Shown one piece after another: positions 1 through 64,000 of a stretch of 64,000 nt of DNA. Numbering within the stretch: the stretch's first letter is position 1; every line of letters begins with the position of its first letter. The translations under genes were made by a program, and so were the position numbers. The notes beneath the pieces are model-generated. The model was not told the DNA's origin and did not search any database. It worked only from the letters and a program-made list of their open reading frames with translations. The stretch comes from Planctomycetes bacterium syqfu. GTDB taxonomy: Bacteria; Planctomycetota; Phycisphaerae; Phycisphaerales; Phycisphaeraceae. The DNA is taken from positions 1,488,001-1,552,000 of the forward strand of contig CP087563.1 in NCBI GenBank assembly GCA_020974905.1. The letters run 5' to 3'.

Positions 1-14
1 ACCCTCTGCCGCCG

Positions 15-2246
15 GTGGAGGAAGTGGACCCGTTATTGGAAGGCTTGACGGCACCGCAGGTTGAAGCGGTGACGCACGTGGATGGGCCGATGCTGGTGCT
101 TGCCGGTGCAGGCTCAGGCAAGACGCGCACCATCACCCGCCGGATCGCGTACCTGGTCCAGCGGTGTGACATTGCACCATGGAACGTGCTTGCCATCACC
201 TTCACCAACAAGGCTGCAGGCGAGATGCGTGAACGTGTCGGCCAACTGCTCACTGAGCGACAAGCCAACGCGGTGATGATTGGTACGTTCCACAGTCTAT
301 GCAGCCGGATACTCCGCAAGTATGCAACGACGTTAAATCTCTCGCCGTCCTTTACGATTTACGACACGTCCGATCAGACGCGCGCGATGAAACAGGCGTT
401 AAGTGATTTGAATATGAACTCAAACCACTTCCCGCCGGGCAAGATGCTACACACCATCTCCGGTGCAAAAAATGAACTCATCGGCCCCGAAGACTTCGCC
501 AAGTCCGCACATGATTTCTTTTCCAAGAAAGCCGCTGCTGCCTACGAAAAGTACCAGGCAATTCTCACCAAAAATAAGGCCCTGGACTTTGATGATCTGA
601 TTCTCCAGACCGTCAAGCTCATGAAGTTTTTCCCTGCTGCGCTCGACGAACTTCAGGAACGATTCAAGTACATCCTCATCGACGAATACCAGGACACCAA
701 CCACGCGCAGTTCATCCTGGCTCACAGTCTGGCGCACAAGCATGGCAACCTCAATGTCACCGGTGACCCGGACCAATCCATTTACGGCTGGCGTGGCGCG
801 AACATCAAAAACATTCTCGAGTTTGAGCAGTACTATCCCAAAGCCAAGATCGTCAAGCTCGAACAGAACTATCGGTCGACGCAGTTGATCCTTGCTGCTG
901 CCGACCACTTGATTCAGAACAACTCTGAACGCAAACACAAAGCGCTTTGGACGGAGAACGAAAAAGGTGCTCCAATCCATTGCTATGCCTGTTCGGATGA
1001 ACGCCACGAAGCCAAGGTGGTGGTCGATGAATTTGAAAAACTCAAAGTCGAACTGGGCCTGGCATGGAGTGATTTCGCAGTCTTTTACCGCACCAATTCT
1101 CTCTCGCGTGTGATTGAAGACCAGTTGCGTAACCGCGCGATCCCCTACCAGATCGCCCGAGGCACTGCATTCTTTGACCGCAAGGAAATCAAGGATGCCT
1201 GTGCGTATCTGCGAGCTATCGTCAACCCCGATGACGAAGTGAACCTGCTGCGAATCGTGAATATGCCCCCGCGTGGGATCAGTGATGCGACCGTCAAAGC
1301 GTTACAGGTCCACAGCGTGGCATCGCACATCCCCGTCTACGAACTGATGCGACAAGCTGAAGTCGTGGCATCGCTTAACAGTCGCGCGGTCAACAGTGTC
1401 AAAAAGTTCGCAGCGTTGCTCGATCAATGGCGGATGAAGCTCGAACAAGGCACTTGCGATGATTCACTCCGACAATACGTCGAAAACATTCTCCGCGAAT
1501 CCGGTTTGGAAGAGCGATACCGCAATGATAATTCCGACCCCGATGGTGACCGCATTGAAAACCTTGGCGAATTGATCAGCTCGGTTCAACAATTTGAAAA
1601 TGATCAGGTCACCGACTTTGATGCCCAGACCACCGAGGTCTCCGGCTTGTCTCTGATGGAGAAAATGCTTGCTTACCTCGAACAGGTTGCACTCGTCAGC
1701 GATACCGACAGCATTGAGCAGGACGAAGGTTGTGTGACGTTGATGACATTGCACGCTGCCAAAGGATTGGAGTTCCCGGTGGTTGCCATGCTGGGGATGG
1801 AAGACGGGTTACTGCCTCACGAACGATCGCTTCAGGAACGTACGATTGAGGAAGAACGTCGCCTGTGTTTCGTTGGGATCACGCGTGCGATGCGCGTGTT
1901 GCTACTGACCAATGCCCGGTTCCGCACGGTGTTTGGCAAATCGTCTTCCACCATCCCAAGTCGTTTCCTCACCGAGTTACCGCGTGAACTCATGGAAACC
2001 AATAACATCGCAGACCAAGGCGATCGCGTTGGCAGCTTTGGCGGTGGCATCAAATCCGAAAGCGAAGATCCATTCCTTGAAGAATACCCACCGGGTACCA
2101 TGGTCCGCCATCCTCAGTTCGGGTTCGGCAAGGTGATTCAGGTGCGCTCCAGTGGCGCTCACACCCGCGCGACCATCGGCTTTGAACGTGCAGGCGTTAA
2201 AACGTTGATCCTGCAATATGCCCGGTTGGAAGTAGTGGATTTCTGA
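15..2246 (+). CDS. pcrA: UvrD/PcrA-type superfamily 1 DNA helicase, 5' end at window edge
   Basis: ATP-dependent 3'-5' DNA helicase for repair and replication, acting in the cytoplasm. All SF1A motifs are visible: Walker A GAGSGKT at residues 31-37, DEYQDT (motif II) at about 223-228, GDPDQSIYGWRGA (III), QNYRST (IV), TLHAAKGLEF (V) and EERRLCFVGITRA (VI). The C-terminus ends in PPGTMVRHPQFGFGKVIQV, the Tudor-like tail seen in PcrA rather than in Rep, so PcrA is the better name. The GTG at 15 is the first usable start, but the frame stays open to the first base of the window, so the true start may lie upstream; 743 residues is already near full length. A weak hairpin follows the stop. Confidence 0.93.
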   Translation: MEEVDPLLEGLTAPQVEAVTHVDGPMLVLAGAGSGKTRTITRRIAYLVQRCDIAPWNVLAITFTNKAAGEMRERVGQLLTERQANAVMIGTFHSLCSRILRKYATTLNLSPSFTIYDTSDQTRAMKQALSDLNMNSNHFPPGKMLHTISGAKNELIGPEDFAKSAHDFFSKKAAAAYEKYQAILTKNKALDFDDLILQTVKLMKFFPAALDELQERFKYILIDEYQDTNHAQFILAHSLAHKHGNLNVTGDPDQSIYGWRGANIKNILEFEQYYPKAKIVKLEQNYRSTQLILAAADHLIQNNSERKHKALWTENEKGAPIHCYACSDERHEAKVVVDEFEKLKVELGLAWSDFAVFYRTNSLSRVIEDQLRNRAIPYQIARGTAFFDRKEIKDACAYLRAIVNPDDEVNLLRIVNMPPRGISDATVKALQVHSVASHIPVYELMRQAEVVASLNSRAVNSVKKFAALLDQWRMKLEQGTCDDSLRQYVENILRESGLEERYRNDNSDPDGDRIENLGELISSVQQFENDQVTDFDAQTTEVSGLSLMEKMLAYLEQVALVSDTDSIEQDEGCVTLMTLHAAKGLEFPVVAMLGMEDGLLPHERSLQERTIEEERRLCFVGITRAMRVLLLTNARFRTVFGKSSSTIPSRFLTELPRELMETNNIADQGDRVGSFGGGIKSESEDPFLEEYPPGTMVRHPQFGFGKVIQVRSSGAHTRATIGFERAGVKTLILQYARLEVVDF

Positions 2247-2264
2247 CAACCATCTCAATGGCTG

Positions 2265-2290
2265 AACCACAGAGTCACAGAGACGCTGAG
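2265..2290 (+). repeat. Short A/G-rich intergenic repeat (CCACAGAG type)
   Basis: The stretch AACCACAGAGTCACAGAG and the following GACGCTGAG sit between pcrA and trpF. This kind of periodic CCACAGAGnCACAGAG string recurs between genes in many unrelated bacteria (from memory, not checked). In this window it is related in style, not in sequence, to the periodic strings at 24963, 25083, 43205, 55903 and 56566. It is not coding. Confidence 0.45.
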
Positions 2291-2291
2291 C

Positions 2292-2325
2292 CAGAAAAGA
2301 GTTTGTTAAAAACTCTGGTTTTCTG
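2292..2325 (+). terminator. Possible weak terminator hairpin after pcrA
   Basis: CAGAAAA-GAGTTT pairs with AAACTC-(TGG)-TTTTCTG around a short loop, 46 bases after the pcrA stop. The right arm ends in TTTTCTGATTTT, so there is no clean U-run. It could end pcrA transcription or be part of the repeat just upstream. Confidence 0.3.
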
Positions 2326-2381
2326 ATTTTCATGTAAACAAAGTTCCATATTGATTCGTAGTATCCAGCAGGTGGTGATCC

Positions 2382-3029
2382 ATGAAACGAACCCGAATCA
2401 AAATCTGTGGCTTTACGGATGCGAACCCTGCGTTGGCAGCAGTCGAAGCTGGCGCTGATGCGATTGGTCTTAATTTCGTAGGCAAATCGCCGCGTATGGT
2501 CACGGTTGAAAAAGCACAAATCATCCTCAAGGCTTTGCCTGCCTTCGTTCAACCTGTCGCGTTGTTTTGTGATGCATCGACGGAACAGATCATCTCAACC
2601 ACCAGGGAACTGGGTATCCGAACGGTGCAGTTGCATGGCCAGGAACCGTTGAGTTTTGCCAGCTACCTGTCCCCTCTTCGGATCATCAAGGCTTTGCCGT
2701 TTGATGACAAATTTGGTCATGAAGTCGATGTCTGGGCAGAACGCTGTGACAATCTGGCGGGCATCATTGTCGACGCGCCCCCCAAGGACGGCTTGACCGG
2801 TGGGACGGGTGTTGCGATCGACTGGGATAAACTCGCAACCATGAAGCAAAAGCATTGGCCTCCCTTGATACTCGCAGGCGGACTCACGCCGGAGAATGTG
2901 GGTCAGGCGATTGCCAAGGTCAAACCCTATGGTGTGGACGTTGCCAGCGGCGTGGAAGTTGAGCGTGGGGTTAAAGACGAAAATCTGATCAAGCAATTCT
3001 GCGATGCTGTTTACGCTGTCCAAATCTGA
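2382..3029 (+). CDS. trpF: Phosphoribosylanthranilate isomerase
   Basis: Third step of tryptophan synthesis: N-(5-phosphoribosyl)anthranilate to the 1-deoxyribulose form (Amadori rearrangement) on a TIM barrel. The signatures are KICGF with the catalytic Cys at residue 9, ADAIGLNF, VQLHG, IIVDAPP with the general-acid Asp, and the phosphate-binding LAGGLTPENV near the C-terminus. The length of 215 residues is normal for a stand-alone TrpF. ATG at 2382 follows AGGTGGTGATCC. No other trp gene lies beside it, so the pathway is dispersed here. The downstream gene begins 40 bases after the stop. Confidence 0.95.
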   Translation: MKRTRIKICGFTDANPALAAVEAGADAIGLNFVGKSPRMVTVEKAQIILKALPAFVQPVALFCDASTEQIISTTRELGIRTVQLHGQEPLSFASYLSPLRIIKALPFDDKFGHEVDVWAERCDNLAGIIVDAPPKDGLTGGTGVAIDWDKLATMKQKHWPPLILAGGLTPENVGQAIAKVKPYGVDVASGVEVERGVKDENLIKQFCDAVYAVQI

Positions 3030-3069
3030 CAGCGACTTCTTTATCATTCTTGCGTTGGGGGACAATTCA

Positions 3070-3951
3070 ATGGATGCGATCAGTCAGGCAAGGGACGCTG
3101 GCGTAGTGCTCGATGAGCAGAACCGAATTGACGAAGACCTGCCTTGCATTGGATGCGGCTACCTGCTGCGGAGTATGTCGCCCGACGGCGACTGCCCGGA
3201 ATGTGGCAAAGCCGTGGGTCAGACCACCCAAATCCAAAGGCTGCGACGCTACCCCGAAAGCTGGCTTAAGCAGATGCGGTTGGGACTGGGATGCATCCAG
3301 ATCACCTGCATCACGTTTGCAGCAGCGATCCTGCTTTTTGCCATCAATCTCCAGCAAAACATGCGCATGGCGGCGTCGGCGTCATTGACCGTGGTGGACA
3401 TCCTTTTTGTCTGCAGCCTCTTCCCCGGGATGGCAGGTTTCCTGTTACTCACGCAACCCTACCAAACCGACGAATCAAAATTCAGTACTCGGAGGCTGGC
3501 ACGATTCATGACCGCTACAAGCATCATCGCTTTTGTTGCCTGTCTGCTGATCCCCAAGCTGATGGACCATCTGGGTATGTTTGAAACACTGGGCATCATC
3601 ACCACATGGTTTGCAATCGGTGCCTGTGCGATGCTTTGGCATGCGTCATCCATTGCCAGGATGATCCCACATAAACGCATGTCAAATTTCAGTCGTTGGC
3701 TGAGTTTGGCAACCTTGCTGTTTCTGGTCTTATGCGGGATTTACAGCGGGTATCTGTCGACGAGTCTGAATATGACCAAGGCCCCCATCGGCATGCGAAC
3801 ACTGCTTTACAACGTCGGACCGATGATTGGTGCAATCGTGCTGATTGTCATCTGCGGGGTGTATCTGATTCTGCTTAAGTGGTACCGCAATCGCTTTGCT
3901 GAAGCCTTGAATCAGAATCAATCTTCACCAACACCAATGCAGCCAGCGTGA
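3070..3951 (+). CDS. Zinc-ribbon membrane protein of unknown function
   Basis: The product has 293 residues. The cytosolic N-terminus holds one CIGCGYLL...DCPECGKAV zinc ribbon (CX2C...CX2C), followed by about six hydrophobic segments: CIQITCITFAAAILLF, a second around VVDILFVCSLFP, then FMTATSIIAFVACL, TTWFAIGACAML, LATLLFLVLCGIY and GAIVLIVICGVYLIL. The frame runs open from 3004 inside trpF, but ATG 3070 with GGGGGA eight bases upstream is the better start. Short zinc-ribbon plus multi-TM proteins are common in planctomycetes and mostly uncharacterised. It probably follows trpF in one transcript. I cannot assign a substrate or role. Confidence 0.75.
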   Translation: MDAISQARDAGVVLDEQNRIDEDLPCIGCGYLLRSMSPDGDCPECGKAVGQTTQIQRLRRYPESWLKQMRLGLGCIQITCITFAAAILLFAINLQQNMRMAASASLTVVDILFVCSLFPGMAGFLLLTQPYQTDESKFSTRRLARFMTATSIIAFVACLLIPKLMDHLGMFETLGIITTWFAIGACAMLWHASSIARMIPHKRMSNFSRWLSLATLLFLVLCGIYSGYLSTSLNMTKAPIGMRTLLYNVGPMIGAIVLIVICGVYLILLKWYRNRFAEALNQNQSSPTPMQPA

Positions 3952-3994
3952 TGATTGTTTGGATGTTGAACAAGTTAAAGTCGAATCGATAAAA

Positions 3995-4417
3995 CTACTG
4001 GACGACTTTCCCGCCGTAGGCCTGCCACATTTCAATCCCGCCACGGAAGTCGTAGACGTTCTCATATTTCAAAGCCAGCAGTTTTTTGGCTGCTGCCGGG
4101 GAGAGATACTCCGTCCAACCGGTTGCATAGACCACGATGTCCGTCGCTTCTGCCAGGCGTTCATCACCGGGGCGCAGGTCGGGGATGCTGATATTGATCG
4201 CACCAGGGATATGCCCTTGAGCGTAGCGTTCAGCCGATCGCACATCGACGATCACAAGCGTGCGTTTGGGGTCCGCCTTCATTTTCAGAAACTCAGGATA
4301 CTCCAATTGTGATAGATCCTGATCACTGGTTTTGGGTTCGGACTGACAGCCGGTGAGCATGCCAAGGGTGAGTGATAACGAAAACAGACCGACGAGAAAC
4401 ATGGTGCGATAATTCAA
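3995..4417 (-). CDS. Rhodanese-fold lipoprotein lacking the active-site cysteine
   Basis: The N-terminus is a type II signal with lipobox LTGC (FSLSLTLGMLTGC), so the mature protein is probably a lipid-anchored periplasmic or outer-membrane protein. The rest is one rhodanese domain: VDVRSAERYAQGHIPGAINI, then DIVVYATGWTEYLS, and the closing FRGGIEMWQAYGG. Active rhodaneses have Cys right after VVY; here it is Ala, so sulfur transfer is not expected. The start is TTG at 4417 with AGGAGG six bases upstream (4424-4429), better than the ATG at 4453, which lacks a ribosome site. It is convergent with the zinc-ribbon gene. A binding or scaffold role is the likely alternative to catalysis. Confidence 0.8.
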   Translation of the reverse strand: MNYRTMFLVGLFSLSLTLGMLTGCQSEPKTSDQDLSQLEYPEFLKMKADPKRTLVIVDVRSAERYAQGHIPGAINISIPDLRPGDERLAEATDIVVYATGWTEYLSPAAAKKLLALKYENVYDFRGGIEMWQAYGGKVVQ

Positions 4418-4609
4418 GGCGTCCCTCCTGCCAGAGGCAGTTTTACTATCCATTAGAACCTGTAAGTGAACATGTTAGCAGGTTCGACATGGCTTTGTGA
4501 AGTCATCTATGAATCAGGACGATGTAAAGACAGACTTGTCTATGTTGATGGCAATTCGTTGCCAGTTTCTACCCGTCAATCAAAAAGGGGACCCGGGGGA
4601 GAATTTTTT

Positions 4610-4828
4610 GTGCCCAATTCACAAAGCCAACGCCCTGTCGATGCCATGATCGCCCGTCTGTTGTACCAATTGCCCCTGTATCAGGCATGGGATGAAATCC
4701 AGCTACCTGATGATCTCAAAGAAACGCTCGATGCATCCGACCAGCAACGATTGATGTGCATCGTGGCCTACTCGCTCAAACAACTGATGCTTCGCGATGA
4801 AGCCACAGAGCAAAATGACTGCGCATAA
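4610..4828 (+). CDS. Small hypothetical protein
   Basis: The product has 72 residues from GTG 4610, which has GGGGGAG eight bases upstream. The same frame is open from 4466, but that longer form has no ribosome site and a less protein-like N-terminus. The product is helical and charged (RLLYQLPLYQAWDEI, QRLMCIVAYSLKQLM) with no signal or membrane segment. I do not recognise it. It lies divergent from the rhodanese-like lipoprotein. Confidence 0.5.
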   Translation: MPNSQSQRPVDAMIARLLYQLPLYQAWDEIQLPDDLKETLDASDQQRLMCIVAYSLKQLMLRDEATEQNDCA

Positions 4829-4880
4829 ATTCCGCCTTGTTTGTATTTGATCCCAATCATTATCAGACATCCTCTCTGAA

Positions 4881-4905
4881 AGCTGGCTATGTCCAATAAC
4901 CAGCT
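4881..4905 (+). other. Hairpin in leader of the glycan gene block
   Basis: AGCTGG-cTAT-gtcca-ATAa-CCAGCT forms a short stem-loop about 120 bases before the GT9 start. There is no following U-run, so it is not an obvious terminator. The 4829-5022 gap otherwise shows nothing I can name. Confidence 0.35.
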
Positions 4906-5022
4906 ATACACCCGCAAAAAACTTTGAAGAACTTACTCCAGTTTGCCTTAAGCAGGTCCCGGAATATGTCGACCGTATCATCTGTGCGGATTATTCGGAT
5001 TGATCCGCCAAGGGAACCAGAC

Positions 5023-6252
5023 ATGAGTACGCACCCCCTGCCATTTAGCCAAGCCTCAAGCCTTGCCCCGGACTGTCGGCATTACCGTGGTGATAAGCCA
5101 TGCTTTGCCAACCGTCTTTGCGGTGGTTGCGATCACTATGCTCCCTACGATGCTCGCATCTGCATTATCAAACTCGGTGCGTTGGGTGACGTCGTTCGGA
5201 CCCTGTGTATTTTGCCTGAACTGCGCTGCCAGTATCGCAATGCTCAGATCACCTGGATCACCAAGCCCAATGCTGCACGCATGCTGGCGGGACATCCAGA
5301 CATTGATCGCCTGCTGGTGTTTGACGCGATGAACGCAATGACACTGATGCGTGAAGAATTTGATCTGATGATCTGCCTGGACAAGGAAGCTGAACCAGCA
5401 GGTTTGGCAATGAGTATCCAAGCCAAGAAAAAACTGGGCGTCGGACTGAGCAGTCATGGCACGCCGATCCCGCTGAATGACGAAGCGGTAAGTTACTTTG
5501 AACTTGGCTTATCTGACGATCTGAAATTCAACCTGAATACCAAGACCTACCAAGAGCTTGTCTACAGTGCTTTTGGTTGGCAATACAACAAACAACGATA
5601 CACCCTCCCGTTGGACGCTGATGAACGTGCGATGCATGTTTCGCGTCTGAGTGAACGAGGATGGGATCAAGCACGCCCGACATTGGGAATTAATGTTGGC
5701 GCGGGCAAAGTATTTGCTAACAAGATGTGGCCTGCTGGGAAACAGGCTGCATTAATCCAGGAGCTCAAAGCTCTTGAACCTGGCTTACAGGTTCTGCTCC
5801 TGGGTGGTCCGGACGAACGGCCGATCATCGACGAGATTATCAGAAAGCTCGATCTCGCAGGTGCATCAGAAGGCGTGTTCGACGGAGAGACGCATCACAA
5901 GGAACCGGCATTTGTTGCGTTGGTTGACTTGTGCACTGTGCTGCTGAGCGGGGATACCATGGCCATGCATGTTGCCATCGCGTTGGAGAAAGGCGTGGTG
6001 GTTTTGTTTGGTCCGACCTGTCAGCAGGAAATCGCCCTTTATGGGCAGGGAGAAAAACTTGTAGCAGATGTGGCTTGTGGCCCCTGTTACAAGCGGACTT
6101 GTGATCAGGGTGACGTTTGTCTTGACGCTGTCGAGATGGACGATGCCGTGAAAGCGGTCCGACGTGTACTTCAGCAGAGACTTGCAGGCCAAGGCGTGAG
6201 CAAGGCGCGGGAGCTGTCGCTTCCGGTGCTTCGTTATCGCCAGGCCGGCTAA
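5023..6252 (+). CDS. Glycosyltransferase family 9 (heptosyltransferase-like)
   Basis: GT-B transferase of the ADP-heptose:LPS heptosyltransferase family, adding a sugar to a lipid-linked or core glycan at the inner membrane face. Seen: IIKLGALGDVVRTLCILPEL (glycine-rich acceptor loop), ITKPNAARML, INVGAGKVFANKMWP, LLGGPDER, LLSGDTMAMHVAIAL and FGPTCQQEIALYG followed by CGPCYKRTC. An N-terminal Cys cluster (CRHYRGDKPCFANRLCGGC) precedes the domain and may bind metal. ATG 5023 has AAGGGA seven bases upstream, and the frame also runs from TTG 4924. It is first in a four-gene block with an O-ligase-like gene, a radical SAM gene and a GT4 gene. The donor sugar is not deducible. Confidence 0.85.
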   Translation: MSTHPLPFSQASSLAPDCRHYRGDKPCFANRLCGGCDHYAPYDARICIIKLGALGDVVRTLCILPELRCQYRNAQITWITKPNAARMLAGHPDIDRLLVFDAMNAMTLMREEFDLMICLDKEAEPAGLAMSIQAKKKLGVGLSSHGTPIPLNDEAVSYFELGLSDDLKFNLNTKTYQELVYSAFGWQYNKQRYTLPLDADERAMHVSRLSERGWDQARPTLGINVGAGKVFANKMWPAGKQAALIQELKALEPGLQVLLLGGPDERPIIDEIIRKLDLAGASEGVFDGETHHKEPAFVALVDLCTVLLSGDTMAMHVAIALEKGVVVLFGPTCQQEIALYGQGEKLVADVACGPCYKRTCDQGDVCLDAVEMDDAVKAVRRVLQQRLAGQGVSKARELSLPVLRYRQAG

Positions 6253-6303
6253 GCAAGTTTCAAGCTGTCCGTGCGCGTGGAGGTGGAGAAAGGAAGGAAC
6301 TCG

Positions 6304-7734
6304 ATGTTCGAGGAAACGTTTCGCATGAAACACATGCTGTTTCTAGCTTGTGCGACGATCTTGGGAGGCCTGGGCGCGATTTATCATCCGTTCTGGGGCA
6401 TTCTCCTGTACTACACCCTCGCGGTGCTTCGTCCCCAATACTTGTGGGAATGGGCCCTGCCGATGGAGTTGCGTTGGTCGTTGTTTGCCTCGGTGATTGT
6501 GTTCGTGAGTTTGCTGATCAATGCAGGCCGCGGCTTTTTCCGCATGCGCTTTCATCTGATGCCCTGTCTGATTCTTTTCTACTGCCTGTTACTGATGAGC
6601 AGTATGCTCAATGCCTACTTCCCGCAGACCGCCCAGCATTGGGGCATTGAGTATGGCAAGATCATGCTCATGGCCTTGATTGCCAGCCTGATCATCGACC
6701 GCCTTTGGCAGATCCGTGTGATGTACTCGATGATCATGGTGACCATTGGCTATGTGGCCTGGGAAATCAATTATCTGTACCTGGTTGAAAATCGTCTGGA
6801 CATTTATCACCACGGCTATGGTGGTCTGGACAACAACGGTGCAGGCCTGATGCTTGCCATGTGTATCCCGTTTGCCTATGCCTTTGCCATGAACGCCAAG
6901 AACTGGATCTTGAAACTCGGTTGCTGGTTCATCGCCATTCTGATGCTCCATGCAACCATGATGAGTTACTCCCGTGGTGCCATGTTGTCGGTCATCGTGG
7001 GGATTGTCTGGCTTCTGATCAATCACCGTCCGCGTATCCAGGCAGGCGTCATTCTCCTGCTGCTGGTAATGCTTGTGCCTGCTTTGGCGGGTCAGGAAAT
7101 TCGTAATCGGTTCCTGTCGACCGCTGAATATCACGACGACCGCAGTGCCCAATCCCGTTTTGACAGTTGGTCAGCCGGTTGGGAAATTGCTATGGAAAAT
7201 CCGTTTACTGGTCATGGCATTCGTAACTCCAAGTTCTTCATTCAGAACTACGGTGCAGATAAAGTCGGTCGTACGATTCACAGTCAGTACATCCAGATTG
7301 CTGCAGACAGTGGTGTGATTGCGATGCTCACCTATATCGCGATTCTGGGTACCGCTTTCTATAGTCTCCGTAAAAGTCGCAAGCACTGCATGGAGTATGT
7401 AAACAACTTCAAGCCACGCGGACCGGACGATGAACCTGACAATCTGACGCTTCAGACGATCATGCTCAGCCGTGGCTGTGAAGCCTCCCTGCTCATCTTC
7501 GCCTTTGGTGCCATCTTCCTGTCCGTGGAAGTGGTGGAACTGCCCTGGTTATTGATGGTGCTCGCATCGGTGATGCCGCACATCACCCAGCAACATATCG
7601 CACACCTCAGTGGTAGTCACGCTCATGCCTCCGAAGATGCACTGGTCCATGCACACAAGAAGATTCAGAACCTTGATAACCCGCCCATTTCAGGCCCGAT
7701 GCCTGAACTGATTCGAGGACTTATTACGCCATGA
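6304..7734 (+). CDS. O-antigen ligase/polymerase-like membrane protein
   Basis: The product has 476 residues and about ten membrane helices (WGILLYYTLAVLRPQYLW at the N-terminus, VIVGIVWLLI, AGVILLLLVMLVPALAG). The long periplasmic loop carries RFDSWSAGWEIAMENPFTGHGIRNS and TIHSQYIQIAADSGV, as in the Wzy_C/WaaL family. The N-terminal pattern resembles the exosortase-associated O-glycosylation ligase subfamily (inference). Such proteins transfer or polymerise glycans on the outer side of the inner membrane. ATG 6304 has AGGAAGG six bases upstream, preferred over GTG 6271. The last codons overlap the radical SAM gene by ATGA, which points to translational coupling. Confidence 0.82.
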   Translation: MFEETFRMKHMLFLACATILGGLGAIYHPFWGILLYYTLAVLRPQYLWEWALPMELRWSLFASVIVFVSLLINAGRGFFRMRFHLMPCLILFYCLLLMSSMLNAYFPQTAQHWGIEYGKIMLMALIASLIIDRLWQIRVMYSMIMVTIGYVAWEINYLYLVENRLDIYHHGYGGLDNNGAGLMLAMCIPFAYAFAMNAKNWILKLGCWFIAILMLHATMMSYSRGAMLSVIVGIVWLLINHRPRIQAGVILLLLVMLVPALAGQEIRNRFLSTAEYHDDRSAQSRFDSWSAGWEIAMENPFTGHGIRNSKFFIQNYGADKVGRTIHSQYIQIAADSGVIAMLTYIAILGTAFYSLRKSRKHCMEYVNNFKPRGPDDEPDNLTLQTIMLSRGCEASLLIFAFGAIFLSVEVVELPWLLMVLASVMPHITQQHIAHLSGSHAHASEDALVHAHKKIQNLDNPPISGPMPELIRGLITP

Positions 7735-8957
7735 CCACACTCAACGTCAACATCAATGCTCAACTGGCTCGCACCGTCGCTTACACACAAAAGCTCAAGG
7801 ACAAGCCCCGTCGCTTCAAGCCCTTGGCCTGGGTCGCAGCCTCCATCGACTTCGTCGCCCGTGGCACGTTCTACATGTGGCGTAACCGTCGGTACCTGAG
7901 CACTGCCAAGTTGATGAACATGGCGTTGGTCAACCTTCAGTTCCAGTTCAAAACCGAGCATGTCTATGGCATGCCCTACAAACTCAAAATTGAGTCGACC
8001 AATATCTGTAACACCAAATGCCAACTCTGCCCCACCGGGCTGGGCATTCAAGGTCGGCCCAAGGGTTCGATGACTTTTGATCAATACAAAACACTGATCG
8101 ATCAAACCAAGCGCACCCTGCTGAGTTTGGACCTGTCCATGTGGGGTGATCCGCTGATCGTCCCGGATATTTACAAGATGATCCGCTATGCCCATGACCG
8201 TGGCGTGTGGACCTACATCAGTTCCAATCTCCATGCCTTCAAACCCGGTAAAGGTCAGGCCAAGGCATTGGTGGAATCGGGACTCGACCTGTTCACCTGT
8301 TCACTGCATGGCGCGTCGCAGGAAACCTACGAATGTTACCAACCGGGCAAGACGCTTGAGGACTCGATTGAGAAGATCAAGCACATTGTTGCCACCCGCG
8401 ATGCCATGGGTTCAACCACGCCACAAATTCAACTGAACTTCGTGGTCACCAAAAAGAACGAACACGAAAAAGAAGCCTTCCAGCAGTTGGCCGACGAGTT
8501 GGGTTGCAAAGCCGTCTTCTCCACCGCATCACTGAACATTCGCTTCCAGGACAAGGATCAGAAGCTTCAGCCATTAGGCTTAGCCCCCGATCTGCTGGAA
8601 AAGAAAATCAAGGATCACATCGAAGAATGGATTCCTGAGGATAGCAATTACACCTTGCCTCAGTACCGCGACATCGTCGAAGACAAACCGGTGAAAAGCG
8701 AAGACTACAACGGCAAGAAACCCATGAACTGTGACTGGCCCTGGCGGATGAGCGTCATCAACTGGGACGGTGAAGTCTCCACCTGCTGTGGCAGCTTCGA
8801 ACAGGCTGATGACATGGGCAATGTGTTTGAACATGGATTCAAAAAAATCTGGAACGGCGAAAAATATCGCAATGCTCGTCGGAGCTTCAAACACAAACTC
8901 ACGGATGAACAAAGTAAAGACAATCCCTGTGCCAACTGCCCGGGATTCATGCTTTGA
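7731..8957 (+). CDS. Radical SAM protein with SPASM-type C-terminus
   Basis: Cytoplasmic radical S-adenosylmethionine enzyme. The cluster motif CNTKCQLC (CX3CX2C) lies in KIESTNICNTKCQLCPTG near residue 90, followed by the usual LSMWGDPL and SSNLH strands. The C-terminus has a second set of cysteines (CDWPW, STCCGSF, NPCANCPGF), as in SPASM auxiliary-cluster domains, with the common GNVFEHGFKKIWNG segment. The ATG overlaps the stop of the O-ligase-like gene. Genes of this type sit in glycan clusters of planctomycetes, where the substrate is unknown; sugar or peptide modification are both possible. The stretch 8958-9178 after it has no gene, only an AGGGAATAG-type direct duplication. Confidence 0.85.
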   Translation: MTTLNVNINAQLARTVAYTQKLKDKPRRFKPLAWVAASIDFVARGTFYMWRNRRYLSTAKLMNMALVNLQFQFKTEHVYGMPYKLKIESTNICNTKCQLCPTGLGIQGRPKGSMTFDQYKTLIDQTKRTLLSLDLSMWGDPLIVPDIYKMIRYAHDRGVWTYISSNLHAFKPGKGQAKALVESGLDLFTCSLHGASQETYECYQPGKTLEDSIEKIKHIVATRDAMGSTTPQIQLNFVVTKKNEHEKEAFQQLADELGCKAVFSTASLNIRFQDKDQKLQPLGLAPDLLEKKIKDHIEEWIPEDSNYTLPQYRDIVEDKPVKSEDYNGKKPMNCDWPWRMSVINWDGEVSTCCGSFEQADDMGNVFEHGFKKIWNGEKYRNARRSFKHKLTDEQSKDNPCANCPGFML

Positions 8958-9178
8958 AATACCAAGGGAATAGTGATTAGGGAATAGAGTTAAGACACAG
9001 AAAACAGAAAAACATACGGACGAAAAGACTAGTCCCTGAAAATAAAAAACGGGTCCGGCAACCTGAAGTGACTATCAAACCCCGCGCCACGATGGCGGTC
9101 ATGGGGAAAGCTCAAGAAACCAGCCCATCGCTCAATCGTGAGCATGGGTCTGGTTTTTCAAGAACCGGAGCCTCGACA

Positions 9179-10366
9179 ATGTACACCATGCCACTGCACC
9201 TGATTAAACCCAATCCTGATGCTCCCAAAGTGCTTCACGTTCGCGTCATTGCCAACAGTGGTGGTGGTCCGGACAAAACCATCATCCGAAGTAGCCAGTA
9301 TCTGGATCCCATGCGTTACAGCATGCAGACGGCCTACATCCACCCCAAGGGTTGCAAAGATTTTCAGACCTTCAAGAAACAGGCAACCAAACACCGCTGC
9401 CAACTCATTGAAATACCCGAGTCCGGTCCGGTGGACATGCGGACTTACCGAACGTTACTGCGAATCTGCCAGGATCAGAACATCGACATCTGGCATGGTC
9501 ACGACTACAAGTCCAACCTGCTTGGCCTGCTCATCGCACGCAAATGTCCTCGTCTCAAACTCGTCACCACCGTGCATGGTTGGACTGGTGAGACTTGGCG
9601 AACCAAGTTATACACCCATGTCGACAACGCCTGTCTCAAACGCTATGACCAGGTCGTGGTCGTGAGCCCCAAGCTTTACGAACACTGTAAAGACAAGCTC
9701 AAAATCGATAGTTCCAAACTCACCTACATCCCCAACGCCATCCGCCCCGAAGAGTATCCGCAAACGCATACACAAGCCGAAGCGCGCAAGGAACTGGACA
9801 TCCAGACGAATCGCAAAGTCATTGGCGTCGTCGGGCGATTGAGCGTCGAAAAAGGCGTGGACCGTGCGATTGACATGATTGCCAAACTCTCACACTGCGA
9901 GTTGCATCTGATTGGTGACGGCCCCGAACGCAAGAACCTTGAGAAGCAGGCATCCGATCTGGGTGTCAGTGATCGCGTGCGTTTCTGGGGTTGGCAGACG
10001 TCATCCCAATTGTTCTACCAAGCCATGGACATGCTGCTCTTACCCTCACACACCGAGGGCTTACCCAACGTGGTCCTCGAAGCGATGACGATGACCATCC
10101 CCGTTGCAGCAACGGACGTCGGTGGCGTGCGTGATCTGCTTGATGACGGGCGATGTGGCATGATCCTGCCAACCGAGCAACCTGCTGCCTGGTCCAACAT
10201 GATTCAGGGCTATCTGGAAAACCCAGACCAACTCCAGCAGATCGCCCTGCTGGCACGTCAACGCATTCTCACACATTTTACGTTTGAGTCCCGCATGCAG
10301 CGCATGATGCGTGTGTATGACAAACTGGGATTAAACTCCCAAACCGCCAAGCAAAAAGCAGCTTGA
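9179..10366 (+). CDS. Glycosyltransferase family 4
   Basis: GT-B retaining glycosyltransferase, probably using a nucleotide-sugar donor. Seen: the N-terminal acceptor loop ANSGGGPDKTI, then IDIWHGHDYKSNLLG, VTTVHGWTGE, VVGRLSVEKGVDRAI, LHLIGDGPERKNLE and the EX7E-type segment PSHTEGLPNVVLEA, ending in GVRDLL. ATG 9179 has GGAG eight bases upstream; the frame runs open to GTG 9068. It closes the glycan block that starts at 5023. The stop codon lies only one base from the stop of convergent hslU, with no terminator between them, so the two transcripts probably overlap. Confidence 0.88.
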   Translation: MYTMPLHLIKPNPDAPKVLHVRVIANSGGGPDKTIIRSSQYLDPMRYSMQTAYIHPKGCKDFQTFKKQATKHRCQLIEIPESGPVDMRTYRTLLRICQDQNIDIWHGHDYKSNLLGLLIARKCPRLKLVTTVHGWTGETWRTKLYTHVDNACLKRYDQVVVVSPKLYEHCKDKLKIDSSKLTYIPNAIRPEEYPQTHTQAEARKELDIQTNRKVIGVVGRLSVEKGVDRAIDMIAKLSHCELHLIGDGPERKNLEKQASDLGVSDRVRFWGWQTSSQLFYQAMDMLLLPSHTEGLPNVVLEAMTMTIPVAATDVGGVRDLLDDGRCGMILPTEQPAAWSNMIQGYLENPDQLQQIALLARQRILTHFTFESRMQRMMRVYDKLGLNSQTAKQKAA

Positions 10367-10367
10367 T

Positions 10368-11795
10368 TTACAGTACAAATTTACTCAGATCTTCGTCTTC
10401 CACAATCGCGGTCACCTGTTCACGCACGAATGCTTCGGTCACCGTGAAGGTTTGGTCACCGTTGGCAACGCGCTCCGGCGCATCGAAATTCACTTCTTCA
10501 AACACCTTCTCGACAATCGTCATCAAGCGGCGAGCACCGATGTTCTCCAGACTGGTGTTGGCTTTTTCAGCCAGTTCGGCGATGGCGTTAATCGCTTCGT
10601 CGTCAAATGTCACTTCCATACCTTCCACGCCAAGAAGTGCCTGCTGCTGCTTGGTCAGAGCATTATCCGGCTCGGTGAGAATGCGGACAAAGTCTTCACG
10701 CGTCAAAGCGGCAAGTTCCACGCGAATGGGGAATCGGCCTTGGAGCTCAGGCATCAAATCACTAACCGATGCAACGTGAAACGCACCGGCTGCAACAAAA
10801 AGAATGTGATCCGTATGAACACTGCCATAGCGGGTATTGACCACGGAACCTTCCACGATGGGGAGCAGGTCACGCTGAACACCCTGTCGTGAAACATCGG
10901 GACCGCCCTGCTTACCACCACCGCTGCCGACAGCGATTTTGTCGATTTCGTCGAGGAAGACAATGCCACTATTTTCCGTGCGATTGATCGCTTCGGAGGT
11001 GATCTTGTCTTTGTCCAGCAGCTTATCGGTTTCCTGTTCAATGAGCACTTCACGTGCTTCCTTGACCGGCAACTTGCGCGTCTGAGATTGCTCAGGGATC
11101 ATGCGCTCAAACATGTTGGCCATGTCCGGGTCCATCTGATCCAACCCCATGCTGGCAAACATCACCGACGTCTGGGGCTTACTGCTGATGGTCAATTCAA
11201 TCTCACGTTCATCCAAACGCCCGGCAGTCACCTGTTCAAGCAGACGCTTACGCGTGTGCTGACGGCGTTCTTCGGACTGTTCAACGGGAACGTAACCACT
11301 GTTACCTTTTACATCACTGTTAAAACCAGGCAAGAGTAAATCGACAATGCGCTCGTTGGCCGAGTCCGTTGCTTTGAGTCGGACTTCCTCTGCCATCTCT
11401 GCACGGACCATGTTGATCGCCTGATCCAGCAGGTCGCGGATCATCGATTCGACATCGCGGCCGTGGTAGCCGACTTCGGTGAACTTGCTGGCTTCGATCT
11501 TGATAAACGGCGCGCCGGTGAGTTTGGCAAGACGCCGGGCGATCTCGGTTTTACCGCACCCCGTTGGACCGATCATGATGATGTTCTTGGGATAGACTTC
11601 ACGGGCAAGATCTTCGTTGAGTTGACGACGACGCCAACGGTTGCGAATGGCCACAGCAACGGCGCGCTTGGCTCCATTCTGACCAATGATGTATTTGTCC
11701 AACTCACTGACGATCTGCTTGGGCGTCATGCCACCTTTGCTGTCGGTGGTTGCAGGTATGTTTTCCAGTTGTTTATTCATGGTTGCTTCGGGCAT
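10368..11795 (-). CDS. hslU: ATP-dependent protease ATPase subunit HslU
   Basis: AAA+ unfoldase that feeds substrates to the HslV peptidase (ClpQY complex, cytoplasm). Seen: TPKQIVSELDKYIIGQ start, Walker A GPTGCGKT at 76-83, SKFTEVGYHGRDVESMIRDL, the variable intermediate domain (about 110-270), Walker B GIVFLDEIDKIA, ELQGRFPIRVEL sensor region and the C-terminal EDLSKFVL that docks into HslV. Length 475 is slightly longer than the roughly 440-460 usual, mostly in the N-terminus. A second ATG at 11780 is possible. Unlike the common hslV-hslU operon, the upstream neighbour here is divergent and unrelated. Confidence 0.96.
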   Translation of the reverse strand: MPEATMNKQLENIPATTDSKGGMTPKQIVSELDKYIIGQNGAKRAVAVAIRNRWRRRQLNEDLAREVYPKNIIMIGPTGCGKTEIARRLAKLTGAPFIKIEASKFTEVGYHGRDVESMIRDLLDQAINMVRAEMAEEVRLKATDSANERIVDLLLPGFNSDVKGNSGYVPVEQSEERRQHTRKRLLEQVTAGRLDEREIELTISSKPQTSVMFASMGLDQMDPDMANMFERMIPEQSQTRKLPVKEAREVLIEQETDKLLDKDKITSEAINRTENSGIVFLDEIDKIAVGSGGGKQGGPDVSRQGVQRDLLPIVEGSVVNTRYGSVHTDHILFVAAGAFHVASVSDLMPELQGRFPIRVELAALTREDFVRILTEPDNALTKQQQALLGVEGMEVTFDDEAINAIAELAEKANTSLENIGARRLMTIVEKVFEEVNFDAPERVANGDQTFTVTEAFVREQVTAIVEDEDLSKFVL

Positions 11796-12032
11796 CTTGC
11801 TTTAAGCCTCATGCTGTTTGAATCAATGTTAATCGTTGCTACACCCCGGGAACATCACAGGATGCAAGCACACGGTAGGCCCCATATGTTAACAATTGTT
11901 GATCATGTTGCGTTGACATTGGAACTTTCTGCTATTCAAAAGCGTCAAAGCTGTTGTTAACATGGTTTTATTAAGGTTTCCGATTAAAAACCGTAACGAT
12001 GTACTCTTTAACCGCCAAAAGGGTCGATAGAC

Positions 12033-15000
12033 ATGTTCGATTTTCACCGTTTGTCGCTCAAGCTCTGCTTGTTGCTGTTTCTTCTTTCAATCACACCAGG
12101 TACGACTTGCTGGGCACTCACCGGGGCAGCCATCCCCGATAATGAGCAACTGCAGGAGACTGTAACATTTGAGCCGCTGCCGATGGCCGAGAATGTGCAC
12201 GTGGTGGACCTGAGTAACAAAATGCCCCCCATCGGTTACCAGACCATGAACGATTGCACCGCCTGGGCACTGGCACGCGTCAAGAGTTATCACGAAGTAT
12301 TGGACCAGGGATGGAAGCCGGATACGCCCAACCATATTTTTTCACCACGATTCATTTACAACCAGATCAACCGTGGCAAAGACAAAGGTTCGAGCCCGAT
12401 CCTGGCTGCCAAGCTGCTTTACGATGTCGGTGCGGCAACACTGCAAACCTGCCCGTATATCCCAAAGGATTTTCTGACCCCGCCAACCGAGTTGGCCATG
12501 GGAGAAGCAAAGCAGTACAAGATTCGTGATATTGCGATTCTCAAGAACATCAAACAGATTCACCTTGCCCTGGAACAGAACGAACCGGTGATCATCGGGG
12601 CGCGCGTCACGCCTGCATTCTTCTCGGGAAACTTCGATATTTATGATGCCAAACGACACGCCAAAAGCATGAAAGAACGTGACGAAAGCCAACCCCACGC
12701 CAAGCATGCCATGGTGATCGTGGGGTTTGATGATGAGAAAAAAGCGTTTCTCATCGCCAACTCATGGAGCAAGCACTGGGGCCGACACGGCTACTGCTGG
12801 GTGAGTTACGATGTCATGGAAAACATCGATACCGCCCAAAGCAGCGAATCGTTTCTGTTCCTTGCCATGGTGATGTTTGACGTTCAACAGAATGTCCATG
12901 AAACGCCGGAGGAACAACCGCGTGTCAAGAATGATCGCATGGTTCGCTGGGGTTATGAACATGCAGGTTACAATGTCGAAAACAAGAAGCACAATTACAG
13001 GTACTACCTTCAACTTCGTGGCTCAGTCAAACAACTGGCTCCAGTGGCAAAAGTCCAATGGAACGTCCCCACCAGCAATGGTAATATCCAGTTAACCAGT
13101 GAGAATCCCAAGCAATATTTTCGAGTCTGGTCCTCAACACAATCTGCTTTTGCCAACGCCACCGCATTGGTCACCTTGCGTAACGGGCAAAAACACACGC
13201 AAAAGATCGCTCTGACTTTTTCACCCCCCACGGCCAGAGAACGTGATCTGAAACTCATCTACAACGATATTTTCAGTGGCAAGAACACCAACAACGTCGA
13301 CGTCTGGCATGTGCTCCCACATATTCAGGGAAACGAAACGGATATCAGCGAACTGGCAAGCGTTACCTATTCTCTGGATGCTCCCGCAGGTGCCTATTCA
13401 CCAAGAACATTTGAAGCGGATCGCTGGCCATTCAGCTTCCAAGGCACACTCTTTACTGGCAAACCATATCCAGTCAAAGCCCTGCTCCAATACAAAGATG
13501 GCAGTCAAGCCACATTGCGTGTTGAAGTTGATAAGTTCAATACCAAAGCCTTTTACGAACCACGCATTGAGTTTGAACACAGAGCGATCGGCCCTGATCA
13601 ACCAGGCTATGCCTATGCTGTCTGGATGAACATGCCGGGGATGGATCAGACCAAGGTTGATTACGTGCAATGGGAACTCGATGGCTCACAAAACTTCCGT
13701 CAAAGCAAAGAAAGCTATGGCACATTTTTCAAGCCCAACATGCTCACCGGCTATGCAACACATGAATTTCGGGTTAAAGGAACGATCCACTACTACCCAG
13801 AGTACAAACGCCAAGCCGTCACACGTGAAGCCTGGATCACCCTGCCAGACGATGCGAAATATCCCAACGTCGATCGCATCGGCATCGTCAGTTACGATCA
13901 ATACGCCGGTAGAAACGCGAGAAATGAACCCACATGGCTCGTGATTAACCGCCTGATTGGTGATCCTAAATCCATCGCAATTATCAAGTCCGTTAAACAA
14001 TCCTATCTCGACGCATCAGGTAAAACCCATGAACTGAATCTCGACTACAAAGCCTATGCTGATCACCTTGCCTGGCAGGGTAATATCCACACACCCAGCA
14101 CTAAGCTCGACATCAAAACCACCGTCACCTTCGAAGATGGGCATGTCACCGAACTATCGAATCAAATCCAAGCCAAAGCAAAAATCATCGACGACGTATA
14201 TCTGTCAACAAAACGATGGCAAGCATTTAAACGAGTTGATGGTGACTATACCGATGTCATCGCAGGTGATTGGCAGGCACAATTCCATGGGACCGGACGT
14301 ATCACATCCATGGAGAAAGTGGCATGGGTCTATGATTGCTTCGATCATCAAACCGGCGGATATCAACATGTCCAGCGCGATGTCGGCCCGGTTCAAATGA
14401 TCCTCAATCGGCAACGCCGTCAGATTACGCCCCAAACATACTTGAACTTTGGGGCTCGTGATCAATCCAAACTCAGCTCCCGAGCCTATTACTATGACGG
14501 GCAGATGGAACTATTCTCCCAAAAACTCTCAGCGAAAGAACAAGTCACAGACTTCAAGCCCGAAGATGGACGTATCGTTGTCACAGAGTATTTTCACGGC
14601 CCGACGCTAAATGAAAAGAACACTGTCAGCAACGCCTTCATCTCGCGGTTTGAACTCAATGGTTCTCCTGAATTTCTACAACGTGTCACACAATGGGACC
14701 TACAGATTCAGTATGACACCGGCAGCAAAGGTAAGCTGCGTACCTTCGAACCCGGGAAAACATTCAAAGTCTATTTCAACGAACCTTGCACCTATATCAG
14801 CACCATCCATTTCAAAGACGAGAGTACGAAAGTCACAGAACATTCGCTGACCTGCCTGGCGGAGCGACATCATGATTTATCAATCAAATCCGATTCAGGC
14901 ATGCTTTATCTTGCCGGTCCGTCGCGCATGATCAATGAAATCAAACACGTAACATTCCACATCACCGATCTGATTACAAATAAAATCAGTACGCATAACG

Positions 15001-15719
15001 CAAAATCATACCTGTACCATGGCCCACAATTCGGGATCACACAAACATCCAACTCCCCCTTGGACATTGCTGCGGATATCACATTCAAGAATGGTCAGAC
15101 CCGACATATTCAAAGTCACTACACGCCGTATCAACCGACTTGGGAACAAACAGCGACTGTGGCATTGGACTATTGGGGAACCTACGAAAACAAACCACAC
15201 TGGCTCTCAAGCTTTGCCATGTCACTGCCGTTTGAAAAAGCGAATGTCGTTACAACTTCAAGTTTCAATCGCGCAGGATCAATGGATTCTCCGATTTTCC
15301 AGATCTTGCAGGTCGTCCCATCCGTCACTGACCCAACGGTGTATATGGAGATGAACCCGATCAAGGATTGGCGAAAATTTGTAATCCCCGTCCCCAATGT
15401 CCCACAACAGCTTGATACGTTCCAACTCATCGTCGAACAGACACACGAAGGTCAAAACGGTTTACCCAATGAATGGACCGCCAGACTTCATGCCCCATGG
15501 GCAATGCTCAACAATGTTAAAAGAGTCGGCTACGCGTTTTACAGCGGAAGCGACCGGCGGGTCTATTGGACTGATCAGCGATTTTCACTGGATGCCAGAC
15601 ACTTCCCCGCTTATTATTTTGGTAAGAAACTCGATAAGGTCATTACAAAATTTCATGTCGGTGATCAACTGCAAACCTTGTCCATCGACCTGCTCACTGA
15701 CAATCCAAACGGACAGTAA
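12033..15719 (+). CDS. Secreted papain-fold (C1-like) protein with C-terminal beta-rich repeats
   Basis: A 1228-residue exported protein. It has a Sec signal peptide (LCLLLFLLSITPGTTCWA), then a C1-like peptidase domain at about residues 50-275 with Q70, C75 (NDCTAWA), H225 (KHAMVIVGFDD) and N243 (IANSWSKHWGRHGYCWVSYD), so the catalytic set looks complete. From about 285 to the end run seven or eight beta-rich units of about 110 residues. One of the clearest reads VTYSLD...PFSFQG...YPVKALLQYKDGS, resembling prokaryotic YEATS (pYEATS) domains; that identity is an inference from pattern only. The MMPL exporter starts 21 bases downstream. The 11796-12032 gap before it is AT-rich, with a palindromic AACAATTGTT at about 11888. 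Confidence 0.78.
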   Translation: MFDFHRLSLKLCLLLFLLSITPGTTCWALTGAAIPDNEQLQETVTFEPLPMAENVHVVDLSNKMPPIGYQTMNDCTAWALARVKSYHEVLDQGWKPDTPNHIFSPRFIYNQINRGKDKGSSPILAAKLLYDVGAATLQTCPYIPKDFLTPPTELAMGEAKQYKIRDIAILKNIKQIHLALEQNEPVIIGARVTPAFFSGNFDIYDAKRHAKSMKERDESQPHAKHAMVIVGFDDEKKAFLIANSWSKHWGRHGYCWVSYDVMENIDTAQSSESFLFLAMVMFDVQQNVHETPEEQPRVKNDRMVRWGYEHAGYNVENKKHNYRYYLQLRGSVKQLAPVAKVQWNVPTSNGNIQLTSENPKQYFRVWSSTQSAFANATALVTLRNGQKHTQKIALTFSPPTARERDLKLIYNDIFSGKNTNNVDVWHVLPHIQGNETDISELASVTYSLDAPAGAYSPRTFEADRWPFSFQGTLFTGKPYPVKALLQYKDGSQATLRVEVDKFNTKAFYEPRIEFEHRAIGPDQPGYAYAVWMNMPGMDQTKVDYVQWELDGSQNFRQSKESYGTFFKPNMLTGYATHEFRVKGTIHYYPEYKRQAVTREAWITLPDDAKYPNVDRIGIVSYDQYAGRNARNEPTWLVINRLIGDPKSIAIIKSVKQSYLDASGKTHELNLDYKAYADHLAWQGNIHTPSTKLDIKTTVTFEDGHVTELSNQIQAKAKIIDDVYLSTKRWQAFKRVDGDYTDVIAGDWQAQFHGTGRITSMEKVAWVYDCFDHQTGGYQHVQRDVGPVQMILNRQRRQITPQTYLNFGARDQSKLSSRAYYYDGQMELFSQKLSAKEQVTDFKPEDGRIVVTEYFHGPTLNEKNTVSNAFISRFELNGSPEFLQRVTQWDLQIQYDTGSKGKLRTFEPGKTFKVYFNEPCTYISTIHFKDESTKVTEHSLTCLAERHHDLSIKSDSGMLYLAGPSRMINEIKHVTFHITDLITNKISTHNAKSYLYHGPQFGITQTSNSPLDIAADITFKNGQTRHIQSHYTPYQPTWEQTATVALDYWGTYENKPHWLSSFAMSLPFEKANVVTTSSFNRAGSMDSPIFQILQVVPSVTDPTVYMEMNPIKDWRKFVIPVPNVPQQLDTFQLIVEQTHEGQNGLPNEWTARLHAPWAMLNNVKRVGYAFYSGSDRRVYWTDQRFSLDARHFPAYYFGKKLDKVITKFHVGDQLQTLSIDLLTDNPNGQ

Positions 15720-15740
15720 AAATCGTTTCCAAGGGAACAT

Positions 15741-17906
15741 ATGTCAGATAAAAACAAAGCTGGGTTATTGAAGTTCACCCACTGGTTGATGATCGCGATC
15801 ACTGGGATACTCATTGCTGTACTGGTTTTCTTTGTGGATCTCAAGCCACAGGTCGGTGAAAACTTTTTCTTCTCCACGGATAATCCAGCCTTCAAACAAG
15901 CCAAACGAATCGAAGACACTTTCAAATCGCAACAGTTTCTGATCATGACAGCCACATCCTCGGAGATCGAATCAGATTGGTACATGGAATCCATCCGAAA
16001 AGTCTCCGAAAAATTACTTGAACTCGATACCGTCACCGGCATCAAGAGCATCAGCAATGGACCGAAGAATCTCAAGTCTGCGGAAAACGGGCCAATGTGG
16101 AAACGGCTGCTCATTGCTGAGCAAGGCAAGGCGACGAACATTCTCATCATGCTCGGTGAAGCTGATCCGGCAGAGCTTGTCCCCAAGATCGAAAAGATCA
16201 TGGATGATGCCAACTCTAAAAATTTTGAGCTGCGCATCGCTGGCCCGCCCTACGTCGTTGAGATGATCCGCCGGAGTCTTGTGCGTGACTTTGTGCTCTT
16301 TTCATCATCCGCGGTCGCGTTGTTTGGCTTGATGATTGCCATCCTCTTCCGATCCGGTCGCATCCTGCTGGGCACCATGGTCACGTGTCTCTCAGCTGTC
16401 ATTCTCACGTTGATCATCCAACAACTCTTCGGTCAGAAAATCGGTTTACTCACCGCCAATCTCACGACGATTGTCTTTGTCCTGACGTTATCGCACATCA
16501 TTTTCATGACCGGCAATTGGCAGAAAATCCAACCGTCGGATAACAATGGGAGCATGATGTGGCAGGCATGGATGCGCACCGCCACCGCATCAAGCTGGTG
16601 CATGCTCACCACGCTACTGGGCTTTGCATCGCTGATGCTCGTCCAGGCCAAGCCGCTACGTGAACTGGGCATCGGCGGCACCATCGGCACCATCGCTGCC
16701 ATGCTCTGCGCTTATCTGATGTACCCCGCGTTTCTCTCTTGGTTGGATCAAATAGACAAGCATCCCAAGCCACCTCAATCATCCGATGATGACAAAAGCA
16801 AACACAGTTGGACCAGCAAACCCTTCTGGCCAGTTGCTCTGGGTATGATCGTTTTGGGAGGCGTGCTTGGCATCGGCATCACCATGATCAACACCGACCC
16901 GTCACTGCTTGCCTACTTCGACAAGGGAAGCAAACTGCATAATGGGCTGAGTTACATTGATCGCAACGGGGGGTCGAGTCCATTGAAGTTTGTCGTGCAA
17001 CGCCAACCCGAAGAAGGTAAGGAACAATCACAGGCACTACTCAACAACAAGAAGGCCTACGAGCAACTCTGGGATGCTCAGCAGGAACTTGAGACCGATG
17101 AGTCCGTGGGGACGATCATTTCCCTACCGGTCCTGATGGCGCAGGCCAAGGAGACACCATTTGCAGGTCTGTTACCGTTTGAGATGCTGCTTGATATCCT
17201 CGAAAAACCGTCCTTCGATCGCACTGCAAAAAGCTTTATCACCGAAGACCGCATCAAGGGCTTGTTTATGATCCGCATGGTCGAACAAGGCCGAGAAGAA
17301 GTCCGGTTGGAAGTCATTAAGCGACTCAAAAAATCCCTTCAGGCCAACGGCTTTGAAGTCCCCATGGTCGGCGGACTCTATTACCTGCAAGGTGAATTAG
17401 CAGCATTGGTTGAGAAAAGTTTAATCCAGGGTTTGGCAGGAATCATTGGACTCTTTGCCGTGATCGCGTTACTTGTCTCGCTGAATTTCCGGGCAACCGT
17501 TGGCATGGTCATTGCTGTGAGTATCGTCCCGGCAGGCATCCTTGGCTTGATTGGCTGGTTTAAGATTCCCCTTGATGTCATCTCCGCGCCCGCTGCCAAC
17601 GTGTGTATCGGTATGGCGGTCGATGCAATGATTCACCTGACCATGGCAGCCCGCAAAAGTGAACACTGGAAGGACAACCGCTGGCAAGCCTGGTGTGAGG
17701 CACGCAGTCAACAGTGGAAGTCCATTCTCAACTCCGCGTTGGTCGTCGGTGCAGGCTTTGGCATCTTCGCGCTGTCCAGCTTCCCACCCACGCAGCGTTT
17801 TGGCGTAGCGGTGGTGTTGGGTACCATCATTGCCGCGATGGCAGCGTTGTTCGTCCTGCCGGTGTTGGCGGGGTACGGCAAGGCGAAACAGAAGAAAACA
17901 TCGTAG
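15741..17906 (+). CDS. MMPL/RND-superfamily exporter
   Basis: Inner-membrane proton-driven transporter of the HAE3/MMPL type, 721 residues. It has two halves, each with one leading helix, a large periplasmic loop and five clustered helices (for example VLFSSSAVALFGLMIAILF and LIQGLAGIIGLFAVIALLVS). The second-half segment APAANVCIGMAVDAMIHLTMAAR is the RND helix-4 region. ATG follows AAGGGAACAT. It starts 21 bases after the secreted peptidase gene, so the two are probably co-transcribed. Known family members move lipids or hydrophobic compounds; the substrate here is unknown. Confidence 0.88.
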   Translation: MSDKNKAGLLKFTHWLMIAITGILIAVLVFFVDLKPQVGENFFFSTDNPAFKQAKRIEDTFKSQQFLIMTATSSEIESDWYMESIRKVSEKLLELDTVTGIKSISNGPKNLKSAENGPMWKRLLIAEQGKATNILIMLGEADPAELVPKIEKIMDDANSKNFELRIAGPPYVVEMIRRSLVRDFVLFSSSAVALFGLMIAILFRSGRILLGTMVTCLSAVILTLIIQQLFGQKIGLLTANLTTIVFVLTLSHIIFMTGNWQKIQPSDNNGSMMWQAWMRTATASSWCMLTTLLGFASLMLVQAKPLRELGIGGTIGTIAAMLCAYLMYPAFLSWLDQIDKHPKPPQSSDDDKSKHSWTSKPFWPVALGMIVLGGVLGIGITMINTDPSLLAYFDKGSKLHNGLSYIDRNGGSSPLKFVVQRQPEEGKEQSQALLNNKKAYEQLWDAQQELETDESVGTIISLPVLMAQAKETPFAGLLPFEMLLDILEKPSFDRTAKSFITEDRIKGLFMIRMVEQGREEVRLEVIKRLKKSLQANGFEVPMVGGLYYLQGELAALVEKSLIQGLAGIIGLFAVIALLVSLNFRATVGMVIAVSIVPAGILGLIGWFKIPLDVISAPAANVCIGMAVDAMIHLTMAARKSEHWKDNRWQAWCEARSQQWKSILNSALVVGAGFGIFALSSFPPTQRFGVAVVLGTIIAAMAALFVLPVLAGYGKAKQKKTS

Positions 17907-17916
17907 ATTCTCCATA

Positions 17917-18222
17917 ATGGGTACAAAAAAACATCACTGGGTAAAACGACTGGGCGTTGCTGTGATTATTGCAATCCCAGTGTTATTTGTTTTTGTCATG
18001 GCCAGTGGTTGTTTTTTCTGTGTTTTCAGCCCGTATCCGATCTGGGGCCGAGAAACACCACCGGATCCTTCGGAAAAATATCTTGATCTGATTCTATGGT
18101 TCGGATTGATCACCGGCTCACTGATCATCGGCTGGATGCGTGCTCCATCTGTTCTGGAGAAGGATGCCAAACAGCGAGCAGAATACAAACAGCAGATCGA
18201 ATCCGTCTCAGAAAAAGACTAA
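17917..18222 (+). CDS. Small membrane protein of unknown function
   Basis: The product has 101 residues from ATG 17917, 10 bases after the exporter stop. It has two hydrophobic segments (VAVIIAIPVLFVFVMASGCFFCVF and LILWFGLITGSLIIGWM) and a charged C-terminal tail. The frame is open back into the exporter, but that part is shadow sequence. No strong ribosome site is seen, so translation may depend on the upstream gene. Not recognised. Confidence 0.6.
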   Translation: MGTKKHHWVKRLGVAVIIAIPVLFVFVMASGCFFCVFSPYPIWGRETPPDPSEKYLDLILWFGLITGSLIIGWMRAPSVLEKDAKQRAEYKQQIESVSEKD

Positions 18223-18276
18223 CCAATATCGAATCCTGAGACTGGCGTTGTGTGATGATGCGCATCATGGTTAAAT

Positions 18277-19797
18277 ATGTCCATGCTTGCACAGGTCCAT
18301 AGCTTTGTGCTCCAGGGGATTGATCCTGTAGCGTGTGAAATCGAAGTCGATATCGCAGACAAGGGTTTGCCCAAGACCACGATCGTCGGACTTCCTGATG
18401 CTGCGGTGAAAGAGTCGATTGAACGTGTGCGTTCTGCGATCACCAACAGCGGCTTCCCCTTCCCCATGAGTCGATTGCTGGTCAACCTTGCCCCAGCGGA
18501 CATCCGCAAGGAAGGGCCGATTTTCGATTTGCCAATTGCGGTCGGCTTGCTGCTTGCCACCAATGTCATTCAAACCCAGAAACACAAAAGCCTGTTATTT
18601 GCAGGTGAATTGGCGCTCGATGGTCGCATCCGTCCCATCAACGGGGTAATCAATCTGGCGTTACTGGCCAAGCAACTCAAACTCGATGGCATTGTCGTGC
18701 CGGTTGATAACGCATCCGAAGCTGCGGCTGTCGGCGAGATTGATGTTTATCCTGCGGACTCTCTTGCCAGCGTGATTGGCTTTCTCAATGAGACCTATGA
18801 ACTGGACCCCCATCACGAGATCGATGTCGAGCGATTGCTCATTGAAGAGCAGACTGCCATCGACTTTGCGGAGATCAAGGGACAGGAAGCTGCCAAACGG
18901 GCGATGCTTATTGCCGCTGCCGGAGCACATAATATTTTGATGATCGGGCCTGCTGGTTCAGGCAAGACCATGATGGCAAGAGCGCTGGCGGGCGTCCTTC
19001 CCCCACTGTCACGGGATGAAGCGTTGGACGTCACGCGCATCTATTCAAGTGTCGGCCTGGTCCCCAAAGGCCAACCCATTCTCACGCAACGCCCGGTCCG
19101 TACACCGCATCACACCGCAAGCAGCGTTGCCATGATCGGCGGGGGCAGCATCCCCAAACCCGGTGAAGTGAGTTTAGCGCATCACGGTATTCTCTTTCTC
19201 GACGAAACGCCCGAGTTCCCACGCCAGGTGCTTGAAACCTTGAGACAACCTTTGGAAGATGGCAAAGTCACCATCGCCCGATCGCACAGCAGTATTGCCT
19301 TCCCATCCCGGTTCATGTTGGTTGCTGCAATGAATCCGACACCCAAGGGAGACAAACCCACGGATGAGGTTTCGCAGCGTGAGATGGATCGCTACATGGC
19401 CAAGCTCTCCGGACCGCTGATTGACCGCATTGACATCCATGTCGAAGTCCCGCCCGTGCCGTTCACGCAGTTGTCCAATCAACGTGATGGCACGGACTCC
19501 CAGACCATGCGAAGCAACATTGTCACCGCCCGTCAAAAGCAAATCAAACGCAACGGCGGTCCCCTCAAGCCCAACAGCACACTCACCGGCCGAGAACTCA
19601 ACAAACTCGCTCCAATGGACGGCCCCACGACGGAACTCATCCGCCAGGCCATGAACGAACTGAATCTCTCAGCCCGCGCGTATGACAAAATCCGTCGCGT
19701 GTCCCGAACGATTGCGGATGTCGAAGGTTCAGAGCAGGTGCAGATGCCGCATGTTGCTGAGGCGATTCAGTACCGCTTGCTGGATCGGGCACGGTGA
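18277..19797 (+). CDS. comM: ComM/YifB-type Mg-chelatase-like AAA+ ATPase
   Basis: Hexameric helicase-like AAA+ protein that promotes branch migration during natural transformation in characterised species. Seen: N-terminal ChlI/Lon-protease-like domain (QGIDPVACEIEVDIADKGLP, VGLPDAAVKESIERVRSA), Walker A GPAGSGKT at about 225-232, the RPVRTPHHTAS segment, HHGILFLDE Walker B, and the C-terminal helical domain (LSARAYDKIRRVSRTIADVEG). The length of 506 residues equals that of E. coli YifB. It stands alone, convergent with corA 17 bases away. Confidence 0.96.
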   Translation: MSMLAQVHSFVLQGIDPVACEIEVDIADKGLPKTTIVGLPDAAVKESIERVRSAITNSGFPFPMSRLLVNLAPADIRKEGPIFDLPIAVGLLLATNVIQTQKHKSLLFAGELALDGRIRPINGVINLALLAKQLKLDGIVVPVDNASEAAAVGEIDVYPADSLASVIGFLNETYELDPHHEIDVERLLIEEQTAIDFAEIKGQEAAKRAMLIAAAGAHNILMIGPAGSGKTMMARALAGVLPPLSRDEALDVTRIYSSVGLVPKGQPILTQRPVRTPHHTASSVAMIGGGSIPKPGEVSLAHHGILFLDETPEFPRQVLETLRQPLEDGKVTIARSHSSIAFPSRFMLVAAMNPTPKGDKPTDEVSQREMDRYMAKLSGPLIDRIDIHVEVPPVPFTQLSNQRDGTDSQTMRSNIVTARQKQIKRNGGPLKPNSTLTGRELNKLAPMDGPTTELIRQAMNELNLSARAYDKIRRVSRTIADVEGSEQVQMPHVAEAIQYRLLDRAR

Positions 19798-19814
19798 ATC
19801 TTTAAAGCTTCGTT

Positions 19815-21041
19815 TTACAGCCATTTTTTGATTTTAAACAAGCTGAGCATCCCAACGGTCATCGTGATGATGACCCCCCAGAAAATGTAGTAGCCGTACT
19901 GGAGTTTGAGTTCGGGGATATACTCAAAATTCATGCCATAGACGCCAGCGATAAAGGTGATGGGGATGAAGATGCTGGCAAAGATGGTGAGTACCTTCAT
20001 CACTTCATTCATGCGATTACTCACCACCGTCATGTGCATGTCCGCCAAACCGGAAGCCAGATCGCGGTAGGTTTCGACGATTTCGATAATTTGCACAGCA
20101 TGGTCGTAGACATCGCGCAGATACGTGCGTGACATGTCGCTCATCAGTTCGGAGGTTACATCGTCATGTTGCAATTGGCGAAGGACTTCGCGCATCGGCC
20201 AGACATGCCGGTTGACCATGATCAACTCGCGTTTAATCCGGTAGATTTTCTTGATGATGTCCTTGTTTTTTTCCTCAAGGATTTTGAGTTCCAGATCTTC
20301 AAGCCGCTCACTGAAATGTTCAAGAATCGGGAAGCAATGGTCGATCACCGCGTCGAGCAACGCATAGACCAGGAAGCTTGAATCCTGATTACGCAGACGT
20401 GAACCCTCGGTGTCGATGCGTTGGCGGATGGGGTCCCAGATATCACCGGGACGTTGCTGGAAAGTGATGACGGTGTTATGCCCAAGAAACAAACTCACTT
20501 GTTCACAGTGCACCTGATTATCAAGCAGATAAATCATCTGCATCACCAGGAACATACGTGCTGAAACATCAGTTGTCTGTGGGTAGGTTTCGACTTTAGG
20601 TCGTTGGGGGATGTGAAAGACGTCTTCGATAGCTAATGGATGGAGTTTATATTTTTTCGCAAGCTCTTTGACAATACGCGGGTTGGCCAGACCATCGACA
20701 TTGATCCAGCGGACTTTCGTACCATCAGGACGTGAGCCAGCAAGGAAGGTTTCTAATTCCTCCAGTTCAATCTCACGCGATTTCACCCAATCCTGGCAGT
20801 AGTCAATGCAGTGGATACTGACTTTCTCGTCGCCCACGGGCATGTTCTGTAAGTCATCCAGATCAAGACCAGGTGACGAGCCTGGACGTGAACGCGTTGC
20901 ACTGATCAAGGGGACATGGGGCATGTGTTTCCATGCGAAGTGCAACGGTTTACCCGCAAGGTTCAATGCCTGACCTGCGACATGACCTGCCATGTCTTTG
21001 GCTTGATTGATTGTTCTGCCGATGACTTTCTGCGTGGACAT
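19815..21041 (-). CDS. corA: CorA-family magnesium/cobalt channel
   Basis: Pentameric inner-membrane divalent cation channel. The signature YGMNFEYIPEL sits at about 368-378 between two C-terminal helices (VLTIFASIFIPITFIAGV and YYIFWGVIITMTVGMLSLF), and the protein ends in basic KIKKWL. The large N-terminal cytoplasmic funnel has the usual PLAIEDVFHIPQRPKVE segment. Length 408 exceeds the common roughly 320-350 because of about 60 extra N-terminal residues. ATG 21041 lies 33 bases after the mscS stop in the same orientation. Confidence 0.94.
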   Translation of the reverse strand: MSTQKVIGRTINQAKDMAGHVAGQALNLAGKPLHFAWKHMPHVPLISATRSRPGSSPGLDLDDLQNMPVGDEKVSIHCIDYCQDWVKSREIELEELETFLAGSRPDGTKVRWINVDGLANPRIVKELAKKYKLHPLAIEDVFHIPQRPKVETYPQTTDVSARMFLVMQMIYLLDNQVHCEQVSLFLGHNTVITFQQRPGDIWDPIRQRIDTEGSRLRNQDSSFLVYALLDAVIDHCFPILEHFSERLEDLELKILEEKNKDIIKKIYRIKRELIMVNRHVWPMREVLRQLQHDDVTSELMSDMSRTYLRDVYDHAVQIIEIVETYRDLASGLADMHMTVVSNRMNEVMKVLTIFASIFIPITFIAGVYGMNFEYIPELKLQYGYYIFWGVIITMTVGMLSLFKIKKWL

Positions 21042-21074
21042 TTTTTTGCCCTGTGAGTTAATGCTGTTAAACCA

Positions 21075-22016
21075 TCAATTCTGACTGGTGTGATCCTGAA
21101 TCATTTTGACTTCAAGCGGCTTGAGGGTATCCAGATGGACATCGCGCTGCGGGAAGGCAATGCAGATATCCGCTTGACGGTAACGCTTGTCAATTTCAAA
21201 TCGCAAGTCACTGCAGAGTTCACGAATCTGCCCCACTTGTGAAGCATGCATCCAGAAATACAAATTAAACACCAGCGAGTTGTCACCGAATGAATTGAAG
21301 AAGACTTTGACCGGATGGGTTGGATCGTTCTTGATAATCCGGTTTTCAGCTTCAGCAATTTCCATCATAATTTTGCGAGCCAATTCGGTGTCCGAGCCAT
21401 AGGCGATGCCGACTTCCACATCACCACGCGCGATATCGTCGGTGAGAGTCCAGTTGACCACACTGTTTTCAAGCAGCTTGCTATTGGGAATCAGCACGTC
21501 AATCCCATCGATCCGACGAAGTCGTGTGCATCGCGAGTTGATGGCTGCAATTTTGCCCAGGTGGTCATCGACTTCGATCATGTCGTTGACACGAATGGGC
21601 TGCTCGATAAGCAGGATCATCCCGGAAATAAAGTTGTTAACGATATTTTGTGTACCAAAGCCGATACCGATCGCTAAAGCACCGCCGACGACGGTGAGTG
21701 TTGTAACAGGTATGCCTACGACTTGCAGACAACTAATAACCAGAAGACTCAGTAAAGAATAGAAGACGATGCGTTGCAGAATAATCGTTGCCTGAGGATT
21801 GATGCGTGATGATCGTTTAAGCGCGGATGCAACGAGCCCGGTAATGAACCGAATAATGATAAAGCCTACCGCCAGAACCAGCAGAGCGATGACCAGTTGG
21901 CTGACCGTGACATCATTGCCATCGACATCAAAAAGTTTTTGATTCCAGTAGCCTTTGATCTTATCCCAATCAACCGTGAACTGTGTCTGGGCCAGCAACA
22001 GCAATAATGCGTTCAT
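21075..22016 (-). CDS. MscS-family mechanosensitive channel
   Basis: Small-conductance mechanosensitive channel of the inner membrane, 313 residues. Three helices: an N-terminal one around LVIALLVLAVGFIIIRFITGL, a second at IVFYSLLSLLVISCLQVVGI, and the pore helix TVVGGALAIGIGFGTQNIVNNFISGMILL, followed by the beta domain with the IEVDDHLGKIAAINSRCTRLR and VLIPNSKLLENSVVNWT motifs. A second, distant MscS lies at 46868. corA follows on the same strand, making a small ion-homeostasis pair. Confidence 0.93.
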   Translation of the reverse strand: MNALLLLLAQTQFTVDWDKIKGYWNQKLFDVDGNDVTVSQLVIALLVLAVGFIIIRFITGLVASALKRSSRINPQATIILQRIVFYSLLSLLVISCLQVVGIPVTTLTVVGGALAIGIGFGTQNIVNNFISGMILLIEQPIRVNDMIEVDDHLGKIAAINSRCTRLRRIDGIDVLIPNSKLLENSVVNWTLTDDIARGDVEVGIAYGSDTELARKIMMEIAEAENRIIKNDPTHPVKVFFNSFGDNSLVFNLYFWMHASQVGQIRELCSDLRFEIDKRYRQADICIAFPQRDVHLDTLKPLEVKMIQDHTSQN

Positions 22017-22117
22017 AAATTTTCCTTGGCTTTACTTTGCGCTATCATGCTTTTGGACTTGTTCATGATAGCTGGATTTACGGATACTTTCAGTAGTAAT
22101 TGCGGTCTCGACGTTGG

Positions 22118-23302
22118 TTACACTGAATTTAATAGTCGATCCACCATCCGCGTGTAGAGATTCCGACAGGTTTGCTGAGCGCCGATGCGTGTAAGGATGG
22201 CACAGGGCAGGATGATTGCATAGTAGATTTTCAATAGCTCCTTGCGCCCACTGTCAGTTGACATCAAACGCTGAGCGATTGCGGGGGCGTGTTGATAGTA
22301 CGCTTTGATCTGCGCTTCACCGCCGGGCATGTGAGCCAGGTGATGATCGCGGAAGGAGCGCATGCTGTTGAGTTCCCAGCAGCCATCGCCCAGGCCCAAC
22401 ACATCGCAGGTTGCTGAGGTCATAAAGCATTGGACGTCACCAATATTGATATTGGGGACATACTTGCCCCGCCCTGCAACCAGATCATCGACCGCCAGTT
22501 GGGACAATTCCTTGAGTTTGTTTTGACACCACGTGACGGACTTAAGCGGCATGTCCAGGGTCGCAACCTCGCGGTCATCGGTGGTGGTGATGACCACTTT
22601 GACTTTGCCTGCTTTGAGCATGTCCTGCCAACGTTGGGGGTTTTTGAAAATGCTGTTGTGATAGATTTTGCGGTCGGCGTATTCGGTGTAGTGATGCAAC
22701 TCCCCACGAAAGTGTCCGCCTTCGGTGTCATCGTCGGGCTTGTTGTCGGGCAATTTCATATTCCCCATCGCCAGAATTCCCTTGTCATCGACAAGTTTGA
22801 TTTTCGCCCATTGCAAAGGCTTGTTGTCCACGAGAATCTGGATCATGGAGAACTTGAGATATTGCATTTCAAGATTAAAGTCGGTGACTTTGCCCCCCAC
22901 GACGGCGGGATGAATGTCATAGGTAAAATTGAACCGGGGGTTAAAGGATTGTCTGCTATACCAGTCGTCTTTGCCGATGGCTTTAGACCTTGCCATGTCC
23001 TGCTTGATACCTTCGATGGCTTTACCCCGCCAGGTAACGCCCTCAGCAAGTTTCATGTCTTTCCAGGAAGTACAGACACCCAGGTTACCCAATCCTTTTT
23101 TGAGATGGGTGATGGCATCCTGACCTTTGCCTTTGGTTGAGAAGCTGACGTCACAACTCCAATAGCCTTTGTCCCAATCGTGCTTGGCAAGGTAGGTTTT
23201 AAGCTGCTTGGATTGGCCGGATGTCTGAGCCAATGACTCGATGGGGAGCAGTCCAGCAGCAACCAACGCTGCGAGAAATCGACGGCGGGTGGTTCGATTC
23301 AT
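22118..23302 (-). CDS. Tat-exported protein with CFI-box-like C-terminus
   Basis: The product has 394 residues. The N-terminus TTRRRFLAALVAAGLLPIESLAQ is a twin-arginine signal. The middle (about 30-270) is beta-rich and not recognised. From about residue 291, QCFMTSATCDVLGLGDGCW...SMRSFRDHHL...YYQHAPAIAQRL resembles the CFI-box C-terminal domain (consensus CFIATAxxG...LRxFRDxxL...YYxxSP). Several Cys in this part could form disulfides. The start is ATG 23302; two codons upstream a TTG also fits. A role cannot be assigned. It is not clearly in an operon: mscS begins about 100 bases downstream. Confidence 0.7.
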   Translation of the reverse strand: MNRTTRRRFLAALVAAGLLPIESLAQTSGQSKQLKTYLAKHDWDKGYWSCDVSFSTKGKGQDAITHLKKGLGNLGVCTSWKDMKLAEGVTWRGKAIEGIKQDMARSKAIGKDDWYSRQSFNPRFNFTYDIHPAVVGGKVTDFNLEMQYLKFSMIQILVDNKPLQWAKIKLVDDKGILAMGNMKLPDNKPDDDTEGGHFRGELHHYTEYADRKIYHNSIFKNPQRWQDMLKAGKVKVVITTTDDREVATLDMPLKSVTWCQNKLKELSQLAVDDLVAGRGKYVPNINIGDVQCFMTSATCDVLGLGDGCWELNSMRSFRDHHLAHMPGGEAQIKAYYQHAPAIAQRLMSTDSGRKELLKIYYAIILPCAILTRIGAQQTCRNLYTRMVDRLLNSV

Positions 23303-23398
23303 CTTCAATCTTTCTTCATGCTGTGTTGATCATGAGGTCTTGTGCGTTGCTGTCATTATCAGATAAAACGGGCGATGATGACAAGTGATCCGCGCATG

Positions 23399-23424
23399 AA
23401 AAAACCGGGCCAAGATGACCCGGC
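23399..23424 (-). terminator. Rho-independent terminator of thrC
   Basis: Read on the minus strand, a CCGGG / CCCGG stem with a nine-base loop is followed by six T. It lies 25 bases after the thrC stop. Confidence 0.8.
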
Positions 23425-23448
23425 TATGTTTTGATGAAAAACCCAATC

Positions 23449-24888
23449 TTACACCGCAGCGGTATCCGCAGCACTAATGGCAGCGATGATTGCATCCAAG
23501 TCATCAGCAACGGGGATGGGCTTATTTGCGATACATCCCGTAGGCTCGGATCGTGGGGCAGATTCCTGGACCGCTTTCATGTCAATGCCAGTGTGATACT
23601 TGACCGTGGCATCGGGGTCCTTGAGTTCATGGCCGGTGAGAATGCAGACCACCTTGTCACTGGGGCTGATCACGCCTTCCTTAAGCAGCATGTGAGTTCC
23701 AGCAACACTTGCAGCCGACGCCGGTTCACAGCCAAAGCCGTAACGGGCGACCATCGCGCGGTATTCGAGAATGGTTGGGTCATCGACCTGACGCACCACG
23801 CCATCCATCACGTCCAATGCACGCAGGGACTTGATGAGATTCACCGGGCGACCGATTTCGATGGCCGAGGCCACCGTCACTGCGCGGTAGTTTTCGTCAT
23901 CCATCTGCTTGTAAAATGCGTTGATCGTTTCATGGTCCGGTCGACCATCATTCCAGCGGACGCCCTTCTCGTTGTAAAGCTTATGCAACGGGTTGGCACC
24001 GGCAGCCTGGATAACCGCCAAACGTGGGATGCGGTCGATGAGTCCCAGTTCCTTGAGTTCCATGAACGCCTTGCCGAACGCCGAGCAGTTACCGAGGTTG
24101 CCGCCAGGAACGACGATCCAATCCGGCACTTCCCAAGCCAGCGATTCGAGCACGCGGAACATGATCGACTTCTGACCTTCAAGTCGGAACGGGTTGACCG
24201 AGTTCATCAGGTAGATGCCAAGGTCTTTGTTCTCAGTTGCAATCTGCTTAACGCGATGGAGGCAGGCATCAAAGTCACCCTGAATTTGTAAGGTCCGTGC
24301 ACCATAGTCCAAGGCTTGGCTGAGCTTGCCATAGGCAATTTTGCCCGACCCGATAAAGACGATGCCGGTCATCTCGGACAGGGAGGCAAACAGTGCCAGC
24401 GAAGCGGAGGTGTTGCCCGTGGAAGCACAGGCAACGCGGGTGGCCCCGACCATGCGGGCGTGCGTGAAGGCAGCGGTCATGCCGTTGTCCTTGAAGCTGC
24501 CCGATGGGTTTAAACCTTCGTACTGCAGGAACAGGTTGCCCTGCTTGACGCCCAGTTGCTTGGCCAACAGGTCGGCCGACTGAAGCAATGTGCGACCTTC
24601 GCCGACGGTGACAATGTCATCTTCCGAGTTGTAGAACGGCAGCAAATCACGGAAGCGCCAAATGCCGGAAAAATCGAGCTTTCCCTCACGACTCCGCCCC
24701 TTGGTGGCCCAGCGTGGCTCAAAGTCTGAAAGCGACTTTGGAACCTGCAACTGATCCCAGTTGTAACGGATATCCAGCAGTGACGACACACCCTTGGCAG
24801 CACAAGTCGGGCAGGACACATGAATTTCATCCGTGCCAAATGTCGCGTTGCAATCCGGGTTGATACATTGTTGGTAAGCGTGTTGCAT
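23449..24888 (-). CDS. thrC: Threonine synthase
   Basis: PLP enzyme converting O-phosphohomoserine to threonine. Residues 1-30 form a zinc ribbon (C8, C13, C26, C29). The fold-type II core follows, with [12 protein letters not shown] lysine K133 in [28 protein letters not shown] and [12 protein letters not shown]. Length 479 is typical of the type with an N-terminal zinc ribbon. It is monocistronic between its own terminator and a 243-base intergenic region with an inverted repeat. No attenuator with threonine codons was seen upstream. Confidence 0.95.
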
Positions 24889-24954
24889 GATTGATTCCTG
24901 TTGAGTCGGGCATTGTAGCAGAAAATCAGATGTTTAACCGCAGAGTTGACAAGG

Positions 24955-25119
24955 CATTTTTGAACCGCCAAGTCGCCAAGGACGCCAAGTTAAGAGAGAA
25001 TTGGCACGCGTTGTTTAAAACGTGGAACTTGTTTTTTAGTTGTTTTATGCTTTGTGGTATAAAACTTTTTTCTCTTTCTGATCTTGGCGTGCTTGGCGTC
25101 TTGGCGGTTGAACAAAAAT
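24955..25119. repeat. Inverted-repeat hairpin unit with CGCCAAG arms
   Basis: The left arm (24963-24989) begins AACCGCCAAGTCGCCAAG and the right arm (25083-25109) is its near-perfect reverse complement; similarity extends outward through TTTTTG. Near the centre GTTTTAT / ATAAAAC (25042-25065) pairs as well, so the whole 165 bases can fold on itself. It separates divergent thrC and the amidotransferase-like gene, and its right edge is about 20 bases from the latter's start. Confidence 0.65.
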
Positions 25120-25131
25120 TGGATTGAATAC

Positions 25132-25830
25132 ATGCCGACCAAACCCCTCATCGGAATCATGCTCGACAATGTCGATGACTCGACTGCGAGTAATAAATAC
25201 GTCACAGCCATGACCTATAGCAAACGGGTGACCGAAGCTGGTGGCCTGCCGGTGCATTTGCCCCAGGAAGTGTCATTGGTCGGAGATTATGCTCAGCGGT
25301 GTGACGGCTTTATTTTCACGGGTGGTAACGACCCGGACACCCGGCCGTTTGGTGAGGAATTGCATCCCAAGGCGCGTCTGATTGCCCAGGAGCGTCAAGC
25401 GTTTGAAATAGCCCTGCTGGATGTTTTGGCCAAGGATTATCCGAACAAGACGGTGCTTGGTGTGTGTCTGGGGATGCAGATGATGGCTTTGCATGCTGGC
25501 GGGAAACTCGAACAGTACATGCCCGATTCCATGGAACACCCTGAACTGCATCAGGCGGATAACCTGCATGGGATTGATGTGGTCGCATCCTGTCAATGGC
25601 TTGAACAGATGCTCTGTGATGAGCCGATGGTCTGCTCATATCACCGGCAATCGGTGTTGGATAGTGGAACCCTGCGCGTGGTGGCCAAGTCACCGGACGG
25701 TGTGATCGAAGCGATTGACGATCCAACTCGCAGGTTTTATCTGGGCCTGCAATGGCATCCCGAACGCGTAGCCATCAGTCGGAGTTTTTGGCAGACTTTC
25801 GTTGCTGCCTGTCAGCCAGATGCACCATGA
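25132..25830 (+). CDS. Class I glutamine-amidotransferase-like hydrolase (peptidase C26, PuuD-like)
   Basis: Cytoplasmic hydrolase of the gamma-glutamyl-GABA hydrolase group, 232 residues. Seen: ASNKYVTAMTYSKRVTEAGGLPVHLP, FTGGNDPDTRPFGEE, the nucleophile elbow VLGVCLGMQMM, SYHRQSV and GLQWHPER carrying the catalytic His. The start is ATG 25132; the frame runs back to 25084 through the inverted repeat. The 3' end overlaps lspA by 56 bases on the opposite strand. The substrate could be a gamma-glutamyl compound, but a tetrahydrofolate-type hydrolase is not excluded. Confidence 0.87.
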   Translation: MPTKPLIGIMLDNVDDSTASNKYVTAMTYSKRVTEAGGLPVHLPQEVSLVGDYAQRCDGFIFTGGNDPDTRPFGEELHPKARLIAQERQAFEIALLDVLAKDYPNKTVLGVCLGMQMMALHAGGKLEQYMPDSMEHPELHQADNLHGIDVVASCQWLEQMLCDEPMVCSYHRQSVLDSGTLRVVAKSPDGVIEAIDDPTRRFYLGLQWHPERVAISRSFWQTFVAACQPDAP

Positions 25831-26443
25831 GCATCAACATCAACACACCGACAATCAAGGCAGCATCGGCAATGTTAAACAGCCAGGGGTACAGCAGTGT
25901 GCTGCCGTATTTGCCTGGCCACTGCCAACCGAATGGCAAATGCACATCAGGAAACAGCCAGAACATATCACGGACCGCGTTGTAAACCATGCGGTCGTAC
26001 ATGTTGCCCAGCGCCCCTGCCAGGATCAACGCATAGCAAATCTGGATGGCGTAGGCTCTGCGCGGAGCACGCCAAAACAGGAAGCAGATAAATGCGGTGG
26101 CAATGATACTGACGCAGACGAAAAACCACTGGGCACCTTTGCCGATCCCGAAGATCGCACCGGTGTTGAGCGTCAGGCGAAGCGATAGAACGTAAGGCAC
26201 CACCCCCATCGCCTGATGGTCGGGGATGTGGTAAGGCAAGTTACTCCCGCCACGATCGAGCACTACGGGAACCCCTGCGACATGTTCAAAGGACCAGTAT
26301 TTCATCACCAAGTCTGAACCGAGAACCAGAACCAACGTGCTGATGAAAATGACAAGTGGCACCAGGGGTCTGGTGCGCACTGCCTGTAATTTGGGTTGGG
26401 GATCAGACTCGGGCCGATCAGGTTGGGTCGGAGACGTGGTCAC
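25775..26443 (-). CDS. lspA: Lipoprotein signal peptidase (signal peptidase II)
   Basis: Inner-membrane aspartyl protease that cleaves prolipoproteins at the lipobox. The catalytic pair is D150 in LAGALGNMYDR and D193 in FNIADAALIVG, with NTGAIFGIGKG upstream. Length 222 exceeds the usual roughly 160: there is a cytosolic N-terminal extension rich in Pro and polar residues (1-28) and an insertion before the second helix (VVLDRGGSNLPYHIPDHQ). The lipoprotein at 3995 would be a substrate. It lies 45 bases downstream of the DksA-like gene on the same strand; the dksA-lspA order is seen in other bacteria. Confidence 0.93.
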   Translation of the reverse strand: MTTSPTQPDRPESDPQPKLQAVRTRPLVPLVIFISTLVLVLGSDLVMKYWSFEHVAGVPVVLDRGGSNLPYHIPDHQAMGVVPYVLSLRLTLNTGAIFGIGKGAQWFFVCVSIIATAFICFLFWRAPRRAYAIQICYALILAGALGNMYDRMVYNAVRDMFWLFPDVHLPFGWQWPGKYGSTLLYPWLFNIADAALIVGVLMLMLMVHLADRQQRKSAKNSD

Positions 26444-26488
26444 GTCAGCTCCAATCGCTATTCAAGGCCCGTCACGCCTGTGTGGTGA

Positions 26489-27301
26489 TTACTTGTCCAG
26501 AAGGCCCTGGCGATCGAGTTCACGAGCCACTTCGATGGAATACTGTGCCCAGGGCTTGGCTTCGAGGCGATCACGATTGATGGGCTTGCCGGTCATGACG
26601 CAGATGCCATAGGTCTTATCCTCGATGCGTTGGAGGGCACGATTGACGCGGTTAAGCATCAGGCGTTCAGACTCCATCAGACCGAGGTTGAATTCCTGTT
26701 CGAAGTTGTCGGTGCCGGTGTCAGCCATGTGTTCATAGGAGACGCCTTCGCCTGCAGACTTGACGTCTTCAGCAAGCTGGGCGAAGTCACCGAGAATCTC
26801 AGCACGCTTTTCGATGAGCAACTGCTTGAAGTAGTTCAGATCCTTGCGCCCCAGTCCGGACTTGATCTTCTTGAGCTGGGCTTCGGTCAGTGGCTTCTCA
26901 GGCAACTGGATACGGGTGGCACTGCTGCCACCGCGTTGCAGACGCATCCGCAGCTTGGCGACACGCTCGGAAACGGCACTGCCATTGGAGCGAGAGACCA
27001 TCTTCTTGGGACCGGTGCTGCCGTTCTTGGTCGCGTCCACCGCATCGGACTTGGCGGTACCGTTCTTTTTGGAAGTGGTTTTCTTCTTGGTTGCCGGCGC
27101 CTTGGTCACAGTCTTTTTGGTCACCTTCTTGGAAGTGGTCTTCTTGGTGACCTTTTTAGACGTGGATTTCTTGGCAGTTGACTTCTTGGTGACTTTCTTG
27201 GTCACGGGTTTCTTGGCAGTGGTTTTCTTGGTGGTCTTCTTGACCACCTTCTTGGTGCTTGCCTTCTTGGTACCCGACTTTTTCTGGGTTTTCTTCGCCA
27301 C
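26489..27301 (-). CDS. DksA/TraR-like protein with histone-like lysine-rich N-terminus and degenerate zinc finger
   Basis: Two parts, 270 residues. Residues 3 to about 85 are a basic low-complexity tail built from KKxT/KKVTKKT units, like histone H1 tails. Residues about 150-270 are DksA-like: coiled coil (YFKQLLIEKRAEILGDFAQL), then YEHMADTGTDNFEQEFNLGLMESERLMLNRVNRAL and TYGICVMTGKPINRDRLEAKPWA. Where the family has a four-Cys finger, only C234 remains; the partners are T237, S255 and V258. Zinc binding is therefore unlikely. The domain may still bind RNA polymerase, and the tail suggests nucleic-acid binding (inference). It is followed by lspA. Confidence 0.85.
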   Translation of the reverse strand: MAKKTQKKSGTKKASTKKVVKKTTKKTTAKKPVTKKVTKKSTAKKSTSKKVTKKTTSKKVTKKTVTKAPATKKKTTSKKNGTAKSDAVDATKNGSTGPKKMVSRSNGSAVSERVAKLRMRLQRGGSSATRIQLPEKPLTEAQLKKIKSGLGRKDLNYFKQLLIEKRAEILGDFAQLAEDVKSAGEGVSYEHMADTGTDNFEQEFNLGLMESERLMLNRVNRALQRIEDKTYGICVMTGKPINRDRLEAKPWAQYSIEVARELDRQGLLDK

Positions 27302-27568
27302 TGAATTGGACTCCGTATTGGCCGTAATGTCTTCCCACGGCTTATTTGGTCAAACGAAGGAGGCGACTGAAACGGATGTTCGCCAGCCTGAGGATTGGTA
27401 GCCCGGTAGTGTACATATCAAACGCCGATGGATCAAGTTGATTGGCTGTTATCGGCTGTGATTCTGTCACAATTTTTTGAGCGCAGCAGTCCTGCCAGAC
27501 ACTTTTGGCGCCTGATATAACAACAACTTATAACTTTTTAAACTATCTGTTCAGCCAACCGGACAGGC

Positions 27569-28132
27569 TTACTCAGAAAGCATGCCGTTGGCCTTGGCGT
27601 AAGCAAAGACACCGCCGGCATCGACAATGGGCTTGATGTCACCCAGGGGCTTGACCTGATAAGTCTCGCCCTGCGTGTGGTTTGTAACCGTACCCGCTTC
27701 GATGTCCACTTCCAGTTCGTCGCCAGTCTTGACCTTTTCAACCAGGCGTTCGACGGACTCACAGGGCAGCAGGTAGCCACCGTTGACACAGTTGCGATAG
27801 AAAATGCGGGCATAGAACTCAGCGATCACCACTTGAGCGCCGGCTTCTGCGATGGCCAGTGGAGCGTGTTCGCGCGAGGAACCGCAGCCGAAGTTCTTGC
27901 CACCGATGACGAAGGTGTACTCGGATTTGAATTCGCCTTCTGGGACGAAACGGACATCGCCAGCGGGAAGCCCCAATTGGCCCTTGGGCAGTCCGGCCAT
28001 GGCATACATGCCGAAGTACTTGCGTTCTTCGGGGTCCGACGGATTGTAGGACAGAAACTCAGCGGGGATGATCTGGTCGGTATCGATGTCATCACCCAGT
28101 ACGTATGCTTTACCGCGGATTGTGGTTCCCAT
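27569..28132 (-). CDS. leuD: 3-isopropylmalate dehydratase small subunit
   Basis: Small subunit of the LeuCD isomerase in leucine synthesis (2-isopropylmalate to 3-isopropylmalate), forming the swivel domain of the aconitase fold. Seen: VLGDDIDTDQIIPAEFL, the signature GGKNFGCGSSREHAPLA, and IFYRNCVNGGYLLPCE. Length 187 fits the short LeuD/HacB-like class. ATG 28132 has GAGGAT about six bases upstream, better than the open frame back to 28246. leuC is not in the window, so the subunits are encoded apart. Close homologues work in homoaconitase, so the exact substrate is not proven. Confidence 0.9.
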   Translation of the reverse strand: MGTTIRGKAYVLGDDIDTDQIIPAEFLSYNPSDPEERKYFGMYAMAGLPKGQLGLPAGDVRFVPEGEFKSEYTFVIGGKNFGCGSSREHAPLAIAEAGAQVVIAEFYARIFYRNCVNGGYLLPCESVERLVEKVKTGDELEVDIEAGTVTNHTQGETYQVKPLGDIKPIVDAGGVFAYAKANGMLSE

Positions 28133-28252
28133 GGCGATCCTCATTTCAAAATCATGACAGACCAGACAGTATAGAGTCCGACCGACCAGAGAACAAGGTG
28201 ACAATTGATTTGAGATCGGGAAGATGCAACCACTGCGGCTTGGCAACTCGAC

Positions 28253-30502
28253 TCAGGGTGATGGCGTGGTATCCGTTGCCGCAGTTGATTCGGGCGTATT
28301 GGTCTGCCCCTTGGCTGCAGCTTCATTGTGAGCGATGAGTTCGGTCAGTTCAGTGATCTTACCCGTCAGTTCATCGAGTTTGGCATGGGCGGAAGCTGGC
28401 AGGTCATTTTGAACCGACTTACGCAATGCTGAGAGTTGCGACGAAGCCTGATCCACCTGGCGTGCTTCGATCGCGCGATTGATCCGCACAACCACGTACG
28501 TCATCACACGCCCTGCCAATGCCTGTTTCTGTTCGGTGGTCTGCAAACCGGTCAACCAGGACTCCACACCGGCCCAGGCCTTCTCCGGCTGAGTCGACTC
28601 CATCGCAGCACGGAAGGCTAACCACTTAAGTCGCTGCTGATCATCCGTGTTGAGGGTCTGGGAACGCGCCTCAACCAAGCCAAGGTCCGCCATGGCCTGG
28701 ATCGCCTGATTGGTCTCAAGCCGGACTGCTGCCCTTGCCAAAAGCAATTGTACGTCCACATCACCATTGCCCTGACCGATGGCAGCTGAGAGTACATGCT
28801 CGCGAATCGAAGCCACATTCTCATGCTCAGCCATCACGCGATCAGCTTCGATCACATCAGTGGTCCCAACGCGTGGCGCCATGGCAAGCATCGCCTGCTG
28901 CCAGGCTTCGACAAGTTGCTCAGCCTTGGGTTTGTGCTTGGCGATCTGGATTAATGTCTGACCCTCACTGCCACGACGCACCGCTGCCCGCAACAGGATC
29001 GGCAAAAACAACTGCGAATCCGCACGTTTGGCCAACTCACCCAATGGGCGATCCGACGCAGCCCATGCTTCGGCAGCAGCAATCCGCACCGCATCCTTGG
29101 GACTATCCATCCAGCCGGCGATGCGCAGCCAGTCGTCTTCCGTTGCCACACGACCGAGCAATTCGATCATCTTCGGGCTCAGTGTGTCGTCCCCTGCTGT
29201 GAGTTGACGGAGTTGGCGTGTCAATGCTTCCTTGTGCTGCTGGGTCACCAGACCGTCAGCAATCGCGCGTTCCAGGACACCGGCAGCGGCGTTCTGCAAT
29301 TCCACATCACTGAGCAATTGCGTCGCCCGTCCCAACGCCTTTTCACGTGGGATATCTGCCATCGCAACCAGGTACGCACGCAACACCGTCGGATCCGTTT
29401 CCACATCCAATCGCTGGGCAATGGCGTCGGCACCGGGCCCGTCATTCAAGTCACGGATCAACTGCGCACTCTGGGCACGCACCTGGGCAGATGGATCGCT
29501 CAAGGCAAGGATCAAAGCGCCGCGTAACGTCTCACCGATGGGCTGCTGATCGACGAGGCGCTGGACGATCAGGTCCAATGCCATCAGTCGCATGGGCAGT
29601 TCCGGTGCGTTGAGCATCTTCTCAAGCATCGCGGTGCGTTCTTCGGTCGGTGTTGCCAGATACAGCTGCCTTTGAGCTTCGACCAACCGCTGGGTGATGC
29701 GTTGGTTATCAACCGTCAAGGCGGAGGCGTGGTTGGCAAAGTTATCAATCAGTGATGAAAGCCAGCGTTGTTCGTCCAGATCACGATGGGCTTCCCACCA
29801 GGCACTCCACTTGGTCAAATCCAGACCGAAATGATAAATGCCAGTCAATCGCGAGAGGGAGTTGGCGGCAGCCGAACGAACCTGCGTCGGTTGTTGGGAA
29901 GATAAAAGTCCGATGAGGACACCGACTAGGTCACGGTTGCGGTGATAACCCAAAGCCACGATCGCGCCACGGCGGATGCGAACGTTCAAGGCCTTGTCCA
30001 CCGCCAGCCCGACGAGTTTGTTGGTGACGGTTGCCTGATTCTGGTACCGTCCCAACGCTGCGGAGACGTCCATGAGTAAATCGGTGTTGTCATCCTGCAA
30101 GGTCGAAAGCAAGGGAACGATGAATGCCTGAGGCGGCAAACCGGCATAGTCGGCAATGGCTTGGGCGATCACCTGCCGATTGCTCGGGTCCGCCGGGTTC
30201 TCAAACTCCTTGACCAGGGCGGCGGTGGCATCGTCCCATCCCTTGTAAAGTAGACTCAATGCTGCATCACGACGCTTGCCCATATCCAGCTTGGTTTCCA
30301 CGATCACCGACAAAAACAGCTGCATCTCACGGACGCGTGCTGCTTCCTGGGATTGGGTTGCCGGGTCGACCGCAACAGGCGGGACCGGCAAAGCTGGGGG
30401 CACAGCCGCATCCTGGGCCAACGCCGGGCTGATCACCCAACTGCCCAAGACAATGCCCGTGATGCAGGCACGTTTGAAGCTGTGATGTGTTCGTTGTTTC
30501 AT
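28253..30502 (-). CDS. Exported HEAT-repeat protein
   Basis: The product has 749 residues with a signal peptide (ACITGIVLGSWVISPALAQDA) and a Pro/Val-rich linker, then alpha-helical HEAT-type repeats throughout (for example AAANSLSRLTG, SDPSAQVRAQSAQLIRDLNDG, SPKDAVRIAAAEAWAAS). A C-terminal helix pair (LDELTGKITELTELIAHNEAAAKG) ends in a Thr/Pro tail. HEAT arrays bind proteins; the partner is unknown. It lies 121 bases upstream of leuD on the same strand, a coincidental rather than functional neighbour as far as I can see. Confidence 0.75.
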   Translation of the reverse strand: MKQRTHHSFKRACITGIVLGSWVISPALAQDAAVPPALPVPPVAVDPATQSQEAARVREMQLFLSVIVETKLDMGKRRDAALSLLYKGWDDATAALVKEFENPADPSNRQVIAQAIADYAGLPPQAFIVPLLSTLQDDNTDLLMDVSAALGRYQNQATVTNKLVGLAVDKALNVRIRRGAIVALGYHRNRDLVGVLIGLLSSQQPTQVRSAAANSLSRLTGIYHFGLDLTKWSAWWEAHRDLDEQRWLSSLIDNFANHASALTVDNQRITQRLVEAQRQLYLATPTEERTAMLEKMLNAPELPMRLMALDLIVQRLVDQQPIGETLRGALILALSDPSAQVRAQSAQLIRDLNDGPGADAIAQRLDVETDPTVLRAYLVAMADIPREKALGRATQLLSDVELQNAAAGVLERAIADGLVTQQHKEALTRQLRQLTAGDDTLSPKMIELLGRVATEDDWLRIAGWMDSPKDAVRIAAAEAWAASDRPLGELAKRADSQLFLPILLRAAVRRGSEGQTLIQIAKHKPKAEQLVEAWQQAMLAMAPRVGTTDVIEADRVMAEHENVASIREHVLSAAIGQGNGDVDVQLLLARAAVRLETNQAIQAMADLGLVEARSQTLNTDDQQRLKWLAFRAAMESTQPEKAWAGVESWLTGLQTTEQKQALAGRVMTYVVVRINRAIEARQVDQASSQLSALRKSVQNDLPASAHAKLDELTGKITELTELIAHNEAAAKGQTNTPESTAATDTTPSP

Positions 30503-30606
30503 GGTTACTTCAATTTACCGACAATTCCCTGCCGGGTTGCTGTCTGTTTAACGAATCTCGCGGCAACACGGCTTGCCAGGCATCATCCCTGTTTCGAATT
30601 CGTCGT

Positions 30607-30623
30607 GCTAAACCGCAAGCGGT
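30607..30623 (+). repeat. 17-bp dispersed repeat, copy 1
   Basis: GCTAAACCGCAAGCGGT occurs here and again, identical, at 42004-42020. The inner ACCGCAAGCGGT is an inverted repeat. It lies in the 296-base region between the divergent HEAT and TPR genes. Confidence 0.5.
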
Positions 30624-30661
30624 CTGCTAGTCCCTGGTCCCTATACAGTGTATGATACTCA

Positions 30662-30731
30662 TATCGGCAAGGCTTATCTCATCGGTGGAAAATCGGTGCA
30701 GGTTGGCGAAAAATCGCACACTTTGCCGATA
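30662..30731 (+). other. Possible structured leader of the TPR gene
   Basis: TATCGGCAAG (30662-30671) can pair with CTTTGCCGATA (30721-30731). Inside, GCGA-AAAA-TCGC (30706-30717) forms a small hairpin. It ends about 70 bases before the start codon. It matches no riboswitch class I can name. Confidence 0.3.
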
Positions 30732-30798
30732 GGACCAGTAATCGATCAACGACATGTGACGTCACATCGGGACGCTTTCCAGGGCAGGATCCGTCACC

Positions 30799-32175
30799 AT
30801 GAATGAATGGTTCGAAGCCGAACAACACGCCGAACAGGCACACAAATATTACGAAGCGGGACAGTGGGAAAAAGCACTCAACGCCCTGCAACGTGCCCTG
30901 TCCTGCAATCCGGCTCAGGCCGAGTGGCATTATGGCCTTGGGTTGGTTCTTGAAGAACTCGAACGCTACGAAGAAGCAACCGTCAGTTTCCGTGACGCAT
31001 TGTCGCTTCAGGGTGACGATATTGACACCCTGCTTCACCTTTCTCGCTGCTACCTGCAACTGGATCGCCCTCGCTCTGCCATCAAGTATCTCCAGACGGT
31101 CAACCAGATTGATGCCGACTGTGAAGCCGGATACTGCTACCGGATTCTTGCCTACGCCCAGCTTGGCGATCACGACATGGCTGAGCAGATGTTCTACATG
31201 GCTCGTCAGATCGAAGAGGAATGCCCAAGCTGCTATGACCACATCGCCCAGTCACTGATTCAGGTCGGGCAGTTCGACAAGGCCATCTGGTGTTGGGAAC
31301 AGTGTCTGGAAATCGACCCGCATTTCCCCGATGCCTACGCGAATCTGGCAACGACCTACTGGAACAAGGGGCTGCATGCCCGAGCGCATTCCTATTTTCT
31401 CCGCCAACTGCGTGAAGATCCCGGTGATCTTCAAACGCTGGTGAACCTGGGCATCCTGCTTTCGGAGATGGGCAAGCACAACGAAGCCCGCGAAAAATTC
31501 AAACATGCTCTGGAACTCGATCCTGCTCAGGCGCAGGCAAGACTGCATCTTGGGGAAATCTCCCTGATTGCCGGTCACCTTGATGCAGCGGAATCCGAAT
31601 TCCAGGTTGCTCAGCGACTGGATGACACCCTGCCCAGCGTCCGACTGGGGATGGCTCGCATCGAGACACGTCGTGGTAACCTCCAGCATGCCCGGCTGCT
31701 TTTGCGTGAAGAGCTCAATCTCAACAATCACACCGATCAGCAGAAAGTCGACATTGCCCGCCTGATGGTCGAACTACGGATGGCAGAGCCTGCCTTGAAG
31801 CTGCTCACGCCCATCCTGCATGAGTCCGCCCTGACGCTGGATCGGCAGACATTAAGCAATGCCTACCTGACCCGTGGGGTTGCACGTGTCCTGCTTGATG
31901 ATCGCGGCCATGGCATCAGTGATTTGAAACTGTCCCTGACCTTCGATGGCCACAACACGCTGGCGATGCACAACCTCGTCTTGGCCTACCTTGAAATCGG
32001 CGAGATCCGCAAAGCCAAATTCTGGCTCATCCAGGCCCTCAAACTCAAGCCCAACAACGGGGCACTGAAGCAACTGCGACTGCGCATTCTCATCACCGCG
32101 GTGACGCATCATTATCGCAAAGGCATGCAGAAAATCGCCCAGACTTTCCGCCGAATCCTCACTCACTGGTCCTAA
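30799..32175 (+). CDS. Tetratricopeptide-repeat protein
   Basis: The product has 458 residues with no signal peptide, built almost wholly of TPR units: AHKYYEAGQWEKALNALQRALSCNPAQAEWHYGLGLVLEELERYEEA, then further repeats such as DKAIWCWEQCLEIDPHFPDAYANLATTYWNKG and NEAREKFKHALELDPAQAQARLHLGE. About ten repeats can be counted, and the last ones are degenerate. The tail is basic (HHYRKGMQKIAQTFRRIL). It is a cytosolic scaffold for protein contacts; partners cannot be inferred from neighbours. The start is ATG 30799 after CAGGGCAGGATCCGTCACC. Confidence 0.85.
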   Translation: MNEWFEAEQHAEQAHKYYEAGQWEKALNALQRALSCNPAQAEWHYGLGLVLEELERYEEATVSFRDALSLQGDDIDTLLHLSRCYLQLDRPRSAIKYLQTVNQIDADCEAGYCYRILAYAQLGDHDMAEQMFYMARQIEEECPSCYDHIAQSLIQVGQFDKAIWCWEQCLEIDPHFPDAYANLATTYWNKGLHARAHSYFLRQLREDPGDLQTLVNLGILLSEMGKHNEAREKFKHALELDPAQAQARLHLGEISLIAGHLDAAESEFQVAQRLDDTLPSVRLGMARIETRRGNLQHARLLLREELNLNNHTDQQKVDIARLMVELRMAEPALKLLTPILHESALTLDRQTLSNAYLTRGVARVLLDDRGHGISDLKLSLTFDGHNTLAMHNLVLAYLEIGEIRKAKFWLIQALKLKPNNGALKQLRLRILITAVTHHYRKGMQKIAQTFRRILTHWS

Positions 32176-32208
32176 AAAAACACGCCAACCCAATCGAGTC
32201 GACGTGTT
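32174..32208 (-). terminator. Likely terminator of the GH10 cassette
   Basis: Read on the minus strand: an AACACG / CGTGTT stem (32203-32208 with 32179-32184) followed by seven T (32174-32180). The 18-base loop is long. It lies 43 bases after the xylanase stop and directly after the convergent TPR gene. Confidence 0.5.
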
Positions 32209-32250
32209 CCTTCACCTTGTTATAACTTTCGTATTCACTGCCTGACATTC

Positions 32251-34053
32251 TCAAGGCACGACCACCTTGAGTGTGCAACCTTCTCTGGGCAATTGCAGTT
32301 TGCGCGTCATGGTCTTGCCCTGAGCTTCGATCGTCAACTGGTAGTCACCTTGAAATCCGCGGACTTGAAGTTTGCCATTGCCATCGGTCTTGGTTTTGAC
32401 ATCCGTCCACCATTTGTCGAACACCAGGTCCATGTATGTCTGACCATTGGGTTTGATCGACCAATCTTTGTTAAATAGCGCACGGTCCGGACGCCAATGC
32501 GAGCCAGCCCAGAATCCCCAATGCAGGAAACTGATCACCTTGGGATGGCTGAAACAGATGGTCATGTAATCACGGGTGAAGGCGGCTTGCATCTTTTCGT
32601 CCACGCCAGAATAATCAAATTCGGTGATTTCAAGATCAAGCCCAAGCTTCCCGAATCGTTCGAGGATCGCGTAAACCTGATCGATCGGCATACCCAATTG
32701 GCTGAAATGCGACTGAAAGCCAAGCGAGGTAATGGGCGCGCCCTTGCCTAAAAGCATCCGGGCATGACGCTCGAAAGTGTCCATCCCGCCGTCCATCGAA
32801 CCGGTCGTTGTTTCGTTAAGTGCCAAACCGATTTCAGGATTGGCTTGATGGGCTGCCTTGAACCAATCGACCATCACTTCATCATCGAGGTTCTTGAAAA
32901 TGTCGGTATGGGACTGGGGTTCGTTGACCACGTCCCAGGCAATGACGCGACCGCGCGTAGCGCCCACTGCATCGTGAATGTGATTGATCACACGCTGCTT
33001 GAGCACCTCGGTGTTATCGATGATCAACGGCAGATCCTTGGGCATCCGCAGGAAACTCCCCCAGACCAGGCAGTGCCCGCGGACATCAATATTATTTTTC
33101 TGCATCCATGTCAACGAAGCTTCAACGCCAGGCCAGGCTTTGGGATTCTCCCAAGCGGACCACTTCATCGCACCTTCATCTACGCCGATATTAAAGAGCT
33201 TTTTGTACATCTGGCGATATTTCTTGCCATCTTCGGTTTCACTGTGTGAACCGTGAAACCAGCGTGTGTTGTAGACACAGCCAAAGCCAAAGGCATGACG
33301 GGTCATCTGCACATGTACTTTCGCATCGGATATTGGCTGGCCGAGTAAATCGACCAATTCAACCTTCATGTCTGCTTTGCGGTATTGCTCAATCCGCTTG
33401 GCAGCCTCGGCACGCCATGGCGCATTTTCGGACATCCCCATGTAGTCCAGATCAGAATGTGGCAATTTCTTTGCACTGATCGACTGCTTGAAATTCAGCA
33501 AGCGAAGTCCGCCAATCTGGAGCACCTGCTTGCGCCCACCAATACGTAAAGCAACCTTCGCGGTCCCCGCTTCCAAAGGCATTTTTGCATCCACCGGAAC
33601 CTGGTAATGCGTCCAACCTTTACCCACCTCCTGCTTCATCCAAATGATCTTCTTCCAAGGCTTGAAATTCTGCTCAAGGACCAGGCGAATCTCACCAACC
33701 TGATTCTGCTCATCGTCTGAAGACAACGTCCTGGCCCAGAGTTCCAGAAACAAAGCATCACCATCTTCAATATCCATCGATGTCGGAATGTTGATTTGGA
33801 TCTCTCGATCAAATTGCGGTTTGACCAATACCTCAACCTCCAAAGCCTTATCAAAAGGCATGTCTTTGATGGCAACCGTTTTCTTTTTCGCGTGCTCAAT
33901 GGCTGAACCATGCAAAGGCGAAACAAACAACGCATCGTCTGCAAACATCATTTTCCCGGTGTCCGGCAAAGCCGTTGTCTTGTCATCTGCCCACACATTC
34001 ATGCACGCAATAAACATCACAAGGCAAGTAATCAGGCTGGTTAACTGTCTCAC
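32251..34053 (-). CDS. Secreted GH10 endo-1,4-beta-xylanase
   Basis: Exported glycoside hydrolase, 600 residues. Signal peptide (LITCLVMFIACMNVWA), then a beta-sandwich N-terminal module (about 30-190) that is probably carbohydrate-binding, then a GH10 barrel. The barrel shows AFGFGCVYNTRWFHG, GAMKWSAWEN, VRGHCLVWGS, the acid/base Glu in IAWDVVNEPQ and the nucleophile in LDLEITEFDYSG, then HWGFWAG. A short C-terminal beta domain (KLQVRGFQGDYQLTIEAQGKT) follows. It would cleave xylan or a related beta-1,4-glycan outside the cytoplasm. It is third in a minus-strand run LacI / pseudopilin / GH10 with 114 bases before it. Confidence 0.93.
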   Translation of the reverse strand: MRQLTSLITCLVMFIACMNVWADDKTTALPDTGKMMFADDALFVSPLHGSAIEHAKKKTVAIKDMPFDKALEVEVLVKPQFDREIQINIPTSMDIEDGDALFLELWARTLSSDDEQNQVGEIRLVLEQNFKPWKKIIWMKQEVGKGWTHYQVPVDAKMPLEAGTAKVALRIGGRKQVLQIGGLRLLNFKQSISAKKLPHSDLDYMGMSENAPWRAEAAKRIEQYRKADMKVELVDLLGQPISDAKVHVQMTRHAFGFGCVYNTRWFHGSHSETEDGKKYRQMYKKLFNIGVDEGAMKWSAWENPKAWPGVEASLTWMQKNNIDVRGHCLVWGSFLRMPKDLPLIIDNTEVLKQRVINHIHDAVGATRGRVIAWDVVNEPQSHTDIFKNLDDEVMVDWFKAAHQANPEIGLALNETTTGSMDGGMDTFERHARMLLGKGAPITSLGFQSHFSQLGMPIDQVYAILERFGKLGLDLEITEFDYSGVDEKMQAAFTRDYMTICFSHPKVISFLHWGFWAGSHWRPDRALFNKDWSIKPNGQTYMDLVFDKWWTDVKTKTDGNGKLQVRGFQGDYQLTIEAQGKTMTRKLQLPREGCTLKVVVP

Positions 34054-34167
34054 GAAAATTTCCTTTGTCTGTTGTATGAATCAAGCACAGGTGCTCAAAG
34101 CCCTGCCATGGGTTTTAAGCCTCATGGCTTTATGCAGCTATTTGTTTGAGATTGGATGAAACAGGAA

Positions 34168-34896
34168 TCAGGGTTGAAGCACCCACATCTGTGCGTTATT
34201 CAGCGCGTCTTCCTGCTTGTTGGCAGCGGCATGTCCATCGTAAAACGCTGCGTTCATCACGGTATTGGAGCTGTGTCTGAAGCTCATGCAACCGTTGTAG
34301 CCCGAAATGGCGTAGCGCGTCATGGCATCGGAGCCCTGCCACTCATCGACGCGTGAACCGTTGACCTGCCAATCCAGACCATCACAGAACATGACTTTTT
34401 TCGACACATCCAACTGATCCAAGTCCGACTGAGTGATGTGGCGGTATTGTTGACCATTGTATGTTCGGTATGGCGGATACCCCCAGGATGAATCCCAAGT
34501 GACGTTCATGCCATAGGACTCCTGAATATCAACGTAGCCGGTGCTGGTAAAGCGTGCCGGGTCAGTCTCGGGGCAGGCTGACTGGATTTTCCAATACCGC
34601 GTGGTGCCATTCGGTGTCGGGCGGGCGTTTAATGTCTGCTGAAAATATTTGTTGGCAGCCCACGTGGTTTGCTCGGATGCAGTGATGTTTCGCATCGGCA
34701 CATACCAACCATCATGATCCGAGGCATAGACAAAGTTGGCGGTGGCATACTGGCGAAGCAACGTCAGACACTGCATCGCCCTTGCCGACTTCCGGGCTGC
34801 ACCCAATGCCGGAAGCAGGATGGCAATGAGCAACGCGATGATCGAGATGACCACCAACAATTCGATGAGTGTAAATGCGCAGTGTCGATTTCGCAT
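34168..34896 (-). CDS. Type II pseudopilin-like protein with prepilin signal
   Basis: The product has 242 residues. [30 protein letters not shown] is a class III prepilin signal and helix, cut before Phe by prepilin peptidase. The globular part has YASDHDGWYVPM and ends with FRHSSNTVMNAAFYDGHAA, close to the H-x9-DG processing-associated motif but with two extra residues. Proteins like this are numerous in planctomycetes and often sit next to degradative enzymes; a role in secretion or surface attachment is inferred. It starts 23 bases after the LacI stop. Confidence 0.85.
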   Translation of the reverse strand: MRNRHCAFTLIELLVVISIIALLIAILLPALGAARKSARAMQCLTLLRQYATANFVYASDHDGWYVPMRNITASEQTTWAANKYFQQTLNARPTPNGTTRYWKIQSACPETDPARFTSTGYVDIQESYGMNVTWDSSWGYPPYRTYNGQQYRHITQSDLDQLDVSKKVMFCDGLDWQVNGSRVDEWQGSDAMTRYAISGYNGCMSFRHSSNTVMNAAFYDGHAAANKQEDALNNAQMWVLQP

Positions 34897-34919
34897 CGGA
34901 CTATCCTTTGCTTTGCTTG

Positions 34920-35951
34920 TTAGAGGGTTTGACCTTCAAACAGCTCCGGACCAATGAGCTGCGACGGACAATGACATTTTTCATTGACCATTTTCAAAAC
35001 CATCCGTCCGGCTTGGCGTCCGGCATTGTGTCGGTCGAACTTGTAGTATGAGAGTTCAGGCCAGATGTTGGCGGTCTTGAATTGCCGGTGTTCATCCAGA
35101 CAGAGCAGACCGTAGTCCTTTGGACAATCCAATCCGAGTTTGAGTAATCGACGATTGACCCACTCAGCCACCCAGAAGTCGTAGGCAAGTACCGCAACAC
35201 GATCGCCTCGATCCAGTTCCAGGTGACTGGCCAACTGCTGAGGACTCAGTGGTTCAAGTCTGAGCTTCGAGTCGGTCCAGTCAAAGCCGAGCCCTGCCTT
35301 GCGTGCGTGTTCCTGCACACCGAGATGTCGGGCCAGGCAACTGTAATGGATGCCGCCGGAGTATGGGAATTGCTTGCGGACGGGCTCCAGACCTGCATGT
35401 CGTTCGATGTAAAAAATCCGGTCATAGCCTTTGCCCTTGACCAGTTGAACTGCATGTTCAGCCACCGCCGACTCATCGCGCCGGATACAGCGGGTGGAAC
35501 TGAAGTGCGAACTCTCCAGCCAAACCATGTGTGAGGTGAGATTGGAAAACTGCCTGTCGACCAACTGTGTCACCGAGTCATCTGCATTGAGAATGATCAG
35601 ACCATCGACCACGCGTTCGAGCAGCAGTCGGGACTGATTCGCATCGAGTTTGAGCACGCCGCCGTATTGTTCGATCATGGTGAAATAGCCGGCCTGCTGC
35701 AGTTCGCGGTTAATGCCTTCAAGCATGGCCTCTTCGGAGGTGTAATGCTGCACGAGGATGCCGATGGTGCCTGTGCTGCGTCGTTGCATGGCCCTGGCCG
35801 TGGCGTTGGGACGGTAGCCCATTTTCTCAGCGACCTTGAGAATTTTCTCTCGCTTTTCCTTACTGACGTTGGGCTTGCCATTTAAGGCGAATGAAACCGC
35901 CCGTTGACTGACACCAGCGGCTTTGGCAATGTCGTATTGAGAAACCGTCAT
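34920..35951 (-). CDS. LacI-family transcriptional regulator (GH10 cassette)
   Basis: N-terminal helix-turn-helix plus hinge: VSQYDIAKAAGVSQRAVSFALNGKPNVSKEKREKILKVAEKMGYRPN, then a periplasmic-binding-like effector domain (GTIGILVQHYTSEEAMLEGI through LGLDCPKDYGLLCLDE). Length 343 is standard. It probably senses an oligosaccharide from xylan-type substrates and controls the cassette it heads (inference). Tandem 16-base repeats 13 and 41 bases before its start are candidate operators. Confidence 0.9.
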   Translation of the reverse strand: MTVSQYDIAKAAGVSQRAVSFALNGKPNVSKEKREKILKVAEKMGYRPNATARAMQRRSTGTIGILVQHYTSEEAMLEGINRELQQAGYFTMIEQYGGVLKLDANQSRLLLERVVDGLIILNADDSVTQLVDRQFSNLTSHMVWLESSHFSSTRCIRRDESAVAEHAVQLVKGKGYDRIFYIERHAGLEPVRKQFPYSGGIHYSCLARHLGVQEHARKAGLGFDWTDSKLRLEPLSPQQLASHLELDRGDRVAVLAYDFWVAEWVNRRLLKLGLDCPKDYGLLCLDEHRQFKTANIWPELSYYKFDRHNAGRQAGRMVLKMVNEKCHCPSQLIGPELFEGQTL

Positions 35952-35963
35952 GAAAAAACCTCG

Positions 35964-36007
35964 ACTGAATGCGTAGTACTGAATTCGCAGAACTGAATGC
36001 GTAGTAC
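35964..36007 (-). promoter_or_regulatory. Tandem 16-bp repeats upstream of lacI-type gene
   Basis: ACTGAATGCGTAGTAC occurs at 35964-35979 and again at 35992-36007, with a related ACTGAATTCGCAG in between. The position, 13-56 bases before the LacI start, suits operators or RNA polymerase contacts. Neither repeat is strongly palindromic. Confidence 0.4.
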
Positions 36008-36071
36008 ATGCTAGGCAGTCGAATCAACCAATTCAAGCCAACCGCAGGGCAGGATCAAAACAAAAAAACAT

Positions 36072-36084
36072 TTAAACAATTTAA
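36072..36084. promoter_or_regulatory. Palindromic AT-rich site resembling the second LacI operator
   Basis: TTAAACAATTTAA matches the proposed operator TTGAACAGTTTAA near the other lacI-type gene at 11 of 13 positions. It lies 121 bases before this LacI start. The surrounding 36008-36244 is AT-rich without other recognisable content, so a chance match is possible. Confidence 0.25.
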
Positions 36085-36244
36085 ATAAAACACTTTAAAA
36101 CTAATGTATATTTTAACAATAAACTTCAGAGTTCTTTCCTCGAGTACGGCGTCAGCACGTACGCATGTCTACTTGCGGCTAGTGAGGTACTGGTTCAATA
36201 ACCGCGACGCATCGCATCTAAAGTTGAGATGAGAAAAGCGATGG

Positions 36245-36958
36245 TCATGCCGCAAACCACAGCGATGCGGTCAGCAACGGATCAAGATTGAACATGGTCA
36301 TTGAGGTAATGTGAGTCGGACATCCGTTTCTTAATGTTAGCGCCTTCTTCAACTCTTGCTTAACGTTCTTTCCAAGCACTGAGATGGCTTGTAATATATC
36401 AAGAAACGTGTCTTCTTTAATAAGCCCCAAGTCATCAACGTTTTTGGCTGACTTCCATTTCGCGTCCCTCTTTAACGCTTCTATGTTAAAGTCGTTCAGT
36501 TTATTGTTCACAACATAATTCTGGAGCAATGAAACCGCACCGACCCAAGAGAGTACAACGGCGGCTCTGTATTGCCTTGTTTCAAAACAAACAATTGCTT
36601 CTTCAACAAACGTTTGAGTGTCAGAATTCAGAATGCCTACTAAATGCGACCGTAGCGACGAAGCAACCATCGGAATCGGAGAGTTCATAAGTGGTCCTGC
36701 CAACTTCGCGACAAAGCGAGAACCATCTGATGTAAGTTCCCATCCTTTTACAGTGCGAACTGCCATTCCCTGAGCACGTTTATAAATCAGCGATAAATTT
36801 TTCTTCTTAACCTGACGCCAACCTGACGCATAGGCAATCTCAGCAATCTGTTTGATTTCGCGTGCTTTAACTGGCTCAACGCCGAGACATATCAAAGCCT
36901 TCTCTTTATCGCTAAGCTTCTGAGACAATAAGTCCTTCAACGCATCTTCTGGCAACAT
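36245..36958 (-). CDS. Unknown protein: winged-helix-like N-terminus, HEPN-like C-terminus
   Basis: The product has 237 residues. About 1-75 reads like a winged helix (KEKALICLGVEPVKAREIKQIAEIAY, then KGWELTSDGSRFVAKLAG). About 100-237 is all-helical (FVEEAIVCFETRQYRAAVVLSWVGAVSLL...), ending in R210-N-G-C-P-T-H216, an R-x5-H arrangement as in HEPN ribonuclease or RNA-binding domains. No signal or membrane segment. The DNA is AT-rich, unlike the flanking genes. It is last of three minus-strand genes (38474 to 36245) separated by about 150 bases each. A defence or toxin role is inference from the HEPN motif and context only. Confidence 0.6.
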   Translation of the reverse strand: MLPEDALKDLLSQKLSDKEKALICLGVEPVKAREIKQIAEIAYASGWRQVKKKNLSLIYKRAQGMAVRTVKGWELTSDGSRFVAKLAGPLMNSPIPMVASSLRSHLVGILNSDTQTFVEEAIVCFETRQYRAAVVLSWVGAVSLLQNYVVNNKLNDFNIEALKRDAKWKSAKNVDDLGLIKEDTFLDILQAISVLGKNVKQELKKALTLRNGCPTHITSMTMFNLDPLLTASLWFAA

Positions 36959-37119
36959 TCTCGGTCATCTCCAAGCATATAAACAATATCAGAACCTTTT
37001 CCGATGTTCTGCTTCACAGTCAAGAAACCAATGAGTAAGCACCGCTTGCATCGGCTGGGATAGTTTTAACTTCAAAAGTCCTACACAGAATTCTTGTACA
37101 TCCACATGCTACCCCAAGA

Positions 37120-37767
37120 CTAGGCTTCACCATGAGACTCAAGATCGTGCTCAACAAGATTTTCGCCATGGTTCGTGATCTTGATTGACTTTGCGTCTGA
37201 GCTATCGACCCAAGCACGTTTAGTAGCTGTATTTCGGATGATTTGAGGTAGATCCCTAGGAGGGCGAGCTCCCACATCTTTAAAGCACGAAAAGACATGA
37301 TTGGGTGTTATACCTTCGATCTCTAGGGTATGCTGGAGATAGTAGACAAAGACCGCGATTTTCTTTTCTTGAGACGATGGGTTCTTCTTGGCATAGAAAT
37401 CCCGTAGTGAAATCTTGCCATCAGGACGCAGATCAAGATCTTTTACGATTGACATCGTAGGGAGCTTACGCTTTGGCCGTGGAACGGCTTCTTGTTCTTG
37501 GGGGGTGTTATCAAAAAGGGGGAGTTCATCCTCCACTACGGCCGTCTCGGCATCAATGACATTCTCATCAATATCTTGGTGGCCAAGCTCGCGGTTTGGG
37601 GTTGGTGGCGATAACGCAATGACCTTAGGCTGGAATGTTTTACCAACCGCCGTGGAGATTGCTCGTAGTCCCTCTTGGATGGTTTCATCATCACCTTCAA
37701 ACTCAGCAAAGAAAACACGAAGCCGTCCTTTACCATTCTGTTTATTCGGTTGCTGTTTACGCGCCAT
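37120..37767 (-). CDS. Unknown protein with C-terminal winged-helix-like segment
   Basis: The product has 215 residues. The basic N-terminus (ARKQQPNKQNGKGRLRVFFAEFEGDDETIQEGLRAI) is followed by a Pro/acidic linker, about 70-110. The C-terminal half (SSQEKKIAVFVYYLQHTLEIEGITPNHVFSCFKDVGARPP...IKITNHGENLVEHDL) fits a winged helix closing with the usual beta-hairpin wing. The same spacing is seen in both neighbouring genes. AT-rich DNA. Not recognised by family name. Confidence 0.55.
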   Translation of the reverse strand: MARKQQPNKQNGKGRLRVFFAEFEGDDETIQEGLRAISTAVGKTFQPKVIALSPPTPNRELGHQDIDENVIDAETAVVEDELPLFDNTPQEQEAVPRPKRKLPTMSIVKDLDLRPDGKISLRDFYAKKNPSSQEKKIAVFVYYLQHTLEIEGITPNHVFSCFKDVGARPPRDLPQIIRNTATKRAWVDSSDAKSIKITNHGENLVEHDLESHGEA

Positions 37768-37910
37768 AGCAGTGATCCCCTTGTATGTGATTACCTGCCC
37801 GGATTGAATTAGTACTATATGCCCGGGCTCAACTATTTCTAAATAAACTGCATAATACGGTCGGTTGACACACAGCTATCATCCACAGTGTTTAACTACA
37901 CAACGATTGA

Positions 37911-38474
37911 CTAGGGAGACATCTGCTTAATTACTTCCGCAGCCGCCCTTAATCCGGGAGCAGGTAAAGTGAACCCACTGTTCTTCGTACCTGCAACAGT
38001 ATTACCAAGATCGCTACGTGTTGCGGCATGATTCTTCGCGTCATAGCAACCAACATGCTTACAAAGTAGCACAGCTTCGGCGTCGGTAAACTTCGCTTCA
38101 TCATTAGCTAGTAATGATCGAACCCCAGCAAGTAGATAGCAGTTCTTTGACTGCCCTTTTTTCCCGCTACCCGGTACCTCACAAGCAATGAACTCCACTT
38201 CGCCGTTCTCGCAGTGAAAAATTTCTTCTAGCAATTCAGGCGATATATGATTCTGTTGCATCCAACGTTGTGCCTTAAGTCCAAGTGATTTGTCGCCATA
38301 ACTACTCCCCCCCCCATCATAGCCACCAACTGATGGCTTCTTAGTAAACGCCTGAGGATTATCACCCAGCAAAGCCATAACAGAACCAACAACTTTTTGG
38401 CGATTATCTGAATCCAAAGGTTCTAGTAACACATAAACGTCATTTACAATTTCAGGCAAGGTCTTAACAACCAT
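37911..38474 (-). CDS. Unknown protein with C-terminal winged-helix-like segment
   Basis: The product has 187 residues. The start is ATG 38474 with GGAGAG five bases upstream (38480-38485); the frame runs back to 38522. The N-terminus is helical (KTLPEIVNDVYVLLEPLDSDNRQKVVGSVMALLG), then a Gly/Ser-rich linker (GGYDGGGSSYGDKS), then GQSKNCYLLAGVRSLLAND...FTDAEAVLLCKHVGCYDAKNH and the closing SGFTLPAPGLRAAAEVI. This resembles the C-terminal halves of the next two genes. It is first of the three-gene block. Confidence 0.55.
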   Translation of the reverse strand: MVVKTLPEIVNDVYVLLEPLDSDNRQKVVGSVMALLGDNPQAFTKKPSVGGYDGGGSSYGDKSLGLKAQRWMQQNHISPELLEEIFHCENGEVEFIACEVPGSGKKGQSKNCYLLAGVRSLLANDEAKFTDAEAVLLCKHVGCYDAKNHAATRSDLGNTVAGTKNSGFTLPAPGLRAAAEVIKQMSP

Positions 38475-38715
38475 TCCATCTCTCCACATTAAGCTCAAGC
38501 ATGACGAACAAAACAATAACAAGACTACACAAACCCAAACGCCTTGTCAAGACAAAATCCTTTTAAAAATCTTTCATAAAAATGCATATTCTATACATTC
38601 TTTTTTACCATATACTTATTGTGTTTTTTGTAACCACTAAAAAAAGAAATCAATACGTTGAAAAACGTAAACAATCTTCCGAGCCACACTGAGGCCGTAT
38701 TGCGAATTTCTAACA

Positions 38716-39363
38716 TCACCCCCCTCTCACGCCAAACAACCCCAAATGACAATGGCCATTACCGATGCGGTTAGTTATTGGGAAGTCTCGGACGGCGGGG
38801 ATGGCGATGGGGTAGCCGCGGTCGAGGCAGCGGGTGTGCCAGACGTTGAGGTCGTGGTCGCCGATTTCTTTGCGTTCGGTGAAGAGGATCAAGAGCAGGC
38901 CGCCGTGGTAGATTCGGCTGTCTTTCCAGATCTTTTTCACGTCTTTGGCAACGGGCGAAAGTAACTCGCTGGTGTAGCGACGGAATGGGCCATCGATTTC
39001 AAACTGGGCGACGGATTTGATTTCCAGCCAGTAGGCTTCTTCGGGATCGATCATGCCGGTGGAGTCGAAGAGTGTGCCTTTGAGGTCGGGCTCGCGGAGG
39101 GATGTGATTTCGGGGGTGGGTGTGAGGACGATATCGCAGCGTTCGCCGTGGGACTTTTTGCGTTTGTTCCAGTCATCTGGATAGCGTTGCTCAGGCAATA
39201 AGCCATATCCCGCATCACGTAAGGCAGCTTGGACAATCGGGTGCAGCCCCAGTTCCGCATGATGATCAAACCCGTAGACCGCCTGTTCCATGTCATCATT
39301 TTGAGCCTGTTGTTTGAGGCCCGTTGCTACGGCGTCAGCGATATCGGAAAGGTTCCATGCCAT
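38716..39363 (-). CDS. PD-(D/E)xK-like protein of unknown function
   Basis: The product has 215 residues. Seen: SHGERCDIVLTP (Asp), then after about 35 residues EEAYWLEIKSVAQFE (E-x-K) and GGLLLILFTERKEIG, the strand order of restriction-endonuclease-like folds. No helicase or methylase partner lies beside it. Its DNA is GC-richer than the three genes downstream, so it may belong to the older genome. The 38475-38715 gap is very AT-rich with no recognisable gene. Nuclease activity is inferred only. Confidence 0.6.
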   Translation of the reverse strand: MAWNLSDIADAVATGLKQQAQNDDMEQAVYGFDHHAELGLHPIVQAALRDAGYGLLPEQRYPDDWNKRKKSHGERCDIVLTPTPEITSLREPDLKGTLFDSTGMIDPEEAYWLEIKSVAQFEIDGPFRRYTSELLSPVAKDVKKIWKDSRIYHGGLLLILFTERKEIGDHDLNVWHTRCLDRGYPIAIPAVRDFPITNRIGNGHCHLGLFGVRGG

Positions 39364-39436
39364 ATCGGTTTGGGGAATGAGTTAATCTTTCGCTACGGGT
39401 CAATAGGCTAAAATATGAATATGTTCACGCACACGG

Positions 39437-39465
39437 CCCCCCGGGGATAAATCCCCGGGGCTTTA
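39437..39465 (+). repeat. Hairpin repeat, arms CCCCGGGGAT/ATCCCCGGGG, copy 1
   Basis: Two perfect 10-base arms (39439-39448 and 39451-39460) around AA, followed by CTTTA. A second copy with the same architecture but different bases lies at 54212-54238. The rest of 39364-39599 has nothing I recognise. Confidence 0.55.
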
Positions 39466-39599
39466 TTTCAAGTGATGTTGATTTTGTTGCAGTATGTTAG
39501 TTGATGGGTAATCGCACATATCCATTTTTCAATCCGGCTCCCTAATCACGATTCACGACTCCCTGTATTCAACGAGGACAAGTTCGACCTCGCCTGAGA

Positions 39600-40589
39600 T
39601 CACCAGCTTGCCAGTTCGCCGGTGAGGGGTTCAACGACGTCTTTGACGGTGACGATACCCACAGGTTGATCATTTTCACAGACCAGCCCCATCGCCGTTC
39701 GATCGTCCTGCAAATGGCGCAGCGCACGTCGGATGGGCGTTGAAACATCCAGCTTGGGCATCTCATGAATCAACTCGCGGATCGGCGGGCAGTGTTCATG
39801 GTCATACATCAATGCTTCATGCAGACTCACCATGCCAAGCACGGTCCCCTGCTCATCGAGTACGGGATAGCGGGAAATACTTGATCGCTTGGCAAGACTC
39901 CAGAGTTCATCAACGCTGGCATTGGATTGGATGGTGATCACATCTTCCCAAGGCGTCATCTCTTCATCGAGTTTACGCTGAGCAAGACGCAGCACCCGGC
40001 CGGTCAACGCGGACTGTTCATCGGAAAGTAAGCCATAGCCAACCCCTTCTCGGACGAGACTGGCAACCTGCATACGCGGGTGGAACACAGCCTGCTTCGT
40101 CGAACCGCCGAGTAAACGCATGGTAAATGACCCCATCCATGTCACCAAAGGCAACAACCCACAGAGCGTGAGCAACCATTTGATTAACAACAGGAATCGG
40201 GCAAACGGGTAGACAAACCGATCCGCATGCACGGAGAACAAATCCTTGGGCAAGGTCTCAGCGAATACAAACAGCAAAGGCGTGAGCACCACAATGTTGT
40301 AAAACACAATTTCAAACGGCGAATAGCCTGCGCGTTCGTAGATGCGGCCCAAGGCGCTGGTGGCAATGTTGTTGGCAATGTTGTTACTGATCAGCAACGT
40401 CACCAGCAGGGTCGAGGAATTGGACATCAGCCGGTGAATGATCTTTGCGTTACGGTAGTTCTGATGCTCAAGCAGATGCAGACGCACGCGGTTGAGACTG
40501 TAAATACCGGTCTCCAGCCCTGAGAACAGGGCGCTTGCAAACAGCGCTGCCCCGCAGAACAGAATCAGGATCAGTAGGTCGGTATCCAT
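39600..40589 (-). CDS. CNNM/CorC-type transporter-regulator (DUF21 + CBS), second of a pair
   Basis: Inner-membrane protein, 329 residues. The DUF21 transmembrane part is at about 1-175 (LLILILFCGAALFASALFSGLETGIYSLNR, SNSSTLLVTLLISNNIANNIATSAL), then tandem CBS domains (EEMTPWEDVITIQSNASVDELWSLAKRSSISRYPVLDEQGTVLG). It lacks the C-terminal CorC_HlyC domain that its partner has. Its ATG shares one base with the stop of the preceding gene (TGATG), so it is translationally coupled. Family members are linked to Mg2+ transport or its control. Confidence 0.87.
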   Translation of the reverse strand: MDTDLLILILFCGAALFASALFSGLETGIYSLNRVRLHLLEHQNYRNAKIIHRLMSNSSTLLVTLLISNNIANNIATSALGRIYERAGYSPFEIVFYNIVVLTPLLFVFAETLPKDLFSVHADRFVYPFARFLLLIKWLLTLCGLLPLVTWMGSFTMRLLGGSTKQAVFHPRMQVASLVREGVGYGLLSDEQSALTGRVLRLAQRKLDEEMTPWEDVITIQSNASVDELWSLAKRSSISRYPVLDEQGTVLGMVSLHEALMYDHEHCPPIRELIHEMPKLDVSTPIRRALRHLQDDRTAMGLVCENDQPVGIVTVKDVVEPLTGELASW

Positions 40590-41884
40590 CACGCACGCCC
40601 CCCATTTGCTGGAGACGTCGCCAGTTTGAGTTCCAACCAATCCAGGCGGCGTCCTGCCATCTGAGCAACGGTGATGATAAGGTTGCCCAGTTGCACGGTG
40701 TCCCCCTCCTTGGGCAGTCGCGCGAGTTTTGCCATCACCAGCCCGCCGATCGTGGAGATCGAATGTTCCTGATCATGGCGACCGAAGAACGCTTCCCATT
40801 CATGGATTGGTAATGATGCACTCACACGGAACACCCCCAGTCCGACGGACATCACCTGTGGCCCTTCCTGTGCATCATCCATATCGACAATCGGGCCAAC
40901 CATTTTCTCGACAATGTCTTCAATGCGAATCACGCCTGCGGTCCCGCCGTACTCATCAACTGCGACTGCAAGTGAGGCACCGGATTGGCGGAACTGTGTG
41001 AGCAGTTGATCCAATCGCTGCATCTCGGGAACGTAGAGTATCTGGCGGATATAACGGCGGAGTTGATCCGTGGTTTGTGGCGGTTCGATCATCATCTGTC
41101 GACCGAGCACGATCCCAAGCAAATGCTCCGTGTCCTTGTCATAGATCAGGGCATAGTGACGTTTTTCCCGACGCATCCGGTCAACGAGTTCTGACGGATC
41201 ATCGAGAATGTCGAACATGGCAACATCCACACGCGGCATCATCACGTCATAGACTTTAAGTTGCCCCAATTCCAGAATCGCCTGTAGCAACGATTCTTCA
41301 TCCGCATCAATATGCCCATGGGACTTACTGAGTTCCAGCAGTGATTCGAGTTCCTCAGGCGAGAGTGATGTGGGCTTGTGTTTAGGGGCAATGAGCCGAG
41401 CCAATGGCGTGACCACCAGCGTACTCACCAGCACGCGCACCACGGTCAATGCACGATGAACAAAAAGCAAAGGCACCGCAAAGAATCGCGCCCAGATGAT
41501 GCCCAGTCGTGCAGCCACCATCTTGGGAATTACTTCGCCCAACAGGATCAGAGCCAACAGTGGCACGATAAGCACCATTGCAGACAAGGCACCGTGGACT
41601 TCGTATTTTTTAAAGAGGATGGATATCGCCACCTCACTGATAATGAAGTAGGCAACGTTAATCACCATGTTGCCCAGCAGCAGTGTGATCAGTAGTGCAC
41701 GCGTTTCGACGAGCAAGGCAAAAAGCGAGCTGTAGACGATGGACGTGTTCTTATTCTTCTGAATCTCAAGACGCTGCGACTCACTGAGACTAAATAGTGC
41801 CGTCTCACAGCCACTGAAAAAACCACTGGCGCAAAGCAACAGTGGGATCAGAATCAGTGCAGCAATCAAGAACGGGTCGAACAT
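40589..41884 (-). CDS. CNNM/CorC family protein (DUF21 + CBS + CorC_HlyC)
   Basis: Inner-membrane protein, 431 residues. DUF21 helices at about 1-190 (LLLCASGFFSGCETALFSLSESQRLE, LLITLLLGNMVINVAYFII), CBS pair (VYDVMMPRVDVAMFDILDDPSELVD), and C-terminal CorC_HlyC domain (ASLAVAVDEYGGTAGVIRIEDIVEKMVGPI...STIGGLVMAKLARLPKEGDTV). It is coupled to the shorter paralogue downstream. The two may form a heteromeric Mg2+-related transporter (inference). Confidence 0.9.
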   Translation of the reverse strand: MFDPFLIAALILIPLLLCASGFFSGCETALFSLSESQRLEIQKNKNTSIVYSSLFALLVETRALLITLLLGNMVINVAYFIISEVAISILFKKYEVHGALSAMVLIVPLLALILLGEVIPKMVAARLGIIWARFFAVPLLFVHRALTVVRVLVSTLVVTPLARLIAPKHKPTSLSPEELESLLELSKSHGHIDADEESLLQAILELGQLKVYDVMMPRVDVAMFDILDDPSELVDRMRREKRHYALIYDKDTEHLLGIVLGRQMMIEPPQTTDQLRRYIRQILYVPEMQRLDQLLTQFRQSGASLAVAVDEYGGTAGVIRIEDIVEKMVGPIVDMDDAQEGPQVMSVGLGVFRVSASLPIHEWEAFFGRHDQEHSISTIGGLVMAKLARLPKEGDTVQLGNLIITVAQMAGRRLDWLELKLATSPANGGRA

Positions 41885-41942
41885 GAGGATTTACCAAGGT
41901 TCATTTCGGATATTGCATTTTAAATTTCAGCTTCGTCAAACT

Positions 41943-42020
41943 GCTTGCGGTTTAACCGTTCCACAGTCATTGGATCAAACTGCAGAACACGATCATCAGA
42001 AGCGCTAAACCGCAAGCGGT
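41943..42020. repeat. Inverted repeat containing the 17-bp dispersed repeat, copy 2
   Basis: GCTTGCGGTTTA (41943-41954) and its exact reverse complement (42006-42017) bracket about 50 bases. The right arm lies within GCTAAACCGCAAGCGGT (42004-42020), identical to 30607-30623. It lies in the short gap between the CNNM gene and the oxidoreductase stop. Confidence 0.5.
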
Positions 42021-42049
42021 TGAGCATTGAAATCCAAAATCAAGCACTC

Positions 42050-43105
42050 TCAATACGCAACCGAATCCGGATTTTCCTGCCATTGGTTCTCGGCGATGGA
42101 CTGGACGATGCGCTGCGCTGCTTCGACAGCTGCGCTGCCTGCCTCACCATCGACCACCACGGGCTTGCCTTCACGGACGGAGTCCAGGAAGCAATCGAGT
42201 TGGGCGGTGAGTTGATCTTCGTGACCTTCAGGTAAATCGAAGGACAGCGGTTCAACATGGACCAGGTCGGTGTACTTCATACTGGAAAGGTCCTGCCCTG
42301 CTAAGACGAGTTGGCGGATTTCCTGAAGCTTGTCGGTGTGTGCGGATTGGCGGACGAGAATGCCTGAGCGGGTGGCATAATCCAGATTCACAAAAGCATC
42401 CTCAGAAAACAGTCGCATGCGACGTTCGGTGGTCAATGCCATGCGTGATGCGGTGATGTTGACCACGCAGCCGGACTCAAAGGTTAAGCGTGCGTTACAG
42501 ATGTCTTCGTGTTCACTGATGATGGAACTGCCGACAGCGTGGACATTCTTGAGTTTGGAGTTGGCAAGATGAAGGACGATATCCAGATCGTGAATCATCA
42601 TGTCCATCACCACGCCGATATCCAGTGAGCGGAAGGTCATCGGACTCACCCGCTGCACATCCATGAACCGTGGTTTGAGATTCAAGGCGGAGACCGCACG
42701 CAGGCCGGGGTTGAAACGTTCGGTGTGACCGACCTGTAAAACGGTGTTATTGGCCTTGGCGAGGTCTGCGAGTTTGCGTGCGTCCTGTGGTGTCGCTGCC
42801 AGCGGTTTTTCGACCAGGCAGGCAATCCCCTTCTTGAGCAAGGGTTCGGCGACCGGCACGTGGTAAACCGTCGGCACGGAGACCGTCACCGCCTGCACCT
42901 GCGGGAACCGGGCAAGCAACTCATCGACATCCTTGCAGGTGTCACAACCATATTGATCAGCCAACGCTTTGGCGCGATCCTGATCGACATCAACGACAGC
43001 AAGGAGATTGGCAAAAGGGGCATTGGCAGCGGTGCGGGTGTGATGGGTACCCATGCGACCGGTGCCGATGACCGCGACATTAATCGGTTTTTTGGCGTCA
43101 CTCAT
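42050..43105 (-). CDS. Gfo/Idh/MocA-family NAD(P)-dependent oxidoreductase
   Basis: Cytoplasmic dehydrogenase, about 351 residues. Rossmann fold at the N-terminus (NVAVIGTGRMGTHHTR), then VEKPLA with the conserved Lys, QVGHTERFNPGL and the long C-terminal beta-sheet domain. The VGHTERFNP segment is typical of members acting on nucleotide-activated or amino sugars (WlbA-like), but the substrate cannot be fixed. ATG 43105 is chosen; ATG 43114 three codons upstream is also possible and neither has a clear ribosome site. Confidence 0.87.
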   Translation of the reverse strand: MSDAKKPINVAVIGTGRMGTHHTRTAANAPFANLLAVVDVDQDRAKALADQYGCDTCKDVDELLARFPQVQAVTVSVPTVYHVPVAEPLLKKGIACLVEKPLAATPQDARKLADLAKANNTVLQVGHTERFNPGLRAVSALNLKPRFMDVQRVSPMTFRSLDIGVVMDMMIHDLDIVLHLANSKLKNVHAVGSSIISEHEDICNARLTFESGCVVNITASRMALTTERRMRLFSEDAFVNLDYATRSGILVRQSAHTDKLQEIRQLVLAGQDLSSMKYTDLVHVEPLSFDLPEGHEDQLTAQLDCFLDSVREGKPVVVDGEAGSAAVEAAQRIVQSIAENQWQENPDSVAY

Positions 43106-43197
43106 GCGACACATGATAACGGATAGGCGGTTTGGTTGGCGAATAGGGCTGCGATGCAGCTCGGCTTACATTGCACGTGAGACTGCGCAATTCGTCA

Positions 43198-43431
43198 GAT
43201 TTGTTTTTTAACGCAAAGGCGCGAAAAGCACGAAGGTCGTCAAGACAAGGCAATTTTTTATTGGAAAAAGAATCTGTTTTCTCAAGAGCCACACACGAAG
43301 TAAAAGTTTCCTTACCCGAATACCACTTATGTCGTACGTGGCTCTTTGCTTGATCAACAAACAAAGTTTGCCTTGCCTGCCTTTCTTCGTGTCCTTAGCG
43401 ATCTTCGCGTCTTTGCGTTAAAAAACAAATC
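43198..43431. repeat. MITE-like palindromic element, 21-bp perfect terminal inverted repeats
   Basis: The ends (43198-43218 and 43411-43431) are perfect reverse complements beginning GATTTGTTTTTTAACG. Inner arms are also partly complementary (GGCGCGAAAAGCACGAAGG region with CTTCGTGTCCTTAGCG region), and AAGAGCCAC / GTGGCTCTT pair near the centre. The whole 234 bases could fold into one long hairpin. It has no coding content. Confidence 0.65.
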
Positions 43432-43485
43432 AAACGGCAACCTGAAACCATCGAAACTTTGTAGAAACCTGTGTGAATGTTTTTA

Positions 43486-43513
43486 TTGACAAGACTGCCA
43501 GCAGCCATATCAT
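43486..43513 (+). promoter_or_regulatory. Candidate sigma-70-type promoter for the RNHCP gene leader
   Basis: TTGACA (43486-43491), 16-base spacer, TATCAT (43508-43513). This leaves a leader of about 250 bases before the RNHCP start. The leader holds a 10-codon frame (43553-43585) and the palindrome CGTCGTTAACGACG (43587-43600). The 43106-43770 gap otherwise holds the element at 43198. Confidence 0.45.
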
Positions 43514-43770
43514 GTTGACAGATTTTTCAACCGCTTTACGCGAGAGTGTTTTATGCAAACCACAATGACCATTGTTCTGGCCTGATCGTCGTTAACGACG
43601 CGATGGCAACACACGAGGCAACGTGATTGACTTCTGAAAGCTGTCTGCTGACTCATTGAAATGGGTCAGAGTTGTTCTGCGTGTATGTGTTGATTGTGGT
43701 TCACGACGGTCATTTCGATTGTGTGTCTTTATCTGTTTTGTATTTTTGACCAACACTTTCGGAGAGCACC

Positions 43771-44142
43771 GTGCCCCGTAAATTTGATATCCAACCGCGC
43801 ATGATCCGATGCGCTCATTGTCAACGTACTTTTTCTTCTCAGGCCCATGGCACACGTCATCGCAACCACTGCCCGCATTGTCTGTGGAGTGTGCATCTGG
43901 ATAATGTCCCAGGTGACCGTCAAGCCCAGTGCAGTGGCGAAATGATGCCGATTGCCGTCTCGGTGAAGCCCAATGGTGAATGGCTTTTGATTCATCAATG
44001 TCGCCAATGTCACACGCTGCATGGCAATCGGATAGCCTGTGACGATTCGGAGATTTTGTTGCTGTCGCTGGCGTTGCGTCCCCTGACCATGCCTGCCTTC
44101 CCCTTGGAGCAGATAACGACGGGAGGAAGTACGGTAAAATGA
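43771..44142 (+). CDS. RNHCP-domain zinc-ribbon protein
   Basis: The product has 123 residues. It has two Cys pairs at the N-terminus (IRCAHCQRTF and the name-giving RNHCPHCLWSVHLD), then PGDRQAQCSGEMMPIAVSV and IHQCRQCHTLHGNRIACDD. This is the RNHCP family, small metal-binding proteins of unknown function, possibly nucleic-acid binding. The start is GTG 43771 with GGAGAG upstream. The SLC13-type permease starts 64 bases later. Confidence 0.88.
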   Translation: MPRKFDIQPRMIRCAHCQRTFSSQAHGTRHRNHCPHCLWSVHLDNVPGDRQAQCSGEMMPIAVSVKPNGEWLLIHQCRQCHTLHGNRIACDDSEILLLSLALRPLTMPAFPLEQITTGGSTVK

Positions 44143-44206
44143 GTTCCAGTCTGCACAGCCAAACGCTAGCGGATATGATACCGCCTTGACGATTGGAGTT
44201 GACTGC

Positions 44207-46027
44207 ATGACCTGGGAAGCCTGGTACACAATTGGTGTGATCGCCTTGATCATGGTGGCACTGGTCCGCAACTGGGCTGGGCCGGACACCGTGATGCTGG
44301 CGGGATTGACGCTGCTGATGACCGGCGGGTTGTTCAGTGATCCTGTTGCGCCCCTGCTGCCGAGTCCGAAGCAGGCGATCTCCGGTTTTGCCAACGAGGG
44401 TTTGATCACCATTGCGGTGTTGTTCGTGGTTGCCTTGGGGATGAGTCAGACCGGCGCGATGGACATGATTGCGCGCCCACTTTTGGGAAGACCGCAGAAA
44501 CTCGGCCAGGCGCAGGTCCGACTGATGCTCCCGGTCGCGGGGTTATCCGCATTTCTCAACAACACGCCAATTGTCGCCATGTTCATGCCGGTGGTCAGTG
44601 ACTGGTGCAAGAAAACGGGGTTCCCGGCAGGCAAGCTGTTTATCCCATTGGGCTATGCCTCCATCCTCGGCGGGACCTGCACGCTCATCGGCACCAGTGG
44701 CAACATCGTCGTCCGCGGGCTGGTCACCGATGCCCAGGCCAAAGGTGAACTCCTGGATGTTCAGATCGGCATGTTCACGATCGCTGCCATCGGCTTGCCG
44801 GTGTTGGTGGTGGGTGTGCTGTATCTGTTGATTGGTTCGAGGTGGCTGCTCCCCAAGGGGCGAACACGGTCGATCAAGCAAGGCGATGATGCCCGCGAAT
44901 ACGTCGTGGAGATGATGGTTGAACCCAACTCTGCGATTGATGGCAAGAGCATCGAACAGGCTGGACTACGCAGCTTACCCGGTGTGTATCTGGCGGACAT
45001 CGAACGTGATGGTCAACGCCTGGTGGCCGTTGGACCGGAGCAGATTCTGCATGGCAATGACCGGCTGTTTTTCGTCGGCCTGGTTGAATCCGTGGTGGAC
45101 CTGCAGAAAATCCGTGGCCTGATGCCTGCTGCACGCAAGGTGTTTAAGCTCGATGAAAACCAGCCTCACCGCTGTCTCGTCGAAGCCGTCGTGAGTCTGG
45201 AATGCCCCATGATCGGCATGTCGATTCGCGAAGGGCGCTTTCGATCCCGGTACAACGCAGCGGTCATTGCGGTGCATCGTGGCAGTGAACGCGTGATGCA
45301 GAAAATCGGTGACATCGTCATTGAACCCGGCGACACCCTGCTCATCGAAACACACCCGAGTTTCGTCGAAACACAACGCAACAAGCGAGACTTTTTCCTG
45401 ACCTCTACCGTCGAAGGCTCCAAGCCCATTCGACATGACAAAGCGGGAATCGCGATCATCACCCTGCTGGGCATGATCGCGTTGGTGACCTTAACGCCGA
45501 TGACACTGCTGCATGCAGCACTCATTGCTGGCGGCATCATGACCCTCACCGGTTGCTTCACCATGACCGAAGCCCGTGACAGCGTGGACCTGCGTGCCCT
45601 GCTTGCGTTGGGGGGCGCAATCGGTGTGGGTAAAGCCCTGGAGCAAAGCGGCGCATCGGCGGTGATCGCAGAACAGTTACTGCATCTGTCCAAACCGATG
45701 GGCCCCTATGCGATTCTGGCAAGCGTGTATCTGACCACGGTGATCTTCAATATGCTCATCGGCAACATCGGTTCGGCAGTGCTGATCTTCCCGATCGCCA
45801 AAGCCATGGCCATGGCCGAGTCACTGCATTTCATGCCGTTGGCGATGGCGATCATGATGGGGGCTTCGGCAACGTATGCGACCGCCAGCTACCCGGTGAA
45901 CCTGATGGTGATGGGTAGCGGTGGCTACAAGACCAGTGACTTTTTCAAGGTTGGCCTGCCATTGAATCTGCTGATCATGATCGTGGTGGTGATCCTTGCC
46001 CCACAGATCTGGCCGTTGGTGGGATGA
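44207..46027 (+). CDS. SLC13-type anion permease with two RCK_C domains
   Basis: Inner-membrane transporter, 606 residues. N-terminal half of about six helices (YTIGVIALIMVALVRNWAGPD, TIAVLFVVALGMSQTGAMD, VAGLSAFLNNTPIVAMFMPV with the family SNT-like signature ASILGGTCTLIGTSGNIVV). Then two cytosolic TrkA-C/RCK_C domains at about 225-400 (SIEQAGLRSLPGVYLADIERDGQ and SIREGRFRSRYNAAVIAVHRGSE), then six more helices. Family members carry sulfate, dicarboxylates or other anions with Na+; the substrate is not deducible. ATG 44207 has GGAG eight bases upstream. Confidence 0.9.
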   Translation: MTWEAWYTIGVIALIMVALVRNWAGPDTVMLAGLTLLMTGGLFSDPVAPLLPSPKQAISGFANEGLITIAVLFVVALGMSQTGAMDMIARPLLGRPQKLGQAQVRLMLPVAGLSAFLNNTPIVAMFMPVVSDWCKKTGFPAGKLFIPLGYASILGGTCTLIGTSGNIVVRGLVTDAQAKGELLDVQIGMFTIAAIGLPVLVVGVLYLLIGSRWLLPKGRTRSIKQGDDAREYVVEMMVEPNSAIDGKSIEQAGLRSLPGVYLADIERDGQRLVAVGPEQILHGNDRLFFVGLVESVVDLQKIRGLMPAARKVFKLDENQPHRCLVEAVVSLECPMIGMSIREGRFRSRYNAAVIAVHRGSERVMQKIGDIVIEPGDTLLIETHPSFVETQRNKRDFFLTSTVEGSKPIRHDKAGIAIITLLGMIALVTLTPMTLLHAALIAGGIMTLTGCFTMTEARDSVDLRALLALGGAIGVGKALEQSGASAVIAEQLLHLSKPMGPYAILASVYLTTVIFNMLIGNIGSAVLIFPIAKAMAMAESLHFMPLAMAIMMGASATYATASYPVNLMVMGSGGYKTSDFFKVGLPLNLLIMIVVVILAPQIWPLVG

Positions 46028-46032
46028 TGCCA

Positions 46033-46623
46033 TTACATGAGTAGATGAGAATTTTCGATTGCCTTGTGTATAAAAGAGACAAAAGCTTTTGCATCGTTTC
46101 TTTCAGCCACACACCAATCGCAGGGGCCTCGTAGGACTTCAAGAAATTCAGCCAGTTGCTCAAAATACTCGCAATCTAAATTTTCTTGAAACTGCCCCAG
46201 ACATTCTGGCTCTTCATCGGTACAAGCACAAGAATCGATAATGGTCCTGTAATCATGATGCGCCAAAATTTTATTTCTTGCTCGTTTTATAGCGTTATAC
46301 AGCACGTCCATTTGTTTTTTTAAATCTTCAAGTTTCTTTTTCTTTTCATCATCCCAAGTGACATAATCAATCATAAACTCAAGAGACAAATTCTTGCTCC
46401 CATGCATTATCGCCGGGTCGTGCAATTTAGAAATTTGAATTAACGAATACTCGTGCAAAACATTTCACAGTGTGTACAAATAACCACGAAGTTGTGGGGA
46501 CTGACGAAATTGCTCTTGGTGAACGTCGTCATCAAACGTAATACGATACATTTGCCAGATGCCATATGTGTATTGGCATAACTCATCAAACGCTCGAATT
46601 ACTTGATCGTCGTGGCCTTGCAT
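46033..46623 (-). pseudogene. AbiU2-like gene interrupted by an in-frame TGA
   Basis: One continuous frame from ATG 46623 to 46033 is broken by a single TGA at 46465-46467. The sequence on both sides reads as one protein: ...SPQLRGYLYTL, stop, then LHEYSLIQISKLHDPAIMHG. The second half carries KRARNKILAHHDY, an R-x5-H motif like that of AbiU2/HEPN-type abortive infection proteins. It is either a recent pseudogene, two coupled fragments, or a sequencing error. AT-rich; it starts 66 bases from the 3' end of tRNA-Ala(UGC). Confidence 0.6.
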
Positions 46624-46688
46624 TTTGGCATCATAATAAAATAAAAAAAACCTCGCTGACCGGGTGGCCAACGAGGTTAATTCTGTAA

Positions 46689-46761
46689 TGGAGCGTAACG
46701 GGCTCGAACCGATAACCCCTGCCTTGCAAAGGCAGTGCTCTCCCAATTGAGCTAACGCCCC
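46689..46761 (-). tRNA. tRNA-Ala (anticodon UGC)
   Basis: A 73-base cloverleaf read on the minus strand: acceptor GGGGCGT with ACGCTCC, D arm GCTCAATTGGGAGAGC, anticodon stem CTGCC/GGCAG with loop TTTGCAA (TGC anticodon), T arm GGTTCGAGCCC, discriminator A. The CCA is not encoded. Confidence 0.97.
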
Positions 46762-46775
46762 GTTAGAGGAGAAAT

Positions 46776-46804
46776 ATTGTAACAACATTCATCAAACTTG
46801 TCAC
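46776..46804 (-). promoter_or_regulatory. Promoter of tRNA-Ala(UGC)
   Basis: On the minus strand: GTGACA, 17 bases, TACAAT. The tRNA 5' end lies 14 bases after the -10 box. Confidence 0.75.
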
Positions 46805-46867
46805 GTCCGGTTTGGCGTTACAATATAAAACTTGTAAACACCGCTTAGTTCAATAGAAAGACACCCC

Positions 46868-47773
46868 GTGGCCGAGTACCTCGCACAGATCTACGAATAC
46901 CTTTTCAGTGGCACCATGATCAGTAATATGATCGCCAGTATTTTGCTGGTCCCGCTTGGGTTTATTCTCCGGTGGATACTCGTCCGTTCACTGGCCAACG
47001 TCGAAATCCGTTCGCCGGAGTTGCGGCTGCGCTGGACGATTCAAATCCGCAACATGATCTTTGCATTGATCACCGTTGCCCTGCTGCTGATCTGGTCATC
47101 AGAACTCAAAACCACCGCCATCTCGCTGGTGGCCTTTGGTGTTGCCATCGTTCTCTCCGTCAAGGAACTAATCACCTGTGTCACAGGCAGCTTCCTGAAA
47201 GTCTCCACCCGTGCCTTTAGCGTCGGTGATCGCATCGAAGTCAACGGCCTGCGGGGTGACGTCATTGACCAGACACTGCTGACCACCAATCTCATGGAGA
47301 TCGGCCCCGGGGACAATCTGCACCAATACACAGGGCGTGTCCTGACCCTACCCAACAGCTTGTTTCTGACCAATCCCATCATCAATCACAGCATTACACA
47401 TGATTATGCGATCGTGACATTCGACGTACCGGTTAAAGCCGATGAACATTGGCAAAAGCATGAAACTTGGCTGCTGGATGCTGCTAACGAAATCTGTGAA
47501 CCGTACATGGATGATGCTCGCAGACATTGGCAGAAGGATCATGACATTCTCGCGGACTTACCAAAGATCGAACCGCGCGTGTCGGTGCAAATGAAATCAC
47601 CGGACGAATTGAACATGGTCGTTCGAATTCCTGTTCCCAATCATCAACGCAACAGCAATTGCCAGCAGATTCTCCGCCGCTATCTCGAACATAAACAAGA
47701 GCAACTTGCCATGCAAAAGGCCGAGGAATCTGCTAATAATCCCGAAAAACCTTCCGACGATAAGACTTCGTAA
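46868..47773 (+). CDS. MscS-family mechanosensitive channel (second copy)
   Basis: The product has 301 residues. Helices at the N-terminus (ILLVPLGFILRWILV, MIFALITVALLLIWSSEL, TAISLVAFGVAIVLSVKELITCVTGSFL), then the MscS beta domain (FSVGDRIEVNGLRGDVIDQTLLTTNLME, RVLTLPNSLFLTNPIINHS) and an alpha/beta C-terminus with a charged tail. The pore helix is less Gly/Ala-rich than in the MscS at 21075, so the conductance may differ (inference). GTG start at 46868. Confidence 0.88.
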   Translation: MAEYLAQIYEYLFSGTMISNMIASILLVPLGFILRWILVRSLANVEIRSPELRLRWTIQIRNMIFALITVALLLIWSSELKTTAISLVAFGVAIVLSVKELITCVTGSFLKVSTRAFSVGDRIEVNGLRGDVIDQTLLTTNLMEIGPGDNLHQYTGRVLTLPNSLFLTNPIINHSITHDYAIVTFDVPVKADEHWQKHETWLLDAANEICEPYMDDARRHWQKDHDILADLPKIEPRVSVQMKSPDELNMVVRIPVPNHQRNSNCQQILRRYLEHKQEQLAMQKAEESANNPEKPSDDKTS

Positions 47774-47787
47774 ACAAGCCCATTCTG

Positions 47788-48270
47788 ATGTCACCCCAAA
47801 TAAAGAACAAAACCTGGCAAGCATGGGCTGATGAAATCGCAGATGACGAAATCATTATTGATCGTCACATCATTAATAATGAAGCAGACGGCAACTGCTG
47901 GAAATTTACAATGTCTCAAGAATTGGCATCCGACACCAAACTTGAACATGTCATGGCATTTGCATCGCAAGTCAAACAATCCAGAAAGAATTGGCTGATC
48001 GAACATGGTGCTCAATCCATGGTCATGTATTGGTGGCATGATGAAATGTCAGGTCAACTATGCTTTTCGCTTGTTTCACTTTGCCACGGGAAGCTGCCGT
48101 TTGGCTGTAAAGTCATTTTGAGACATACAAAATCACTTGAAGATATCGTCAACGAATGGTTCAACTCACCTTATCATCCTGTACGTCCTAACGGGCGTGC
48201 AGGGTTTTTGTATGGCTGCCATTCATCCAGACTTGGAAGAAGTCAGCTTTTCAGTTCAAGTGTCCTATGA
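47788..48270 (+). CDS. Hypothetical protein
   Basis: The product has up to 160 residues, AT-rich: TWQAWADEIADDEIIIDRH, WWHDEMSGQLCFSLVSLCHGKLPFGC, then LEDIVNEWFNSPYH. The sequence looks protein-like up to about residue 130; the last 30 residues overlap the next frame and look like shadow translation, so a frameshift near the 3' end is possible. Not recognised. Confidence 0.45.
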   Translation: MSPQIKNKTWQAWADEIADDEIIIDRHIINNEADGNCWKFTMSQELASDTKLEHVMAFASQVKQSRKNWLIEHGAQSMVMYWWHDEMSGQLCFSLVSLCHGKLPFGCKVILRHTKSLEDIVNEWFNSPYHPVRPNGRAGFLYGCHSSRLGRSQLFSSSVL

Positions 48271-48691
48271 CGATGCTGTTGTTGATACGCATGATTCGCA
48301 ACTTGCAGCCGGTGAGAACACTATTTCTTTCACGTCTACGAACTGGACAGGTGGCATCACATTCAAGGCCAGTTTCGTAGGTGCCAATCAGATCATCATT
48401 GAAACAACCATCGGGGGAATCACAGAAGAATCATCAGCATGGTTCACGTGGAGTGGTACGGGCTATGCCGGTTCATTCCAAACGTCTAACGGGTACTTGA
48501 TTGAGGTTGCTGAGTTGGATTACTTCGATGAACCCAACCCCGTTGAAGAACCAACCGACGAAACATCTACCACAGCAGCAGAACTCATCCCATATTTTTA
48601 CCGACTGGAACTGGTCGGAGCATTCATGATCGGAATCATGCTATGGCAAGTGCTCATAAAAAGCTGGCGTTCGCAATCCTTGTATCTCTGA
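48137..48691 (+). CDS. Hypothetical exported protein with C-terminal membrane anchor
   Basis: The frame opens at TTG 48137 with a signal-like segment (THLIILYVLTGVQGFCMA). The body is beta-rich (SFSVQVSYDDAVVDTH, FTSTNWTGGITFKASFVGANQIIIETTIGG). After an acidic Pro/Glu linker comes a C-terminal helix (GAFMIGIMLWQVLIKSW). The start is uncertain; ATG 48212 would lose the signal. It overlaps its neighbours at both ends. Not recognised; small signal-plus-anchor proteins in series are seen in some phage and conjugative elements. Confidence 0.5.
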   Translation: MKISSTNGSTHLIILYVLTGVQGFCMAAIHPDLEEVSFSVQVSYDDAVVDTHDSQLAAGENTISFTSTNWTGGITFKASFVGANQIIIETTIGGITEESSAWFTWSGTGYAGSFQTSNGYLIEVAELDYFDEPNPVEEPTDETSTTAAELIPYFYRLELVGAFMIGIMLWQVLIKSWRSQSLYL

Positions 48692-49215
48692 GCATGATTA
48701 ATACAGCAGACGCAGGTCTTGCAGTTGAATCACTCAGGATTGAATCGATAGACAAAGGTTCAGGAACGTACAGTTTCTGGAGCCCAAGCGTATCGGGTTC
48801 ATATATCGACCTTGTGGTCAACGAAGATAACAGAGCGAGTTTCTGGACACGCTGGAACGATACGGGTGATTGGCAGCAAACAGAAGTGCAAATTATTCGC
48901 GATTCGAGTCTAAGTGTATGCAAGGTAATTTTTACAGGCGGTATTGCAGCAGAAACATGGATTGTTCTTACAGCACCCGAAGACAATCAGTTTTACTCAT
49001 TCGTTTATGACGCCTCAGTGTTGAGCCAAGGGCCGGGATATACGGTATCACCAATTTATGAAACTGACACACAGATAGGCTCATTAAAAGTCAAAGTGAC
49101 ATTTGGAAATGTTGGTGTTGTGACCATGTCTGGAGATGTGGTGGCAAGCATACAACCCGAAAGCGATTACTCAGGAAGTCTAGAAGGTGCAAGCCGTGAT
49201 ATCACAGACGCCTAA
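48643..49215 (+). CDS. Hypothetical exported protein
   Basis: The product has 190 residues with a clear signal peptide (HKKLAFAILVSLSMINTADA) and a beta-rich, Ser/Thr/Asp-rich body (SGTYSFWSPSVSGSYIDLVV, IGSLKVKVTFGNVGVVTMSGDVV). The start overlaps the previous gene by 49 bases, so translation is probably coupled. AT-rich relative to the chromosome. Not recognised. Confidence 0.55.
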   Translation: MASAHKKLAFAILVSLSMINTADAGLAVESLRIESIDKGSGTYSFWSPSVSGSYIDLVVNEDNRASFWTRWNDTGDWQQTEVQIIRDSSLSVCKVIFTGGIAAETWIVLTAPEDNQFYSFVYDASVLSQGPGYTVSPIYETDTQIGSLKVKVTFGNVGVVTMSGDVVASIQPESDYSGSLEGASRDITDA

Positions 49216-49400
49216 CAAGAACACTCGAACGAACTAGACACCAAATAGAAGGTGATAGCTATGTCAAGGGCTACAGCATTGATGTGCTTTGTGTCATGAA
49301 CATGACGCATGAAGCAAGCGGCCAATTGTACATTTTTCTTGAGTGTCGAAGGCTGGTAATTACGTAGCAAAAGGCTCTTGCGATAGTCGTCTAGGTTCAT
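49212..49400 (-). pseudogene. N-terminal fragment of a tyrosine recombinase/integrase
   Basis: 62 residues from ATG 49400: LDDYRKSLLLRNYQPSTLKKN and AACFMRHVHDTKHINAVA match the pattern of the helical core-binding (SAM-like) domain of XerC-type integrases. No catalytic domain follows; the frame stops at 49212, beside the end of the exported-protein gene. It lies about 150 bases from the 3' end of tRNA-Ala(GGC), a usual integration site. The assignment rests on a short stretch. Confidence 0.45.
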
Positions 49401-49553
49401 CCCGAAACCCCATGTAAAAACATCTGAACCTAAGAAACAATCGGCAATGAAAATGTGGAACTTTGTAGAAATGGCGGGGAAAATCAAAAAAAAAAATTGC
49501 TCATTGTCGAATGTTCGTAAACACAAGACAATGAGCAATTTACAGAAATCAAA

Positions 49554-49626
<73 letters not shown>

Positions 49627-49642
49627 TTAATTTGAGACGAGT

Positions 49643-49670
49643 ATTGTAACGCTGGATCAGGCGGTGTCAA
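49643..49670 (-). promoter_or_regulatory. Promoter of tRNA-Ala(GGC)
   Basis: On the minus strand: TTGACA, 16 bases, TACAAT. The -10 box is the same as that of the other tRNA-Ala gene. Confidence 0.78.
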
Positions 49671-49763
49671 ATGCACTTTTAACCCACATTGACCAACCGC
49701 CAATTCACAGACTAATCGGATTGTGCTATCATTTGCGATTCACCTTGAATTTGTGGAGATGGT

Positions 49764-50534
49764 ATGACCCTGCAAGAACAGATTTACGAACTTTTCCTTT
49801 TGGAAAAGCAGGTCCGCGGCTTGAACCGTCGCCTCGAAGTGGCCTCTTACCAACATACGCAAATGCAGTCCAAGCTTTCGCGTTTGCAAACGCAACACGA
49901 AGAACTGGCTGCACAACTCAAACAGACACAGGCCCACGCCAATGCGTTGGAGAATGATGCCAAAGATGTGGAAACCCGCATCGATGCACTCCGTGAGCAA
50001 ATGTCTTCTGTGACCAACAACAAAGAGTACTCCGCCCTGCTCATTGAGGTGAACACCCTCAAGCTCAGCAAAGGCAAGATCGAAGAAGAAGCTCTTGTGC
50101 AGATGGAACAGGTCGACTCGTTGCAGAATCAGTTGACAGAACTTGAAGCCCAGGTCCAAGAGCAAAAGAAACTCGTTGGTGCCGCTGAAGGCGAAGTGCA
50201 GACGCGTAAGGAAGAAGTCGGAGCCGAGTTGGCGGACCGTTCTGCCAAGCGTGACGCTGCCGCCGAACCGATCCCTGCTGATATGCTGCACATCTTCAAC
50301 CGTCTCTGCGATCAGCACGACGGTGAACCGCTGGCACCGGCAGTCGAAGACAATGCCAAGCGTATGGAATACTCCTGTGGCGGCTGCTACATGACCATTC
50401 CGCTTGAACGCGTCAACACCCTGTTTACCCAACCAGATTCGCTGACAACCTGTCCTAATTGTCAGCGTATTTTGTATGTGGATGACGTGCTGCGTGAGCA
50501 GATGGATGCACGTGCAGCCAAGAACAAGGGTTGA
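49764..50534 (+). CDS. Coiled-coil protein with C4 zinc ribbon (CdsZ-like)
   Basis: The product has 256 residues. Residues 1 to about 170 are one long coiled coil (SKLSRLQTQHEELAAQLKQTQAHANALEND...) with the family motif VTNNKEYSALLIEV. The C-terminus is a C4 zinc ribbon: SCGGCYMTIPLERVN and TTCPNCQRILYVDD. The family is widespread and commonly sits beside RNase HI, as here (9 bases apart). It is thought to act as an adaptor or RNA/DNA-binding factor. ATG follows GGAGATGGT. Confidence 0.9.
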   Translation: MTLQEQIYELFLLEKQVRGLNRRLEVASYQHTQMQSKLSRLQTQHEELAAQLKQTQAHANALENDAKDVETRIDALREQMSSVTNNKEYSALLIEVNTLKLSKGKIEEEALVQMEQVDSLQNQLTELEAQVQEQKKLVGAAEGEVQTRKEEVGAELADRSAKRDAAAEPIPADMLHIFNRLCDQHDGEPLAPAVEDNAKRMEYSCGGCYMTIPLERVNTLFTQPDSLTTCPNCQRILYVDDVLREQMDARAAKNKG

Positions 50535-50543
50535 TTCGAACGC

Positions 50544-51173
50544 ATGCCTATCAGCATTCATATTGACGGCGGCGCGCGTGGCAACCCGGGTCCCGCAGCC
50601 TGTGGTGTGGTGATTCGCGATCTGGATCATGATCTATTGCTTCACGAAGCCGGATACTATCTGGGAGCGACCACCAACAACGAAGCGGAATACCAAGGCT
50701 TACTCCATGCCCTTGAAGTCGCATTGGAGATTGGTGCAAAGGACATTCGCATCATCGCTGATTCTCAGTTGATGGTCCGACAGGTGCTCGGTCAGTACAA
50801 AGTCAAAGCTCCCAATCTCAAACCACTTCATGCCAAGGCTCAGCGTTTACTTGCCAAGTTCGACGACTGGTCGTTTGATCATGTTCTGCGTCATCTAAAT
50901 AAACGTGCAGATGAACTGGCCAATCTGGCGATGGATGCGCGGAAAAATGTCCCCGGCGATGCGACCAAAACACCGGCGCTCTCAGGTAAGTCTCAAGCCA
51001 AACCGAAAAAGCAGGACGATCTGTTTGACCATCAAGCTCAAGACAAAGAGCCGGTGATCAAAGTGCTCACACCTGCACCTTGTTGTGTGCGATATGCCAG
51101 GACATTGGCTCAAGACGATGCAGGTAAACAGCGTTGCCCTGAGTGTGGCGCTCTGCTTCAGATCAAGTTCTGA
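50544..51173 (+). CDS. Ribonuclease HI family protein with C-terminal Cys-rich tail
   Basis: Cleaves RNA in RNA-DNA hybrids. RNase H fold at 1-130: HIDGGARGNPGPAACG with D8, TTNNEAEYQGL with E49, IIADSQLMVRQ with D73, HLNKRADELAN with D123, so the catalytic carboxylates are present. A linker (about 135-170) leads to a tail with PAPCCVRYARTL and QRCPECGALLQIKF, a probable zinc ribbon not present in classical RnhA. It is co-transcribed with the upstream zinc-ribbon gene and ends at a terminator. Confidence 0.92.
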   Translation: MPISIHIDGGARGNPGPAACGVVIRDLDHDLLLHEAGYYLGATTNNEAEYQGLLHALEVALEIGAKDIRIIADSQLMVRQVLGQYKVKAPNLKPLHAKAQRLLAKFDDWSFDHVLRHLNKRADELANLAMDARKNVPGDATKTPALSGKSQAKPKKQDDLFDHQAQDKEPVIKVLTPAPCCVRYARTLAQDDAGKQRCPECGALLQIKF

Positions 51174-51193
51174 AATTGATAACACGATCAACC

Positions 51194-51229
51194 AAAAAGC
51201 CCGAAGATACGAATCTCCGGGCTTTTTTT
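51194..51229. terminator. Bidirectional terminator
   Basis: AAAAAGCCCG pairs with CGGGCTTTTT around a 14-base loop, with A-run and T-run on the two sides. It lies between the convergent RNase HI and heparinase-like genes. Confidence 0.85.
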
Positions 51230-51254
51230 ATGTGTGATTGGCACGCGTATTGGA

Positions 51255-53180
51255 TCAGAGATGTTCGATGATCATCTGACATTTACCGCAGGTTGCTGCA
51301 GGGAATGTCACCAGCGTGCGATAAGCCATGTTCCCCCACGAGGCTTGCATGATCGGGTCGGTGAGTTCTTTTTCCTCGACCTGAATTTCTTGAACCATGC
51401 TATTTTTAAACGTGATGGTCGCCGCAGCTGATGTCCGATCATCAGGTAGATTTACCGGCGTCAACGTCAGCTTCTGACCTTCAATCTTAACCTGACTCAG
51501 TGAGATCAACGACAAGGTCATCGTTTGTGATTCAGAACACTGCCACTGATCCAAAACCGTGACACGATCCGCATCGCGATCCAACGTCACCTGCCTGAGA
51601 TAGCTTTGCAATGCTGCTTTGGGATCGTAGGCATCGGCAATGTCCAACGTAAACGTCGTGCATCCGTCATTGACTTGATGCTTCAACGACTTGGCAGCAT
51701 ACGCACGGCCGGGCAATTGCACGGCATCGCCGAAGCTTGGCAGGTTATGCCACTGCGACTGCATGGTGAAAATGTCATAGCGTTGGGCGCTGAAGGTTTT
51801 GCCGGAGTAGGTTTCGACCCCCAGGTCAATGAGCAGCGGATGACCGTCGTGATAGACGACAATTTGGCCGATGTCATTGTGATTATGACTCTCCGCGTTG
51901 TGCCCCCCCTTGGCTGAGACATGCCAGCCTTGACCGAGTTCTTCAGTGGATCGCATCGTCACCACTTCGATATCCGGCAGGTATTCATCAAGCTTGCCCG
52001 TGAGTTTCAACGGTTCCTGATCGAGCAGTTTGGCTTCGAGAAATGGACGCTGAATCAGTCGGTAAAAGTTGGTGTGATGCGGTCGCGGTAATGCCATCTG
52101 CATACGCGATTGATGATCACCAAATGCAAGCATCGATTCATCGCCCAACGCCTCAGCCCACTTGCTGATCCAGTAGCCAGGCATGGATTTGGCAATCGCC
52201 CGACCATCTGCAAAGCAGACAAACTCTGAATCTTTCACATGCATCACCTGCGGATAGTGCGCGAGGTTGGCGATGAGAGGATGATCCATGAACAGTGCTT
52301 TGTCCTGCCCCACCATCCCACCAAGATGATCCAGGGATTCGTACAACGCGGCACCGGCCTGCCCCCAGTACATCACCCCTTCATCACAGCCACCATCATC
52401 TGGTTGCTGAGAGATGAAAATGTTCAGTGCCTTGCATATCCATTCGATGGCTTTGTCGCGTTTGGCAACATCATCTTCAAACATCCAAACCGCACTGAGC
52501 CACGTCGAACAGATCCACGGCGTCCAGTTATTCATGATGTGAGAAGCATCAAGGCCCAACCAGTGACGGGGGTGATTGAGAATCGCATCGAGCACGAAAA
52601 ACCGCGTTTTCCGCTTGATTTGTTTAACAATCTCTGGACTCACTGCATCAAGTTGATCACCGATGAGCCAGACGATCCAGGCCATCTGCTGGCCGGTCTG
52701 CCCTGCAAACAAATCCAGGATTGGATCATCCAGATCAGGCAGGAGATTTTCGGCTGAAGCCCCCATGTGTGGCGGGAAACACCAGTAGGTCTCTTCACAA
52801 ATCGCCCAGATGCCGTCGATGATCTGATCCATGTACTTGCCGGTGAGCCCGGTCAGACATTCTGCCATCACAAAATTCTGCAAGGCAAAGCGACGGTCAA
52901 AATAGGGCTTCTCCATGGCAACGCGGCTGGTGGTCCTGCCATAGGCCATGAGTTGGGATGCCTTGATCGGCGGGTATTCGTAATCCAGATTTTCATCCGC
53001 CCAATCGATGTAGCATTTACCCGTGGTCTGAGCTATCGCGACCCATGCTTTGGGATCACGAGACGGATGCGGGCAAGGGCAGAATTGATCACGATCGACC
53101 AAGTGGTCAATGATCCATTGGGCATCAAGTTGGGGACGTGGGGGCAATGTACTGCTGACGGCCGTGGCATGGGTGGACAT
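51255..53180 (-). CDS. Heparinase II/III-like polysaccharide lyase family protein
   Basis: The product has 641 residues. The N-terminal two-thirds is an alpha/alpha toroid (QNFVMAECLTGLTGKYMDQIIDGIWAICEETYWCFPPH, NNWTPWICSTWLSAVW, DDGGCDEGVMYWGQAGAALYE). Then comes the beta-sandwich with AKGGHNAESHNHNDIGQIVVYHDGHPLLIDLG, the segment holding catalytic or metal-binding His/Asn in heparinase II/III-type enzymes. No signal peptide is seen from ATG 53180, so it may act inside the cell on imported uronic-acid oligosaccharides, or the true start is missed (the frame is open to 53423). It ends at the shared terminator. Confidence 0.82.
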   Translation of the reverse strand: MSTHATAVSSTLPPRPQLDAQWIIDHLVDRDQFCPCPHPSRDPKAWVAIAQTTGKCYIDWADENLDYEYPPIKASQLMAYGRTTSRVAMEKPYFDRRFALQNFVMAECLTGLTGKYMDQIIDGIWAICEETYWCFPPHMGASAENLLPDLDDPILDLFAGQTGQQMAWIVWLIGDQLDAVSPEIVKQIKRKTRFFVLDAILNHPRHWLGLDASHIMNNWTPWICSTWLSAVWMFEDDVAKRDKAIEWICKALNIFISQQPDDGGCDEGVMYWGQAGAALYESLDHLGGMVGQDKALFMDHPLIANLAHYPQVMHVKDSEFVCFADGRAIAKSMPGYWISKWAEALGDESMLAFGDHQSRMQMALPRPHHTNFYRLIQRPFLEAKLLDQEPLKLTGKLDEYLPDIEVVTMRSTEELGQGWHVSAKGGHNAESHNHNDIGQIVVYHDGHPLLIDLGVETYSGKTFSAQRYDIFTMQSQWHNLPSFGDAVQLPGRAYAAKSLKHQVNDGCTTFTLDIADAYDPKAALQSYLRQVTLDRDADRVTVLDQWQCSESQTMTLSLISLSQVKIEGQKLTLTPVNLPDDRTSAAATITFKNSMVQEIQVEEKELTDPIMQASWGNMAYRTLVTFPAATCGKCQMIIEHL

Positions 53181-53265
53181 GATGTTTCTCGACTTGGCGG
53201 CGTACAAAAAAAGTTTCCTGCTCATGAGGAAACTTGGGACAAGTCTAGGACGACCATTTTCAGAT

Positions 53266-54174
53266 TCAACTACTTTCCGGCAGATTTTCTGAATTTTCCG
53301 AACTTTTCTCACGGGCCATCTGTCGCATGAGTTGCCAACTCGTCGGCAAACCCAGCACGCAGACCACCACCGCTTCGACCGCCCGATCCACCAATGCAGC
53401 GGTCGCACCGACTGAGGCATCATGCTGTGAGACCAGCATCGTCATCCCCGCCAACGCCCATTCGCGGAGACCTAATCCGTTGGGGGTAAGTCCAAGCAAA
53501 CTGATCAACATCCCCGCAGCACCCAACGCGGTGGCCTGGGCAAACGTAATCGGCTGCCCGATGATCGCAAAGGCAAACCATGTCCGCATCCCCACCACGA
53601 ACATGTCGGTGATGCGAATCGACAGCCAACCCAGGACGCGAGCTTCGTGGAGTTTGCGGCGGGCGACCTGATTGAAAATTCGTTTCCAGATCGGCGATAG
53701 CGCAACGACCAATGCACTGGTGAGTAAGATCACCGTCATCTGATCCATTTGCGGGATCGCGATCACAGCAAGACCGACACTGCCGAGCACCATCGCCCCA
53801 AGTCCGAGCACGATGATGAGAATCTGAGCGGACTGTTTGAGAGGCAGTTGGTGAAACTGCTTGAGACACGCTGCCCGGCCGATGAGTCCCATGCGAAGCG
53901 GCAGGTAGTTCAGAACACTACTGGAGAGGATGAGCGATTGCATGCGTAAAAGCGTTACAGGTGGGCAGCAGTCAAACGGTCGCGTTACCGCCCAGAAGAG
54001 TATGCCGGTGAGCAGGAGATTACCCAAGACGCCTGCTGCCAAGCCCAGCACGTGTATTGGTGATGCCTGCCTGATTGCTGAGAAGTCCGCCCCACGGAAC
54101 GCAAAAACCACCGCCAAGGCAAATGCGGCGATGCCCAGGATCAGCAGTGAGATTTTGACGATGCGTTTTTTCAT
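53266..54174 (-). CDS. Lysylphosphatidylglycerol-synthase-TM-like membrane protein
   Basis: The product has 302 residues with seven or eight helices: ISLLILGIAAFALAVVFAFRG, AGVLGNLLLTGILFWAV, then LNYLPLRMGLIGRAACLKQ, typical of the LPG_synthase_TM/UPF0104 family. GAAGMLISLLGLTPNGLGLREWALAG comes later, with the family PxGLGxRE-like motif. Stand-alone members have been linked to lipid or glycan handling, but no activity is established here. It lies 85 bases upstream of the heparinase-like gene in the same orientation. Confidence 0.8.
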   Translation of the reverse strand: MKKRIVKISLLILGIAAFALAVVFAFRGADFSAIRQASPIHVLGLAAGVLGNLLLTGILFWAVTRPFDCCPPVTLLRMQSLILSSSVLNYLPLRMGLIGRAACLKQFHQLPLKQSAQILIIVLGLGAMVLGSVGLAVIAIPQMDQMTVILLTSALVVALSPIWKRIFNQVARRKLHEARVLGWLSIRITDMFVVGMRTWFAFAIIGQPITFAQATALGAAGMLISLLGLTPNGLGLREWALAGMTMLVSQHDASVGATAALVDRAVEAVVVCVLGLPTSWQLMRQMAREKSSENSENLPESS

Positions 54175-54211
54175 GAATGGCTGTGTTAATGGGGTATCGG
54201 TCGTCGCGCGT

Positions 54212-54238
54212 CCCTGGGGTTAAAACCCCAGGGCTTTA
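54212..54238 (+). repeat. Hairpin repeat, arms CCCTGGGGTT/AACCCCAGGG, copy 2
   Basis: Two perfect 10-base arms around AA, followed by CTTTA, the same architecture as 39439-39465. It is placed between a divergent pair. The remainder of 54175-54369 has no gene. Confidence 0.55.
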
Positions 54239-54369
54239 CTGTGCAAAAGTTTGTCCACAGGCAAGGATTGGTGATGCTTGCCGGATGCTCATCATAAATG
54301 CTTACATTGCCTATGGTAATTCGTAAAGTTGTGACTACAATAATGATGTAGCCAAGGAGTGCGAAATTT

Positions 54370-54759
54370 ATGTTCATTCGACATGCCGCTGACGTCCCGT
54401 CCAAGACCATGGATATGCCCGGTGCCAAGCACGTGACCATGAAGCTGCTCGTTGGTCGGGATGATGGCGCCCCGACCTTTGCCATGCGTCAGTTCACCGT
54501 CGCCCCCAACGGCCACACCCCCCTGCATAAACACAACTATGAACACGAAGTCTACGTCCTGGCTGGTGACGCCCAGTTCGTCTCCGGCGTGGATGGCAAC
54601 ACCATTCGCCCGATCACCGCTGGCGATGTCGTCTTCGTCCCTGCCAACGAGATGCATCAGTTCCGCAATGTCTCGACGCAAGACGTGAAATTTATCTGCC
54701 TGGTCCCGACCACGTTCGACTGTGGCTCCGCCTGCCAGCCGACACCAGGTTCATATTAA
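54370..54759 (+). CDS. Single-domain cupin
   Basis: The product has 129 residues, a small beta-barrel metalloprotein. Metal ligands in PLHKHNYEHEVYVLAGDA (motif 1, H-x-H...E) and NEMHQFRNVS (motif 2 His). The C-terminal FDCGSACQPTPG has two Cys. AAGGAG stands 10 bases before ATG. The substrate is unknown; such proteins act as oxygenases, isomerases or sensors. A 20-bp palindrome follows the stop. Confidence 0.88.
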   Translation: MFIRHAADVPSKTMDMPGAKHVTMKLLVGRDDGAPTFAMRQFTVAPNGHTPLHKHNYEHEVYVLAGDAQFVSGVDGNTIRPITAGDVVFVPANEMHQFRNVSTQDVKFICLVPTTFDCGSACQPTPGSY

Positions 54760-54793
54760 TTGGGGAGATCGCTGGTTCATCGACGATCTGAAT

Positions 54794-54813
54794 TTTAGAG
54801 TTATAACTCTAAA
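54794..54813. promoter_or_regulatory. Perfect 20-bp palindrome (operator candidate)
   Basis: TTTAGAGTTATAACTCTAAA is its own reverse complement. It ends 28 bases before the start of the TPR membrane protein and lies 35 bases after the cupin stop. With no loop and high AT content it is better read as a dimer-binding site than as a terminator. Confidence 0.4.
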
Positions 54814-54841
54814 GGACTCGCAACTCAGGAAGGGCAACTGA

Positions 54842-55822
54842 ATGTACAACCGAACCTTACTCATGGTCGTCTACAGCGTGCTATTGATCTGCTCCGTGGT
54901 GCTGTTTTTCGTCGGCATCAACCTCCGGCCCGCTGAAGGTGAACCTGTGCTTCTGGGCATCGGTGCCCTGGCCATGATCTTCACCGCTGCCACCTTCCCC
55001 ATCGCCTACGCCCTGACTCCGGCTAAAGGCAAGCAGGAAGCCTCATCCGACAAAGCCTACGCTGAATCACTCCAGCAGGTCATCGGCGTGTTGCGTTCGA
55101 TCAATGACCGCATGATGATCTCCGACACCGCCAAGCGCATTGCCTTTCGCGAACGTGATCAGGAAACGCTCCGCCAGGTCATCCGCACGGAGATCAACCG
55201 TGGCAATATGGAGACCGCCCTTTCCCTTGCAGAGGAAATGGCCAAGACCCCCGGCTATGAACATGAAGGCCAGGACATTCAACGCCAGATCATCGCTGCC
55301 CGTGCAGACAAAATGGACCGCAAAGTCCTCGAAGCCATCAGCATTTTCGAGCAGATGCTCTCCCGTCACGAATGGGACGACGCCCTCACCGAAGCCCGCC
55401 AGTTGCAGCAGACCTATCCCGACTCTGCACGTGTCAAAAATCTTGCAGCCCGCGTCCGCGAAGCCCGTGAAAGTCACAAGAAAGATCTGGAACGCCAATT
55501 CCTCGAAGCTGCTCGTCGTGATGATGTGGAAACCGCGATGGATCTGCTTAAAGAACTCGACCACTACATGACGGAAAAGGAAGCTGCGCCCCTGCTGGAA
55601 GTCGCTCGCGGCGTCATCGGCAAGAAGCGTCAAAACCTCGGCGTCCAATTCAAACTCGCCGTCGCCGACCACGAATGGATTGATGCTTTGCATGTCGGTG
55701 AACAAATCATCGCTGACTTCCCCAACACCAAGATGGCTGACGAAGTCTTAAGCATGATGGACCTACTCAAAGAACGCGCCGCCGGCCAACAACAGGCTGC
55801 GCGGAATTATGGTGGGATTTAA
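54842..55822 (+). CDS. Membrane-anchored helical-repeat (TPR-like) protein
   Basis: The product has 326 residues. Two N-terminal helices (LLMVVYSVLLICSVVLFFVGI and LLGIGALAMIFTAATFPIAYAL), then a cytosolic helical region with repeated units such as RQVIRTEINRGNMETALSLAEEMAKTPGYEHEG, FEQMLSRHEWDDALTEARQLQQTYPDSARVKNLAARV and LAVADHEWIDALHVGEQIIADFPNTKMADEV. This is TPR-like scaffold architecture. Partners are unknown. ATG follows AGGAAGGGCAACTGA. Confidence 0.75.
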   Translation: MYNRTLLMVVYSVLLICSVVLFFVGINLRPAEGEPVLLGIGALAMIFTAATFPIAYALTPAKGKQEASSDKAYAESLQQVIGVLRSINDRMMISDTAKRIAFRERDQETLRQVIRTEINRGNMETALSLAEEMAKTPGYEHEGQDIQRQIIAARADKMDRKVLEAISIFEQMLSRHEWDDALTEARQLQQTYPDSARVKNLAARVREARESHKKDLERQFLEAARRDDVETAMDLLKELDHYMTEKEAAPLLEVARGVIGKKRQNLGVQFKLAVADHEWIDALHVGEQIIADFPNTKMADEVLSMMDLLKERAAGQQQAARNYGGI

Positions 55823-55966
55823 AAATTCAACACAAGCCCGCAGATGAGCACCGCGATTCTGCGGGGTATCCAAGTCGCCGTGTTCAAGACAATTTTTAGC
55901 AACAGATGCACACAGATAAACGCAGATGTATTCATTGCCCCAAATTACTTCGGGGAAATTTGAGTC

Positions 55967-56407
55967 ATGTCAAAAACTCTTGATACAGATTCTGAAATCA
56001 AGGAATATCAAAAGAGTATTTATTTAAAGCTACTTCTAGCATTCCTGCTCATAAGTACCATTGTGGGTGTGTTGATATTTTACATCCAAATAAACAGTGA
56101 TGATTTTTTAAACCTTAAAGGCAAGACAGAAACGCAAGTCATCAAGAAACTTGGCCACCCAAGTGGTCGATATATCAGTCGTTTTTACGACAATTCCCTT
56201 AACGAAATAAAAATGATGGGACCACAGCCTGAGAACCTCAGTCATGGGGATATTTATGTCGCAATGCAATATCAAATTCAAAATGAGATGTATTACGTCA
56301 TACTTGTAGATAAGAAACTGTACCAGTCCTTGAACAGAAAAGTTTCTGGCCCAAATGATTTATACGTTATTGACGTTTTTCGCTATCCGGTTGATGCAAT
56401 TTGGTAA
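55967..56407 (+). CDS. Small membrane-anchored protein with BamE-like segment
   Basis: The product has 146 residues. The N-terminal helix LKLLLAFLLISTIVGVLIFYI acts as anchor or uncut signal. Then comes FLNLKGKTETQVIKKLGHPSGRY, similar to the start of BamE/SmpA domains (LKGKTxxQVxxxLGxP), and a beta-rich remainder (IYVAMQYQIQNEMYYVILVDKKLY). The DNA is AT-rich and enclosed by inverted repeats, so it may have arrived as a unit. Function not assigned. Confidence 0.6.
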   Translation: MSKTLDTDSEIKEYQKSIYLKLLLAFLLISTIVGVLIFYIQINSDDFLNLKGKTETQVIKKLGHPSGRYISRFYDNSLNEIKMMGPQPENLSHGDIYVAMQYQIQNEMYYVILVDKKLYQSLNRKVSGPNDLYVIDVFRYPVDAIW

Positions 56408-56484
56408 TGCTAATCCACAAGCTTGTCGTGCATAATAAATGAAGACAGTATCAACAATCATCGAAAAACCACTACGCGGTTTCA

Positions 56485-56501
56485 GCGACACGTGGTGTCG
56501 C
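56485..56501. other. Small GC-rich hairpin
   Basis: GCGACAC-GTG-GTGTCGC, perfect 7-base arms. It is one of two compact hairpins in the 56408-56789 gap, which shows no gene. The frame 56439-56669 runs through repeat sequence and is not protein-like. Confidence 0.4.
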
Positions 56502-56641
56502 AGCTATTTTTTATCTCACGTCAACCGTAGCACCAACATCAAATCCGACCCAATCTCCAAACCTCAAATCTGTGTTTATCTGTGTGCATCTGTGGTTAAA
56601 AAATGCCTTGAACACTTTCGCGTCCGACAGTGCCATATCCC

Positions 56642-56660
56642 CCGCGTCGACACGACGCGG
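56642..56660. other. Small GC-rich hairpin
   Basis: CCGCGTCG-ACA-CGACGCGG, perfect 8-base arms, about 130 bases before the isocitrate dehydrogenase start. Confidence 0.4.
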
Positions 56661-56789
56661 CTCGCCTGAATCTTGCAGCAAATCACCGCCAAAACCAAAC
56701 CATCGCCTCTTTTGAAATACCTGCTATCATGAAGCCACTTTGTCCTGCCTGGTAAATTTGGTTTAGAAATATAGAGAAACACAAACACA

Positions 56790-57827
56790 ATGAGCAACAC
56801 CTCATCGAAAACGGCCGTGCTGATTCCCGGTGACGGGATTGGCCCGGAAGTCACAGCAGCAGTTAAACGCGTTCTGGAAAAAGCGGGTTCGGATATCAAC
56901 TGGGTCGAACACAAAGCTGGCATCGCTGCACTGGATGCTGGCAAAGAAGTGCTCCCCGAAGAAACCACCGATGCCATCCTCGAACATGGCGTTGCACTCA
57001 AGGGCCCCTGCACCACACCCGTCGGCAAGGGGTTTAGCTCCGTCAACGTCCAACTCCGTAAGAAGCTCAGCCTCTACGCAGCCGTGCGTCCTGTTCGCAG
57101 CCTTCCGGGGGTCAAAACCCGCTTTGACAATGTGGACCTCGTCATCATTCGCGAGAACACAGAAGGCTTGTACTCCGGCGTGGAAAATGAAGTCACGCCC
57201 GGCGTGGTCATGAGCATGAAAGTCGCCACCGAAAAAGGTTGCACGCGCATCGCGGATTATGCCTTTGATTACTGTCAGAAACGTGAACGCAAGAAAGTCA
57301 CCGCGTTCCACAAAGCCAACATTATGAAACTCACCGACGGCCTGTTTCTCAAGTGTGCTCAGAAAGTGCATGAGGAAAAATATCAGGACGTACCTTATGA
57401 CTCCCTGATCATCGATGCAGCCTGCATGCGTCTGGTGCAGGACCCCAGTAAGTTTGACATGCTGCTGATGGAAAACCTCTACGGTGACGTGGTCAGCGAT
57501 TTGTGTGCTGGCCTTGTCGGCGGCTTGGGTGTTGTCCCCGGTGCCAATATCGGTACCGACCATGCCGTCTTCGAAGCCGTTCACGGTTCAGCGCCGGACA
57601 TTGCAGGTAAAGGCGTTGCCAACCCACTGGCCCTACTGATGTCAGCAGTGATGATGCTCAACCACCTGGCAGACACCTGTGGTTGTACCAACAGCAGTGA
57701 GACTGCTGAGAAGATCAAACACGGTTACAACACTGCCCTGGCTGACGGCTGCAAAACCGGTGACCTGGGAGGTGATCTCTCCACCGAGCAATTTGCCGAC
57801 GCCGTGATCGAACGCCTCAATGGCTGA
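56790..57827 (+). CDS. Isocitrate dehydrogenase (NAD type; isopropylmalate/isocitrate dehydrogenase family)
   Basis: Oxidative decarboxylation of isocitrate to 2-oxoglutarate in the TCA cycle. Seen: LIPGDGIGPEVTAAV, SSVNVQLRKKLSLYAAVRPVRS (substrate loop of the isocitrate type), IIRENTEGLYSGVE, the Lys in FHKANIMKLTDGLFL, VVSDLCAGLVGGLGVVPGANIG and AVFEAVHGSAPDIAGKG. Length 345 fits the short NAD-type group; the GTDHAVFEAVHG segment also suits homoisocitrate or isopropylmalate relatives, so substrate certainty is moderate. It is followed by a terminator. Confidence 0.9.
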   Translation: MSNTSSKTAVLIPGDGIGPEVTAAVKRVLEKAGSDINWVEHKAGIAALDAGKEVLPEETTDAILEHGVALKGPCTTPVGKGFSSVNVQLRKKLSLYAAVRPVRSLPGVKTRFDNVDLVIIRENTEGLYSGVENEVTPGVVMSMKVATEKGCTRIADYAFDYCQKRERKKVTAFHKANIMKLTDGLFLKCAQKVHEEKYQDVPYDSLIIDAACMRLVQDPSKFDMLLMENLYGDVVSDLCAGLVGGLGVVPGANIGTDHAVFEAVHGSAPDIAGKGVANPLALLMSAVMMLNHLADTCGCTNSSETAEKIKHGYNTALADGCKTGDLGGDLSTEQFADAVIERLNG

Positions 57828-57864
57828 TTGCATCAGCATTTAACATCCCAAATCCAACCCCCAG

Positions 57865-57889
57865 GACCGTCTTGATGGCGGTCTTTTTT
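57865..57889 (+). terminator. Rho-independent terminator of the isocitrate dehydrogenase gene
   Basis: GACCG pairs with CGGTC around nine bases, followed by six T, 38 bases after the stop. Confidence 0.75.
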
Positions 57890-57890
57890 A

Positions 57891-57903
57891 TTAAACAGTT
57901 CAA
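57891..57903. promoter_or_regulatory. Upstream operator candidate for the LacI-type regulator
   Basis: TTAAACAGTTCAA is the reverse complement of the downstream site except for the central base. It lies 89 bases centre to centre from it, a spacing suited to looping by a LacI-type tetramer. Confidence 0.45.
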
Positions 57904-57950
57904 TCCAATACAGCCGTCTTCTAACGCCGAATTTTTAATTATTCGGCCTA

Positions 57951-57980
57951 TTGACTTTGAAAATGGAGCAGGAATAGAAT
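57951..57980 (+). promoter_or_regulatory. Promoter of the lacI-type gene at 58020
   Basis: TTGACT (57951-57956), 18-base spacer, TAGAAT (57975-57980). The start codon lies 39 bases after the -10 box. A GCCGAAT/ATTCGGC stem (57926-57947) stands just upstream. Confidence 0.6.
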
Positions 57981-57992
57981 TGAACAGTTTAA
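57980..57992. promoter_or_regulatory. Main operator candidate for the LacI-type regulator
   Basis: TTGAACAGTTTAA, near-palindromic with one mismatch, begins on the last base of the -10 box, so a bound repressor would cover the transcription start. This suggests autoregulation of the LacI / pseudopilin / GH5 cassette. Confidence 0.5.
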
Positions 57993-58019
57993 TTTACAGT
58001 TGACAAAACAGGCCCCCAA

Positions 58020-59051
58020 ATGAGTAGCAGCAAGACACTTTCAATCCGCGACATTGCCAAACGCTGCGGTGTTTCACCGGGCACTGTTTCCAACGTCATC
58101 AATGGACGCGATGTCGTCAAACCCGAGACTGCTTCACGCATCCGGGCTTTGATGAATGAACTCAACTATGCCCCCAAGACCAAGGCAGTGAACACCAACC
58201 GCGTGATGGTACTCATCCCTCCGCATCCTGATGCCTTGCTCAGCGAACATCTGTCCAACATGCATGCAGGTGTCTGCGAAGCGGCATTTACCAACGACAT
58301 TATTCTCTCGGTTCGTCGTTGCCCAGAAGATTTGCACTCAGCCAACCAACTCCGCGATATGCTCCGTGAAGACGGTAGCATCGGCGTGATCCTGCTAACC
58401 TCCACGCATGGCTATCACCTGGCGGACACCATCGGCCTGGCTAAGACACCGCACATGGTCGTCGGCGCATCACGTCACCAACAGGACATCAACCAGATTG
58501 TTTTGGATGATGAAACCTCGGCTTATCGCGCAACGCGTTACCTTCAGGAATTGGGTCACGAGCGCATCTCCATGGTTTACTTCAACCGAAAAGACATCGG
58601 CCATGCCCAGCGTTACGTCGGCTTTGCCGCAGCATGTCAATCAAGCAACATGGACAAGCGTTTGCTCGAAGGTGTCGAAGCTGATCACGCGCGCCCTGAG
58701 TTTGGTGCTGATGCATTACGACAGCTCATGCAATGCCCCAAACCTCCGACTGCAATCATTGTCACCAATGCGGCATTGGCTCACGGTGTGATCAGTCAAG
58801 CCAAGCGCATGAACCTGTCGATCCCCGGCGATTTGTCGTTGATCGTTTACCATTCTTCACGTGATTACGATCATGGCTTACATGACATCACCATCATGAA
58901 AACGCCAGCTTATGATATGGGCTACCAGGCGATACAAAGTGTCCGCCAATTGCTGTTAAAGCCCGAAGAGCCTGAAACATCACATGTCACACTGGAAATG
59001 TCTCACACCTTGGAAGTCCGCCAATCCACTGATAAACCGCGCATTGATTAA
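58020..59051 (+). CDS. LacI-family transcriptional regulator (GH5 cassette)
   Basis: The product has 343 residues. Helix-turn-helix and hinge ISIRDIAKRCGVSPGTVSNVINGRDVVKPETASRIRALMNELNYAPK, then an effector domain with ENDIILSVRRCPEDLHS-type strands, IVLDDETSAYRATRYLQELGHERISMV and PTAIIVTNAALAHGVI. It is headed by a promoter with two palindromic sites and followed at 71 and 66 base gaps by a pseudopilin and a secreted GH5 enzyme. The likely effector is an oligosaccharide released by that enzyme (inference). Confidence 0.92.
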   Translation: MSSSKTLSIRDIAKRCGVSPGTVSNVINGRDVVKPETASRIRALMNELNYAPKTKAVNTNRVMVLIPPHPDALLSEHLSNMHAGVCEAAFTNDIILSVRRCPEDLHSANQLRDMLREDGSIGVILLTSTHGYHLADTIGLAKTPHMVVGASRHQQDINQIVLDDETSAYRATRYLQELGHERISMVYFNRKDIGHAQRYVGFAAACQSSNMDKRLLEGVEADHARPEFGADALRQLMQCPKPPTAIIVTNAALAHGVISQAKRMNLSIPGDLSLIVYHSSRDYDHGLHDITIMKTPAYDMGYQAIQSVRQLLLKPEEPETSHVTLEMSHTLEVRQSTDKPRID

Positions 59052-59122
59052 CTCGGATCAGTCGTTGAACAATTCACTCGTCAGGCTCGCTGTTTGCAGC
59101 CAACGTTCACAGGAAGCACATC

Positions 59123-59791
59123 ATGTCACGCACCCAATCTGCTTTCACACTCATTGAATTACTGGTGGTCATTTCGATCATTGCCATACTCATCGCCATC
59201 CTGCTGCCTGCCTTGCATAAAGCCAAACTCTCTGCCCAGGCAATCCAATGCGGCACAAATCTCAAGCAGATGCACTTGGCGCATTTCAATTATGCCAGCG
59301 ATCACAAGGGCTATATCTGGCCAGGCAACATCTCCGATGCCATCGCGACAAACATGGGCATCACCAGCAATGTTTTTAAACGCTGGGTGGGTCACATCAA
59401 TCCTTACATGGGCGTACAAAACCCGGCATGGAATAACTTTTCTCGAAGTATGCTCTGCCCGACACACCAGGTAAAAACCAATGGCGAAATCTGGAGTAGC
59501 TATGCGATGAATTATCTCACCGGCGCCCAGGCGTCGCCCGAAGAACTGTTACCGGTCAATGGTACCCTCAACGGTCCAGCACAGAATTTCCTGGACTTTC
59601 GCAAGGCTTCAGACTGTTTCCTGCTGGTGGATAATGCGAATAACAACGCCGTTGCCCAACCGCACATCATTGTCCCCGAGGACATCAAGCAGCGTCACAA
59701 TGGTGCAGCCAACATGGTTTTTGTTGATGGTCATGTCGTTGCCACCAAAGAACTCAACGCATGGGGAAGCGGTTACTGGAATGGTGAATAA
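59123..59791 (+). CDS. Type II pseudopilin-like protein with H-x9-DG motif
   Basis: The product has 222 residues. [29 protein letters not shown] is the class III prepilin signal and helix. [12 protein letters not shown] follows, and the C-terminal part has [16 protein letters not shown], which fits the H-x9-DG processing-associated motif exactly. It is the counterpart of the gene at 34168 in the other cassette: same length class, same YASDHxGY segment. It is probably exported and assembled, or retained as a membrane-anchored protein near the secreted hydrolase (inference). Confidence 0.9.
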
Positions 59792-59857
59792 CACCTGAAA
59801 ACCAGCCTTTTTTCATCTCTAATCTGATCATGAAAATCCAAGCCGAAAGGTGTGAAA

Positions 59858-60997
59858 ATGTTATCCATCCTTGTTCGTCTGCTCTGTGTTACGTTGGCGT
59901 GTTGTCCGCTACTTTTCCTGACTGACAACGCGTCAGCAGAATCGTCATCCACACCCTCAAGTCAATCGCTTGCCCCCATCCCCCTGCCTGAACAGATGCG
60001 TGGGTTTAACACCAGTACCCGTGGTGTCGATGCGGAACTGGTCAAACGCCTTCATGGTTGGGGTGCCAATCTCATTCGCATCAATATTCACACGGATCGT
60101 GATTTCAAGTTCGATCCATCCAACCCGCCCAAGCACGTACTTGATCCATTTGTCAAAGGGCTAGCCAATATTGATGATGCGCTTGAAGCTTGCAATGCAA
60201 CCGGTATGAAAGTCATCCTCTGCCCATCGAATATCGTGGGGCGCAAAATTGATGTCTTCTGGCAAAAGGATTCGGGGCAAAACTATCGTGATGGCTTAGC
60301 ACAACTCTGGCTTGCCTTGGATCAGCGGTATCATGGCCATCCTGCCATCATCGGTTATGACGTACTTAACGAACCCAACTACAAAGACGGTCAATCCGAC
60401 AGTTGGCATAAGGACATGTTACCCAATGCAGTCGCTGCCATTCGAAGTGTCAACAAACGTATCTGGTTAATCGTCGAACCCGGCCCATGGGGACTACCTG
60501 CTGGGTTTGAGAATCAACCGGTGCTTGACGATCCGTATGTGATTTACTCGTTCCATCAGTATGCCCCGCATAACTACACGCACCAAGGCGTTGGCAAGCA
60601 TCGTCTTCACGCACGTGGCAAACTCATTTACCCCGGCAAACTCCAGATGTTCGACTCTGAGCCCATCATTGATTGGAATCAAAACCAATTGGAAAAAAGC
60701 ATGCAGGCAGCGATCGACTTTGCAGAAAAACACAACGTCCGAATGCTCGTCGGCGAATTCGGCGTCGCACGTTGGGCGCCTGGACGCGGGCAATGGGTTT
60801 CAGACTGCATCGCAGTATTTGAGAAACACAACTTCGATTGGCTCTACCATTCCCCTGCAGGTTGGACCGGCTGGAATCCGACATTTCCCGATGGTGATAT
60901 CAAAGACCAAATGCTCATGGGCAAAGACTCGGACGGTGGCCACGTCACCCCACAACTCAAGGCGATCCTTGAGGGATTAAGTAAAAACAAACAGTAA
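59858..60997 (+). CDS. Secreted GH5-type glycoside hydrolase (cellulase family)
   Basis: The product has 379 residues with a signal peptide (LVRLLCVTLACCPLLFLTDNASAE). GH5 barrel: MRGFNTSTRGVDAELVKRLHGWGANLIRINIH, acid/base Glu in IIGYDVLNEPNYKDG, SFHQYAPHNYTHQG, nucleophile Glu in VRMLVGEFGVARW and the barrel-closing Trp region YHSPAGWTGWNP. The specificity (cellulose, mannan, xyloglucan) cannot be read. ATG 59858 with AAAGG upstream is chosen over GTG 59852. It is last in the LacI / pseudopilin / GH5 cassette. Confidence 0.9.
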   Translation: MLSILVRLLCVTLACCPLLFLTDNASAESSSTPSSQSLAPIPLPEQMRGFNTSTRGVDAELVKRLHGWGANLIRINIHTDRDFKFDPSNPPKHVLDPFVKGLANIDDALEACNATGMKVILCPSNIVGRKIDVFWQKDSGQNYRDGLAQLWLALDQRYHGHPAIIGYDVLNEPNYKDGQSDSWHKDMLPNAVAAIRSVNKRIWLIVEPGPWGLPAGFENQPVLDDPYVIYSFHQYAPHNYTHQGVGKHRLHARGKLIYPGKLQMFDSEPIIDWNQNQLEKSMQAAIDFAEKHNVRMLVGEFGVARWAPGRGQWVSDCIAVFEKHNFDWLYHSPAGWTGWNPTFPDGDIKDQMLMGKDSDGGHVTPQLKAILEGLSKNKQ

Positions 60998-61016
60998 AAT
61001 CAAATGCTTCATCAAG

Positions 61017-61322
61017 TCAAATCGGCTTGCCATCAGCATTGATCATCTTGGGTCCGTCGCCTGCAGTCTTGACGTACTGACCATCACCTGCTTTTTCATA
61101 CTTGGTAAAACCCTTGGCAGCGAGGTTCTCATTGCTCAGCGTCTTTTTCTCGTGAGACGAGGTGTACTTGGTTGCCACATTCGGTGTCTGGATCACGCGG
61201 CGAACTGGTTGACCTGTCGTGGGATGATGGGTCAATGCATCGTCACTCATCTTCTGCATCACTTCAAAAATCTGACCTTCTTCACCATCGTCGGTGATCA
61301 CTTCATAGACATACACAGGCAT
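61017..61322 (-). CDS. FmdB-like small protein without zinc-binding cysteines
   Basis: The product has 101 residues from ATG 61320-61322 with GGAGA seven bases upstream. The opening MPVYVYEVITDDGEEGQIFEVMQKMSDDALTHHPTTGQPVRRVI follows the FmdB/CxxC-CxxC family pattern (MPxYxYxCxxCGxxFExxQ...), but both Cys pairs are missing. The C-terminal half is Lys/Gly-rich (GFTKYEKAGDGQYVKTAGDGPK). Convergent with the GH5 gene by 19 bases. Function unknown. Confidence 0.75.
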   Translation of the reverse strand: MPVYVYEVITDDGEEGQIFEVMQKMSDDALTHHPTTGQPVRRVIQTPNVATKYTSSHEKKTLSNENLAAKGFTKYEKAGDGQYVKTAGDGPKMINADGKPI

Positions 61323-61492
61323 GGCAAAGTCTCCGTTGGGTTGAATCAGACACGTAATTGTATGACAGAAAGAACAATCTGTCATCGCAACGCTCAAGCC
61401 CAATGCTCCGTAAAGCGAAGCATGGGATGCGCCCAATCCATGGCGATCGTCGATATCCCAGTCTTCGCGGGGCTCAGACGTGGGCTTAGTTT

Positions 61493-62110
61493 TTATTTCT
61501 TCTCCATCATGATCGTCGCGTCATGACCTTTGTCGAAGTAGTCCTGTCGATAGACCACAGCCCATGTTTTGCCAAACGCCCAATCGAGTAATTTCTGAGT
61601 CGGCAAGCGACGGGCAATGGCATCCTGCGGCGGTGCGTCCGGATCACAGGTGTCTGGCAGAAAGTTGAACACCAGGTAACGCTCGGTCGCATCCCAACAC
61701 TGTTTGAGTGTGGTCAACGCTTCCTCATCCGTCATGGTGTTGAGCGTGCCCGAAAGAAAGATCACCTGAGGCTGGTCAAGTCCCAGCAAAGACGGGTCTG
61801 CCAGAAAATCACCACAGACAAATCGGCTGCGTGGCAAGTGTCGCTTTTGAGCATAGTCGATGGCTTCGGACATGCCGTCAATGCCGATGTATTGGCCGTA
61901 ATCCAGATCACGTGAGAGCAGGTATGCTGCCAAATCACCGCGACTGCAACCGGCATCCAGAATCCGTTTGCCCGGCAGGTAGAGCATCTGCGTGAGGACT
62001 TCAAAACGCAGTCGCTGACTTTCAGGACTTGCCCAGAGTGTTGCCCCGAAACATGGACCATGACAGTCGATCCAGTCTTTGTATGGTGTCAGATATTGGG
62101 GTTTGGACAT
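61493..62110 (-). CDS. Class I SAM-dependent methyltransferase
   Basis: The product has 205 residues. Rossmann-type motif I KRILDAGCSRGDLAAYLLS, motif II YIGIDGMSEAIDYAQKR, motif III RFVCGDFLADPS, then VIFLSGTLNTMTDEEAL. Cytoplasmic; the substrate cannot be inferred. It is monocistronic between the FmdB-like gene and ligA. The 62111-62308 gap upstream contains TGAGACT-CA-AGTCTCA (62242-62257), a small inverted repeat. Confidence 0.85.
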   Translation of the reverse strand: MSKPQYLTPYKDWIDCHGPCFGATLWASPESQRLRFEVLTQMLYLPGKRILDAGCSRGDLAAYLLSRDLDYGQYIGIDGMSEAIDYAQKRHLPRSRFVCGDFLADPSLLGLDQPQVIFLSGTLNTMTDEEALTTLKQCWDATERYLVFNFLPDTCDPDAPPQDAIARRLPTQKLLDWAFGKTWAVVYRQDYFDKGHDATIMMEKK

Positions 62111-62241
62111 GTGACGAATCTCAAAAATACGTTCGCGTGAAAGCCGTGCAAGCAGCTATTGTAACGCATCGCATGCGTAGCGTCATGAGTTGTTATAAAC
62201 CCTCAACGGTTCGGGTTTATTCCAAGGGACACATGGCCCGC

Positions 62242-62257
62242 TGAGACTCAAGTCTCA
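62242..62257. other. Small inverted repeat downstream of ligA
   Basis: TGAGACT-CA-AGTCTCA, perfect 7-base arms, 50-65 bases after the ligA stop. No T-run follows on either strand, so it is a weak terminator candidate at best. Confidence 0.3.
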
Positions 62258-62308
62258 TGACTTGGGTTCCAACCTCCTGGTCAAAGGCAAGATTGAATGT
62301 TAATTTGT

Positions 62309-64000
<1,692 letters not shown>

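Follow-up and report, generated by a model that had tools for sequence, protein, structure and literature searches.

A Planctomycete TraR/DksA-Family Protein with a Histone H1-Like Tail and Replaced Zinc Ligands

Introduction

DksA is known mainly as a partner of the alarmone ppGpp. What might a protein of this kind do in a bacterium whose genome yields no match to a RelA/SpoT-type synthetase, when the protein has also exchanged most of its zinc ligands and begins with a long lysine-rich tail? This question is raised by a gene on the minus strand of a 64-kb stretch of planctomycete DNA (hereafter the window, meaning the whole stretch that was analyzed). Our preferred answer, to which we give about an even chance of being correct, is that the protein is a secondary-channel regulator that operates without zinc or ppGpp and is tethered through its tail to DNA or another polyanion. 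We infer that it would bind RNA polymerase, act independently of ppGpp, and contact DNA through the tail.

Results and Discussion

Organization of the Gene and Its Surroundings

The coding region and the parts of its predicted product are arranged as follows.

26489..27301, minus strand: coding sequence of a TraR/DksA-family protein, 270 aa, GTG start (open reading frame list and Pfam)
27311..27314, minus strand: GGAG Shine–Dalgarno-like site, 9 nt 5′ of the GTG
27062..27301, minus strand: Lys/Thr-rich H1-like tail, residues 1–80 (composition, dN/dS, and a model without secondary structure)
26849..27061, minus strand: linker, residues 81–151, with predicted helices at 109–123 and 140–145
26621..26848, minus strand: coiled-coil hairpin, helices 152–185 and 195–227 (model and alignment)
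Residues 191–198, minus strand: hairpin tip HMADTGTD, in which D194 corresponds to E. coli D74 and G196 to A76 (alignment)
26528..26620, minus strand: zinc-ribbon-like domain, residues 228–258 (Pfam, alignment, and model)

The GGAG element and the start “GTG GCN AAG AAA” are common to all five relatives checked (L033, L034, L036, L039, and L041). The net charge is +41 for residues 1–140 and −1 for the remainder of the protein.

Relatives were sampled as the best 80 of 568 confirmed, all in named genome contigs, whose labels are mostly Phycisphaerae, Phycisphaeraceae, Phycisphaerales, Sedimentisphaerales, or just Planctomycetota. Twelve further loci from the window’s class, order, or family were also considered, as were 97 loci from elsewhere in the phylum (one locus each, drawn from 161 genomes with a match). 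Immediately downstream of the gene lies the following feature.

25775..26443, minus strand: lspA (signal peptidase II), Pfam Peptidase_A8 8.3e-29, 45 nt downstream on the same strand

A profile built from motif matches finds lspA downstream of the gene and in the same orientation for 56 of the best 80 of 568 relatives and for 60 of the 97 loci outside the class. Because lspA recurs in this location, the place of the dksA-like gene is widely conserved. B. subtilis YlyA is a polymerase-binding relative that adjoins lspA. The other scanned neighbors are a leuD-like gene, a gene for a HEAT-repeat protein, a glutamine-amidotransferase-like gene, and a gene for a PLP enzyme. Farther away in the window, a 1228-aa open reading frame on the plus strand (12033..15719) carries a papain-family cysteine protease domain. 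The same genome encodes a GreA/GreB-type factor and a second TraR/DksA-like open reading frame (L001, contig position 1722046–1722153) of about 98 aa with four Cys residues, which seems too short to form the full coiled coil.

Domain and Fold Place the Protein in the TraR/DksA Family

The Pfam model zf-dskA_traR (PF01258) matches residues 230–262 with a score of 30.9 bits, above its cut-off of 24.9, and a genome-wide search with PF01258 scores the same protein at 34.5 bits. The Pfam DksA_N model reaches 21.3 bits, under its cut-off of 27, and the NCBIfam DksA equivalog models TIGR02420 and NF033459, which align to residues 152–260, likewise miss their cut-offs (62.7 vs. 115.5 and 60.5 vs. 105, respectively). 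Four PDB sequence matches were obtained at E ≤ 1, and every one is of the DksA type: C. trachomatis 6ptg (1.3e-15), P. aeruginosa 4ijj (6.2e-8), E. coli 1tjl (1.4e-5), and A. tumefaciens 2kq9 (8.1e-5).

A search with the modeled core gave a similar result. Foldseek ranked 4ijj, 7khi, 1tjl, 6ptg, and 5vsw at the top, with a TM-score to 4ijj of 0.82 by target. VIA-align returned Z values of 13.6 for 4ijj, 13.1 for 1tjl, 12.2 for both 7khi and 5vsw, and 11.6 for 6ptg, where values below about 13 may reflect an arrangement common among helical bundles; the top unrelated coiled coil scored 10.2. Taken by itself, a helical hairpin fold is modest evidence; here the sequence agrees with the fold. Domain and fold computations together support membership in the TraR/DksA family, in line with the DksA-like label of the initial annotation.

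Per ten-residue block, pLDDT values are 88–98 for the folded C-terminal part of the model, including 91–98 for the coiled-coil hairpin outside its tip and 95–97 for residues 221–260, and 70–74 at the tip (residues 181–200). No secondary structure is predicted for residues 1–108, where pLDDT is 44–63 (49–63 for residues 1–80).

In DksA, D74 and A76 at the coiled-coil tip are important for function. Of the best 80 of 568 relatives, 78 show H/D/G/D at positions 191, 194, 196, and 198, and G196 is invariant across an alignment of 61 rows. However, the place of A76 is occupied by Gly in the window protein and in 80/80 of these best 80 of 568, and we count this against our preferred reading.

Zinc Ligands Are Replaced while the Domain Fold Is Retained

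At the four zinc-ligand places only C234 is a cysteine, and T237, S255, and V258 stand at the other three, exactly the replacements initially proposed. The spacing of these residues equals that of the four DksA cysteines in the PDB alignments; the fourth place was matched to E. coli by ungapped extension, the E. coli row stopping one residue short. The description of this region as a lost zinc finger holds for the ligands but not for the fold, as the globular domain (residues 221–260) is confidently modeled despite their absence.

The same condition is widespread nearby. A single ligand Cys is present in 42 of the best 80 of 568 relatives and two are present in the other 38; no member has three or four. 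The first Cys is kept in 80/80 of this sample, and the second, where present (38/80), always stands at the third place. The replacing residues in these best 80 of 568 are mostly T, S, Y, V, or A, and patterns such as C-T-C-Y, C-T-C-V, and C-T-S-V are found. Seven of the 12 further loci of the window’s class, order, or family have one ligand Cys and five have two; class loci L113–L141 were left out of the ligand counts. These sequence comparisons support ligand loss as a general trait of the window’s close relatives.

Elsewhere in the phylum, the 97 loci divide into 74 with four Cys residues (L152 being scored as such by eye), six that retain three, and 17 that have at most two. At least seven changes of zinc state are needed on a tree of 117 rows from which three-Cys rows are excluded, a soft count because many forks of the tree are unsupported. 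Zinc-ligand loss is spread over several families, and in family f27 four-Cys and one-Cys members occur within one supported clade. Two loci, L168 and L187 (families f49 and f61), have the ligand set C-C-C-H, and in both a long insertion separates the Cys pairs.

The Basic Tail Evolves as Protein but Is Not Essential to the Family

Residues 1–80 comprise 34 K, 20 T, 8 V, 7 S, and 6 A, in keeping with the H1-like tail of about 80 residues that had been described earlier. When all stop-to-stop frames of at least 60 aa in the window are compared, this tail contains the most lysine-rich 40-residue stretch (18/40 vs. 10/40 for the next). Relative to L033, which is 97% identical, the tail has 17 synonymous and 5 non-synonymous differences, and dN/dS is 0.08 for the tail and 0.03 for the core. 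The corresponding values against L034 are 0.12 and 0.05, with dS above 1, and against L035 synonymous sites are saturated for both tail and core. Because the tail is the most lysine-rich stretch of the window and evolves in a protein-like manner, it is not a chance feature. Computation thus supports the tail as a protein feature under purifying selection, whose order and length vary freely.

Using a threshold of 25% Lys within some 40-residue stretch, a tail was scored in 57 of the best 80 of 568 relatives, in nine of the 12 further class loci, and in 26 of the 97 loci outside the class, so it is common to most close relatives. Several relatives begin instead with a short basic segment of some 27 residues, and because 23 of the best 80 of 568 fall under the threshold, the family does not depend on the tail. 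Its state changes at least 20 times on a tree of 124 rows. The Pfam HC2 model (PF07382) scores the tail at 18.7 bits, under its cut-off of 40, and no PF07382 match at E 0.001 points to an Hc2-type histone elsewhere in the genome.

A simple story in which the tail was gained jointly with the loss of zinc was rejected, given that both states occur apart. Outside the class, a tail is found in 16 of 71 four-Cys loci, nine of 19 loci with two or fewer Cys residues, and one of seven others, a split that uses in-register ligand labels and may misread loci whose Cys pairs are separated by an insertion. Four in-register Cys residues with no tail is the commonest state there (55/97), from which we conclude that tail and zinc loss are separable rather than one invention. 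The initial annotation had regarded orthologues of exactly this type as evidence against its reading; none occurs among the best 80 of 568 relatives or the 12 class loci, but they do predominate elsewhere in the phylum. On supported branches, which are 22 of the 120 inner branches, only three independent pairs bear on an association between tail and zinc state, too few to judge it.

Family f6 of the class has two DksA paralogues (L225 and L226 in one genome; L229 and L230; L223 and L010; L224 and L016). One paralogue, exemplified by the 291-aa L225, has a basic N-terminal tail together with an acidic C-terminal tail rich in Asp and Glu. The other, exemplified by L010 and L016, has the acidic C-terminal tail and Leu in the second ligand place, with the long basic tail absent.

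ppGpp Synthetases Are Rare and the Polymerase Docking Surface Is Kept

No RelA_SpoT domain was detected in the window’s genome, a single contig of 7.38 Mb at approximately 96% completeness, by a profile search that was positive in 11 of 14 control genomes. The domain is present in seven of 150 genomes of the class, none of these carriers being among the 24 genomes of the window’s order, and in 15 of 199 genomes of the phylum. The class carriers are G261, G285, G215, G259, G242, G295, and G281, and six of the seven have the domain in open frames of 198–371 aa, which would suit small alarmone synthetases. An excerpt of an earlier study (PMC3153485) reports that PVC bacteria are without RSH enzymes. 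Our survey agrees with this report, and the minority of genomes with the domain are exceptions. A DksA relative is present in 144 of the 150 genomes of the class.

According to excerpted text of PMC7676912, the K98A and R129A variants of E. coli DksA retain polymerase binding but do not support ppGpp at site 2, and R91, K139, and L95 are also named as ppGpp contacts. At the places of R91, K98, R129, and K139 (the last assigned by ungapped extension), the window protein has S211, R218, K249, and A259, such that two are lost and two are basic. Across the best 80 of 568 relatives, Glu takes the K98 place in 72/80, Lys the R129 place in 47/80, and Ala the K139 place in 64/80. No protein among the best 80 of 568 (0/80) or the loci outside the class (0/97) combines basic residues at the K98, R129, and K139 places, and basic residues at two ppGpp places, as in the window protein, occur in 5/80 of the former. 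Because R218 and K249 are basic, the case for lost ppGpp binding is weaker for the window protein than for its relatives.

The beta-prime subunit of the genome (L235) matches solved bacterial beta-prime chains. Residues E677, R678, and N680 are identical between the genome and the top-matching solved chain, from which the numbering is taken (matched range 573–704, the same as for E. coli chains). E677 matters for DksA action. The excerpt of PMC7676912 names N680 as a ppGpp contact beside DksA. Computation on these sequences supports a conserved docking surface on beta-prime.

A Possible Mechanism and Its Alternatives

We propose that the C-terminal half of the protein forms a DksA coiled coil and globular domain whose core, judging from the model and the relatives, would be held together by packing rather than by a zinc ion. 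The coiled coil would enter the secondary channel of RNA polymerase, where D194 could act near the active site. Given the fold, the conserved tip, and the beta-prime docking residues, the protein may shorten the lifetime of promoter complexes as DksA does. Its activity would be set by protein amount or by another signal instead of the alarmone; such ppGpp-independent control is suggested by the absence of a detected RelA/SpoT-type synthetase in the genome and by the changed ppGpp-contact places in the family. The disordered basic tail, on the evidence of its composition and selection, would bind DNA or another polyanion non-specifically, and this may enrich the protein locally around the nucleoid and hence near transcribing polymerase.

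Other roles for the tail must be weighed. It might serve as an anchor on RNA, on ribosomes, or on polyphosphate granules, in the way considered for the KPAA tails of AlgP and PhaF. Composition alone cannot distinguish one polyanion from another, residues 1–140 are strongly positive, and the lysine-rich disordered tail of AlgP is reported to matter for the spacing of polyphosphate granules (PMC9239181, in excerpt). However, the tail studied here is fused to a domain of the RNA-polymerase type, which makes DNA the nearest polyanion, and no granule protein is among the scanned neighbors; we regard such an anchor as unlikely. The tail might also be a low-complexity expansion that is tolerated and has no specific role. 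Its highly variable length and exact sequence, the relatives with a basic start of only some 27 residues, and the many changes of state on the 124-row tree would all fit this interpretation. We nevertheless find it improbable in light of the low dN/dS of the tail against both L033 and L034, even if the latter value comes with dS above 1.

The core invites similar questions. If the protein had left RNA polymerase to become solely nucleoid-associated, the DksA core would be a leftover scaffold, and the Gly at the A76 place, the three absent zinc ligands, and the missed DksA equivalog cut-offs could be read in this manner. A scaffold of this kind is hard to reconcile with the stronger conservation of the core (dN/dS 0.03, vs. 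0.08 in the tail) and with an H-D-G-D tip kept in nearly all of the best 80 of 568 relatives, and zinc-free P. aeruginosa DksA2 is reported to be functional (PMC9213440, in excerpt). We therefore see little chance that this interpretation is correct. Still less credible to us is that zinc remains bound, either through C234 and other side chains or between two molecules. The universal first Cys and the frequent second Cys in the best 80 of 568 would permit this, but the replacing residues (T, S, Y, V, and A) are unusual zinc ligands, and the same excerpt describes DksA2, with C, T, C, and A at these places, as not coordinating zinc.

Returning to the preferred reading of a tethered secondary-channel regulator, the protein would be a natural case in which a predicted polymerase secondary-channel factor is joined to a nucleoid-type tail, and the class makes a role for DksA without ppGpp testable. 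We also speculate, with considerable doubt, that DksA control has been rewired in planctomycetes lacking ppGpp, such that the H1-like tail has taken over as the input from zinc/thiol and alarmone signals, which would have been lost. If this were true, the amount of regulator arriving at the polymerase channel would be set by the condition of the nucleoid, whether its DNA occupancy, its compaction, or the modification of tail lysines.

Comparison with Known Systems

E. coli DksA (1tjl and 7khi) and the window protein are alike in fold, in the spacing of the ligand places, and in the tip Asp (D74/D194). They differ in that E. coli DksA has four Cys residues, A76, and the set R91/K98/R129/K139, and has no tail. 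C. trachomatis DksA (6ptg), the top PDB sequence match, has C, S, T, and S at the ligand places, although its 132-aa chain has no lysine-rich tail, unlike the window protein. This chlamydial protein does not complement E. coli, according to an excerpt of PMC10995303.

The tails of chlamydial Hc2, AlgP, and PhaF are lysine-rich and of low complexity, as is the tail described here, whose units are of the KKxT type rather than the KPAA type of AlgP. To our knowledge, none of these H1-like tails is fused to a polymerase factor. Zinc-free DksA and the H1-like tail are each known separately, and no report of the two in combination was found in the openly licensed literature searched.

The top fold match to the window protein is P. 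aeruginosa DksA2 (4ijj), whose ligand places are close to the patterns seen in the relatives of the window protein. An excerpt of PMC9213440 describes DksA2 as a paralogue with two Cys residues that is expressed under zinc starvation and can replace DksA1. Its solved chain of 136 aa has no lysine-rich tail, in contrast to the window protein. With DksA2 and C. trachomatis DksA as examples, loss of the finger has known counterparts. The zinc-poor form is a paralogue for zinc starvation in P. aeruginosa, whereas it is the general form in the window’s class.
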